Shown here: positions 1-39,705 of the stretch, piece after piece | Position numbering within the stretch: position 1 is the stretch's first letter | How the letters are laid out: each line of letters starts with the position of its first letter | From: a virus | Length of the DNA stretch: 39,705 bases | Reading direction: 5' to 3' (one strand) | Virus record (IMG/VR): IMGVR_UViG_3300007735_000715 | Span: 1-39,705 of that record | Translations under genes and position numbers: made by a program | Notes under the pieces: generated by a model | Seen by the model: only the letters and a program-made list of their open reading frames with translations | What the model was told of the DNA's origin: nothing | Database searches by the model: none

Positions 1-127
1 TTACCTGTTGGCTTTAGAGGATTAAACTTAATCTTTGTATTTAAGAAACGAGCAATGTAGGCTGTATTCTTTTCATTGGCTGAGTCGTATAACTCTTTAG
101 CCCAAGTATCTAGTTCAGCATCAGTAA
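1..127. repeat. Terminal direct repeat, left copy (circular contig overlap)
   Basis: These 127 bases are identical to 39579-39705. A coding frame passes through the join without a shift, so the repeat marks closure of a circle. The length equals a k-mer size commonly used by short-read assemblers, so it is more likely an assembly overlap than a biological terminal repeat. Confidence 0.95.
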
Positions 128-500
128 AAGCAATGCCCTTTTGTGTAAGTTGTATCTGAAGGCTTGCTTTAGCCGTATCAAGTCCACGGGCATAGTCAGT
201 ATTTCTAGTAGCCTCTTGAACTTTCTTAGCATAATCTGGGTCAGTGGGATTGATGTCCTTAACCAATGCCTCATATTGACGCTTAGAGAAACCACGAGCC
301 TGAATGGTTTGACCATTCTTGATATACCACTGTGTGCTAGTAAGTTCCTTAGCAAACTGGTCTGCTGTCTTTTTCTTATTTACAGCATCAGTTAGGAACT
401 GCTTTAACTCTGGGTCACTGATAAAGATAGTGTCAATATAACCATATAGTTCTTTGGCTTTGGCTAAGATTTCCTCAAAGGTTAATTTTTTTTCAGCCAT
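1..500 (-). CDS. Presumed virion protein, N-terminal part (gene wraps the contig ends)
   Basis: An open frame starts at ATG 500 (MAEKKLTFEEILAKAKELYG) and runs without a stop to base 1. Joined through the 127-base overlap it continues at 39578 and stops at 39128. The total is 951 nt, exactly 317 codons, giving 316 residues. The start overlaps the stop of the upstream gene as TAATG, so translation is probably coupled. The protein is hydrophilic, charged and predicted mostly helical, with no signal peptide or membrane segment. I do not recognise the family. It lies between a helical 408-residue protein and a LysM protein in the late operon, so an internal virion or ejection role is plausible but inferred. 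Confidence 0.85.
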   Translation of the reverse strand, partial: MAEKKLTFEEILAKAKELYGYIDTIFISDPELKQFLTDAVNKKKTADQFAKELTSTQWYIKNGQTIQARGFSKRQYEALVKDINPTDPDYAKKVQEATRNTDYARGLDTAKASLQIQLTQKGIAFTDAELDTWAKELYDSANEKNTAYIARFLNTKIKFNPLKPTG

Positions 501-1726
501 TAATTAACACCTATCGTTCTCTTGAATATATCGTAGTAACTAAGGATTTGGTTAGCCTTAGCCTCATCCTTTTCAGCAATCTGTTCAATTAAATACTGTT
601 CTGTATCAAGACCAGTTTTAGTTGTACGACTCTTTAAATCGCCTTCAATGTCTCTAGTAGAACTAATGACATTTGGATTTTTGCCTTGTTCCTTCTGAAG
701 TAATGGACGCAGTTCAGCCAATTCTTTTTCATCTGGCTCACGACCCATTAACTTCTTGTAGATGGCAATAATGTTTTTATCTGCCTCAGTTCTACCCATA
801 ACAACAGCATCTGTGTATGTCTTGGTAGTACTTCCAGCACCACGGGTAGCAGTAAGAAACTCATCCATAGTCTCAAATTCTTTGACACCATAGAACTGAT
901 AGTTCTTAAGTTGCTTAATTGTAAAGTCAGATGCTGCTCTATCAAGAGCGCCAGTAATTAGTTTATCTGCTTGGCTTGCTGGAATCTTATTGCTTGTTAG
1001 ATATCCAGATTGATACAGTTTATTAATTAAACCTTGCTTGCTTCCATACAGTTTTACTAACTGAGCCTCGTACTTATCACGGGCTACATCTGATGTTTCA
1101 AGGGCTATACCCTTATCCTCTGCTGGTTTAGCAATTACAGCAGGAACTCTTTCATCTCTTTTTGTAGCAGGTTCTACATAAATATAACCTTGATTAACAA
1201 CTGGGTCACCCTTTGGGTTGAGAGTATTAGGTGATGTCCATTGCATTACTGGACCACCAGGTGCTTCACTAATCTTAGCGCTTGCTAATAGATTTGCTAC
1301 TGCCTGCTCATCAGTAAGAACTGTCTTACCAGTATTAGGGTCAACACCAGGCTTAGGCTTTGGATTTCTAATCTCAGCAGCCTCGGAACGAAGAGTAGCA
1401 GCAAGTGCTGGATTACCTGTATCTTCTGCAAGTTGTGCTTCGCTTTCTTTAGCACGAGCCTTGGATTCTCTATCCTTTGCTTCAGCAGATGATTTGTTTG
1501 CGCTTTGAGCCGAAGATAATTCTAATTTAGCAGAATTTAATTGAGCAGTTACTTTTTGAAATTCTTTATCAATAGAATCAAATTTATTTTTTGCAGCAAC
1601 GTATGCACCTTGCCCAGGCTTAGAAGACCGCATAATAGCAATCTGTTCAAAACGGTCACGTCCTATTTTTGCAAGAAGTGCAGTTAGACTGGTAACTTTA
1701 TTTGTTAAATCTTTGGTACTTGCCAC
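500..1726 (-). CDS. Presumed virion protein, coiled-coil rich
   Basis: This is a 408-residue protein read from GTG 1726, just after the stop of the giant protein (1728). Residues about 45-120 are Ala/Lys/Glu/Ser-rich with repeated EAKDRESKARAKESEAQLAE-like stretches, typical of a long helix or coiled coil. The middle is Pro/Gly-rich, and the C-terminal half is again helical. No enzymatic motif, signal peptide or membrane segment is visible. Its position between the giant virion protein and another unknown late protein suggests a structural or ejected protein. The family is not recognised. The GTG start has only a weak ribosome site (AAGGTG), so translation may be coupled to the upstream gene. 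Confidence 0.8.
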   Translation of the reverse strand: MASTKDLTNKVTSLTALLAKIGRDRFEQIAIMRSSKPGQGAYVAAKNKFDSIDKEFQKVTAQLNSAKLELSSAQSANKSSAEAKDRESKARAKESEAQLAEDTGNPALAATLRSEAAEIRNPKPKPGVDPNTGKTVLTDEQAVANLLASAKISEAPGGPVMQWTSPNTLNPKGDPVVNQGYIYVEPATKRDERVPAVIAKPAEDKGIALETSDVARDKYEAQLVKLYGSKQGLINKLYQSGYLTSNKIPASQADKLITGALDRAASDFTIKQLKNYQFYGVKEFETMDEFLTATRGAGSTTKTYTDAVVMGRTEADKNIIAIYKKLMGREPDEKELAELRPLLQKEQGKNPNVISSTRDIEGDLKSRTTKTGLDTEQYLIEQIAEKDEAKANQILSYYDIFKRTIGVN

Positions 1727-1727
1727 C

Positions 1728-4700
1728 TTATACCGCCGCTCTGTAAGTATCTCGTGAGTAATACTTTAATATTGAATTAAAGATTGCTCTTGCTGCTTCT
1801 TTAACTGCTGGGTCTTCTGACGCCAACTGATTGATAATGCTCTCAACACGGGCACGATAATCTCGCTTAAGTGATGCTGCATTGTAAAGACTACGAACTT
1901 GGTCGCTCTTGGCAAAACTCATAAAGTCTTCCATAGCCTGAACCGCTGTCTTCATCTTAAGTCTGACGCCATCTTGAATATTAGTTGTTGGGTCTGACAC
2001 CATCTGCTTTAGGCTACTAAGCATTGATTCTTCTGTAGCAATCTCATTACCGCCACCAGTAATAGCACCAAGTAACAGTGGATTAGACGCTAACAAACCC
2101 TTACGAGCCGCTGTTGCAGTCTCAATAATCCTTTTACGTTCTGAGATGTAAGTCTGCTTAGCAAGGGAATCTTTCTCCCATGATGCTATGTCGTAATAAG
2201 CCTGCTTATCTTCAGCAACTTGAACATCTCTGAAGTATGTTTCTAAGTCTTTATCCTTTAGAAGGTCTGCTGCTTGTAGCCAGTTGTAGATACCAGCATT
2301 AAAGTCTCCAGTATGTGGACCAAAGATATATGCTGCTTCGCCATAAGCGCCAATTAACTTCTTATTCTCAATAGCCCAGTTACGCATTTGAGTAGTCTTT
2401 GAGATAAGAACCTTAGTCTGCTTCTCATCACGGGCTACTGTATAAACAATCTTTCCTGGATACTGACCAGTAAAGATACTTAAAGATAGTTCATATGGGT
2501 CTTGAACATCGCTGCCGTATTTCTTATTAACAGCCTCATAGATATCCCAGAACTCATTACGCAATCCAGTGATACCTACATCAAGTAGATAGTCTGGAAC
2601 ATCTTTGCTTTCCTGAACAGATGCTGTTACTGGAGATATAAGACCAAGGATAGAACGCAATGCAATTACGTTATGTGCAGATGTACGAATAGCATTTAGA
2701 TATTCATACTTCTCTTGGTCGCTAGCAGTAGGTTGAAGACTTAATCCATGGGCTGCATTGTAGGCAACAGCCTGTTGTGCAGCAGTTACTTCTTGTCTAG
2801 TCTTCTCATTGATAGGAAGAATGTTCCATAGTTTTAATAATGAACCAGGAACCAAAGCACGAGCAACGTCTACGTTGTCGCCCAAGTTTCCTAATGCAAA
2901 GTTATCAAAGTCTTGTGCTGCTTTCTCTGCGCCAGGAATAGGAACCCTACTTACTAAGTTCTTCATACCAATTACGCTAAGTGCTGCAATAGGACCGCTA
3001 AGCAAAGGCAAACCAGAATCAGGTGAGAATGATGGGTTTACGTTGCTTAACTTAAATGTAAAATCATTAAACATTGGCTGCTTATATTGACTTTCGCCAG
3101 TTAGAGCCTTGATGCTTGTATCAGTAGCCTTGAAGATGATGTTATCCATAGGCATCATGATGTATGGTTCACCATTCTGGTCTTCATGGAACATACCACT
3201 TGAAGATAATCCAAGGTGAGCAAGACGCATACGGTATAGAACTGTAGGAGATACATCCTTTAGGCGGTACAAACGGCGCCAGAAGTCCTCAGTTGCACGA
3301 TAGAAACGACCAACTGTTCTTACCTCTACTGCAAAGTTAGAGCGAATAGATGGGTTATCTGCAAACTTTAATACAGTATCTGCTGCATCATTAAGGGCAA
3401 TTTCAGTAAAGTGCTTGGCTGCCTGCTCTTCAACACGGTTGTTAAGACGAGCCATTGCCTTATCACCCTTCCATTTGGTTGGGTTTTCTGCAATCATTTT
3501 GGCTTTTAACTCACGAGCATAGGCTGCTTGAATACCTGAATATTCTTTACGTAGTCTTAGATAGGTAGTCATAACTGCTGGTTGACGTAGCAAACCATTG
3601 ACTTGCTTATCCATTGATTCCATCATGGTATTACCAAGACGCTTAAATGCGCTATCAAATGTAGTTAAGTCTGGGAATTCAATACGGGTTTGAATTAAAC
3701 CTGATGGTTGATATCCCTTTGTCAGTTCATCAAACTGCTTAAAGTCAATCATCTGTGCAGCCTTTTGCCACTTGCTGCCAATCTTCCACTTACGCATACC
3801 CTCTGCTTGTTGCGCTTTTTCTTTAGCAACTAGGGCATTGTAGTTAGATTTGATTGCATCATATAGACCTTGGTTGTAACTCTTAGGTCCACCATGGAAG
3901 TTATCTCGCATATCCATGAGCATGCGCTCTAAATGGACACGAGCAATATCAAAATCTGACTTACCTTCTTGGCGCATAAATACTGAATCACCAAAGAAAC
4001 TATTAAACTTTTTAACAGCATCTATGTTCTGCTCAGTTACTTGCCAAACATCATCTACCTTCTTCATACCAAGGTAGGTATACATATCATCCATAGCCTT
4101 GGAGAAGTTCTCAGGTGTCTTTAAAGCACCATGATTAAAGAATGCAATAGCAGGTGCTACTCGGAAATCATCTGCAATCTTTAGTCCTCTACCATGTTGG
4201 CGAGGTGTAGCAAAACGGATATACCAGTTGTCATAGTGAGCAAGGGTTACATACTCTGGGTTAGCATCACGAAGTTTCTCTACTGCATACTCTTCGTATT
4301 TAGTTCCAGACTTTAATCCCTCGTTCTTAACAAGGTCATCAATTTCTTTTTCAGAAAGATTCTTACCTTCATACTTCTTGCGTGCCATCTTGCGACCAAC
4401 AGCATTTAAAGCATTAGATAGTTCGCTAAGGTTAATCTGATTATTTCTAATAACTTCATCAAAGGATGAACCCAAAGAACTTCTAGCAGCAACTGAACTA
4501 GCCATTGTGTTCAGGATATCTGGATTGAAAATCATTGCTTCATTCCAGTGCTGCATAGCCTCTGGACCTAGTTTTTCTGGCAAGAAAATCTTTACACGGT
4601 CTGCAATAGCCTGATTAATTACTAGATGTTGAACCTCAGCAGGTGAAACACCAGCCTGTTCTGCAAGTTGTTCAATGATTTTATTGCGTTCATCTATGCC

Positions 4701-6905
4701 AAGGTACTCAGATGATGGACCTTTACCAAATAACTTGCGTAATGTGCTACCAATTGGACCTTCTGCTGCACTACTACCAGTATAAGCAGCACTAGCACGA
4801 CCAGTTTTACGTCCTTGACCTTTAGCAAAGTTTAATAAGTCCCTACCAGGTGCGGTAAGTGCATACATAAAGCCTTCGTCAATAGCGGAACGAATACCTA
4901 AACGTGGGAAAAGTGTAAACACAGACCAGAAATCCGTAAAGTCTTTAGCAAACTTAGACTTAGTTGCACCTTGTGCAGCCTTAATAAGGCTTTGCTTTGA
5001 CTTTATCTCATTTGCTTTGAGTGCAATCTCTTCCAAAGGAAGTGGACCTACACCTCTTGCAATCTGTGATGGTTGAATTGCTCCAGAACCCTCAAGTAAT
5101 GCTGTGTCATTTTCATACTTAACTGTATCTTTAGAAAGAAGTCCAGCAAACTGGTCATCAACTTCAGTTCTAACTGTAGTTGTAAAGCCAGCACGTCCAT
5201 TGTGAGTCTTCTTTAGGTATTCCTTCATGATTGCTTCATCAGTAATACCAGCACGCTGCATAATTGCTGCGTAAAGATTACGCATTACCACAATCTGCTC
5301 ATCTTCAGTAGATGCTAAAAATTTTTGTGCTACAAAATCTGCCATATCACGGTCAAGAACTAAGCGAGCATAGTTGCGAACTGTATCAATTGTCTTGATT
5401 GCATCATCGCCAGTTAATACTGCTTGTCCTGCTGGGTTGCGGGCTGCCATTTTGCCTGCCCACTTACCAAATGCATCTACTTTATTTTTAAGTCCCTTAA
5501 TATCTTTTTCTTGCTTTGCAAATTCTACAATCTGTGGGTTTACAGCCTCATCAGATTTACGTCCTGCAGTTGAAAGAATATCCCATGCATCAGAACCCTT
5601 TACCTGTAGTTCTTCTGCACCACGCTTTACGTTAAAGAAGTTATCAGCACTAACAAAGGCTTTATCAAAGGTTGCTTCTAAGAAAGATTCAAGACCACGA
5701 GTAAGACGGCGGTCTGCACGAGCAGTAACTACGCCATTACGGCGATATGTCATACCATCTAAGCGACCAGAAAGTAATAGATGCACGTTAGATGCTTCAG
5801 AAAAAACATCTTCTGCTTTTTCAGCATTAAACATTTTTTTCTTAGCAAAGAAATCTAGTGCCTCATCATTGTTGTAGCCAGGAAAACGTCTTCCAATTTC
5901 ACGGCGAACAATTGCTCTCTCTGCTTCTGTCTTTGTAGAAGCGAGACGCTCAATCTCTGGACCAAATTGCTCATCCCAAAGTTTGATAACACCTTTATCT
6001 TTAAATACTTGAGCAACACCAGCAGCGACATCATCGCCAGCCTTAGTTACAAGTTCTGCTAACTGTGTTCCACGAGTTACAGCCTTGCTAGTTCCACCAG
6101 TAATCCAAGTAAGTGGGTCTATAGCAAGTTGATAAATAAAATCAATTACACCTGAAACATTTTTAGTAGTGCCGTCAATATAATCGCCAACAAGACCACC
6201 ATTTTTAGGTGGCTTTCTATCAAAGATTCTAGCAATATCACGACCAGGGCTAAACTGTGCATACTTAGCAGCATCCATTACCTGCTTAAATGCATCTGGA
6301 TTATTAAATGCTTCTTCAACAGCAGCGGTAATCTCTGGAGTTAAATCTCCATATGCTTCAAGAATTTCTCCAGGCTTCTTGCCTTCAAGTAATCCCTTTG
6401 CTACATAAATCTTTGCTTTACCAAATGTATTTTCAGCCTCAGCAATTGCTTGGTTGTCATATAGGTCTCTGCCGTCCCAAGCATCATCCCAAACTTTCCA
6501 ATCAAAAATGCTTTCGCCTTGTGCTACCTGACGAGCAACCTTGTATGGTTGATTAATAACACGGTTATATGCGCCAGCAACTTTAAACAATCCAATAAGT
6601 GGGCTTGCAAGTAGTTTGCCAGTAAATTTTAAAGCGCCTAAAGCACGGTCACCAAAATCTGGTGGCTGTTGCATGTACTCAGCATCGCCAAAGAATGATT
6701 TCAAACCTTCTTGAGCATTAGGGTCAAGGGCTTCAAACTCTTTACGTGCATCATTAGATGACATCTGAGTAAGTTCTTTATTCTTTTTAACAGCCCAAGA
6801 CATTTGTTCAACTTGAGTCTGTTCTCTAGCAGTTAGATTTGCTCTAGTTGCTGCCTGATAAAGTGTAGGTGACGCTTCAGCGACAATGGGTTTTAAAACT
6901 CTCAC
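1728..6905 (-). CDS. Giant internal virion (ejection-type) protein
   Basis: This 1725-residue protein takes up about 13% of the genome. It is soluble-looking and mostly helical, with many charged stretches. A few hydrophobic segments stand out: around residues 90-125 (LKFTGKLLASPLIGLFKVAG), around 700 (FPRLGIRSAIDEGFMYALTA), and a region near 1330-1360 rich in Pro, Gly and Leu. I see no protease, polymerase or muralytic motif. In short-tailed phages, very large late proteins encoded among head genes are commonly internal proteins ejected with the DNA, for example T7 gp16 or the N4 virion RNA polymerase. That is the basis for the call. A tape measure is less likely because no tail-tube or chaperone genes adjoin it. 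The start at ATG 6905 lies 9 bases after the upstream stop. Confidence 0.75.
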   Translation of the reverse strand: MRVLKPIVAEASPTLYQAATRANLTAREQTQVEQMSWAVKKNKELTQMSSNDARKEFEALDPNAQEGLKSFFGDAEYMQQPPDFGDRALGALKFTGKLLASPLIGLFKVAGAYNRVINQPYKVARQVAQGESIFDWKVWDDAWDGRDLYDNQAIAEAENTFGKAKIYVAKGLLEGKKPGEILEAYGDLTPEITAAVEEAFNNPDAFKQVMDAAKYAQFSPGRDIARIFDRKPPKNGGLVGDYIDGTTKNVSGVIDFIYQLAIDPLTWITGGTSKAVTRGTQLAELVTKAGDDVAAGVAQVFKDKGVIKLWDEQFGPEIERLASTKTEAERAIVRREIGRRFPGYNNDEALDFFAKKKMFNAEKAEDVFSEASNVHLLLSGRLDGMTYRRNGVVTARADRRLTRGLESFLEATFDKAFVSADNFFNVKRGAEELQVKGSDAWDILSTAGRKSDEAVNPQIVEFAKQEKDIKGLKNKVDAFGKWAGKMAARNPAGQAVLTGDDAIKTIDTVRNYARLVLDRDMADFVAQKFLASTEDEQIVVMRNLYAAIMQRAGITDEAIMKEYLKKTHNGRAGFTTTVRTEVDDQFAGLLSKDTVKYENDTALLEGSGAIQPSQIARGVGPLPLEEIALKANEIKSKQSLIKAAQGATKSKFAKDFTDFWSVFTLFPRLGIRSAIDEGFMYALTAPGRDLLNFAKGQGRKTGRASAAYTGSSAAEGPIGSTLRKLFGKGPSSEYLGIDERNKIIEQLAEQAGVSPAEVQHLVINQAIADRVKIFLPEKLGPEAMQHWNEAMIFNPDILNTMASSVAARSSLGSSFDEVIRNNQINLSELSNALNAVGRKMARKKYEGKNLSEKEIDDLVKNEGLKSGTKYEEYAVEKLRDANPEYVTLAHYDNWYIRFATPRQHGRGLKIADDFRVAPAIAFFNHGALKTPENFSKAMDDMYTYLGMKKVDDVWQVTEQNIDAVKKFNSFFGDSVFMRQEGKSDFDIARVHLERMLMDMRDNFHGGPKSYNQGLYDAIKSNYNALVAKEKAQQAEGMRKWKIGSKWQKAAQMIDFKQFDELTKGYQPSGLIQTRIEFPDLTTFDSAFKRLGNTMMESMDKQVNGLLRQPAVMTTYLRLRKEYSGIQAAYARELKAKMIAENPTKWKGDKAMARLNNRVEEQAAKHFTEIALNDAADTVLKFADNPSIRSNFAVEVRTVGRFYRATEDFWRRLYRLKDVSPTVLYRMRLAHLGLSSSGMFHEDQNGEPYIMMPMDNIIFKATDTSIKALTGESQYKQPMFNDFTFKLSNVNPSFSPDSGLPLLSGPIAALSVIGMKNLVSRVPIPGAEKAAQDFDNFALGNLGDNVDVARALVPGSLLKLWNILPINEKTRQEVTAAQQAVAYNAAHGLSLQPTASDQEKYEYLNAIRTSAHNVIALRSILGLISPVTASVQESKDVPDYLLDVGITGLRNEFWDIYEAVNKKYGSDVQDPYELSLSIFTGQYPGKIVYTVARDEKQTKVLISKTTQMRNWAIENKKLIGAYGEAAYIFGPHTGDFNAGIYNWLQAADLLKDKDLETYFRDVQVAEDKQAYYDIASWEKDSLAKQTYISERKRIIETATAARKGLLASNPLLLGAITGGGNEIATEESMLSSLKQMVSDPTTNIQDGVRLKMKTAVQAMEDFMSFAKSDQVRSLYNAASLKRDYRARVESIINQLASEDPAVKEAARAIFNSILKYYSRDTYRAAV

Positions 6906-6914
6906 TATGCGCTC

Positions 6915-7316
6915 CTAAATAAACTTTGAAAGAATAAGTTCTACTTCGCCTGTATCATCAAACATTGCTACTTTTGCAATAGTATCTCTAGGATTTGATT
7001 TATAACGTGGCAAATCCATCATTGCTTCTGAACCAGGACCAGGTCCTTTATCAATACCAGCAGTTCCTGGCTCTTCTGGAAACATAGTTGGTGCATCTAA
7101 CGGAACAACATTTACTCCACCCATTGAAGGAAATGGATTTCCTTGCATAGGTTCTTTTACTTGGTTGTCGTAAGTTTGCTGTCCTTGTCCATAAGGTAAT
7201 CCTGGGATGTATGTTGCTGGCTGGGTTGGTGACCCGTCAGTGCGCTGACTAAGACTTCCAGGACCAGATACTGGTGCTGGGTTATTAGGTTGTTGGTATC
7301 CACCTTTGCCTGCCAT
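6915..7316 (-). CDS. Conserved Pro/Gly/Gln-rich phage protein
   Basis: This 133-residue protein begins MAGKGGYQQPNNPAPVSGPG. The N-terminal 90 residues are low-complexity and rich in Pro, Gly, Gln and Asn, so probably disordered. The last 30 residues (TIAKVAMFDDTGEVELILSK) look like a short ordered element. Similar proteins sit between portal and capsid genes in many environmental actinophages and cyanophages, from general recall rather than a search. A virion or assembly role is inferred from position only. The start at 7316 abuts the stop of the upstream gene at 7317, so the two are probably co-translated. Confidence 0.8.
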   Translation of the reverse strand: MAGKGGYQQPNNPAPVSGPGSLSQRTDGSPTQPATYIPGLPYGQGQQTYDNQVKEPMQGNPFPSMGGVNVVPLDAPTMFPEEPGTAGIDKGPGPGSEAMMDLPRYKSNPRDTIAKVAMFDDTGEVELILSKFI

Positions 7317-7568
7317 TTAATCCTCATCCTCTTCTGTTTCTTCTTTAGAAAATGTTTCATTGTCGTATTCTTGAGCGCATTGAATCATTCCATATGCGTT
7401 CCAAGGCGTCATAGCCTCGCTTACCTCTGTATGTAAATATCGTGTTCCCCCATAATCTGCCCACTCGGATATTAATACCCAGTTGATGCAAACAAATTCT
7501 TCATTGGTTTCTTGTTCAACTAAGAAACGTAATGCGTCTTCAACTTTTTCTTGGAATTTATTACTCAT
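7317..7568 (-). CDS. Small conserved phage protein
   Basis: This is an 83-residue acidic protein starting MSNKFQEKVEDALRFLVEQE, with an Asp/Glu-rich C-terminus (EETEEDED). The core has several aromatic residues (NWVLISEWADYGGTRYLH) and may form a small alpha/beta fold. No known motif is visible. Its start at 7568 overlaps the end of the Ntn hydrolase gene (stop at 7565), as ATGA-type coupling. This suggests it is made with the hydrolase and could be a partner or cofactor of it, which is an inference from coupling. Related small proteins occur in other actinophages, but their function is unknown to me. Confidence 0.8.
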   Translation of the reverse strand: MSNKFQEKVEDALRFLVEQETNEEFVCINWVLISEWADYGGTRYLHTEVSEAMTPWNAYGMIQCAQEYDNETFSKEETEEDED

Positions 7569-8134
7569 GCGTACTGCGTCCTAACAATAACTGGCAGCGC
7601 AGTATGTATGTCCCACTTTGCTGCAATCTCAATTGCTGTTGTTACAGCAACTTCCGCATCTTCTGGTGAGAAAGGTAAACCTCCGTGGCAATAACTCTCC
7701 ATAACGCCAAGGGCAATGTCACCACCGCTCCCAGAAAAATAAATACCGTTAATATCACGGTCCCAAGAATAATCTTCAAAGACAGGGTAAATAACTCCAC
7801 GGACAACAATAATAAATGACGAATCGTGTTCGGCAGCATCCCCGTCTTCTTTCATATCGTAACCAGCGTCAATAAATGCTTGACGCATTTGTGGAATAAA
7901 CTTTTGTGTCATGAACTTATCTAAGTTCTCATTTACCGTTGGCTTCGGTGCTTTCCAACCAAACTGTAAAATATTAGAACCACGGCTAGAACCAGAACCC
8001 GCAATTAAGATTCCATTGTTTTCAATAATCTTATGTGTTGCAAGATTCATTGGACGACCACTATCGTCAGATGAACGAGAGTCACATCCAATAACAGCCC
8101 AGCCATCACCCTGTATAGCAGCAAGTGTTGTCAT
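7565..8134 (-). CDS. Proteasome beta/HslV-like Ntn hydrolase
   Basis: This 189-residue protein matches the 20S proteasome beta-subunit plan. After Met1 the sequence is TTLAAIQGDGWAVIGCDSRS, giving an N-terminal threonine nucleophile (Thr2) if Met is removed, then Asp18 and Arg20 (the Asp17/Arg19 positions of beta subunits) and Lys35 (near Lys33). The distal FSGSGGDIALGVME motif (about 133-146) and WDIHT (174-178) match the conserved GSGxxxAxG and Asp166-x-x-Ser/Thr169 motifs. Length is close to HslV and minimal beta subunits. There is no propeptide: the Thr follows Met directly, as in HslV. ATG 8134 has a strong AAGGAGG site. It sits directly after portal, where a prohead protease normally lies, so a capsid-maturation role is an attractive inference. 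Degradation of host proteins is the alternative. Confidence 0.85.
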   Translation of the reverse strand: MTTLAAIQGDGWAVIGCDSRSSDDSGRPMNLATHKIIENNGILIAGSGSSRGSNILQFGWKAPKPTVNENLDKFMTQKFIPQMRQAFIDAGYDMKEDGDAAEHDSSFIIVVRGVIYPVFEDYSWDRDINGIYFSGSGGDIALGVMESYCHGGLPFSPEDAEVAVTTAIEIAAKWDIHTALPVIVRTQYA

Positions 8135-8148
8135 CGTCCCCTCCTTGC

Positions 8149-9903
8149 TTATCTACGTACGGATGTTCTTGCGCTTGCGCTTGCCTTACCACCTGATGTT
8201 AAAGATGCTAATAGTGTTTGAATGTCTGGTCTGCCTGCGCCACCTTGAGGTGGAAGAGCGCCTCCCACTGGTGCGGCGGGAGCAGGGGACATTTGCTCAA
8301 CCTGAGGTGCACCAGCAGGAGGTTGTTCTGGAGTGAAGACCTCGTTGATAGCGTCTTCAATACTTACACCCTTTTGACGTGCCTTGATTACATCTGCAAT
8401 TTGTTTAACCAAACCAGTTGGGTCTTGTCCCTGTGTAATCATCTGAGGAATTGCTTGAGCAGTTGCCTGTAGTGCGCCAACCAAAGTGTTACGCATTTCT
8501 TCTACTTCAATTTTTTCTTGTTCCATAGTTACGTTAATTCCAAATGGAAGTTCACGCATTGCCATATCACGGCTAATTAACTTACCGCCAAGGGCTTGCA
8601 ACATAAAGATAAGTCCTTGTGCTGGGTTAAGTCCTGCCAACATTCCATAACGAACATCGGCTGAGTAATCCTTTTTAATATCCTTTGATGGTAGATATTG
8701 AAGGCTAAACGGTGAGCCTGCATCTACGCCACGAATTGTCTTCTCGTAGTTAAAGAACATCTCATCAATCATGAAGCAGAGAGAAAGAACTTCCTTTAGA
8801 GAAGAAGCAAAGATTGCTTGAGCAGATTTAACTTGTGTATCAAAACCACCCATAAGCGCTTGAACGCCTTGTCCCGTGATGATTGATGCATCAATGTTTC
8901 CAGTACGTCCCTCTGGATAACGTGTACCAGTACGAAGTTCTGCCTGTAGTATTGATTGTTCAGTGAATGCTCCAGGTGGAATATTGAGGTCCACACGGCG
9001 CACACCTGCTGGAGAGTTGGTGCGAATAATCGCATCTCCACCAAGTTGTAGTTCCTGCACATCGCTTGGAACAACGATTGGTGCTTGTACAGATTTCTCT
9101 GCTGCTTCCATCGCAAGTAATGCGAACCTATTACGAAGCAGTTGAATACCTAATACATCATCAAATTGTCCACGCATCTCGCCATCTACTGATGGACGTT
9201 TTGCTACAACAACCATCATCTTGCCAATTGGATTAGGCGCAGATGATAGAACTAGGTTGTGACGTTCTGGCATATAAATTAAAGATTGGTCTTTATCGTA
9301 ATAACGAACAATCTCAACTTGAGCATGCAAGTCTTGCTTGTATCCTCTTTCGCCAAGAAGTTGTCCTTCAAACTCTGGGAACTGTGCAACCAATTCTGCA
9401 AGTGGAAGGGTATAGCGTTTAGCGAAGGCAATACAACGCCCATAGCGGTCAAACTCTGGGTAAGCCCCGATTGGACTTTCTATGCGTATGCGAGGTAAGC
9501 CCGCTTCTTCGTCTAATTCAATTATGAATGGGACGAAACCGAATGTGATGTACCAGTCTGCGCCTGTGTACATCTGTACTTGGAAATCAGAATGTATAAA
9601 ATAGTTAGAAGCAATACGAGTTCTTTTATCAGCGAACTGGCGAGCACGGTCACTGACTTGATTCGCTGCAGAACAGTTAACGGCTGGCAGTGGTGCCATG
9701 ACTTCTGACAAGTCTTTGGCAACGATGTCAATAAAGTTTGCGACAACATTTGCATCTACACCCTCTGGAAAAAATTCAGGATAAACTTGAGAGATTTGTC
9801 CTTTGCGGACAGCAAGAACGTCTTGGTGTCTACGGTCACGGTCTGCTGCACGCATACGTAAAGAATCAATACGTGCTGCAATCTGGTCAATAGTTAATGC
9901 CAT
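8149..9903 (-). CDS. Portal protein
   Basis: This 584-residue protein lies directly downstream of the large terminase. It begins with a helical segment (ALTIDQIAARIDSLRMRAAD), carries an alpha/beta portal core, and contains a long helical stem region followed by a Pro/Gly/Ala-rich, probably disordered C-terminal tail (residues about 525-584, ending ASARTSVRR). Twelve copies would form the DNA channel at the capsid vertex and dock the terminase. Length, order (terminase, portal, protease slot) and sequence character support the call, though no single catalytic motif defines portals. The gene starts at ATG 9903, 7 bases after the terminase stop, in the same transcript. Confidence 0.85.
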   Translation of the reverse strand: MALTIDQIAARIDSLRMRAADRDRRHQDVLAVRKGQISQVYPEFFPEGVDANVVANFIDIVAKDLSEVMAPLPAVNCSAANQVSDRARQFADKRTRIASNYFIHSDFQVQMYTGADWYITFGFVPFIIELDEEAGLPRIRIESPIGAYPEFDRYGRCIAFAKRYTLPLAELVAQFPEFEGQLLGERGYKQDLHAQVEIVRYYDKDQSLIYMPERHNLVLSSAPNPIGKMMVVVAKRPSVDGEMRGQFDDVLGIQLLRNRFALLAMEAAEKSVQAPIVVPSDVQELQLGGDAIIRTNSPAGVRRVDLNIPPGAFTEQSILQAELRTGTRYPEGRTGNIDASIITGQGVQALMGGFDTQVKSAQAIFASSLKEVLSLCFMIDEMFFNYEKTIRGVDAGSPFSLQYLPSKDIKKDYSADVRYGMLAGLNPAQGLIFMLQALGGKLISRDMAMRELPFGINVTMEQEKIEVEEMRNTLVGALQATAQAIPQMITQGQDPTGLVKQIADVIKARQKGVSIEDAINEVFTPEQPPAGAPQVEQMSPAPAAPVGGALPPQGGAGRPDIQTLLASLTSGGKASASARTSVRR

Positions 9904-9910
9904 TATGTTC

Positions 9911-11797
9911 CTATCCGTATATTTCAGCCCACTGTTCTTGGAAGGCTTCGTCTAAATTAACCACATATCTTTGTTCTCTTTGTGCTCTGGTTACCCAGCG
10001 ATTATTAGCAAACTTAGTTAAGTTACTTGTCTGCTGCATAAACTCTCTAGCACGAAGCACTGCAAACCATAAAGCCATAACACAGTCAGTCTTGCCTCGT
10101 GTATTGGCTTTCCAAGTTATTAGTTGTTGAACTAAAGACTTAAGCCCCTCTGAATCAGATGTTGATGGAAGTTCGATTGTATTGTTGCCTTGAAACTTTC
10201 CATCTCGCATGGTGCCAAATAGCATTGACATAGATGCCACACCGAAATTTGTGTCCCACTTATTTTTGTTTGTATGATGGGCTTCAAGCCTTACGCCGTA
10301 GGTTGCGAGCCACTGGCGTAAGTCCTCATCTAATGAGTAAGCCTTTTGATGAGCGTTGATTTCAACACGAAATTCTTGTGGCTTATATCTACCAACAAGT
10401 TCTTCGATAGTGTTACGAATTTTTTGAGGATTCGGTTCGCTCATGTTTATGCAATCAAGTACATAAATTTTGCCGTCTGCTCTGTTAAAAGTTATAACTA
10501 CAAAAGCAGCATTACCTGCCATAGCAGGGTCAAAGCCAATTATTGTGTAACCTTCAACCGCAGTCGGATGTCCCACCGCCCCTTGCTTCAAGGGACCACG
10601 TCTCCTAGTACCCTTGATACATGCTTGAATCAAGGCGGGCGGGAAGATGGAATCTTCTTCGACATCCTCCTGCTGATATACCAAAGCCCAAGTTGATGGA
10701 GTTACTTCGCCTCTGCGCCGTTGTAAAGTTTTGCCATCCCACTTTGGATATAAACCATCTTCATCAGGTATGTCTTCATCGCCATCCCATGGCGCATCAG
10801 ACTTAGCCCAAAGTGTTACCCACTTAGCGGGGTCTTCGTCATACTCTAAAACTGCTGGCATACCCATGTAGGTAAAGGGACACTTACCCCCAGACCAATA
10901 CTTGGGTTCTCTTAACTCTCTATAAAAATCTGTGGCAGCAATTCGTGTGCCAACGATAAGAAGTTTACCGTTCTTACCTAGACGGGTAATAACTTCTTTT
11001 TGTAGCCAGTCAATTTGCTTTTCGTACTCATGGGCGTTAGCGGTAGTAATGCAGTCATCAAGAATGATGAGGTCAGCACGGGCACCGTAAATCTGTCCAC
11101 CCATACCTAGTGCCTGAAGGGTAGGGTCCTTTTCGCTTGAGTTTCTCGCATCACTCCCAAGGTAGACGGTGTCAACTCGCCAAGTATCAGAGTCATCTTT
11201 CCAGCCACCTTCTGGTCCATAAGTTGTTTGCAACTTAAGCCAGCGAGGGTGGGATAACCGTTGCTTGATTGCGTACACGAATTCTCGTGCTTTGAGTAAC
11301 GTCTTACTTACCACGATAATGCGGACGTTAGGATTGAGAGCGATACGATAAGTTGAGTAGTTGACGGTAATGACCGTGCTCTTAGCATGCTCAGGGGGCA
11401 CGTTGATTAATAGTCGAGATTGTTGCCCTTGCTCATACTTCATTGAGGGGTGCAGCCATGAAGGCTCTCTACCCTCTAGTAGGTCAATCCAATCTTGGTG
11501 ATGTGGAAAAACCTTTTGGTCCAAAAAAATTTCGGAGAACTGGGGAAAGGAGATTTCATCCTTTGCTATTCCCAGCGCTTTCACAGATTTGTTTTTGGCG
11601 TCCTCTTTAGCCTCAGCCAAGTCAGCGGCAAATTTTTTATCTCTGAGCATCCAGATTCTGACCGTATCTGGTTTTTTGCCACAGAGTTCCATAGCCTTAT
11701 GAGGACTATGTCCTTCAGCCACAAGGGCTAAAACCTTAGCCTTGGCATCAACCATAGCCTCAGTTCTGGGGTTATTAACCCCTTTTTGAAAAGTCAC
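9911..11797 (-). CDS. terL: Terminase large subunit with N-terminal helix-turn-helix
   Basis: This 628-residue packaging ATPase/nuclease has three visible parts. Residues 15-65 (KVLALVAEGHSPHKAMELCG followed by KPDTVRIWMLRDKKFAADL) look like a helix-turn-helix of the kind found in small terminases. The ATPase has a variant Walker A PPEHAKST (134-141), Walker B ADLIILDD (241-248) and a coupling motif near GTRIAATD (283-290). The RNase H-like nuclease starts with IIGFDPAMAG (Asp423). No separate small terminase was found nearby. Translation probably starts at GTG 11797, the first gene of the late block, facing the non-coding divergent region. An internal ATG at 11755 preceded by GAGG is possible, but would remove the start of the N-terminal domain. 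Confidence 0.93.
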   Translation of the reverse strand: MTFQKGVNNPRTEAMVDAKAKVLALVAEGHSPHKAMELCGKKPDTVRIWMLRDKKFAADLAEAKEDAKNKSVKALGIAKDEISFPQFSEIFLDQKVFPHHQDWIDLLEGREPSWLHPSMKYEQGQQSRLLINVPPEHAKSTVITVNYSTYRIALNPNVRIIVVSKTLLKAREFVYAIKQRLSHPRWLKLQTTYGPEGGWKDDSDTWRVDTVYLGSDARNSSEKDPTLQALGMGGQIYGARADLIILDDCITTANAHEYEKQIDWLQKEVITRLGKNGKLLIVGTRIAATDFYRELREPKYWSGGKCPFTYMGMPAVLEYDEDPAKWVTLWAKSDAPWDGDEDIPDEDGLYPKWDGKTLQRRRGEVTPSTWALVYQQEDVEEDSIFPPALIQACIKGTRRRGPLKQGAVGHPTAVEGYTIIGFDPAMAGNAAFVVITFNRADGKIYVLDCINMSEPNPQKIRNTIEELVGRYKPQEFRVEINAHQKAYSLDEDLRQWLATYGVRLEAHHTNKNKWDTNFGVASMSMLFGTMRDGKFQGNNTIELPSTSDSEGLKSLVQQLITWKANTRGKTDCVMALWFAVLRAREFMQQTSNLTKFANNRWVTRAQREQRYVVNLDEAFQEQWAEIYG

Positions 11798-11838
11798 AGA
11801 ACTGTCCCATCCTCTATCTGTAATTGTTAATTACACAG

Positions 11839-11889
11839 TTTGTAACAGACAGTAGATACAGTCTGTAACAAAAGCCTTCGAGGCTTTTT
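11839..11889. promoter_or_regulatory. Inverted repeat plus terminator-like hairpin upstream of terminase
   Basis: TTTGTAACAGAC (11839-11850) and GTCTGTAACAAA (11861-11872) form 12-base arms with one mismatch around a 10-base spacer. Immediately after comes a 7-bp stem AAAGCCT-TCG-AGGCTTT (11871-11887) followed by TT on the plus strand and TTTT-like on the minus strand. Late transcription would read through it before terL, so it may be an operator or attenuator. It may instead stop stray plus-strand transcripts. Confidence 0.45.
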
Positions 11890-11928
11890 AGTTAACTGGG
11901 CAGAAACCTGCCCCTATATAGTATTAAT

Positions 11929-11981
11929 CCGTTCAACAGCCCATTCCGAACGGTGCAAAGGAATATATTTTTTTCCTTTGC
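11929..11981. promoter_or_regulatory. Two adjacent dyads
   Basis: CCGTTC (11929-11934) pairs with GAACGG (11948-11953). It is followed at once by GCAAAGGAA (11955-11963) and TTCCTTTGC (11973-11981), a perfect 9-bp inverted repeat with an AT-only spacer. They could be protein-binding sites or hairpins. Function is not shown by sequence. Confidence 0.45.
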
Positions 11982-12092
11982 CCAAAGCAGCCCAAAAATA
12001 GGTATAAATTAGGACATATAGTACTACTGTAACGGGTGCACTGTTGTACCAGAAAATATTGGATAGTGATACTACTACGCTATTAGAAGCAA

Positions 12093-12137
12093 ATTAAACA
12101 GTCTAGGGTCGATGAATCGACCGCTATCCTGTTTAAT
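12093..12137. promoter_or_regulatory. Nested dyad, operator or origin candidate
   Basis: The outer arms ATTAAACAG (12093-12101) and CTGTTTAAT (12129-12137) are perfect 9-mers. Nested between them is a perfect 7-bp inverted repeat GGTCGAT-GA-ATCGACC (12107-12122). The two share almost the same centre (about 12115). This two-level symmetry is unlikely by chance and suggests a dimer or tetramer binding site, or an extruding hairpin. Confidence 0.6.
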
Positions 12138-12145
12138 GCTGTCGC

Positions 12146-12160
12146 TCTGTACTGTACAGA
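12146..12160. promoter_or_regulatory. Near-perfect palindrome, operator candidate
   Basis: TCTGTAC-T-GTACAGA is a perfect 7-bp inverted repeat with a single central base. CGCTC (12143-12147) and GAGCG (12164-12168) extend an imperfect outer symmetry. A further GGCGCT/AGCGCC pair lies at about 12189-12209. This is typical geometry for a small dimeric DNA-binding protein. Confidence 0.5.
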
Positions 12161-12219
12161 CTGGAGCGCTACGGGCTACAGTCTTCACGGCGCTACCAGA
12201 CAGCGCCCCAGTACAGGCT

Positions 12220-12248
12220 AACTATTTTGTTCTATATAAAAAATAGTT
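12220..12248. promoter_or_regulatory. AT-rich inverted repeat
   Basis: AACTATTTT (12220-12228) and AAAATAGTT (12240-12248) are perfect 9-bp arms around an 11-base AT-rich spacer containing TATATAA. This is a possible DNA-unwinding or operator element at the boundary between the AT-rich and GC-rich halves of the control region. Confidence 0.45.
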
Positions 12249-12638
12249 TCAGCCTTGGCAGTGAGTCATGCAGGCTGTCTCAGACATGCCGTGTCAGCAT
12301 TGCATGCAGCCACGCCCATGCTGTTGAGCCATCAGCATTTAGTTTTTTCTGCTGCGGGCTTAACAAGGTTACTCCCTTGTTTTCCATTATCAAGCAGGGC
12401 AAAGCCCAGCGCTCAGCCCGTCAGCGTTTCACGCAGCCGTGCTACTGGCTGTATAACTCTTGCTGAATTTTGCCAGCAAAATTACATCAAGACTTAAATT
12501 TGCCTTGTGCTTGACAAGTGGAAAAAAGTTCCCACGCTGTGCGGAGTGTCCGCATTTCATGCCGCCACTCCCGCCGCGGGAGCCAAGCCAAAATCAGCCC
12601 GCAGACAGTGGGCACTCACTACAAACAAAGGATAAAAA

Positions 12639-13034
12639 ATGAAAAAAGATGAGTTCGTGCCAAACGGAATCAACATCACCAATCAGTGCTACAACTGCCT
12701 ACTAATTGATGATGTGTGTACCGACTGCCAAGATTCACGGGACGCCCGTGATACAAACAACGCTTGGCAGATTGTAGACGAAGGCAACCTTCAGTATCCT
12801 CGTCCAATCTCCATCCAATCGGTCGAGCCTTCTGCTCACGATTGGATAGGAGCCTTCACCATCCAAGATGACGGAACCATACGAGAGGAGTTCTTAGAAC
12901 CTATGACTCTCCTCTCTGACCGTATCTTCGACCTTGATGTAGAGATTCCCCCTCGCTACACCATCTGCACTCAATGCCACTATCAGGTTCATATTCAAGT
13001 GGCATGTCCAAATTGTGAAACAGTATCCAACTAA
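12639..13034 (+). CDS. Small zinc-ribbon protein, first early gene
   Basis: This 131-residue protein has two cysteine clusters, CYNCLLIDDVCTDC near residues 17-30 and CTQCHYQVHIQVACPNC at 110-126, flanking an acidic middle segment. Both read as zinc ribbons. The middle has no recognised motif. As the first gene after the divergent region it should be expressed immediately after infection, which would suit a host-takeover or transcription-modifying protein, but that is inference. ATG 12639 is preceded by AAAGGA at a usable distance. Its stop is followed by a strong hairpin before the next gene. Confidence 0.8.
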   Translation: MKKDEFVPNGINITNQCYNCLLIDDVCTDCQDSRDARDTNNAWQIVDEGNLQYPRPISIQSVEPSAHDWIGAFTIQDDGTIREEFLEPMTLLSDRIFDLDVEIPPRYTICTQCHYQVHIQVACPNCETVSN

Positions 13035-13041
13035 CTAACAA

Positions 13042-13081
13042 CGGGATTGCCCCCAGCACCCTGTGCCTTGGGGGCAACCCG
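13042..13081 (+). promoter_or_regulatory. Strong 5' UTR hairpin before the SSB-like gene
   Basis: CGGG (42-45) pairs CCCG (78-81), TTGCCCCC (13047-13054) pairs GGGGGCAA (13070-13077), and an inner GCAC pairs GTGC around a CCT loop. There is no following T-run, so it is not a standard terminator. It ends 12 bases before the AAAGGAGACAG ribosome site (13094-13104), and may stabilise or insulate the downstream message. Confidence 0.65.
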
Positions 13082-13106
13082 CCCACAACAACTAAAGGAG
13101 ACAGAA

Positions 13107-13430
13107 ATGAACGCAATAACAATCACAGGTAACATCAAGAATATCCAACTTCGTGGCAAGTCAGAGCGTAAAGTTTTGACAGGCAACTTAGTGCAAACAG
13201 GAATCATTAATGAGTGGGGCAAGGTAGGTTGTATCGCAACAATGCCATTGGTATTCCTAGATGATGAGGTTGCAAAGAAAGCACAAGAACTTCAGAAAGA
13301 TGAGAACGGTGCAACAGATACCGTCAAGATTTCAGGACGAATTGTGACTCGCTTTGACCGCCGTCCAGGTGTAGATAACGCAGAGCGTTATGCACCTTAC
13401 ACACAAATTGAGGTTCACTCAATCGCTTAA
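13107..13430 (+). CDS. Probable single-stranded DNA-binding protein (OB-fold-like)
   Basis: This 107-residue protein begins MNAITITGNIKNIQLRGKSE. Alternating beta strands (ITITGNI, VGCIATMPLVFL, DTVKISGRIVTRF, YTQIEVHSIA) fit an OB fold. The opening ITITGNI and the late VKISGRI strand resemble bacterial SSB proteins. The acidic C-terminal tail of cellular SSB is missing. It would coat single-stranded DNA during phage replication, beside the helicase, primase and nucleases of this block. ATG 13107 follows AAAGGAGACAG at ideal spacing, preferred over an upstream in-frame codon at 13047 that lies inside the hairpin. A strong terminator follows. The call is moderately sure; another OB-fold or unrelated beta protein is possible. 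Confidence 0.6.
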   Translation: MNAITITGNIKNIQLRGKSERKVLTGNLVQTGIINEWGKVGCIATMPLVFLDDEVAKKAQELQKDENGATDTVKISGRIVTRFDRRPGVDNAERYAPYTQIEVHSIA

Positions 13431-13436
13431 CAAATC

Positions 13437-13481
13437 AGGTGGGTGGGGGGCTTCGGCTCTCCACTCACCTCTCTTTTTTTT
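13437..13481 (+). terminator. Intrinsic terminator with UUCG tetraloop
   Basis: The left arm at 13437-13451 and right arm at 13456-13470 form a 15-bp stem with three G-U pairs, closed by C(TTCG)G, followed by CTC and eight T residues (13474-13481). This is a textbook rho-independent terminator. Because early genes continue downstream, it probably attenuates the transcript after the SSB-like gene, or separates two early units. Confidence 0.9.
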
Positions 13482-13541
13482 CGGCGCCGCTGTAACTACA
13501 ACGGAACTATACAAGTCCACTAGTAAATCAAAGGAGACAAA

Positions 13542-13787
13542 ATGTTTACACTGTTAGATGTAACCAAAATCAAAGAACGACTATATTCAGTAACATCATT
13601 GCCGTGTCCACATTGTAACACAACTGTTACATTAGAGATAACAGGCGAACAGTTATGGCAATACAATAATAATTTTTCTATCCAAGATGTATTACATAAC
13701 ATTGATATACCAGTGCGTGAAAGATTCATGACTGGTATATGTGGAGACTGTTGGGATAAACTATTCAATCCAGATGAGGAGGAATAA
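13542..13787 (+). CDS. Small zinc-binding protein
   Basis: This 81-residue protein has CPHC (residues 22-25) and CGDC (about 68-71) pairs, consistent with one zinc ribbon or zinc knuckle split by a helical segment. It starts MFTLLDVTKIKERLYSVTSL. ATG 13542 is preceded by AAAGGAGACA at 13530-13539. It overlaps the next start as TAATG. Similar small proteins are familiar from actinophage early regions, but I know of no assigned function. Transcription or host-interaction roles are possible. Confidence 0.75.
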   Translation: MFTLLDVTKIKERLYSVTSLPCPHCNTTVTLEITGEQLWQYNNNFSIQDVLHNIDIPVRERFMTGICGDCWDKLFNPDEEE

Positions 13788-13939
13788 TGAAATACAAAAC
13801 AGGAACTATAGCAATATTCCAAGACGAGGAAAAATACTATTGCGTTGAAGTATTCCCCGACAATAGAATAACTTTAAAGATTAAAGAGAATGGTTGGAGT
13901 GATACCTGGTCACTACCAGTAGAGGAGAAATCATGGTAA
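13787..13939 (+). CDS. Small hypothetical protein, 50 residues
   Basis: The frame reads MKYKTGTIAIFQDEEKYYCV and then a compact, beta-rich, Trp-containing segment ending SLPVEEKSW. Its start overlaps the previous stop (TAATG), and its end overlaps the next start, so it is part of a coupled chain of tiny genes. A GGAGGA site lies just upstream of its ATG. The even sequence, with charged and aromatic residues, looks like a real folded mini-domain rather than noise. No family is recognised. Confidence 0.7.
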   Translation: MKYKTGTIAIFQDEEKYYCVEVFPDNRITLKIKENGWSDTWSLPVEEKSW

Positions 13940-14097
13940 TAACAGCACTAGATTTAGTAGCAATCACAATTGCTATGGCTAGTAGCATCACAGTAATGAT
14001 TCTATTTTGGCGTCAGAACATGGCGCTGCAACGGGATAATATGAATCTGCGTAGACTACTAAGAGTTGAGCGTGAGAAAAATGTTATCCGAAACTGA
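13933..14097 (+). CDS. Small single-pass membrane protein, 54 residues
   Basis: MVITALDLVAITIAMASSIT continues into VMILFW to give one transmembrane helix (residues about 2-26). A basic amphipathic tail rich in Arg, Asn and Leu follows (QRDNMNLRRLLRVEREKN). The start lies within the end of the preceding gene, after AGGAGAAATC, and the stop overlaps the next gene. The topology (short outside, basic tail inside) is typical of small phage inner-membrane proteins. A role in superinfection exclusion or host-membrane modification is possible but not shown. Confidence 0.7.
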   Translation: MVITALDLVAITIAMASSITVMILFWRQNMALQRDNMNLRRLLRVEREKNVIRN

Positions 14098-14302
14098 TTA
14101 CTATTATGACCCAGATGAAGCATATGATAGACAACGGGAGGCTAAAGTGTATAAAGAAAGAACATGTTGCAAATGTGAAGCAACAATAATGGTTAGAGAA
14201 TTAGATGAAGGACCATCCTTTTACTGCACTCCATGTGCATGGTCAAAAGTTGGCTATACATACACCCCTGATTACACTCCAGATATGGAGAGATATCTAT
14301 GA
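14081..14302 (+). CDS. Small zinc-ribbon protein, 73 residues
   Basis: MLSETDYYYDPDEAYDRQRE leads into a CCKCEATIMVRELDEGPSFY-CTPC zinc ribbon (C-x2-C ... C-x2-C) and an aromatic C-terminus. I chose ATG 14081, but a TTG at 14066 gives five more residues and cannot be excluded. It overlaps both neighbours, so translation is coupled. Function is unknown. The Tyr/Asp-rich N-terminus is unusual and may be flexible. Confidence 0.7.
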   Translation: MLSETDYYYDPDEAYDRQREAKVYKERTCCKCEATIMVRELDEGPSFYCTPCAWSKVGYTYTPDYTPDMERYL

Positions 14303-14439
14303 GTGAACCAGCCTGGCTAGATGGAGACAATGCAGCCAGGGGTATTGACCCCATCTGCGATAACTGTGACAATAGACATGATGAAGATAGTAGTTGTGTA
14401 GATACGGAACCAGACAGGATGTGGGGTGATGAAGAATGA
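14299..14439 (+). CDS. Tiny acidic Cys-containing protein, 46 residues
   Basis: MSEPAWLDGDNAARGIDPIC is followed by DNCDNRHDEDSSCVDTEPD. Three cysteines and one histidine (C-x2-C-x3-H-x5-C) could bind one metal ion. It is strongly acidic. The start overlaps the upstream stop, and its own stop forms ATGA with the next gene. It is short, but coupling on both sides supports it as real. Confidence 0.6.
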   Translation: MSEPAWLDGDNAARGIDPICDNCDNRHDEDSSCVDTEPDRMWGDEE

Positions 14440-14582
14440 GCAGAGAGTTTATGGAAGTAGCGGAACTCAACGAGTCAGTTGAAAGGGCTATCCTCACACT
14501 ACGGGCAGCCAATGATGTACTCAACGAACTACTAGCAACAGGAAGGATATATGTAAATGATATTCCCGATGACGCCTCTTGA
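14436..14582 (+). CDS. Small helical protein, 48 residues
   Basis: MSREFMEVAELNESVERAIL continues into a second amphipathic helix (TLRAANDVLNELLATG) and a short acidic end. It is a likely helical hairpin. Start and stop overlap the neighbours (ATGA upstream; the next ATG lies inside its last codons). No family is recognised. Confidence 0.6.
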   Translation: MSREFMEVAELNESVERAILTLRAANDVLNELLATGRIYVNDIPDDAS

Positions 14583-14646
14583 GTCATGGCTATTTATCAT
14601 AGGTTTATTTACCTTGATTGGCTATGTGATTAAGAAGTTCTTATGA
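14569..14646 (+). CDS. 25-residue transmembrane peptide
   Basis: MTPLESWLFIIGLFTLIGYV-IKKFL is a single hydrophobic helix with a basic end. It begins inside the preceding gene and ends in ATGA overlap with the secreted transglycosylase gene. The frame is open and perfectly bridges the two genes. It may be a small membrane peptide or simply a coupling leader for the enzyme downstream. Confidence 0.5.
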   Translation: MTPLESWLFIIGLFTLIGYVIKKFL

Positions 14647-15065
14647 AAAAAATACTCGCAGTAATAACTGCATGGTATTTAACATTCACTAGTCTTTGGC
14701 ATGTTCCAAGTGATGCATATGTCGTAGCAACAGCCGACAAAATATGTGAGAATCCAGCATATGCAAAACTAATATGGACTAAGGCTTTATCAAAAGCCTA
14801 TGCCAAAATTCAAATGAATACCTTCTATCCAGAATGGAATACATCTGAATACAAAGCGCTGATTAAATTATGGGGTAAAGAATCAGCGTGGAATCACGAA
14901 GCACGGAGCAATACAAGTTCAGCATTTGGTATTCCACAACTGTTGAACTTAGACCCTGCAACCCCAGCCCCGCTGCAAATTGAGCGGGGGCTGGCGTATA
15001 TCAAACACCGTTACGACAAACCATCAATTGCATGGGCGCATTGGCGCTCATACGGTTGGTACTAA
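14643..15065 (+). CDS. Secreted lytic-transglycosylase-like protein
   Basis: This 140-residue protein opens with a signal peptide (MKKILAVITAWYLTFTSLWH, likely cleaved after SDA near residue 25). The mature part has a goose-lysozyme/SLT-like signature: Glu80 in KESAWNHEA, then SAFGIPQL (93-100), GLAYIKHRY (117-125) and WAHWRSYGWY at the end. These match actinobacterial transglycosylase-like domains that cleave peptidoglycan, with Glu80 as the catalytic acid. It is short but complete. Being in the early block, and secreted by its own signal, it is unlikely to be the lysis enzyme (a CHAP endolysin is at 23822). It may remodel the host wall early or interfere with other phages, which is inference. 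Confidence 0.75.
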   Translation: MKKILAVITAWYLTFTSLWHVPSDAYVVATADKICENPAYAKLIWTKALSKAYAKIQMNTFYPEWNTSEYKALIKLWGKESAWNHEARSNTSSAFGIPQLLNLDPATPAPLQIERGLAYIKHRYDKPSIAWAHWRSYGWY

Positions 15066-15081
15066 CTAGAAAGGGAGACAG

Positions 15082-15510
15082 ATGGCAAGAGGAAATAACA
15101 GAACAATCAATGTCAAAATACCTACAGTTAAGGTAATCAAAGCATTGGAAACTAAGTTAGCACAGATAAAGGCTGACTATGAAAAGCAAGATGAGAACGA
15201 AGCAAAGTATGAAAAGCAAATGGAAACTTGGAAAAAACAAGTTATGAAATTTGCTATTGCTAATATCTCTGATGCTCAAAATCTACGCACTAATTATCGT
15301 GCATGGACTGGTAATCTTAATGTTGATTTTGATTTGAATGTAAAAGAATCAGACTTTCCTAAAGAACCAGAACGCAAATTTGAATCAATAAATATCCATG
15401 CATATAATGAAATGGTAGAAGAGATTGAGAATGCTATTCGTATTCTTAAACTTACTGAAGAGGAAGTGGTGTCAACATCAACATACAATTCAATAGCCAG
15501 ATATTTATAA
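15082..15510 (+). CDS. Conserved early protein, helical
   Basis: This 142-residue protein starts MARGNNRTINVKIPTVKVIK. Residues 16-55 are a Lys/Glu/Gln-rich coiled coil (LETKLAQIKADYEKQDENEA), followed by an alpha/beta segment with SDFPKEPE and a helical end. Proteins with this opening are familiar from actinophage early regions, but the function is unknown to me. ATG 15082 follows AAAGGGAGACAG. No cysteines, signal peptide or membrane segment is present. Confidence 0.75.
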   Translation: MARGNNRTINVKIPTVKVIKALETKLAQIKADYEKQDENEAKYEKQMETWKKQVMKFAIANISDAQNLRTNYRAWTGNLNVDFDLNVKESDFPKEPERKFESINIHAYNEMVEEIENAIRILKLTEEEVVSTSTYNSIARYL

Positions 15511-15514
15511 CATC

Positions 15515-15542
15515 GGGCGCCGCCAACCAGGGCGGTGCGCCC
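15515..15542 (+). promoter_or_regulatory. GC-rich hairpin before the DUF4192-like gene
   Basis: GGGCGC-CGCC (15515-15524) pairs with GGCG-(GT)-GCGCCC (15531-15542) around AACCAG. It sits 3 bases before the A-run of AAAAAAGGAGACA (15546-15558). It lacks a plus-strand T-run. It repeats the hairpin-plus-AAAGGAGACA arrangement seen at 13042 and 17904. Confidence 0.6.
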
Positions 15543-15560
15543 TCTAAAAAAGGAGACAAA

Positions 15561-16103
15561 ATGATAGACCTAGATGTACTTCGTACTGAAGTTGATTCAG
15601 CAATTGCATCTGTTGAATACAACCCAAATGATAGAAATACTAATGTTCGTATTGTTGAGGACATTCGTAATGCTATTACTCAATTGGCAGATGGAGTTAT
15701 TCCATCAGTCCAACACATTGCTGAAGTAGCAGTTGCTACTAACGAGAACATACAAATCCGTGACTTTCTAATGGGAGTACAATTAGAAAAGAACATTGAT
15801 TATGTAGGTGCTTATGTATCTTTGCTTGGTAATGCAATCAAGAAAGATAAAGTTATTCCATTGGCTACAGTATATTGTGGTTTACTATATCAAGTAGGAG
15901 AACAGGAAGATGCAAAAGAATTCCTTTCTCATGTATTAGAACTAGACCCAGAATATTCCCTTGCACTATTACTTCGTAGAGTATTTGCTGCAAACTGGGA
16001 GCCAACATCTTTTCAAAAGATGGCAGAAGAACTACATGAAAAAGTAGTAGCAGGTATCTATGGACCACAGGAGGCAACTAGTGACAACAGCAGTTCCAAC
16101 TAA
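15561..16103 (+). CDS. DUF4192-like protein
   Basis: This 180-residue protein has a C-terminal half (about residues 95-160) containing LATVYCGLLYQVGEQEDAKE and LELDPEYSLALLLRRVFAAN. This matches the repeat-like end of actinobacterial DUF4192 proteins, where a small helical pair precedes an LxxDPxxxLAxLL motif. The first 90 residues look helical. The N-terminal part is shorter than in the cellular family, so this may be a trimmed version. Function of the family is unknown, and it is a good marker for an actinobacterial host. ATG 15561 follows AAAAAAGGAGACA. Its end overlaps the DUF932 gene start by 23 bases. Confidence 0.65.
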   Translation: MIDLDVLRTEVDSAIASVEYNPNDRNTNVRIVEDIRNAITQLADGVIPSVQHIAEVAVATNENIQIRDFLMGVQLEKNIDYVGAYVSLLGNAIKKDKVIPLATVYCGLLYQVGEQEDAKEFLSHVLELDPEYSLALLLRRVFAANWEPTSFQKMAEELHEKVVAGIYGPQEATSDNSSSN

Positions 16104-17058
16104 AAACAAATCTGCATTTGTGCGTAGTGGCACAGCAGTAGAAGCAACATCAGCCAGTGATGTAGCCCGTCAAGCAGGTCTTGATTGGACAGTATCATTG
16201 CATGATTTATCAGCCAATTATTTAGTGCCAGGTAATGAGAGTCCAACACTCTTGCCTGTCAAAAATAAATTAGCAGTTGTAAAAACAACGGCATTAGGTG
16301 AGACGACTACTGTTGGTGTAGTTGGTAAGCGATACCAACCATTCCAAAACGGAGAAGTCTTTTCATCTCTTGATGCAATCATTGATTCAGGTGAGGCTCG
16401 CTATGCAGCAGCAGGTGAATACGATGGTGGTGCAAAAGTATGGATGCTATTGCAGTTGCCTAATGAAATGGAAATCAAAGGCGACCCACACGCAGCATTT
16501 ATCCTAGCCAAAACCAGCCATGATGGTTCATCATCTGTGATTATACGCCCAGTAATTGAGCGTTTGTTTTGTCATAATCAGATTAATAAAATCTATCGTG
16601 GCAAAAATCAAATGACATATACATTACGCCATACAACTAATTCAGTTCTTAATCCTCAAGAAATTAAACAAATTATGCAATTGACTTATACATCTATGGA
16701 AATGTATACGCAGTTATCTACTGTTCTATTAGAGCGAGAGGCTACCCGTGAGCACGCAATCAATTACTTCAAGAAAGTATTCCCACTCCCAAGTAAGGTG
16801 GAACTCTCACCAATTGAACTCCTTAGCAAAGGAGAAAAGAGTATGCGTAGCAGAGCATTCGCTGCTAGAGATAAAGCATTCTCTATTTACAATGACTCTC
16901 CAACACAAGAGAATATCCGTAACACAGAGTTCGGATTATGGCAATCAGTCATTGAATACGCAGACCATGGTAATCAGCGTAAAGACGCCGCCATTGCGAC
17001 AATCAGTGCCCGCAATGACGGCTTGAAGTTGCGAGCACTAGAACTACTATCAGTATAG
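16081..17058 (+). CDS. DUF932 family protein
   Basis: This 325-residue protein is read from GTG 16081, which follows a strong AGGAGG site. A further upstream in-frame start at 16060 has no site. The sequence (LPVKNKLAVVKTTALGETTT, VGVVGKRYQPFQNGEVFSSL, AAGEYDGGAKVWMLLQLP, LAKTSHDGSSSVIIRPVIER) fits the phage/plasmid DUF932 family. These proteins are common in phage early regions; their biochemical role is not established. The N-terminus overlaps the DUF4192-like gene, implying coupled expression. Full family length appears present. Confidence 0.85.
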   Translation: MTTAVPTKNKSAFVRSGTAVEATSASDVARQAGLDWTVSLHDLSANYLVPGNESPTLLPVKNKLAVVKTTALGETTTVGVVGKRYQPFQNGEVFSSLDAIIDSGEARYAAAGEYDGGAKVWMLLQLPNEMEIKGDPHAAFILAKTSHDGSSSVIIRPVIERLFCHNQINKIYRGKNQMTYTLRHTTNSVLNPQEIKQIMQLTYTSMEMYTQLSTVLLEREATREHAINYFKKVFPLPSKVELSPIELLSKGEKSMRSRAFAARDKAFSIYNDSPTQENIRNTEFGLWQSVIEYADHGNQRKDAAIATISARNDGLKLRALELLSV

Positions 17059-17067
17059 GAGACAGTA

Positions 17068-17337
17068 ATGGGTAGCAATACAGCCTATGAGTTAGCAGAA
17101 AATGTTATTGATATTAAACAATCAATATACATTCATCTAACAGGCAATCATTATCCACCAGTACCACCAACCATGGTAGAGCCTTGCATTGAGGCTATCT
17201 ATTCAGCATCAGATGGAGATTGGGACAAGTTAATTAAACTACCATCTGGTATTACATGGAAAGGACAAACCTGTGCACCAGTTAGTGCAATTGTTCAAGC
17301 GCATCACCTTGATGCGTGGATTGATTCGGAAGAATAG
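17068..17337 (+). CDS. Small conserved early protein
   Basis: This is an 89-residue protein, MGSNTAYELAENVIDIKQSI and on, with PPVPPTMVEPCIEAIYSASD in the centre and an acidic end. ATG 17068 follows AGGAGACAG (17057-17065), part of the shared early ribosome-site motif. No catalytic or metal motif is evident. Function is unknown. Confidence 0.75.
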   Translation: MGSNTAYELAENVIDIKQSIYIHLTGNHYPPVPPTMVEPCIEAIYSASDGDWDKLIKLPSGITWKGQTCAPVSAIVQAHHLDAWIDSEE

Positions 17338-17347
17338 GAGACAGAAA

Positions 17348-17788
17348 ATGACCGAACAATTATCAGTTACAGTAGAAGGGGCTACTTACTATCATACAAG
17401 TGAGTCGCTTGCAGCATTAATTAAACAAGCAACAGAAGATAAAGCAGCCCTTAATAAAATAACAGAAAGATACAATGAAAAGTATCAGTTAGTTCAAAGA
17501 ATTCGTGGTGATGTATATGAATTGTTCTCATCTAACTATAGTTCTGGAGATGAAGATATAACTTTATCTGTAGAAGATATCAATGAGTTGCTTAGAAGTA
17601 TTGGCGCAGATAAACTTAAAAGAAATTGGTCTGCAACAGTACAAGTATATCTTACTATCACAGGTATCGAAGCATCTAATCAAGAAGAGGCTACCGAGAT
17701 TGTTGAAAACAATATTGAGGTATCTTATTCAGAAGATGGCGACCTATTTGTAGATGAGATAACTGTTCAGGAAGTTACTCCTGAGTAA
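17348..17788 (+). CDS. Hypothetical early protein
   Basis: This is a 146-residue acidic protein from ATG 17348, chosen because AGGAGACAG (17336-17344) precedes it; a longer open frame begins at 17273 inside the previous gene. It has a helical N-terminal half (LAALIKQATEDKAALNKITE) and a beta-rich C-terminal half with VQVYLTITGIEASNQEEATE, a pattern seen in small ferredoxin-like folds. No family is recognised. The 181 bases after its stop hold a chain of RNA-like hairpins. Confidence 0.7.
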   Translation: MTEQLSVTVEGATYYHTSESLAALIKQATEDKAALNKITERYNEKYQLVQRIRGDVYELFSSNYSSGDEDITLSVEDINELLRSIGADKLKRNWSATVQVYLTITGIEASNQEEATEIVENNIEVSYSEDGDLFVDEITVQEVTPE

Positions 17789-17969
17789 TCTTCGCACCAC
17801 CTGGAATGGGTGATTTGTGATGGTGGGTGGTCCCGCTACCAGCGAACACGGGACATTATAAAGTAGCGCCTTCCGTCCTTTGTGTGCTATCTTTATAACC
17901 AATTGAAGCGGGTCAGAATTGCTGTCTCCTTTTTGACCCGCTTCATACCTAACAGGAGACTAGGATAAT
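17789..17969 (+). ncRNA. Structured intergenic RNA / 5' leader with an anti-Shine-Dalgarno loop
   Basis: Four consecutive stems can form. They are: ACCACC/GGTGGT (17796-17801/17826-17831); GTCCCG/CGGGAC (17830-17835/17849-17854, sharing two bases with the first and containing CGCT/AGCG); a 12-bp stem with one bulge (17856-17867/17886-17898); and a perfect 12-bp stem TGAAGCGGGTCA/TGACCCGCTTCA (17904-17915/17934-17945). The last loop contains GTCTCCT (17924-17930), exactly complementary to AGGAGAC (17954-17960), the ribosome site of the next gene. Pairing could hide that site (a pseudoknot) or act on other early messages. Whether it is a separate RNA or only a leader cannot be told from sequence. 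Confidence 0.6.
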
Positions 17970-18734
17970 ATGACAACAGAAATAGAACGAGATAGATATG
18001 GACGACCTATGGTTGTTCCACCTAAAGGTAAAAAACCAGTTGCTTATACACGGGCTACTACAATTGCAAACAGTTTAGATGATGCATCAGCATTAGTTGC
18101 ATGGAAAATGCGAATGACAGCACTTGGTTTAACAACACGACCAGATTTATTATTAGCAATAAGTGCTGCGGGCGAAGACAAGAATTTAATTAATGCATAC
18201 ATTGAAGAAGCAATGGACCATGCAGGTGCTAGCAAAGCAGCAACTATTGGTACAGCAATACATGCATTAACAGAACGGTTAGATTTAGGACAGGACCTTG
18301 GTGCGGTACCAGACCAGTGGCTTCCTGATATTAAAGCCTACGAACAAGCAACATCTATATTTAATAAAATATTTATTGAACAGTTTTGTGTTTATGATAA
18401 AGATAAAATCGCAGGTACTCCAGATAGAATTGTTGAGTACAAAGGCGAACGGTTCATTGCGGATTTAAAAACAGGACGCATTGACCATCCACATAATATT
18501 GCTATGCAGTTAGCAATCTATGCTCACGGCTTGCCGTATGACCCAGCCACGGCAACCCGTGGTACTTGGGGAGATGTCAACCAAGAGAAGGCAATCATAG
18601 TTCATCTACCAGCAGGAACAGGTAACTGCAAATTAGTATTTGTAGATATCAAAGAAGGTTGGAAAGGTGTACAGTTTGCACTGCGAGTAAGAAAGTGGCG
18701 AGACCAAAAGGGTCTTGCTACTCCACTAGAGTAA
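17970..18734 (+). CDS. RecB/Cas4-like PD-(D/E)XK exonuclease
   Basis: This 254-residue nuclease has the ordered motifs of the RecB/Cas4 group: His98 in GTAIHALTE, Glu137 region, Asp152 in AGTPDRIVEY, then ADLKTG with Asp165 and Lys167, and Gln180 in NIAMQLAIYAHGL. No iron-sulfur cysteine cluster is seen, unlike Cas4. It probably processes DNA ends during replication or recombination. It follows the structured leader at 17789-17969, whose loop is complementary to its ribosome site, so translation may be controlled. The next gene is 9 bases downstream. Confidence 0.85.
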   Translation: MTTEIERDRYGRPMVVPPKGKKPVAYTRATTIANSLDDASALVAWKMRMTALGLTTRPDLLLAISAAGEDKNLINAYIEEAMDHAGASKAATIGTAIHALTERLDLGQDLGAVPDQWLPDIKAYEQATSIFNKIFIEQFCVYDKDKIAGTPDRIVEYKGERFIADLKTGRIDHPHNIAMQLAIYAHGLPYDPATATRGTWGDVNQEKAIIVHLPAGTGNCKLVFVDIKEGWKGVQFALRVRKWRDQKGLATPLE

Positions 18735-18743
18735 GGAGAATAT

Positions 18744-19169
18744 GTGCCTAGCACGGAAGCACCTATAAGCATCAATCTAAAATCAGCAGGTGGTACAGGT
18801 ATCACACTGCGAGGAGAAACTGCAGAACAGTTTGCAGATATGATTGCAAACGGCATTCATATTATTGCTGATGCAGTCAAAGAAGTTGAGACTGCAATCA
18901 AAGGCGTAAGTCCTGCAATGTCAACACAAGATATCGCTGCTAGTTTAGGCGGTAGTATCATTAACGAAAGTCCAGTAACACAATCTATTGGTGGGCGTAA
19001 CTGTCCACATGGAAGAATGACTGCCATTCAAGGAATGGGTAAAGATGGGAAACCATATAAGGGTTACTTCTGTCCAGCACCAAAAGGTGCATTTGATAAG
19101 TGTAAGAACCAATACGTACTTGTTACCAGTCCAGACTGGAATACATTCGTACCAGATTCGGTAAAGTGA
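18744..19169 (+). CDS. Conserved protein with putative zinc motif
   Basis: This 141-residue protein starts at GTG 18744 after AAGGAGAATAT. The first half contains ISINLKSAGGTGITLRGETA and a helical segment (QFADMIANGIHIIADAVKEV). The second half has CPHG, YFCPAP and KCKNQ (three Cys, one His near residues 90-125), which could bind a metal. Its stop overlaps the helicase start as GTGA. Between nuclease and helicase genes, a replication accessory role such as helicase loading or DNA binding is plausible but unproven. Confidence 0.65.
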   Translation: MPSTEAPISINLKSAGGTGITLRGETAEQFADMIANGIHIIADAVKEVETAIKGVSPAMSTQDIAASLGGSIINESPVTQSIGGRNCPHGRMTAIQGMGKDGKPYKGYFCPAPKGAFDKCKNQYVLVTSPDWNTFVPDSVK

Positions 19170-19978
19170 AAACACTTAGACGCTCAATTAACAAAGCAGA
19201 AGTGGGTGGCGAACCATTGCCACCCGCTTTTGCGGCATTTGAACGGGCTGGAATTATTCTGCGTAGAGCAGAGGTAACAGTTATTGCTGGCACTCCAGGT
19301 GCAGGTAAGTCATCTATTGCCCTTGCTATAGCAGCCCGAACAAAACTACCAACTCTTTATTTCAGCGCAGATACAAACGCACATACAATGGCTATGCGAT
19401 TAGTTGCTATGGCAGGTAACATGTCACAGCAAAATGCAGAACAACTATTAAAGAAAGATGCAGAAAAAGCACACGAACTTTTGTTATCTAACAATCATTT
19501 GTTTTGGTCTTTTGAATCAACACCAACACTTAAAGATTTAGATGATGAAGTATCAGCCTTTGAAACTGTGTGGGGCAGAAGTCCTACTCTAATTGTTGTA
19601 GATAACCTAATGGATATAGCAATGGATGGGCATGAAGAGTTCCACGGTATGCGAGCAGCAATGAAAGAACTAAAGTATCTTGCTCGTGATACTAACGCTG
19701 CACTACTGGTACTGCACCATACTAAAGAAGGCTTTGAAGGTTATCCTTGCCAGCCACGGTCAGCAATCCAGGGTTTAGTCAATCAAATTCCAGCAATGGT
19801 GCTAACTATTGGGCAAATGAAACAAGGTGATGATACTTACCTATGCGTAGCACCAGTCAAGAATAGATATGGCAGAGCAGACCAAACAGGAAACAACTAT
19901 GTAACTCTTGCATTTAATCCTGAGTCTATGTATCTAGAAGATGTTATCGTTAGATACCAACAGGAGGGAATGATGTGA
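19166..19978 (+). CDS. RecA-fold ATPase, DnaB-like helicase
   Basis: This 270-residue protein has Walker A GTPGAGKS (42-49), Walker B TLIVVD (141-146), and a LLVLHHTKEG segment (180-189) followed by QPRSAIQGLVNQIP. This is the pattern of the DnaB/RecA superfamily C-terminal ATPase domain. It lacks the N-terminal primase-interacting domain of full DnaB, as do many phage versions. It would unwind DNA at the fork together with the split primase just downstream. The start is GTG 19166, overlapping the upstream stop; the stop overlaps the resolvase start. Confidence 0.85.
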   Translation: MKTLRRSINKAEVGGEPLPPAFAAFERAGIILRRAEVTVIAGTPGAGKSSIALAIAARTKLPTLYFSADTNAHTMAMRLVAMAGNMSQQNAEQLLKKDAEKAHELLLSNNHLFWSFESTPTLKDLDDEVSAFETVWGRSPTLIVVDNLMDIAMDGHEEFHGMRAAMKELKYLARDTNAALLVLHHTKEGFEGYPCQPRSAIQGLVNQIPAMVLTIGQMKQGDDTYLCVAPVKNRYGRADQTGNNYVTLAFNPESMYLEDVIVRYQQEGMM

Positions 19979-20328
19979 GCAATCCACGCAAAGCAAAAGG
20001 TTCTAAAGCAGAAGCAGATGTAGTTAAATGGCTAAAAGTAAACGGTTTTCCATATGCAGACCGCAGAATCGCAGGAGCACAATTAGATAAAGGTGATGTA
20101 AGCGGTGTCAATGGAGTAACTATTGAAGTAAAAAACCATATTCGTATGGACCTTAGTGCGTGGATAAAAGAATTAGAAGTAGAAATAAAAAATGATAGTG
20201 CTTGGACAGGAACAGTTCTACACAAACGGAAAGGAAAGACCGATGTTAACGAATGGTATTGCAGTATGCCAGCCTATATATGGTTGGACCTTATTCATAA
20301 GGCTATGAATGGACAATCAAAAGCATAG
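19975..20328 (+). CDS. Holliday-junction-resolvase-like nuclease
   Basis: This 117-residue protein has the archaeal-Hjc-like PD-(D/E)XK layout: Glu13 in KGSKAEADVVKWL, Asp41 in LDKGDVSGVNGVTIEVKN, and Glu51-Val-Lys53. Such small nucleases cut branched DNA and are common in phage replication modules. The start is GTG 19975 after GGAGGGAATGAT, overlapping the helicase stop. Its end overlaps the primase start by 20 bases. Substrate preference cannot be read from sequence, so a general endonuclease role is possible. Confidence 0.75.
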   Translation: MSNPRKAKGSKAEADVVKWLKVNGFPYADRRIAGAQLDKGDVSGVNGVTIEVKNHIRMDLSAWIKELEVEIKNDSAWTGTVLHKRKGKTDVNEWYCSMPAYIWLDLIHKAMNGQSKA

Positions 20329-20707
20329 TATTGCTGAGTACTTAGCGTACTTAGGCGCCGCCTTGCCGCAACAGGGGCACGGCTGGCGCAAAATAAAATG
20401 TCCCTTTCATCAAGATTCACATGCATCTGCTGGTATAAACTTTGATGAACAAAGATTTAAATGCCACGGATGTGGTGTCAGTGGTGATGTTTATGATTTA
20501 ATTATGGAACGGGAAGGAGGCACTTACATTGAGGCTATCAAATTCGCAGAGAGCATTTCTCTTACAGGCAACAGAAACATACAAAGCAAGCATTCATCTG
20601 GGGAAAGATTACCTAGCGAGCCGAGGGTTATCGGTAGAAGAAGTTCAGCGATTTCATCTGGGAGTAGTAGAACATCCACTTCCAGGTCACGAAGGCTATA
20701 CGGGTAG
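20309..20707 (+). CDS. DNA primase, zinc-binding domain (frame 1 of split primase)
   Basis: This 132-residue frame encodes a CHC2-type zinc domain: Cys31-Pro-Phe-His34 and Cys52-His-Gly-Cys55 (CPFHQDSHAS, FKCHGCGVSGDVYDLIM). This recognises initiation sites for RNA primers. Homology-like sequence ends around GGTYIEAIKFAES (about residue 82). The remaining 50 residues are Ser/Arg-rich and look like out-of-frame translation of the downstream TOPRIM gene. The natural product may be a short zinc protein, or a +1-shifted fusion with the next frame. See the entry at 20529. Confidence 0.8.
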   Translation: MDNQKHSIAEYLAYLGAALPQQGHGWRKIKCPFHQDSHASAGINFDEQRFKCHGCGVSGDVYDLIMEREGGTYIEAIKFAESISLTGNRNIQSKHSSGERLPSEPRVIGRRSSAISSGSSRTSTSRSRRLYG

Positions 20708-21155
20708 ATTAGCAATTCCATATGTAACACCATCAGGTGTAGTTGATATTAGATTTAGAACTATGTCAGGTGGTGACCCTAAATATATGGGAATGCCAGG
20801 GGCTAAGACAACAATGTTTAACTCACAGGCAGTACTAACAGCAGACGGATACATATGTGTCACCGAAGGTGAGATAGATTGTATAACTGTAGTTGCTAAA
20901 ACAAATCATCCATCAGTAGGAATACCTGGCGCCAATAATTGGAAACCATACTATTCTAAAATATTAGATGATTTTGAGACAGTAATTATCCTTGCTGATG
21001 GTGATGCTGCAGGATTAGAGTTCGGCAAAAAGATTAGCCGTGAATTAGGAAATGCAAATATAGTTCAGATGCCAGAAGGGCATGATGTGAACTCGATTGT
21101 TTTACAGGAAGGGATTGGATTTATTGATGAGCGAATCAGAAGAGTCATTACTTAA
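20529..21155 (+). CDS. DNA primase, TOPRIM domain (frame 2 of split primase)
   Basis: This 208-residue frame carries the rest of a DnaG-type primase: YKASIHLGKDYLASRGLSVE, GRLAIPYVTPSG, and a TOPRIM domain with Glu113 in VTEGEID and Asp157-x-Asp159 in LADGDAAG. The frame is open from 20502. TTG 20529 has a strong AAGGAGG (20514-20520) at 8-base spacing, so it can be translated by itself. It overlaps the zinc-domain frame for about 200 bases and lies +1 to it. There is no C-terminal helicase-interacting domain. It may work with the zinc protein in trans, or as a frameshift fusion. Confidence 0.8.
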   Translation: MRLSNSQRAFLLQATETYKASIHLGKDYLASRGLSVEEVQRFHLGVVEHPLPGHEGYTGRLAIPYVTPSGVVDIRFRTMSGGDPKYMGMPGAKTTMFNSQAVLTADGYICVTEGEIDCITVVAKTNHPSVGIPGANNWKPYYSKILDDFETVIILADGDAAGLEFGKKISRELGNANIVQMPEGHDVNSIVLQEGIGFIDERIRRVIT

Positions 21156-21426
21156 AGAAGATATCTGGGAGTATATAAAAGACAACCCTAGATTAATTGG
21201 TATTCCTTTATCAGATAATAAAGGATTGGATATCTTAAATGCATTGCGAGATATCTGGGAACTAAAGACAGTTGAAGCAAAGAACTCAGGGCTTAAAGTC
21301 TTGGCTGAAGTTATGTTGGCAGCAGCAGAAGGCAAAGGCAATCAGATAGTAGAAGAAGTCCTAGTGCAAGAAGCAATGATAGATATAGACGATAACTTAA
21401 GGGTGGTGCTAGATGAAGGACAGTAG
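21127..21426 (+). CDS. Hypothetical helical protein
   Basis: This is a 99-residue acidic helical protein, MSESEESLLKEDIWEYIKDN and on. I chose ATG 21127; AGGAAGGG (21107-21114) lies 12 bases before it, and a TTG at 21115 or 21124 is possible. It overlaps the end of the primase and the start of the DUF1599-like gene, so it is coupled to both. No family is recognised. A replication accessory role is only positional. Confidence 0.65.
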   Translation: MSESEESLLKEDIWEYIKDNPRLIGIPLSDNKGLDILNALRDIWELKTVEAKNSGLKVLAEVMLAAAEGKGNQIVEEVLVQEAMIDIDDNLRVVLDEGQ

Positions 21427-21706
21427 ATACGCAGCAGATATAACAGATGAACTATTAGACATTCTTTATAAAAAGCATCAGGACTACGGTCCACTAAACA
21501 TAGCCCATGCTCCAGGCGGTGCATTAAATGGGCTAAGAGTTAGAATGCATGACAAGTTAGCCAGACTTAATCACTTAGTTGATAATGGCGACACGCCAAA
21601 CTACGAAACAATAGAAGATACACTGGTTGACCTAGCAAACTATGCCATAATCGGACTTATGGTACAAAGAGGTCAATGGGCAGGCATTGAATCAGGCAAG
21701 GGCTAG
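21413..21706 (+). CDS. DUF1599-like (nucleotide-modification-associated) protein
   Basis: This 97-residue protein contains DELLDILYKKHQDYGPLNIA, GLRVRMHDKLARLNHLVDNG and TLVDLANYAIIGLMVQRG. This is the typical order of DUF1599 domains, an all-helical MazG-like fold with conserved Glu/Asp and His residues. Family members are associated with nucleotide modification or metabolism in phages. No partner base-modifying enzyme was recognised here, so a house-cleaning or regulatory role on nucleotides is as likely. It overlaps the preceding gene by 14 bases. Confidence 0.75.
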   Translation: MKDSRYAADITDELLDILYKKHQDYGPLNIAHAPGGALNGLRVRMHDKLARLNHLVDNGDTPNYETIEDTLVDLANYAIIGLMVQRGQWAGIESGKG

Positions 21707-21717
21707 GTATTTTTTTA

Positions 21718-22374
21718 ATGAACGACTCATATACGGAAGAATACGAGTCGCTTGTTGCTGCCCTAGCAAGTGAGTACAACAGGAAATATCCAATGGTTGA
21801 ACGGGTAGACATAGCCCAGACATTGTGGCTATGGTTTGTTACACACCCAGTTAAGTTTAAAGAATGGTCTACCCTTGAACCAAAGGATAAAGAAAAGTTA
21901 ATTGCAAAATCTTTGCGTAATGCTGCATTAAAGTATTGCGAAAAAGAAAAAGCCAAGACCAGTGGCTACGAATATATTGATATATATTATTATAACAGTG
22001 CTGTCATAGAAGCATTCTTGCCATCAATTATTTCCGAATCATATGAAATCCCTACTAAGATTAAAGACCTTGCTCAAACAGTAAGCAGGTCAGAGGTATC
22101 AGATGGAAACAATTGGCTAGTCTTAAGGTCAGATATTGCAGCAGCCTATTACAAACTATCAGAGGCAAAGCAAAAAATTTTACAAGCCAGATTTACAACG
22201 GAATTAGGCGAGTGGAGTGATGTAGCAAAGGAACTAGATACAACAGCAGATGGTGCACGAATGAAAGTTCAGCGTGCAATTGCATCTTTAATTAGAAATC
22301 TAGGCGGATGGCGTCCTGAATCAGATGAAGATGTCTTACCTAAAAAGAAAGACGAATATGAATCAGGAGAGTAA
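21718..22374 (+). CDS. Sigma-factor-like transcription regulator
   Basis: This 218-residue protein has a helical N-terminal region and a C-terminal helix-turn-helix. LSEAKQKILQARFTTELGEW-SDVAKELDTTADGARMKVQRA (about 150-190) resembles sigma region 4, where such a helix-turn-helix reads the -35 box. The N-terminal half could correspond to a divergent region 2. It may direct the host RNA polymerase to late promoters in the divergent region at 11798-12638. The ribosome site before ATG 21718 is weak. It might instead be a regulator lacking core-binding function. Confidence 0.65.
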   Translation: MNDSYTEEYESLVAALASEYNRKYPMVERVDIAQTLWLWFVTHPVKFKEWSTLEPKDKEKLIAKSLRNAALKYCEKEKAKTSGYEYIDIYYYNSAVIEAFLPSIISESYEIPTKIKDLAQTVSRSEVSDGNNWLVLRSDIAAAYYKLSEAKQKILQARFTTELGEWSDVAKELDTTADGARMKVQRAIASLIRNLGGWRPESDEDVLPKKKDEYESGE

Positions 22375-22600
22375 ACACATTAGGGAATTGCTACACCCTA
22401 CTGATTATTCAAAGGCAATGGACCTACGTGGTCAAACACTAGGTACTACCTGTGTCTGTGGTTGCGAAGTCTTTATAGCCCTTATAGCCTTTGATGAATA
22501 CAAGGAGATATCTTTTTATTTCCTAGATGGAGAGTGTGCTAACTGTGGTTCAATGGTTACTCTTCCATATCCAGATGACGTTGGACCAGATTGTGATTAA
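22358..22600 (+). CDS. Small zinc-ribbon protein, 80 residues
   Basis: MNQESKHIRELLHPTDYSKA precedes a zinc ribbon, CVCGCE near residue 30 and CANCGSMVTLPYPD near residue 65, with an aromatic beta strand between. ATG 22358 lies inside the end of the sigma-like gene. An alternative start at 22325 has no better site. It is close to the FmdB-like gene that follows. Function is unknown; many phage zinc ribbons bind RNA polymerase or nucleic acid. Confidence 0.7.
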   Translation: MNQESKHIRELLHPTDYSKAMDLRGQTLGTTCVCGCEVFIALIAFDEYKEISFYFLDGECANCGSMVTLPYPDDVGPDCD

Positions 22601-22602
22601 CT

Positions 22603-22764
22603 ATGCCATCATATGATTTTAAATGTAATGCATGCAAAACAATAATTGAGATAAACGAAAACATTGCACCGCCTTGCCCTACTTGCGCTGCAGTTATGGT
22701 TCGTATATGGTCTGCACCAGCGGTAAAGTTTAAAGGAACTGGCTTCTATTCAACTGGAGGTTAA
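22603..22764 (+). CDS. FmdB-type zinc ribbon protein, 53 residues
   Basis: MPSYDFKCNACKTIIEINEN is followed by CPTCAAVMVRIWSAPAVKFK and GTGFYSTGG. Cys8, Cys11, Cys25 and Cys28 form the zinc site, and the KFKGTGFYSTGG ending is characteristic of FmdB-family ribbons. The family is called regulatory, but the role is not established. It starts at ATG 22603, 2 bases after the previous stop. Confidence 0.8.
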   Translation: MPSYDFKCNACKTIIEINENIAPPCPTCAAVMVRIWSAPAVKFKGTGFYSTGG

Positions 22765-22765
22765 C

Positions 22766-22888
22766 ATTAAAAGACTACGGCACATATTCTGTTTTAGATA
22801 TGCATGGGAAGTAATAGACCCACAAAAATCTTTTTGGAATCTTAAATGTACAAAGTGTGGTTATGAAAAGGAGATTACTTTTGAATGA
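22766..22888 (+). CDS. Small zinc-containing protein with a likely ATT start, 40 residues
   Basis: The frame reads IKRLRHIFCFRYAWEVIDPQ then KSFWNLKCTKCGYEKEITFE. The pattern of C...H and C-x2-C with a Trp-Glu-Val-Ile core looks like a genuine small phage protein. No ATG, GTG or TTG lies in the right place. The first codon after GGAGG (22756-22760, 5-base gap) is ATT 22766, a rare but known start codon. It overlaps the WhiB start by 8 bases. Confidence 0.5.
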   Translation: MKRLRHIFCFRYAWEVIDPQKSFWNLKCTKCGYEKEITFE

Positions 22889-23153
22889 CTATCCGAAGTG
22901 GGAAGGAAGACCAGCGTGTGAAGGTATTGATACAGAGTTTTTCTTTACAGAAGGTAGTTATGACAACTTGCCAATGTTAAAAAGAATATGCAATAATTGT
23001 CCAGTAATACAGCAATGCTTTGATTACTCAATCAAGTATGCTGTCAGTGGTTACTGGGCAGCAACTACTGAAAACCAGAGAGAGGGATATAGAAAGTTGC
23101 ATAATATAAAACCTAAAGCAGTAGTTCCCCTATCAGTTTACGAGATGGGTTAA
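22881..23153 (+). CDS. WhiB-family iron-sulfur transcription regulator
   Basis: This 90-residue protein is read from TTG 22881, which follows AAGGAGA (22867-22873). Cys13, Cys37, Cys40 and Cys46 (C...CxxC-x5-C) match the 4Fe-4S ligands of WhiB proteins, and GYWAATTENQREGYRKL matches the turn and basic tail. In the usual turn the residues after Trp are Gly-Gly; here they are Ala-Ala. WhiB proteins occur in actinobacteria and their phages, where they bind the primary sigma factor and redirect transcription. This is the strongest host marker in the genome. It probably works with the sigma-like protein at 21718. Confidence 0.88.
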   Translation: MNDYPKWEGRPACEGIDTEFFFTEGSYDNLPMLKRICNNCPVIQQCFDYSIKYAVSGYWAATTENQREGYRKLHNIKPKAVVPLSVYEMG

Positions 23154-23530
23154 TGAGTAAGTTATCTGATTTTGATTTAGACCTTGCTGTTGGTCACGAA
23201 GGTGAGCAACTGGTAAGTGACTTACTTACTGGCGGTAAAACAATAGAAGTAAAGACAGATTTAAAATGGAAAGATACTGGCAATCTATATATAGAAACTG
23301 TATGCTGGTCACATAATAATGACGAGTGGTATGCATCTGGATTGTCAGCAACAAAGGCTGAATACTGGGCATTTGTTATAGAAAGTGGTGCTATATTGGT
23401 ACCTACTGAAACCCTAAAAAAGGTAGTTGCACTACGAGGTAGGGCTATTACTTGTAACATCCAACCTAACCCAAGTAAGGGCTACTTGATACGGGTTGAT
23501 GATATACTTGAAGGGTTAAAAGGTTTATAG
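23153..23530 (+). CDS. Probable PD-(D/E)XK nuclease-fold protein
   Basis: This 125-residue protein has an N-terminal Glu in GHEGEQLVSDLL followed by KTIEVKTDLKW (Glu32-Val-Lys34) and GNLYIETVCW. This is the usual arrangement of small PD-(D/E)XK nucleases, though the central Asp is unclear. Similar proteins occur in many actinophages, from recall. It is the last gene of the early block, TAATG-coupled to WhiB, with a bidirectional terminator 20 bases downstream. Confidence 0.65.
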   Translation: MSKLSDFDLDLAVGHEGEQLVSDLLTGGKTIEVKTDLKWKDTGNLYIETVCWSHNNDEWYASGLSATKAEYWAFVIESGAILVPTETLKKVVALRGRAITCNIQPNPSKGYLIRVDDILEGLKGL

Positions 23531-23549
23531 GTAGCCTCCTATAAAGCAG

Positions 23550-23593
23550 AAAAGCCCCCGCTCTGGTTAGGGGAAGACCAGGACGGGGGTTTT
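23550..23593. terminator. Bidirectional intrinsic terminator between converging blocks
   Basis: AAAA-G-CCCCCG (23550-23560) pairs with CGGGGG-TTTT (23584-23593), with a further CTGGT/ACCAG stem inside and a GGGGAAG loop. T-runs follow on both strands (TTTT plus; TTTT minus from the A-run). It lies between the ends of the early plus block and late minus block. A second small hairpin, GGGCT-TGT-AGCCC, lies at about 23607-23619. Confidence 0.88.
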
Positions 23594-23630
23594 CTATGTT
23601 CTATGGGGCTTGTAGCCCGTTTAAATGGGG

Positions 23631-23822
23631 TTAATTAGAGCCTTTGCCAAACTCAGTTGCCTTAGGGTCAAGCCATTTAAGGATTGGTGCGGCAATAGAG
23701 GCTACAAATGCAGCGACCAATGCCTTAGCATCAGTGTTGCCTGCCAAATAAACTGTCAATACAGATGCAAAAGCAGCACGTAGGTATGTGCTAGCAACTG
23801 CTAATACTTTTTCTTTCTTCAT
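23631..23822 (-). CDS. Holin-like small membrane protein
   Basis: This 63-residue protein, MKKEKVLAVASTYLRAAFAS and on, has a basic N-terminus and one or two hydrophobic helices (AAFASVLTVYLAG and ALVAAFVASIAAPIL), with a charged C-terminus (DPKATEFGKGSN). Its position right after the endolysin makes a holin, which opens the membrane to release the enzyme, the likely role. It is the last gene of the late block. It overlaps the endolysin stop by one base. Confidence 0.7.
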   Translation of the reverse strand: MKKEKVLAVASTYLRAAFASVLTVYLAGNTDAKALVAAFVASIAAPILKWLDPKATEFGKGSN

Positions 23823-24322
23823 TACTTACTCCATTTCGGTGTACCAAAGCCAGCAATAAAGGGCTTTAGTTTTCTTTTATTATCTAAGCGGTATGCACGA
23901 ATCTTCTGTGCAACTTCTCCACCATTTCTTTCACTGGCAGATTTCTTTTTGTCACCAGATGTGTTGCCTTCAATAGTAGTAACTGTTCCGTCACCATTAT
24001 CTTTAACAACAATTCCAACATGGTCTACTGGATTACCACCCACTGCAAAATCAAAGAAGGCTAAGTCACCAGGCTTAGGCTTAGCAGTTGCTGCATTAGA
24101 CCAAGCACCAATTCCTTTAAACTTCTCTGCGCCAAGGGTAGTAGATACCACATTAGGAATCTTTAGATTTACCTGTGCTGCTACCCACATACAAAAACTT
24201 CCACACCATGGCTGAAAGTTTGCTTTAGTAAAAGCACCATACTTTGTTTCATTATCTTTGGGTCCTTCAACATACCCAATTTCAGCCTTTGCTACTGCTA
24301 GAAAATCATCTACCTGATTCAT
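23822..24322 (-). CDS. CHAP-domain endolysin
   Basis: This 166-residue enzyme has the CHAP (NlpC/P60-like) amidase/peptidase catalytic set: Cys40 in QPWCGSFCMW, His101 in PVDHVGIVV and Glu118 in TTIEGNTSG. There is no signal peptide, so export depends on a holin. The C-terminal 35 residues (KIRAYRLDNKRKLKPFIAGF) are short and no wall-binding domain is recognised. It would cut peptidoglycan cross-links to lyse the host. It is flanked by two small membrane proteins. The start at ATG 24322 follows TAGGAGCATC. Confidence 0.9.
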   Translation of the reverse strand: MNQVDDFLAVAKAEIGYVEGPKDNETKYGAFTKANFQPWCGSFCMWVAAQVNLKIPNVVSTTLGAEKFKGIGAWSNAATAKPKPGDLAFFDFAVGGNPVDHVGIVVKDNGDGTVTTIEGNTSGDKKKSASERNGGEVAQKIRAYRLDNKRKLKPFIAGFGTPKWSK

Positions 24323-24329
24323 GATGCTC

Positions 24330-24533
24330 CTATTTTTTTAATACTTGTAATACTAATTCTGTTAAGAATTCAACTTTATCGTCTAACTGATTGACCTTAT
24401 CTTTTAAACTTGAGCCACCGTTGGGTTTAAGTTCTGTAAGATAATGTTTAACCATCCATCTAGTTGCTGTTGCTAGTGCTCCAATAAGGGTGGTTACGGC
24501 TACGGCTAATCCAGCCCAATCAGTAGGTGTCAT
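24330..24533 (-). CDS. Small membrane-anchored coiled-coil protein (holin-like)
   Basis: This 67-residue protein has one transmembrane helix (WAGLAVAVTTLIGALATA, residues 6-23), a basic patch (RWMVKHYLTELK), and a short coiled coil (LKDKVNQLDDKVEFLTELVL). It lies directly upstream of the endolysin in the late operon. The architecture is like small actinophage holin or holin-regulator proteins. Together with 23631 it makes a two-membrane-protein lysis cassette. Which of the two forms the pore cannot be told. Confidence 0.65.
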   Translation of the reverse strand: MTPTDWAGLAVAVTTLIGALATATRWMVKHYLTELKPNGGSSLKDKVNQLDDKVEFLTELVLQVLKK

Positions 24534-24534
24534 T

Positions 24535-26733
24535 TTATACTGTCCTAATAGTTATCTCGAGTACTCCTCCAAAGCCATCAAACCTTTTGTCAGGCGGAGT
24601 CATACGTGTGAATGTGATTTGTTCAATAACTGCCTGCCGAGATTCGCCAGTAGTTAAGTCTTGCCAGGTAACTACGTCACCATTTTGTTCTAAGTCTTCT
24701 AATGTCTGGATTTTTGAAAAGGCTCTGCCTTCATAACCATACATAGAATTATATCTATCTGTCTCAATGTCAAAGCAATAGACAGGGAAGCGCATCATGC
24801 GCTGACGTGGTGTAGCAATAGTTGCCTTTGCCTGATAACCCTTAAAGATTGGACCTTTAGTATTGTCAGTTGTATCTCTAGCCAATACAAACTTATAAGC
24901 AAGATACTCTTGTGCTGTCTCTGGACTAGATGTAGTAACTTCAATTGGGTCTACATCTGCGCTATAAGCAAGAATTTCATACTCAGTTCCAGCAGCAGTA
25001 ACAGTTTCTAGTGTCATAGAACCATAATCAAAATTGCCACGACCAACTAAACGCTTAAAGTTTTTTGGCTCAAGTGTTCCATAGCGAATATTACCTGTAG
25101 TTACATAGCCAGATGAAATAAGATTTGTTCCTTCAACATATGTATATCCAGCAGCAGCCACTGTTCCAGTAGGAGATACTGCAGTAGAAGATACATTGGA
25201 TGCAGTTTTTGCATAAGTAAATGTTGTACTTGTTGGCACATCAACAACTGTATGTTGACCATTAAATGTAGCATCTACGCCAGCAACAAATACAACCTCA
25301 CCAGCAGATAAACCGTGTGCTGTAGATGTAGTAAGAGTTGCAACATTAGATGTTAGCGCTTTATTAGATACAGCATATTCACTCTTTGCTGCTGTGCAGA
25401 AAGCCAAAGTATCTGTATTACCAAGGAATGCAACGCCAGTGGTTACATGACCAGTAACGCCTGGATAATATAAATCATTAGCATAGGCAAAACGTAAGTT
25501 CTCCAACTCAGCCCCAAGGTCAATGCGAGTAAGACCTGGTTCTCCACCTACAGATGTAGCACACCATACAAATCTATCTCTAAATGTAAAACCATATGCT
25601 GGTTGAGTTGTTTCAATAATAAGTGGACCGTATTTAATTGAGCCATCTGTATCAGATACATCAGCAACACGTACACCCTTACTGGTTCCAATAACCATAT
25701 AGCCACCATAGTATTTAATGCTATGAATAATTTCTCCCACTGGCATTTCCGCAGCCACTACAGCAGAGGTTAAGGTAGGCAAAGCACCAGCGGTTGATAG
25801 AGTAAATTTAAATATAGATGATTGAATACCATTGTATCCAGAAATGTATACTGCTGGTCCAGATGCTGTTATACCAGTAAATGTATAAGCAGATGTTGGA
25901 TGTGTATATAATGCTGTTGGCAATGAAGATGCTGAACTTGTAAATTCATATACAGCATTATTAAAGCAAGCAATAATTCTTTCTTTAGCAAATTCCATTA
26001 CGGCATTACTTACAGTAGTACCAGTAACATCAAACATTTTTGTGCCAGCAGTAGATGAATCAGCAGTCAATGCTTTTTTATATACAGTTAGTTTAGTAGC
26101 ACCACCAGAGGTAATATTAGTTACCCAATAGGCAGTAGTTCCATCATCGCAGATTGCATAAACTTTATCATCTGTGCCAGAATTGTAATCAATAAAGTGA
26201 GTTTCAGTACCAGCAGTATCAATCTTATCTACATCGTAACCATCATGTAGTAACACACCATCAGTATTGCTCCAACGTATAGAACGAATCTGTTGATATG
26301 CACGACCAGTAGAATGGATTGGTGCTGTAGTTATGTGTCCTGCTGTAGATTCATTAAGTAAAGTTACTTGTCCCTTAGTAAATACATCTACGCCTTTGCT
26401 ATCTGCAAAACGATTGAGCACAATTTCGCCAGATGTTGGGTCATAAAATTTAATGCCAGTCCCCTTGTGAAAGGAAGACTGGCTACGAATCCACCAACCA
26501 GTAAGTGATTGCTCACCTGGTTCTTGCTGACTATCAAACTGTTCCTTCTTAAAGGGTGCTGTTTGACGAATATATGGGCGGTTGTCATTGATTGCATAAA
26601 TGAATGGCACTCCATTTAATGCTACATCATAGGCAATGTCAGTGTTTTGCCAGATAGCATTTGATGCAACAACGCCAATGTCAACGGCAATCGCTCTACT
26701 AGAACGACCTTCGGTAATATCACGACCAGCCAC
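24535..26733 (-). CDS. Large tail protein (nozzle/hub-like)
   Basis: This 732-residue, strongly beta-rich protein begins MAGRDITEGRSSRAIAVDIG. It contains repeated blade-like segments (VYAICDDGTTAYWVTNITSG; YYGGYMVIGTSKGVRVADVS; RDRFVWCATSVGGEPGLTRI) that suggest a beta-propeller. A Gly/Ser/Thr-rich insert (about 460-510) with HGLSAGEVVFVAGV resembles a small fibre repeat. The C-terminal 150 residues are again beta-sandwich-like. In short-tailed phages, proteins of this size and order near the fibre genes form the tail nozzle or hub, which is the basis for the call. The start is GTG 26733 after AAGGAGC. Confidence 0.6.
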   Translation of the reverse strand: MAGRDITEGRSSRAIAVDIGVVASNAIWQNTDIAYDVALNGVPFIYAINDNRPYIRQTAPFKKEQFDSQQEPGEQSLTGWWIRSQSSFHKGTGIKFYDPTSGEIVLNRFADSKGVDVFTKGQVTLLNESTAGHITTAPIHSTGRAYQQIRSIRWSNTDGVLLHDGYDVDKIDTAGTETHFIDYNSGTDDKVYAICDDGTTAYWVTNITSGGATKLTVYKKALTADSSTAGTKMFDVTGTTVSNAVMEFAKERIIACFNNAVYEFTSSASSLPTALYTHPTSAYTFTGITASGPAVYISGYNGIQSSIFKFTLSTAGALPTLTSAVVAAEMPVGEIIHSIKYYGGYMVIGTSKGVRVADVSDTDGSIKYGPLIIETTQPAYGFTFRDRFVWCATSVGGEPGLTRIDLGAELENLRFAYANDLYYPGVTGHVTTGVAFLGNTDTLAFCTAAKSEYAVSNKALTSNVATLTTSTAHGLSAGEVVFVAGVDATFNGQHTVVDVPTSTTFTYAKTASNVSSTAVSPTGTVAAAGYTYVEGTNLISSGYVTTGNIRYGTLEPKNFKRLVGRGNFDYGSMTLETVTAAGTEYEILAYSADVDPIEVTTSSPETAQEYLAYKFVLARDTTDNTKGPIFKGYQAKATIATPRQRMMRFPVYCFDIETDRYNSMYGYEGRAFSKIQTLEDLEQNGDVVTWQDLTTGESRQAVIEQITFTRMTPPDKRFDGFGGVLEITIRTV

Positions 26734-26769
26734 AATGCTCCTTAATTAGAAATTTATTTATTTTAAAAC

Positions 26770-27153
26770 TTAAGCAGATGGACCAGTTATTTCAATCCAT
26801 TCTTGATTAGGCTCAAACCAGCCATAACGCTTTGGGTTCCCTGGGTCTACCGTTGGATATGGAACTGGTGATTCCCATTGGCAAGTTGTTTCATTAAGAG
26901 TCCAAGATGCCCAAGGCTGCGGTGCAATAAATGCATCACGCCCTGCGTCATAGGTATATCCAATACCTGCATAATTTTTACGGATAGTTCCGTTGTATGA
27001 TGTTTGTTTCCATGATGCATGACCGTGTAGGTCAGTTAGAAAATCTATTCCTGCTTGCTCTGACTCAACACCATCTACGGTGATGACATCATTGTTCACT
27101 ACGTGAACAGCAAGAACATTATTATTCTCATCTAGTTTTGCGAAGTGTGCCAT
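26770..27153 (-). CDS. Conserved phage structural protein
   Basis: This 127-residue protein begins MAHFAKLDENNNVLAVHVVN. It has an N-terminal beta domain, the motif GHASWKQTSYNGTIRKNYAG, and aromatic Trp/Pro-rich repeats (APQPWASWTLNETTCQWESP). Proteins of this kind are widespread in marine and freshwater phages and are annotated as structural. It lies between the large tail protein and the glycine-rich adhesins, so a tail role is likely. ATG 27153 follows AAGGAGAAAT. About 36 bases without features separate it from 26733. Confidence 0.75.
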   Translation of the reverse strand: MAHFAKLDENNNVLAVHVVNNDVITVDGVESEQAGIDFLTDLHGHASWKQTSYNGTIRKNYAGIGYTYDAGRDAFIAPQPWASWTLNETTCQWESPVPYPTVDPGNPKRYGWFEPNQEWIEITGPSA

Positions 27154-27162
27154 TATTTCTCC

Positions 27163-28140
27163 TTAGTAAGTGATTGAACCATCGCCATTAAATTGATAAA
27201 TATGATAACTACCAGAGGTAGTATATGTTGGTGAACCCGTAGTTGATGCTGCTGCTCGGGTAGCACGAACAATAACTACGCCTGAACCGCCATTGCCACC
27301 ATTTGTTGTAGTTTGCTGTCCATTACCGCCACCACCGCCACCTGTGTTTGCAGTTCCTGATGTAGGATTTGGTCCAGTACCTTCATATCTAGCACCACCA
27401 GCACCTCCTCCACCTGAGCCACCAGAACCTTGGGTATTAGCGGAACCATATCCACCGCCACCACCACCACCTGCATAGGTAACAGATGAACCTGTAATGG
27501 AAACTGCTACACCATTACCGCCGTTACCACCACCACCTGCTGAAGGGGTGCCTTGAGTAGTTGTGTTAGCACCTGCAGCACCTGCACCACCTCCGCCTGC
27601 GCCACCATATCTACCAGAAAGTCCATTTCCGCCAGCGTAGCCTTGATTAGTAGTACCAGTTCCACCATTATAAGGACCTGCGTTGGCATTTCCGCCAGCA
27701 CCACCACCTGAGCCACCATTTTTACCTGGGTTACCTGTTGCATCATTAGAACCAGCGTGTCCTCCACCACCACCGCCATCTGATGTAATGGTTGAAAATA
27801 CCGAGTTATTTCCAGTAGTACCTCGCATAGTAGTGTTAGAACCATTTAAAACGCCACCTGCACCGCCTGCACCAACAGTTACTGTATAAGAAGTACCTGG
27901 AGTTAATGTTAAAGCGGTTTCTAAAGAACCACCACCACCTGTTGCCGTAACGGTAGAGCGAAGACCACCTGCACCACCGCCTCCTGCACCTGCATCATAA
28001 CCTGAATTTGCACCACCACCTCCTGCACCTGCGACTACTAGATAGTCAGCAGTAACTGAAAGAGCAGTTGTTTGGTCCCAAAACTTAGATGATTTAACAC
28101 CAGTTCTAATACTTGATGTAGAAAATTTACGAATAGCCAT
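27163..28140 (-). CDS. Glycine-rich tail adhesin, copy 1
   Basis: This 325-residue protein starts with a short anchor (AIRKFSTSSIRTGVKSSKFW-DQT), then TADYLVVAGAGGGG and long Gly-rich tracts (GGGGGG, GGAGG, TGNPGKNGGSGGGAGG). It ends with a conserved tail (SGVVIVRATRAAASTTGSPT and YTTSGSYHIYQFNGDGSITY). Gly-rich tracts of this type can form polyglycine-II helix bundles, as shown for phage S16-type adhesins, and bind host surfaces. It is paralogous to the neighbouring gene at 28140-29093. DNA in the Gly tracts is GGN-repeat rich. Variation here could change host range. Confidence 0.75.
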   Translation of the reverse strand: MAIRKFSTSSIRTGVKSSKFWDQTTALSVTADYLVVAGAGGGGANSGYDAGAGGGGAGGLRSTVTATGGGGSLETALTLTPGTSYTVTVGAGGAGGVLNGSNTTMRGTTGNNSVFSTITSDGGGGGGHAGSNDATGNPGKNGGSGGGAGGNANAGPYNGGTGTTNQGYAGGNGLSGRYGGAGGGGAGAAGANTTTQGTPSAGGGGNGGNGVAVSITGSSVTYAGGGGGGGYGSANTQGSGGSGGGGAGGARYEGTGPNPTSGTANTGGGGGGNGQQTTTNGGNGGSGVVIVRATRAAASTTGSPTYTTSGSYHIYQFNGDGSITY

Positions 28141-29093
28141 TAGTAAGTAATACTCCCATCACCTGTAAATTTGTAAATGTGGTAAGAACCTGATGTTGTG
28201 TAAGTTGGTGAGCCAGTAGTTGATGATGCCGCTTGGGTTAATCTAATAATAACTACACCTGAACCACCAGCACCGCCAGCAGAACCACCACCACTACCGT
28301 AAGTACGCCCACCGCCACCACCGCCACCACCTGTGTTGGCAGTACCAGTTCCACCAGTTGTTCCATCGGCATTTGAACCACTACCACCACCACCGCTTCC
28401 AGCAGAACCAGTAGTTAAATCACCACGGCAACCACCACCACCGCCACCAGCGTAGGTAACTGACGAGCCAGTAATAGATACTGCTACGCCATCTCCACCA
28501 TTGCCTGATGCAGTACCAGTAGCACCAGCAGCATTTGCACCACCACCGCCACCACCTCTTTCAGCACCTGAGATGTTGTTACCTTGTCCACCATTGTTGC
28601 CTTGTATTGGAGATGCGGTTCTTGTGCCACCTGCACCACTACTACCACCACCATTACCGCTACCGCCACCTGAGCCACCATCTCCACCTGCACCAGTAGT
28701 TGAACCACTTTGATTACCTGCACCACCATAACCACCACCTGTTGCGGTTACGGTTGTAATACCAGTTCCAGAAATAGATGAGTTGCCACCTTGTACGCCA
28801 TTATTACCGCCAGCAGCAGCACCAGCACCACCACCACCTACTGTAACCGTGTATGTGTTTCCTGTAATAAGTTTTAAGGCAGTTTCTAAAGTACCACCAC
28901 CACCAGTTGCAGTTACGGTTGAACGAAGTCCACCTGCACCAGCACCGCCACCATGCTTACTACCACCACCACCACCACCTGCAACCACAAGATAATCAGC
29001 AGTTACAGTTAATTGTGTAGTTTGGTCCCAAAATCTAGTATATTTTGGTAACGCTTGAGTAAACCTAGAGTTACTAAATCTTGAAACAGCCAT
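28140..29093 (-). CDS. Glycine-rich tail adhesin, copy 2
   Basis: This 317-residue paralogue of the downstream gene has the same order: AVSRFSNSRFTQALPKYTRF-WDQT anchor, TADYLVVAGGGGGG, Gly-rich core (GGGYGGAGNQSGSTTGAGGD), and the same ending (SGVVIIRLTQAASSTTGSPT, then YHIYKFTGDGSITY). The two differ mainly inside the Gly core. Duplicated host-binding adhesins may give two receptor specificities or allow recombination between copies. The stop and next start overlap, so both should be made together. Confidence 0.75.
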   Translation of the reverse strand: MAVSRFSNSRFTQALPKYTRFWDQTTQLTVTADYLVVAGGGGGGSKHGGGAGAGGLRSTVTATGGGGTLETALKLITGNTYTVTVGGGGAGAAAGGNNGVQGGNSSISGTGITTVTATGGGYGGAGNQSGSTTGAGGDGGSGGGSGNGGGSSGAGGTRTASPIQGNNGGQGNNISGAERGGGGGGANAAGATGTASGNGGDGVAVSITGSSVTYAGGGGGGCRGDLTTGSAGSGGGGSGSNADGTTGGTGTANTGGGGGGGGRTYGSGGGSAGGAGGSGVVIIRLTQAASSTTGSPTYTTSGSYHIYKFTGDGSITY

Positions 29094-29117
29094 TGGTTAT
29101 ATCCTATCTAAAAGTTA

Positions 29118-29453
29118 TTAAGCAGTAATTTCAGAGCCGAAAGCAGTAAATGTTAAGTCGGCGCTTGATGCGTAGGAACTGATTGAGTTTCCTGCAGCAA
29201 GAGTTACACCTAGTGTTAGCGCAGTTGAATCATTAGCAGCAATTGCTACATCGTAAGCAATATAATGCTCATTAGCAAGTGTTGTTCCTGATGTTGGCTT
29301 TACAGCAAGACGATATGTCTTTGCTGATGCAGCACGGTTTGCGATTACAATAGTTGATACAACTGCTTCTGTAGAAGAAGGTACTGTGTACAGCGCTTCC
29401 TCAGTAGTAGCAGCAGCAGCCTTGCGACCTAGTACTTTATATGCGTTTGCCAT
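29118..29453 (-). CDS. Small beta-rich tail protein
   Basis: This 111-residue protein, MANAYKVLGRKAAAATTEEA and on, consists of beta strands (STIVIANRAASAKTYRLAVK, ALTLGVTLAAGNSI) and looks like a small immunoglobulin-like or jelly-roll domain. No cysteines or catalytic motif are present. Its place within the fibre block suggests a tail spike, head decoration or fibre-attachment protein. ATG 29453 follows AAGGAGAAAC. Confidence 0.7.
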   Translation of the reverse strand: MANAYKVLGRKAAAATTEEALYTVPSSTEAVVSTIVIANRAASAKTYRLAVKPTSGTTLANEHYIAYDVAIAANDSTALTLGVTLAAGNSISSYASSADLTFTAFGSEITA

Positions 29454-29465
29454 TGTTTCTCCTTA

Positions 29466-29792
29466 TTACATTCCACCCAGCAGAAATGCTGTTGGTGTTG
29501 GGTCGGTGGTTATTGTTGCCCAGGAAGCAGATGTACCATTAGTGGTCAAATACTTTCCTGAATTTCCTGTTTGAGAAGGCAGTGCATCTACTGATGCCCA
29601 TGATGCTGCGCTTCCATTAGTTGTCAGATACTTACCAGAGTGTGTGCTCTGAGATGGGATTACATATACAGATGTAGTATCAAGGGCTACTGATACAGTA
29701 CCGCTTGTTCCTCCACCTGTTAATCCTGTTGAGGCTGTTACGCCAGAGATATCGCCTGCTTGGTTATCGGCATTGGTTCTTGCTTTTGTCAT
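29466..29792 (-). CDS. Short fibre-type protein with repeat motif
   Basis: This 108-residue protein contains two copies of a GKYLTTNGxxASWA motif (about residues 53-66 and 80-93), preceded by TGLTGGGTSGTVSVALDTTS. This is common in phage tail-fibre shafts and tips. The ending, PTPTAFLLGGM, resembles the end of the long fibre next to it (FNPLMLMGA). It overlaps that gene by one base (TAATG). It could be a detached distal fibre domain. Confidence 0.7.
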   Translation of the reverse strand: MTKARTNADNQAGDISGVTASTGLTGGGTSGTVSVALDTTSVYVIPSQSTHSGKYLTTNGSAASWASVDALPSQTGNSGKYLTTNGTSASWATITTDPTPTAFLLGGM

Positions 29793-31921
29793 TATGCTCC
29801 CATCAACATAAGTGGATTAAATCCTGCTTCAGGTGCAGCAGCCCACTTGACACCTGCTGACTGTGCGCTATCTGCTGTTAAGATATATCCATTGGTTCCA
29901 ACTGCTAACCTTCCAATTGTATCACTTGCTGTTCCAACTAGTAAGTCACCCTTTGCATCGATAACTGTTACTGTCAGGGCATTGGATACATTGAATGGTG
30001 TATATGAAAATACTTCTACAACATCGCTAGCAGCAAGGGCTGGAGATAGTCCAGTAACTGTTGTGCCAGTGCTTGCAGTATAGTCATCACCACGAACAAG
30101 TCTTACACCATTAAGGAATACTTCTTCCCATCCTGCATTGTAAGATAATGATATTGAATTATCATCTGTTCCAGATAATGTTGTTTCTCCGCCAGACATT
30201 GTTTTCTTCCAACGGCTGACTGTAATAGTAGATGTTAGTTCTTGCCATGAAGAACCATTCCATGCATAAAACTTAGTTGCTGCTGTATTAAAGTAAATAG
30301 CACCAGTAAGCAATGCATTGCCATCATTGTCAGTAGATGGAGCAGATGCTTTTGCGCCTAAGTAGCGGTCATCAAATGAATCATATGATGCAGCAGCAGC
30401 GGCAGCACTAGCAGCAGCAGAGGCTGCATCAGCAGCAACTGCGGTTCCAATTGCATCAGCATATGCTTTTGTGGCAGCATCTGTATTGGCAGTTGGTGTG
30501 CCCAATCCTGTAATCTTGTTAGTTCCCATAGCAATAGCACCAGTCATAGTGCCACCTGCTAGTGGAAGCATTGTATCTGCGTATGCCTTAGTTGCTGCAT
30601 CTGTATTAGATGTAGGTGTTCCAAGACCAGTAACCTTATTTGTACCCATTGCAATGTTGCCAGTCATAGTTCCACCAGCAAGTGCTAACTTAGTAGCAAT
30701 AGAGTTTGTTACTGTTGTTGCAAAGTTGGCATCATCGCCAAGGGCTGCAGCCAATTCGTCAAGGGTATCAAGTGCGCCAGGGGCTGCTGCTATAACATTA
30801 TCTACTGCGGTCTTTACAAATGCTGTTGTAGCAATTTGAGTTGTATTTGTACCAGCAGATGCAGTAGGTGCTGTTGGAGTACCAGTCAATGCTGGGCTAG
30901 CCAACGGGGCATATGTACTAGATGCTGTAGATGTAGCAAGTTTAGAATCAATTTGTGTCTGGATTGCTGATGTTACGCCATCAAGGTATCCAAGTTCAGT
31001 GGCAGATACTGTTGATGATGGAGCAATTTTTGTCCAATCAATTGCTGCTGAGGCATTGATATCAGCATTAACAATTGTTCCATCTGCAATCATAGTAGAT
31101 GTGACGGTGCCTGAGTCTGCTGCGGTAATTGCAGTTCCAGAAATCTTTGTCTTATCAATAGCAGCAGATGAATTAATGTCAGCATTGACGATAGTTCCAT
31201 CGGCAATCATTGTTGAGGTTACAGTTCCAGTATCTCCCTGAGTTACTGCTGTACCTGAAATTTTAGTAGATGCAATGGCTGCTGCAGAGTTAATGTCTGC
31301 GTTTACAATAGTGCCATCGGCAATCATGGTACTTGTTACAGTGCCAGTATCGGCTGCTGTGATAGCAGTTCCTGTTACCTTTGATGGTGATATAGAACCA
31401 GCCAACATTGTATTGGTAACAGTAGAAGTATCGGCAGCAGTAATTGCTGTACCCGAAATTTTAGTTTTATCAATTGCAGCACTTGAGTTAATGTCAGCAT
31501 TAACGATTGTCCCGTTAGCAATCATTGTGCTAGTAACTGTGCCAGTATCTGTAGTTTTAACTAGGTCAGCAAGAGTTACGCCGTGTGCTGTGGTTGTATT
31601 TTCAATGTGTGAATTTGCTTCACGATAGTCACGACCAATTGCCATGTGACGAACAACCGCACCAGCAGAGTGAGCCTGACCAGTTGAACCATCAACACCA
31701 CGGACAATTGTTAATGTATTAGTGCTAACCGCACTGACATCTACAATTTCTTCAAGCGCTGTATCTGGGTCAATAACTACTGTGAATAGTTCGCCAGCGG
31801 AGATTGTTACTCCACCTAACAAACCAGAACCAGAAACAACAGTAGCGCTTGTTCCTGATGATGTAAGAGCCGCTGACAGTGTTGTTTGCTGTGAGCGAGA
31901 TGAGTATTTGCGTGTTGTCAT
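29792..31921 (-). CDS. Long tail fibre with tandem repeats
   Basis: This 709-residue fibre has an N-terminal domain (about 1-110, with VVIDPDTALEEIVDVSAVST), probably for attachment. A tandem array of about 39-residue units follows (TGTVTSTMIADGTIVNADIN, roughly 125-290), then a coiled-coil-like Ala-rich section, then two copies of a 38-residue GGTMTGxIAMGTNKxTGLGT unit (about 425-505). An Ala-rich helix (AADAASAAASAAAAAASYDS) comes next, and then a C-terminal domain with AIYFNTAATKFYAWNGSSWQ. Such repeats build trimeric fibre shafts. Recombination among near-identical DNA repeats could change fibre length. Confidence 0.85.
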   Translation of the reverse strand: MTTRKYSSRSQQTTLSAALTSSGTSATVVSGSGLLGGVTISAGELFTVVIDPDTALEEIVDVSAVSTNTLTIVRGVDGSTGQAHSAGAVVRHMAIGRDYREANSHIENTTTAHGVTLADLVKTTDTGTVTSTMIANGTIVNADINSSAAIDKTKISGTAITAADTSTVTNTMLAGSISPSKVTGTAITAADTGTVTSTMIADGTIVNADINSAAAIASTKISGTAVTQGDTGTVTSTMIADGTIVNADINSSAAIDKTKISGTAITAADSGTVTSTMIADGTIVNADINASAAIDWTKIAPSSTVSATELGYLDGVTSAIQTQIDSKLATSTASSTYAPLASPALTGTPTAPTASAGTNTTQIATTAFVKTAVDNVIAAAPGALDTLDELAAALGDDANFATTVTNSIATKLALAGGTMTGNIAMGTNKVTGLGTPTSNTDAATKAYADTMLPLAGGTMTGAIAMGTNKITGLGTPTANTDAATKAYADAIGTAVAADAASAAASAAAAAASYDSFDDRYLGAKASAPSTDNDGNALLTGAIYFNTAATKFYAWNGSSWQELTSTITVSRWKKTMSGGETTLSGTDDNSISLSYNAGWEEVFLNGVRLVRGDDYTASTGTTVTGLSPALAASDVVEVFSYTPFNVSNALTVTVIDAKGDLLVGTASDTIGRLAVGTNGYILTADSAQSAGVKWAAAPEAGFNPLMLMGA
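31056..31560 (-). repeat. Tandem coding repeats in the long tail fibre
   Basis: Near-identical units start at about 31056, 31173, 31290 and 31491. The first three are 117 bases (39 codons) apart. A degenerate unit encoding SNTMLAGSISPSKV-like sequence lies before the last copy. They encode DTGTVTSTMIADGTIV-type shaft repeats. Confidence 0.8.
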
Positions 31922-31929
31922 TTAGGTTC

Positions 31930-32865
31930 CTATCGGCGGGAGAAGTGAACTCTTGTAGGGTAATTCTGTTGCTGTGCTCTAATTTCTTCTTGCAGGCGCT
32001 GTGTATATAGAGCGTATAGTTGTTTGGTTGCAGTTCCAGAAGCACCATACGGACGTTTGCTGTCTGTCTCATCAGCCTGAGGGCTAACCTGCGAAGCACG
32101 GGCTGGGTCAAGATATGTAAGCAAACGATATGAAGCACCAAGAACTACTACATCACGAGTAGATTCTGGTAAACCAGTTGTTGTTGTATAAACATCTGAG
32201 TTAGTTGTAAATGCTGTTGGGTTAGTAGCGTATATAACTTTTACTGTTCGACCAGCAATAGGGGCTTCGCCTAAAGTAATTGTTTGAACAGTATCTGTTC
32301 CAGTTACATAGCCAAATGCCTCTGGATTAGCATTGGCATCTAAATCCCATTTACGAATTGGAATCCATTCTTTAGTAGGACCAATGCTCTGCCATGATAC
32401 ATAAAGAATATTTTTAATATTTAAATTAGCAAATGCATAAGTAGATACTGCTGCATTGAAAGTAAAACTAGTTGATTTAACAGCATACAGATTTGCACCT
32501 AGTGAGCGAATGGTATCGTTAATAGCACGCTTAACTACATACTTTGGAAAAGTTGGGCTGATAATTACTCGTGTATCTTTTTCATGGGTAGCAGCAGTAG
32601 TGCCATAAAACCCACGACCAAATGGTGCAACAGTTGCTGTGTTTGCTACACGGTCATAACTATCTACATACATCAATTCTTCATCAATTTCAATTACACC
32701 CTTGCCAAGGTTTTCTGTGCTTGGCAGTGTAAGAATTAATGGTGAAGCAGAACTAGATACTGTGGTGGTAACTGATGCACCAAGATATGTAGAACGGTCT
32801 TGGGTAAACGTGTATCCAGATAGGTTAATTAAAACCTCGTCAATCATATTGGCAAATGTTGTCAT
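31930..32865 (-). CDS. Head-tail connector / neck protein candidate
   Basis: This 311-residue protein opens MTTFANMIDEVLINLSGYTF. It has a central beta domain with GKGVIEIDEELMYVDSYDRV and FGRGFYGTTAATHEKDTRVI, and a helical C-terminal region (YRLLTYLDPARASQV and LYTQRLQEEIRAQQQNYPTR). A helical start, beta core and long helical end fit tail-connector or head-completion proteins of short-tailed phages. Its position between capsid genes and fibres supports this. No firm family motif is visible. Confidence 0.6.
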   Translation of the reverse strand: MTTFANMIDEVLINLSGYTFTQDRSTYLGASVTTTVSSSASPLILTLPSTENLGKGVIEIDEELMYVDSYDRVANTATVAPFGRGFYGTTAATHEKDTRVIISPTFPKYVVKRAINDTIRSLGANLYAVKSTSFTFNAAVSTYAFANLNIKNILYVSWQSIGPTKEWIPIRKWDLDANANPEAFGYVTGTDTVQTITLGEAPIAGRTVKVIYATNPTAFTTNSDVYTTTTGLPESTRDVVVLGASYRLLTYLDPARASQVSPQADETDSKRPYGASGTATKQLYALYTQRLQEEIRAQQQNYPTRVHFSRR

Positions 32866-33134
32866 TACATATTCACCCTTCTAAGAGCCTCAGCAGCCCC
32901 AAGTCCCACTGTTCCAGCAATGGCATTGCAAGCACCTTGTAAATCTTGCCATCTGCTAATTGGTAATCCAGCATAAATATTGCAAGCACCAGTTGCTGCT
33001 AGACCAGTTGTGCCAGCAAGTTTGTTGGCAGCGCCTTCATCGTCAAGCCATTGTGTCTTAGGTGGCAATGTTCCACCAAAGGCAAGGCGATTAAGTTCTT
33101 CTACAAGTGTGCTACCTGGTCTACCGTAAGCCAT
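32865..33134 (-). CDS. Small structural protein
   Basis: This 89-residue protein, MAYGRPGSTLVEELNRLAFG and on, is Ala/Gly-rich, with repeated motifs (ANKLAGTTGLAATGACNIYA and ACNAIAGTVGLGAAEALRRV) that look like two related helical units. Its stop overlaps the connector start by one base. A small neck or virion component is the likely role. Confidence 0.7.
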   Translation of the reverse strand: MAYGRPGSTLVEELNRLAFGGTLPPKTQWLDDEGAANKLAGTTGLAATGACNIYAGLPISRWQDLQGACNAIAGTVGLGAAEALRRVNM

Positions 33135-33137
33135 TGA

Positions 33138-33857
33138 TTACTTCTTTCTGTGATGTTTTGGCAAAATTAAATTTGATTGCTTTTCTACTGCGCCAAAAAA
33201 TGCACCGTAGTAATGCTCATCAAATGAAAACCTTTTAATGTGTGGAACCGTTGCTCCAGTATCACACCAAATTTCTACCCCTGCTTTGCCACAAAGTGCA
33301 AAGAAGTAGATGTCTTCACCTATAAATGTTTTCTCAGTTCCTGCTTCTAAAAACATAGCAGTATTTGGAACTGCTTCAATAATCTTGTCCACTACACTTC
33401 TGTGCATTAGGACAAATCCCATACCTGCTGCAGCAACCTGCATAAATTTATCCCTAGGCAGAGGATGAATTGGTTTAATACCAATAGTTTCCCCAGCATC
33501 TACAAATTCAAACACTGTAGGTTCTGGAACCATTAGTGGTTCTTCTGGATTCTTAGTAGTAAAGTAAACACCAGTTACAATTGGGTGTTTATCTTTATCT
33601 TTTTTATTCCATAATCTTAAGAATTTATCTGGGCTAATAACTACATCTGAGTCTACCCAGAGTAGCCACTCGCTTTTGTTCTGTTCATACCAATAACGGA
33701 TAACATGTTCACGTTGTCTTGCTATCTGGTTGCCACCAGAACGGATAGTAGATTCAAACTTAACTCCTGACTCCAGAAGTACGTTTGCTACCCCGTGCAT
33801 AAACTTTCCGTCTACATTTCCATTATCGCACCAAGCGAGTGAAACTGTTTCTTGCAT
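33138..33857 (-). CDS. Glycosyltransferase-like protein (GT-A)
   Basis: This 239-residue protein has a GT-A-like sugar-nucleotide fold signature: SLAWCDNGNVDGKFM at the start, an early helix with GGNQIARQREHVIRYW, and Asp69-Ser-Asp71 in WLLWVDSDVV (the DxD metal site). Later PIHPLPRDKFMQVAAAGMGF and EDIYFFALCGKAGVEIWCDT fit the acceptor and base regions. It could glycosylate a capsid, fibre or host glycan. Location in the head-tail operon makes a virion target attractive but unproven. The enzyme substrate cannot be predicted. Confidence 0.8.
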   Translation of the reverse strand: MQETVSLAWCDNGNVDGKFMHGVANVLLESGVKFESTIRSGGNQIARQREHVIRYWYEQNKSEWLLWVDSDVVISPDKFLRLWNKKDKDKHPIVTGVYFTTKNPEEPLMVPEPTVFEFVDAGETIGIKPIHPLPRDKFMQVAAAGMGFVLMHRSVVDKIIEAVPNTAMFLEAGTEKTFIGEDIYFFALCGKAGVEIWCDTGATVPHIKRFSFDEHYYGAFFGAVEKQSNLILPKHHRKK

Positions 33858-33871
33858 CCCCTACCCCCGTA

Positions 33872-34006
33872 TTACTTTGCTCTTGTGTCTCTGGCTGGAC
33901 GTGACACCACTGGTGCGTCATATTTAACTTTAGGTTGTTTAGCAACAATACCCATTTTAACTAAATTAACTTTTACTCTTTTACCTTTAGGAACATTTGG
34001 TTTCAT
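33872..34006 (-). CDS. Small basic protein, 44 residues
   Basis: MKPNVPKGKRVKVNLVKMGI is followed by VAKQPKVKYDAPVVSRPARD-TRAK. It is strongly basic with no hydrophobic core. It overlaps the upstream gene's stop as ATGA (34003-34006), supporting real translation. It belongs to a set of tiny basic proteins downstream of the capsid gene. DNA binding inside the virion is a possible role. Confidence 0.6.
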   Translation of the reverse strand: MKPNVPKGKRVKVNLVKMGIVAKQPKVKYDAPVVSRPARDTRAK

Positions 34007-34293
34007 TTCTTACCTTTGTTTCTAGCAGAGATTGCTTTAGCCTTGCGCTTAGCATCAGCCTTAGATGAAGCACCCCACGCCTGTAGAGATAGGAGAAGAC
34101 GTGTAGGTTCTCCATTTGGCTTACGCTCTGGTCCTGGCATATTGCCCATACGAGCAAGGAAGGATGCTCTACGTGGGTTATCGCCAGACTTAACAGGTGG
34201 CTTTAATGTTCCACCTTTATATGAGGCTCTACCCTTAGCATTAAGTCCGCCTTTAGGATTCTTTCCTTCTTTGCGTTGCCATGCTGCACTCAT
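34003..34293 (-). CDS. DUF6321-like small basic protein
   Basis: This 96-residue protein, MSAAWQRKEGKNPKGGLNAK and on, contains GDNPRRASFLARMGN, PTRLLLSLQAWGASSKADAK and a Lys-rich tail. This fits DUF6321, seen in cyanophages and other environmental phages. The conserved Arg/Lys and Trp residues suggest nucleic-acid binding. Function is unknown. Starts and stops overlap both neighbours. Confidence 0.75.
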   Translation of the reverse strand: MSAAWQRKEGKNPKGGLNAKGRASYKGGTLKPPVKSGDNPRRASFLARMGNMPGPERKPNGEPTRLLLSLQAWGASSKADAKRKAKAISARNKGKK

Positions 34294-34535
34294 TTTTTAC
34301 CTCGATACTTTGCTGTTTTTTTTGCTATGTTTTTAGGTTGTTTAACAAACTGTTTACCTTTTGCATTGCCAGCAGCCTTTGCTTTATTAGTTGCTGCTTT
34401 TTCTGCAGGAGTTAAAGCATCCCATGCTGCAGAAGGTAAGTATCTTTTTTTACCTTTAGATGGTTTGCCATCTGAAGTTTTCCACTTTTCTGCAGTCCAC
34501 TTTTTAAGTGACTGTTGAGATTTAGCAAGTGCCAT
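34290..34535 (-). CDS. Small Lys/Ala-rich protein, 81 residues
   Basis: MALAKSQQSLKKWTAEKWKT is followed by YLPSAAWDALTPAEKAATNK and KQFVKQPKNIAKKTAKYRGK. Similar small proteins with a W-x-A-L-x-P-x-E-K-A-A-T motif occur beside DUF5872 proteins in environmental phages. It is very basic, about one quarter Lys. It overlaps both neighbours. A DNA-binding or capsid-associated role is inferred. Confidence 0.7.
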   Translation of the reverse strand: MALAKSQQSLKKWTAEKWKTSDGKPSKGKKRYLPSAAWDALTPAEKAATNKAKAAGNAKGKQFVKQPKNIAKKTAKYRGKK

Positions 34536-34717
34536 TACTTGTAACCTCCGCCTGCTTTTTTATATTGGACTGCAAGTAATTGTGCTTTGCGGGCTGACCA
34601 TTCTCCTGGGTCTCCACCCTTAGAACCAGCCTTAATTTTCTTAAACAAAGCGGCACGCATACCAGGCTTGGTGTAGTTACCAGCAGCATTTACCTTAGAC
34701 TTTGTTTTCTTTTTCAT
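34535..34717 (-). CDS. DUF5872-like small basic protein, 60 residues
   Basis: MKKKTKSKVNAAGNYTKPGM is followed by RAALFKKIKAGSKGGDPGEW and SARKAQLLAVQYKKAGGGYK. The YTKPxxRxxLFxxIKxGxKG and WSARKAQLLAxxYKxAGGGY blocks are typical of DUF5872. Very basic. Function is unknown. Overlaps with neighbours (TAATG) show it is part of a coupled run. Confidence 0.75.
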   Translation of the reverse strand: MKKKTKSKVNAAGNYTKPGMRAALFKKIKAGSKGGDPGEWSARKAQLLAVQYKKAGGGYK

Positions 34718-34881
34718 TACTTACCTTTAACTCTTTTAAGCCTAGGATTCTTTTTCTTAGCAGCAGGGGAAGCCTTGCGGGCAGCCGAAGCAAGAATCGC
34801 ACTTGCACTCTCCTTGCTGATTCCCTGTTTCTTCGCAATTCCCGCAGCAACTTTCTTGAATCCTGGATGCTTCTGTTTCAT
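34717..34881 (-). CDS. Small basic protein, 54 residues
   Basis: MKQKHPGFKKVAAGIAKKQG is followed by ISKESASAILASAARKASPA and AKKKNPRLKRVKGK. The IAKKQGISxExASAILASxxRKAS motif is a helix pair found in small phage proteins. The end is strongly basic. TAATG overlaps occur on both sides (34717-34719 and 34879-34883). A DNA-binding role is possible. Confidence 0.7.
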   Translation of the reverse strand: MKQKHPGFKKVAAGIAKKQGISKESASAILASAARKASPAAKKKNPRLKRVKGK

Positions 34882-35171
34882 TAACGTTGCCGTCCTTTAA
34901 CATATTTACCGTTCTTATCAATTTGGTCGGATGAAGTACCCTTCTTCCCCTTAATAATTGCATTGATTGCTTCAACAACTTGGCGGTCCTGATTGTTGCC
35001 CGAAGCAACGGCAGCACGTTTTGCCGCTGTTTCATTTGCTGGACCACGGTTTTGATAATCAAATTGTGCGCCAAGGGATGTGCCAATTGCAGTAGGGACA
35101 TCTCTTGCTTCACGCATAGCGTTACCTACATAGCCACCAATTCTTTGAAGTGGGCTTTTACGGGTAGCCAT
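34881..35171 (-). CDS. Small basic protein, 96 residues
   Basis: MATRKSPLQRIGGYVGNAMR precedes GTSLGAQFDYQNRGPANETA and a Lys-rich end (KGKKGTSSDQIDKNGKYVKG). It is amphipathic, without cysteines. It is one of the run of small basic genes between capsid and glycosyltransferase. No family is recognised. Confidence 0.7.
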   Translation of the reverse strand: MATRKSPLQRIGGYVGNAMREARDVPTAIGTSLGAQFDYQNRGPANETAAKRAAVASGNNQDRQVVEAINAIIKGKKGTSSDQIDKNGKYVKGRQR

Positions 35172-35172
35172 G

Positions 35173-35343
35173 TTACTTCTTCTTACCCATTTTCTTCATA
35201 GCCATTTTCTTCATACCCATTTTGGTTTCCATTGCTTTTTCCTTCTTGGATTCCATCTTTTCGCCTGCCTTGTAAGCAGCCTTCTTAGCAGCAGCCTTAC
35301 CCTTTGCAGTGTATGGGAACTTCTTGTTTCCTACTTTTGGCAT
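35173..35343 (-). CDS. Lys/Met-rich small protein, 56 residues
   Basis: The frame reads MPKVGNKKFPYTAKGKAAAK and on, and ends with repeats MGMKKMAMKKMGKKK. About one third of residues are Lys, like a histone tail. It begins at ATG 35343 exactly at the upstream gene's end. Capsid-internal DNA binding or RNA binding is possible. Its low complexity makes homology hard to judge. Confidence 0.65.
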   Translation of the reverse strand: MPKVGNKKFPYTAKGKAAAKKAAYKAGEKMESKKEKAMETKMGMKKMAMKKMGKKK

Positions 35344-35654
35344 TATATTTGTCCTATCTCTTTCATAACCTCGGCTACTTTGGTATTTATTTTTTCCGCT
35401 TTAGGCATAGTTTCCGAGTTGTATGCTGTGCCTAAAATCTCTGATGCCTCATGGGCTTGTTGAATATCTCTCATGGTAGTTCCTGCTGGACGCATACCTT
35501 GGTCTCTTGCATCTCTATAAGCCTGTAGTTCTGCATTCCATTTCTTATCTGGAATATCTCTTTTAGCATCTCCAGCATTTACCTGAAGACCCATTACTTT
35601 GCATCCAAAACAATCATCTAACGGTTCTGGATGTTCTTCCCAGTGATACGCCAT
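35343..35654 (-). CDS. Small conserved structural-region protein
   Basis: This is a 103-residue protein from ATG 35654 (MAYHWEEHPEPLDDCFGCKV); a TTG at 35657 precedes it. It contains FGCK, DAKRDIPDKKWNAELQAYRD, and a helical acidic end. DDCFGC may coordinate metal with other residues, but only two cysteines are present. AGGGGG lies before the start. Function is unknown. Confidence 0.7.
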   Translation of the reverse strand: MAYHWEEHPEPLDDCFGCKVMGLQVNAGDAKRDIPDKKWNAELQAYRDARDQGMRPAGTTMRDIQQAHEASEILGTAYNSETMPKAEKINTKVAEVMKEIGQI

Positions 35655-35662
35655 CAATCCCC

Positions 35663-35932
35663 CTAGATTGCCGTAAAGTTTGCCTCTGTTACTCCAACTC
35701 CACCTGCAATCAACGCAGCCTTAGTTGCCTCATTAACTGTGTGGTTATATCCACCACGGTAAAATTCATCATAGTCATCAAGTGAACTATCAATTGGATA
35801 ACGAACTTGTGTATATGTTCCACCGCTTTTAGCAATGGAGATACCTCTATTGTCTTTGTAGAAAAAATGTAAGCGGTGTCTACCAATTGGTCCTTCTCGG
35901 ACTATTGGTGTCTTGAATACATAATCTGCCAT
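35663..35932 (-). CDS. Small structural-region protein
   Basis: This 89-residue protein, MADYVFKTPIVREGPIGRHR and on, is rich in aromatic and beta-prone residues (LHFFYKDNRGISIAKSGGTY) and ends with a helical AGGVGVTEANFTAI segment. ATG 35932 follows AAAGGAGAACA, a strong site. It is the first gene after the major capsid protein, so a head decoration or completion protein is plausible. Confidence 0.7.
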   Translation of the reverse strand: MADYVFKTPIVREGPIGRHRLHFFYKDNRGISIAKSGGTYTQVRYPIDSSLDDYDEFYRGGYNHTVNEATKAALIAGGVGVTEANFTAI

Positions 35933-35957
35933 TGTTCTCCTTTAATGAACTTACTGA

Positions 35958-35995
35958 TTGGCACTGCCACGTATTCGCCGTAGAAACAGTGCCAA
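35958..35995 (-). promoter_or_regulatory. Hairpin after the major capsid gene
   Basis: TTGGCACTG (35958-35966) and CAGTGCCAA (35987-35995) are perfect 9-bp arms around a 20-base loop, in the 75-base gap downstream of the capsid stop. No T-run follows on the minus strand. It may protect the capsid message end or partly reduce read-through. Confidence 0.5.
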
Positions 35996-36007
35996 CCCGT
36001 CAATCAA

Positions 36008-36964
36008 CTAAGAAGCGATTGAAGAACCAGACTCAATGCGATATAGAGCCTCTTCACGGTAGCGAGCAAAGCCAAGTACGCCGTACCAACCCATTGGGCG
36101 ATGACGCATCAACTTGTCAACTACTGGTCCGATAACTACATGTGGCTCTTCAGCAACTGCCTCAGCCAATGCTTGCTGTCCAGCAAGAATTGTGCGGTAG
36201 TTACGTGCTGAAGAAGCACCATCAGTTGCATTGTAAAGACGTGCAGATTCTACGAAGAATGCACCTTCGTAGTTTCCGATTTCTCCTGCCCAGATGCGGT
36301 CTTGTGAAGAACCGTATTGGTTAGGAAGCAACCATCCTGCTGAACCTGTCTCAGCACGAAGGTCGTGTGAAACTTCTGGGTGGATACCACACCAGTATAG
36401 GCTGCCCTTGCGAGCAATAGACTTGTTAGCACGCAACTTAGCAACAGCCTTGCGGATGTTTGCTGAAGATAGTGTTGCTGCTGCAGTGATTGTTGCAGTA
36501 GATGTTGCTGTTGAACCTGAGTAGATTACGTTTGAACCACCACGAAGAGTTGTCATCGCAACTTGGTCAATAGAATCTGCAAGGTTGAACGCAATGATGT
36601 TAGCAATTGCTGGGTCAACATCTGCAAGTGAGAACAACTCAAGTGCACGGGTTACAAGTACTGAGTTACCATACTCTGCAAGAGTAATGGTTACAGATGT
36701 TGGTGTAGACATTGCTACTGCATCTGGGTCAGTATCTTCTGTTAGTGCAGTTGTTGCTGCTGAAAGGTCAACATAGCGTTGTAGAACAACTGTTGAACCT
36801 GGGATTGCTTGTTTTGCGGGACGCTTATCTGCGACAGAACGAATTAGGGGTTCTGCACGGAGAGCGAACTCAAGAAGACGGTCATACGCCTTCTGGACTA
36901 GACCTGCACCACCAGCGGTACCTCCAAGAGAGGAAGAGCCTGTGGATACGTAGGAGTTAGCCAT
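36008..36964 (-). CDS. Major capsid protein, N4-gp56 type
   Basis: This 318-residue protein contains LVQKAYDRLLEFALRAEPLI, the conserved QAIPGSTVVLQRYVDLSAAT strand, a TPTSVTITLAEYGNSVLVTR E-loop-like region, YWCGIHPEVSHDLRAET, and a GPVVDKLMRHRPMGWYGVLG end. This pattern is that of the N4-gp56-family HK97-fold capsid. It forms the icosahedral shell. ATG 36964 follows GGAGGTG. It is preceded by the scaffold gene and followed by small basic genes. Confidence 0.85.
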   Translation of the reverse strand: MANSYVSTGSSSLGGTAGGAGLVQKAYDRLLEFALRAEPLIRSVADKRPAKQAIPGSTVVLQRYVDLSAATTALTEDTDPDAVAMSTPTSVTITLAEYGNSVLVTRALELFSLADVDPAIANIIAFNLADSIDQVAMTTLRGGSNVIYSGSTATSTATITAAATLSSANIRKAVAKLRANKSIARKGSLYWCGIHPEVSHDLRAETGSAGWLLPNQYGSSQDRIWAGEIGNYEGAFFVESARLYNATDGASSARNYRTILAGQQALAEAVAEEPHVVIGPVVDKLMRHRPMGWYGVLGFARYREEALYRIESGSSIAS

Positions 36965-36997
36965 TTTTTCACCTCCAAGTGAATTAGGAAACTATGA

Positions 36998-37486
36998 TTA
37001 TTGGTTTGAGTTCAGGAGGGCAATTAACTCTTCGGCACTTTGTGCGTTATCAAGTTTTGAATTTAAATCCTGTGCTCGTTCAGGGGTCATAGCATTCTGA
37101 GTAATTACGTCTTGTTGACGTAGTGCCGCAAGGTTTATATCTGTCTGCTCTTTGTTCTGACCATTGTCAGATACCTGCAATCCAAATAGGTCTGCGTTAT
37201 CATCGAGCCAATTATTAACTGACTCCTCGTTAACATCATCCAAATCCTTGAGGATTAGTCTTACTGCTTTTGCGTTGACGCCCTTCTTTTCTAGGACTTC
37301 TTTGACGGTTCTCTCACGCTGCACCTTGGATAAACTCTCAAGTTGCTCAGTAAGTTCTTTGATACGTTTCTCATCTGCACGCTTGGCTTTGCGTAACTTC
37401 TTTAACAAGTCACCGCCATCGTTTGAGTAAGTGTCTGTATCATCGATGTCGTCATCTTCATCGTCCCAGTTTATGTTGTTGCTCAT
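36998..37486 (-). CDS. Scaffolding protein
   Basis: This is a 162-residue acidic, coiled-coil protein from ATG 37486 (a GTG at 37495 overlaps the ribosome site). It begins MSNNINWDDEDDDIDDTDTY, has a long heptad region (LLKKLRKAKRADEKRIKELT), and has a helical C-terminus (AQDLNSKLDNAQSAEELIAL) for capsid contact. Size, composition and position directly upstream of the capsid gene define a scaffold. A leader with several hairpins (37496-37607) precedes it. Confidence 0.8.
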   Translation of the reverse strand: MSNNINWDDEDDDIDDTDTYSNDGGDLLKKLRKAKRADEKRIKELTEQLESLSKVQRERTVKEVLEKKGVNAKAVRLILKDLDDVNEESVNNWLDDNADLFGLQVSDNGQNKEQTDINLAALRQQDVITQNAMTPERAQDLNSKLDNAQSAEELIALLNSNQ

Positions 37487-37495
37487 AGCAACCAC

Positions 37496-37607
37496 CCTTT
37501 CTATTCGTTGATTAGTCGCAAGCCACAGTTCAGTTCGGGGAAACTGGCTGGCTCTTGCTCCCAGACTTATACGCTGCGTGGGGCTGGTAGGTCCACGTCA
37601 GGAATTT
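37496..37607 (-). promoter_or_regulatory. Structured leader before the scaffold and capsid genes
   Basis: This is the longest gap within the late block. On the minus strand it holds CGTGG/CCACG (about 37577-37597) and GCCAGTT...AACTG...TGGC-type stems (around 37530-37555), then AAAGGGTGG before ATG 37486. A late promoter or RNA processing site for the highly expressed capsid genes would fit, but no clear -35/-10 pair is visible. Confidence 0.45.
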
Positions 37608-39125
37608 TTAGTATTGTCCTGCTGATGAGGTTCTGTTTAGATAGCCAGAGGCATAAGCACCCTTAGAGGCACCAGAGGCGCCAAGGAATCTATTCTGCTC
37701 ACGGGCTGCTAACTCTGCTAACTTGCGCTGCTCAGAGGCTAAGCCCTTTAGGTAGGCTCCTTCTGCTTCTGCTTGTGTATATCCAGCACCTTCAAGTTCG
37801 CCAAGTTTCATAGCGGTTGGTAATGCAGATGCAACCTTTGCATATCCAGTATTGGCTGCTGCCTCAGTTACTCCAAGTGCCGCTAAATCTTCTGCACTAA
37901 CTACATTAGTAATAAGTCCTTGACGTGCTGCAGCAGAACCAATCTGTGCTGCCTGAACCTTAGTTGTCAATCTTGTTTCTGTTTCCTTAGGGTCTAAGAA
38001 GTATGAAACTAAATCCTTATCAGTAACTGATGGATAGTAGGTTTGGAAAGTCTTAAGAATTTCTGGGCGGTTGTTAACTTCTTCAACTGCCATCTGAATT
38101 CTTTTCTTAACCTCAGTAGGTGCGATATCTGCGCCAATAAATGTAGCAAGTTTTGCCTGTTGATTTTCTCTTGAAGAACCAAGAACGTTACTAACACCAT
38201 AGGCAGCAAAGGCTTCCTGCATTTGATTTTCTAATTGTAGGTAAACATCTTCACTATAGACATTCTTACCTGCAGCACGGCGTGCTTCATTGCCAGCAAA
38301 ACGTGTTTGATATTCCTTTGTATTACGAAGTTTTAAAGTTGCTTCTGCAGATGGAGTGCCAGTAAGGATTAAATCCTTAACAGTTTTTGCCAGTTCGCCT
38401 AGTCCATACTTAGTAAATTCTGACTCAAGAATTGCATAAGCAGAACCACGTTCTAGTCTTAGACGCTCTGCTTCTTGGGCTGCCTGTAAATCTGCTGCAT
38501 ATCTAGTTGCTGCTGCGCCAGCATTGGCTGCTGCAAGATTTGCTGCATTAGCATCTGCTGCTGCTTTTGCTGCAGCATTGGCATCATTAGTTGATACCCA
38601 TGTATTAACAAATGCACTTAATTCTTCTGGACTATTAAACTTATATGTTTGACCAGTATTAGGGTCAGTCCAACTATATGTTTTGAATCCTTCAACAGTT
38701 ACTGAACCATCACTCCAAGTAACAGTCTCTGTTCCATCTGGATTCTTAACACGAGACTTTTCTGTTTTACCAGTAGGAGTAGGCGTAGGGGTTGGAGTTG
38801 GTGTTGGGGTTGGTGTTTTAGTTGGCGTAGGAGTTACTGCAGTTCCAGTAAATCCAGAGGCTGCATTAATACCAGCAAGGGTTGTTGTATTTACACCTGA
38901 ACCAGCAGCAAATGGGTTACTACCACCAGTGACACCACCAGCATAAGTATTGCTAGATGTTTTAGTTGGAGTTGTTGTAGGAAGATTAATTACTTGATTT
39001 GGTCTAATTACATTTAGGTTAGTAATCTGTGGATTAGCAGCAGCAATGGCTGCAACACTAGTTTTATTGGCAGCAGCAATTGCAGATAAGGTGTCACCCT
39101 TTTTAACTTTTACGGTATCAGCCAT
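37608..39125 (-). CDS. LysM-domain virion protein
   Basis: This 505-residue protein starts MADTVKVKKGDTLSAIAAAN, a LysM peptidoglycan-binding domain (residues 3-50). A flexible Ser/Thr/Gly-rich stretch follows, then an uninterrupted Thr-Pro run (TPTPTPTPTPTPTPTG, near 110-125). Next is a small beta segment (NPDGTETVTWSDGSVTVEGF) and a long helical C-terminal part (about 180-505). There is no signal peptide. In the virion, LysM could hold the particle or an ejected protein to the wall. Position between presumed ejection proteins and scaffold suggests an internal protein. Confidence 0.75.
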   Translation of the reverse strand: MADTVKVKKGDTLSAIAAANKTSVAAIAAANPQITNLNVIRPNQVINLPTTTPTKTSSNTYAGGVTGGSNPFAAGSGVNTTTLAGINAASGFTGTAVTPTPTKTPTPTPTPTPTPTPTGKTEKSRVKNPDGTETVTWSDGSVTVEGFKTYSWTDPNTGQTYKFNSPEELSAFVNTWVSTNDANAAAKAAADANAANLAAANAGAAATRYAADLQAAQEAERLRLERGSAYAILESEFTKYGLGELAKTVKDLILTGTPSAEATLKLRNTKEYQTRFAGNEARRAAGKNVYSEDVYLQLENQMQEAFAAYGVSNVLGSSRENQQAKLATFIGADIAPTEVKKRIQMAVEEVNNRPEILKTFQTYYPSVTDKDLVSYFLDPKETETRLTTKVQAAQIGSAAARQGLITNVVSAEDLAALGVTEAAANTGYAKVASALPTAMKLGELEGAGYTQAEAEGAYLKGLASEQRKLAELAAREQNRFLGASGASKGAYASGYLNRTSSAGQY

Positions 39126-39127
39126 TG

Positions 39128-39705
39128 TTATCCCTGCAATCCAAAGTCACGTAAAATTGATAGCGCAAAATTACCGACTTTCTCGTGGGCTTCGTCTGTG
39201 TATTGCCAATCTGGGTGCTGCATAGCAGCCATATCCATTTCCCAGAGTGTCTTCAATTCCCCTTTATCATTAAACATATTCTTCTGGAACCAAGGGTCCT
39301 TCATTGTCATATTAGCCTTTTGTAGTTTGGTACCAATACGAGTTACATATGGTTGATAAACGTCAGATACTGTTAGTCCTTGACGCATCAAGTTTCTAAC
39401 AGATTCAGGCTGACCAATCATTGCCTTTGTTTCAATTTCTTTCTTGATGGCAGCAAGACTGTCGCCCATATCTAAACGCTTCATCCAGCCATTGATATCG
39501 CCTTGGGTAAAATCTTTTTCTAGTTCAAACCCTTGCTTAACTGCGTAAGATTTAATGTCCTCAATGTTTTCAGCAATGTTACCTGTTGGCTTTAGAGGAT
39601 TAAACTTAATCTTTGTATTTAAGAAACGAGCAATGTAGGCTGTATTCTTTTCATTGGCTGAGTCGTATAACTCTTTAGCCCAAGTATCTAGTTCAGCATC
39701 AGTAA
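39128..39705 (-). CDS. Presumed virion protein, C-terminal part (gene wraps the contig ends)
   Basis: This is the continuation of the gene starting at 500. From the join it reads IAENIEDIKSYAVKQGFELE, DINGWMKRLDMGDSLAAIKK, and ends FALSILRDFGLQG at 39128. The part between 39579 and 39705 duplicates 1-127. Mostly helical, with no catalytic motif. It is followed 3 bases later by the LysM gene. See the entry for 1-500 for the complete product (316 residues). An ATG at 39484 is internal and not the true start. Confidence 0.85.
   Translation of the reverse strand, partial: TDAELDTWAKELYDSANEKNTAYIARFLNTKIKFNPLKPTGNIAENIEDIKSYAVKQGFELEKDFTQGDINGWMKRLDMGDSLAAIKKEIETKAMIGQPESVRNLMRQGLTVSDVYQPYVTRIGTKLQKANMTMKDPWFQKNMFNDKGELKTLWEMDMAAMQHPDWQYTDEAHEKVGNFALSILRDFGLQG
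39579..39705. repeat. Terminal direct repeat, right copy (circular contig overlap)
   Basis: Identical to bases 1-127. Removing one copy leaves a 39,578-bp circle in which the 316-residue gene is intact and in frame. Confidence 0.95.

Follow-up and report, generated by a model that had tools for sequence, protein, structure and literature searches.

What does a proteasome-like hydrolase do directly behind the portal gene of a phage? The question is raised by a viral stretch of 39,705 nucleotides (here called the window; positions 1 to 39,705 of IMG/VR record IMGVR_UViG_3300007735_000715), in which the initial annotation had read positions 7565-8134 as an Ntn hydrolase occupying the place of a prohead protease. 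The open reading frame is present exactly there and lies on the minus strand, an orientation that had not been given; the plus-strand reading of the same interval contains many stops. Its product of 189 aa, which begins with MTTLAAIQGDGWAVIGCDSRSS, has a Met-Thr start and no propeptide. The gene starts 14 nt past the stop codon of the portal gene and thus follows it as closely as had been described.

We assessed the family assignment by profile and structure comparison. The window protein matches PHROG 1040 ("peptidase HslV family") with an E-value of 4.9e-22, and its match to Pfam PF00227, taken alone, is sub-threshold (E 0.011), so that the placement rests on profiles of the wider family and on the predicted fold. 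A single scan of viral contigs recovered 375 relatives. Compared with PDB sequences, the profile of an 18-member alignment matched HslV (E 4e-13) and BPH (E 7e-10), and that of a 52-member alignment matched BPH (E 2e-13) and HslV (E 3e-13), with weaker matches to 20S beta subunits. AlphaFold2, run on the 52-member alignment, gave a confident Ntn model of the monomer (pLDDT 89.6, pTM 0.87) with helices H1-H4 at residues 50-58, 71-89, 138-148, and 157-174 and a final strand at 182-188, and with no C-terminal H5. The top Foldseek match of this model was BPH (E 4.5e-12, TM 0.77-0.78), followed by HslV and 20S beta, the probability being 1.00 for each of the three. By these comparisons the protein is a predicted member of group I (HslV, BPH, AAH, CPH, and PPH), nearer to HslV and BPH than to the 20S alpha and beta subunits or to Anbu.

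All residues singled out in the initial annotation were found in place, namely Thr2 directly after Met1 (codon 8129-8131, minus strand), Asp18, Arg20, Lys35, the GSGG motif at residues 135-138 (7721-7732, minus strand), which is the counterpart of the HslV GSGG segment, and the WDIHT motif at residues 174-178; profile, fold, and conservation agree with the complete catalytic plan of the proteasome/HslV type that it had proposed. Conservation was counted over 158 unique aligned homologue sequences. The residue next to the start Met, the predicted nucleophile, is Thr in 157 of them and Ser in one, Asp18 and Lys35 are invariant (158/158 each), and G48, the equivalent of the oxyanion residue Gly47, occurs in 157; the triad Thr/Ser1, Asp17, and Lys33 is present, and its Thr/Asp/Lys residues are kept among the homologues. 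Both G135 and G137 are found in all 158 sequences, whereas R20 is common rather than invariant (147/158), and D175 of the WDIHT motif is an Asp in 114 only. The dN/dS ratios of the protease, 0.03-0.14 across seven pairs, point to purifying selection. Given the PHROG match, the 375 relatives, the residue conservation, and the low dN/dS, the gene is real and conserved, and the open reading frame is not a chance one.

Because the Thr stands directly after the start Met, bare removal of this Met would expose it as the nucleophile Thr1, judging from what is established for HslV and the proteasome. Behind helix H2, residues 90-105 (7820-7867, minus strand) form an acidic loop at the position equivalent to the pore loop, and the loop after H2 has a median length of 17 and a median net charge of -5 across the family. 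A long acidic pore loop is found in BPH, whereas the corresponding stretch of HslV is short and basic (PMC8665760). No HslU-type AAA+ unfoldase was detected among the window ORFs scanned, a set that left out some small ORFs, and the only AAA-type matches in the window fall on a DnaB-like helicase (19166-19978). Genome-contig scans with two queries returned no cellular relatives; bacterial homologues came via plasmids.

The coupling to an acidic partner of 83 residues, also part of the initial annotation, is borne out by gene overlap and by co-occurrence. The partner ORF, p83 (7317-7568, minus strand), shares an ATGA (7568-7565) with the protease, a 4-nt overlap of the protease stop and the p83 start, and its product ends in EETEEDED. 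The protease lies directly upstream in 240 of 241 p83 loci, the remaining one being cut by a contig end, and 83 protease loci have no p83, although some of our tallies count one contig more than once, as loci were fetched in different scans. Since p83 has the protease beside it in 240 of its 241 loci while these 83 protease loci do without it, p83 depends on the protease and is an optional companion of it. Its dN/dS ratios are 0.09-0.19. The AlphaFold2 model of p83 has a pLDDT of 65, and its fold is not confident; no family was found in Pfam, NCBIfam, or PADLOC, PHROG gave weak matches only, and a tblastn search of a phage collection found p83 in ct2KA10 only. Four contigs from close relatives without a protease behind the portal carry, in the same slot, a different ORF of 83-86 aa with a similar acidic tail (L261:2823-3080, L278:7080-7331, L286:5411-5662, and L293:8912-9172); the protease was not found within these contigs, which are fragments.

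The two genes stand within a block of virion genes on the minus strand. The upstream portal protein (8149-9903; PHROG 104, E 3e-27) is 41-43% identical to the portals of Streptomyces podoviruses, and the gene for the terminase large subunit (9911-11797; PHROG 38, E 2e-67) precedes it. Downstream are p133 (6915-7316; phrog_8200), which is also present among the downstream ORFs of protease-less relatives, and the giant p1725 (1728-6905), which by its position and size is probably an internal or ejection protein of the virion; p1725 had no family match in the Pfam and PHROG searches, and a protein of similar size occupies its position in Streptomyces podoviruses. Farther away lie the gene for the major capsid protein of the N4-gp56 family (36008-36964, minus strand; 318 aa; TIGR04387, E 1e-34) and that for a probable scaffolding protein (36998-37495, minus strand), recognized by alignment to the proteins of Manuel and FlowerPower that correspond to a Dennebes gene annotated as scaffolding protein. 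Capsid proteins of ~400 aa, with an insertion of ~75 aa near residue 254 of the window's capsid protein, were observed in the relatives G001, G003, G010, G011, G013, and G014. The head and tail block of the window also holds a glycosyltransferase-like gene (33138-33857; PHROG 34859, E 1e-70), and two neighboring glycine-rich proteins in the tail region (27163-29093) resemble tandem paralogues. A WhiB-family regulator, an actinobacterial marker, is encoded at 22857-23153 on the plus strand (PF02467, E 2e-12), and because of it the host is probably actinobacterial; the IMG/VR contigs themselves are described as "environmental" and no more closely.

The position of the gene behind the portal is strongly kept in the window's clade. 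Well over a hundred contigs repeat the succession of terminase, portal, protease, p83 where present, p133, and giant protein, and the protease follows the portal by 14 or 15 nt in ~270 of 304 loci, with overlapping records counted in. A search seeded with the portal found 25 loci with the protease and 45 with none in the fetched stretch, although a contig that shows no protease may be a partial one. One contig (L142:2083-4275) shows an in-frame fusion of portal and protease from which the portal tail and the first residues of the protease, the Thr included, are missing; it is probably a deletion or an assembly artefact. This near-fixed position in the late head operon points to a function late in infection or connected with the virion in this clade. 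Among other actinophages, where the initial annotation had proposed to look for portal-adjacent homologues, Pitbull, Pumpernickel, and LeeroyJenkins have their homologue outside the head operon.

The slot does not always hold the same protein. Among phages whose portals are ~70-77% identical to that of the window, the identity of the protease in the slot to the window's own falls at either ~70-75% or ~30%, and p83 accompanies both versions, A and B. When version A, version B, and absence behind the portal are treated as three states on a FastTree tree built from 98 portals, at least 12 changes are needed, a count that recombination inside the portal could inflate; the mean for shuffled labels is 46. 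Gene replacement in place would give such an alternation. In the protease tree, which has long branches and modest support, the slot proteins group with actinophage proteins, and proteins from Rhizobium and Streptomyces plasmids and from a Moorella phage are set apart from them.

In other phages the gene lies elsewhere. Three related contigs without a protease behind the portal, each searched as a whole record, carry a relocated and p83-less gene (L407:8017-8784, L408:3426-3983, and L409:2318-2875) at the start of the replication block, where an unassigned ORF of ~315-337 aa follows it and then a gp49-like gene and DnaB; two of these contigs have WhiB between the gp49-like gene and DnaB. In DSL-LC01, Pitbull, MTATph1, pT24, VpV262, and Pumpernickel the protease gene likewise lies amid non-head genes, and in Microbacterium phage LeeroyJenkins the homologue is gene 16 while the annotated capsid maturation protease is gene 25. 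Streptomyces podoviruses of the Beephvirinae are the isolates whose portal (41-43%) and capsid (~55%) come nearest to those of the window. Manuel, Dennebes, and FlowerPower have a similar head arrangement with small ORFs behind the portal, and no protease homologue came up when their complete genomes were searched with a profile. Abafar, of the genus of Manuel, has icosahedral, short-tailed virions (PMC11536984). The window capsid and scaffold align end to end with the equivalents from the Streptomyces podoviruses, and the N-terminus of the window capsid has just ~8 residues more than those of the protease-less relatives, with no long extension.

These comparisons bear directly on the prohead-protease role proposed in the initial annotation. 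The remark that the window holds no other maturation protease stands, in that no recognized maturation protease family was found in our searches of it. The capsid-maturation role itself is not supported: against it speak the sister phages that have the homologous head genes and no protease, the relocation of the gene, its co-occurrence with an annotated capsid protease in LeeroyJenkins, and the capsid N-termini. Because related phages lack the gene or have it beside replication genes, and because its versions alternate, it is not tied to capsid building, and across the lineage the protease is neither required for nor tied to building the head. The result corrects a tempting inference, namely that a protease behind the portal is necessarily the prohead protease.

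We favor, with modest confidence, a putative accessory protease that acts in the infected cell, probably independently of an unfoldase. The nucleophile Thr would be freed by the host methionine aminopeptidase, the subunits would close into a double ring like that of BPH or HslV, and substrates would enter without a dedicated unfoldase. The targets may be host or defence proteins, or else misfolded or surplus phage proteins, and p83 may adapt, gate, or restrain the protease. PADLOC gave no link between the protease and known defence proteins.

Two readings that keep the enzyme closer to the virion stay alive because the late-operon position is so strongly kept in the clade. In the window's clade the enzyme might trim the scaffold, the portal, p133, or p1725 while the head is assembled, after the manner of prohead proteases in other phages. 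Such a morphogenesis protease would fit the constant siting of the gene in the late operon, behind portal and ahead of p133/p1725, as well as the want of a recognized maturation family in the window, but we hold it to be unlikely, given that sister phages manage with homologous head genes alone, that a related clade has the gene among replication genes, that LeeroyJenkins has the homologue in addition to its capsid maturation protease, and that the window capsid, compared with those of protease-less relatives, shows no long N-terminal domain that could be cleaved off. It seems improbable that the protease travels in the virion, either packaged or alongside the ejection proteins, to act early in the next host. 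Its gene does lie between the portal and a giant probable ejection protein, and the copy at the head of the replication genes in another clade would fit an early need; yet no packaging signal is known, and a copy in the replication operon is made anew in the cell, so that delivery would be unneeded there.

A product that engages the host proteasome, either by supplying a decoy subunit or by offering another chamber for a host unfoldase to feed, would suit a host that is probably actinobacterial by the WhiB regulator, since among bacteria the 20S proteasome is found mainly in actinobacteria (PMC8665760). In sequence and fold, however, 20S beta is a more distant match than BPH or HslV, and Moorella, Tenacibaculum, and Vibrio are hosts to related phages, which makes this possibility quite remote in our judgment. 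A specific protein ligase, or an enzyme that processes a single substrate, is very improbable: the family does include archaeal connectase, a monomeric ligase (PMC8665760), but connectase is without H1 and H2, whereas the model has all four flanking helices, and the two-helix insertion of connectase between strands 3 and 4 is not seen in it.

The accessory-protease reading may also be put more boldly, as a two-gene unit in which p83 regulates an unfoldase-independent proteasome-like ring, the unit being fixed behind the portal in one clade and its divergent versions alternating like allelic counter-weapons against host targets that differ; that this holds, or that the gene, should its product act on virion proteins in the clade, is instead the first morphogenesis protease with a proteasome fold, is possible but doubtful. 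A large clade supplies the context pattern, consisting of a near-fixed position, a dependent partner, alternating versions, and sister lineages in which the gene is absent or sited with replication. The one-way dependence of p83, the near-fixed slot, the alternation, and the sister lineages without the gene bring the family within reach of experiment, as p83 is a definite candidate for an interactor and as phages with and without the gene, or with version A or version B, can be compared.

Among known systems, the prohead proteases of Caudoviricetes (S78, S14, S49, and T4 gp21) share the slot after the portal, as in many phages, but the gene described here is not tied to head genes. Their catalytic plan is unrelated to the proteasome type. 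PPH, found in phages and their hosts, is likewise a phage-borne member of group I, and was rejected as an assignment: it has ~140 aa and is without H2, whereas the window protein has 189 aa and an H2 at residues 71-89. AAH is also phage-borne and has been reported from many phages. Plasmid homologues from Rhizobium, Mesorhizobium, and Streptomyces, probably of the AAH type, score 102-110 bits against the family profile, compared with 41 bits for E. coli HslV, and branch apart together with the Moorella phage protein. One plasmid homologue, that of Rhizobium tropici pRtrCIAT899b (L384), has an in-frame stop and no annotated gene and appears to be broken.

HslV (ClpQ) resembles the phage protein in its MTT start and GSGG segment, and 15 of the 18 members of the diverse alignment match the curated HslV family; it differs in that the phage protein has the long acidic loop and that no HslU accompanies it among the window ORFs scanned. 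None of the HslV models was matched by the window protein at E 0.01, and the other members reached only ~1e-7 at best; HslV proper was rejected on the want of both a model match and an HslU. BPH (PDB 5ovs, 5ovt, and 5ovu) shares the Thr nucleophile, the absence of a propeptide, the acidic H2 loop, and the lack of a known unfoldase, and is the best Foldseek match as well as the joint best profile match (E 2e-13). The identity in structural alignment is nonetheless only ~15-21%, the phage gene has a partner ORF, and BPH forms a heptameric double ring, whereas the phage protein was modeled as a monomer only. The family profile scores BPH at 53 bits, but in the protease tree BPH sits on a very long branch.

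Phage-borne relatives of the protein were already known, so the suggestion that it represents a new arrangement holds in part only. Pitbull gp77, Pumpernickel gp135, and LeeroyJenkins gp16 ("protease"), as well as PHROG 1040, belong to the same family by profile, although the genes of these three phages lie outside the head operon. An HslV without HslU occurs in Salmonella phage pSal-SNUABM-04 (PMC7823757), a proteasome ORF in vB_EliS-L02 (PMC9127768), and a BPH in RXM (PMC8953757). PPH and AAH have been described as phage-borne, with no Actinobacteria-specific phage carrying AAH and no telling gene context (Fuchs et al., 2021; PMC8665760). What is new relative to these systems is the slot beside the portal, conserved in one large clade of environmental phages, together with p83, the alternating versions, and the relocation of the gene.
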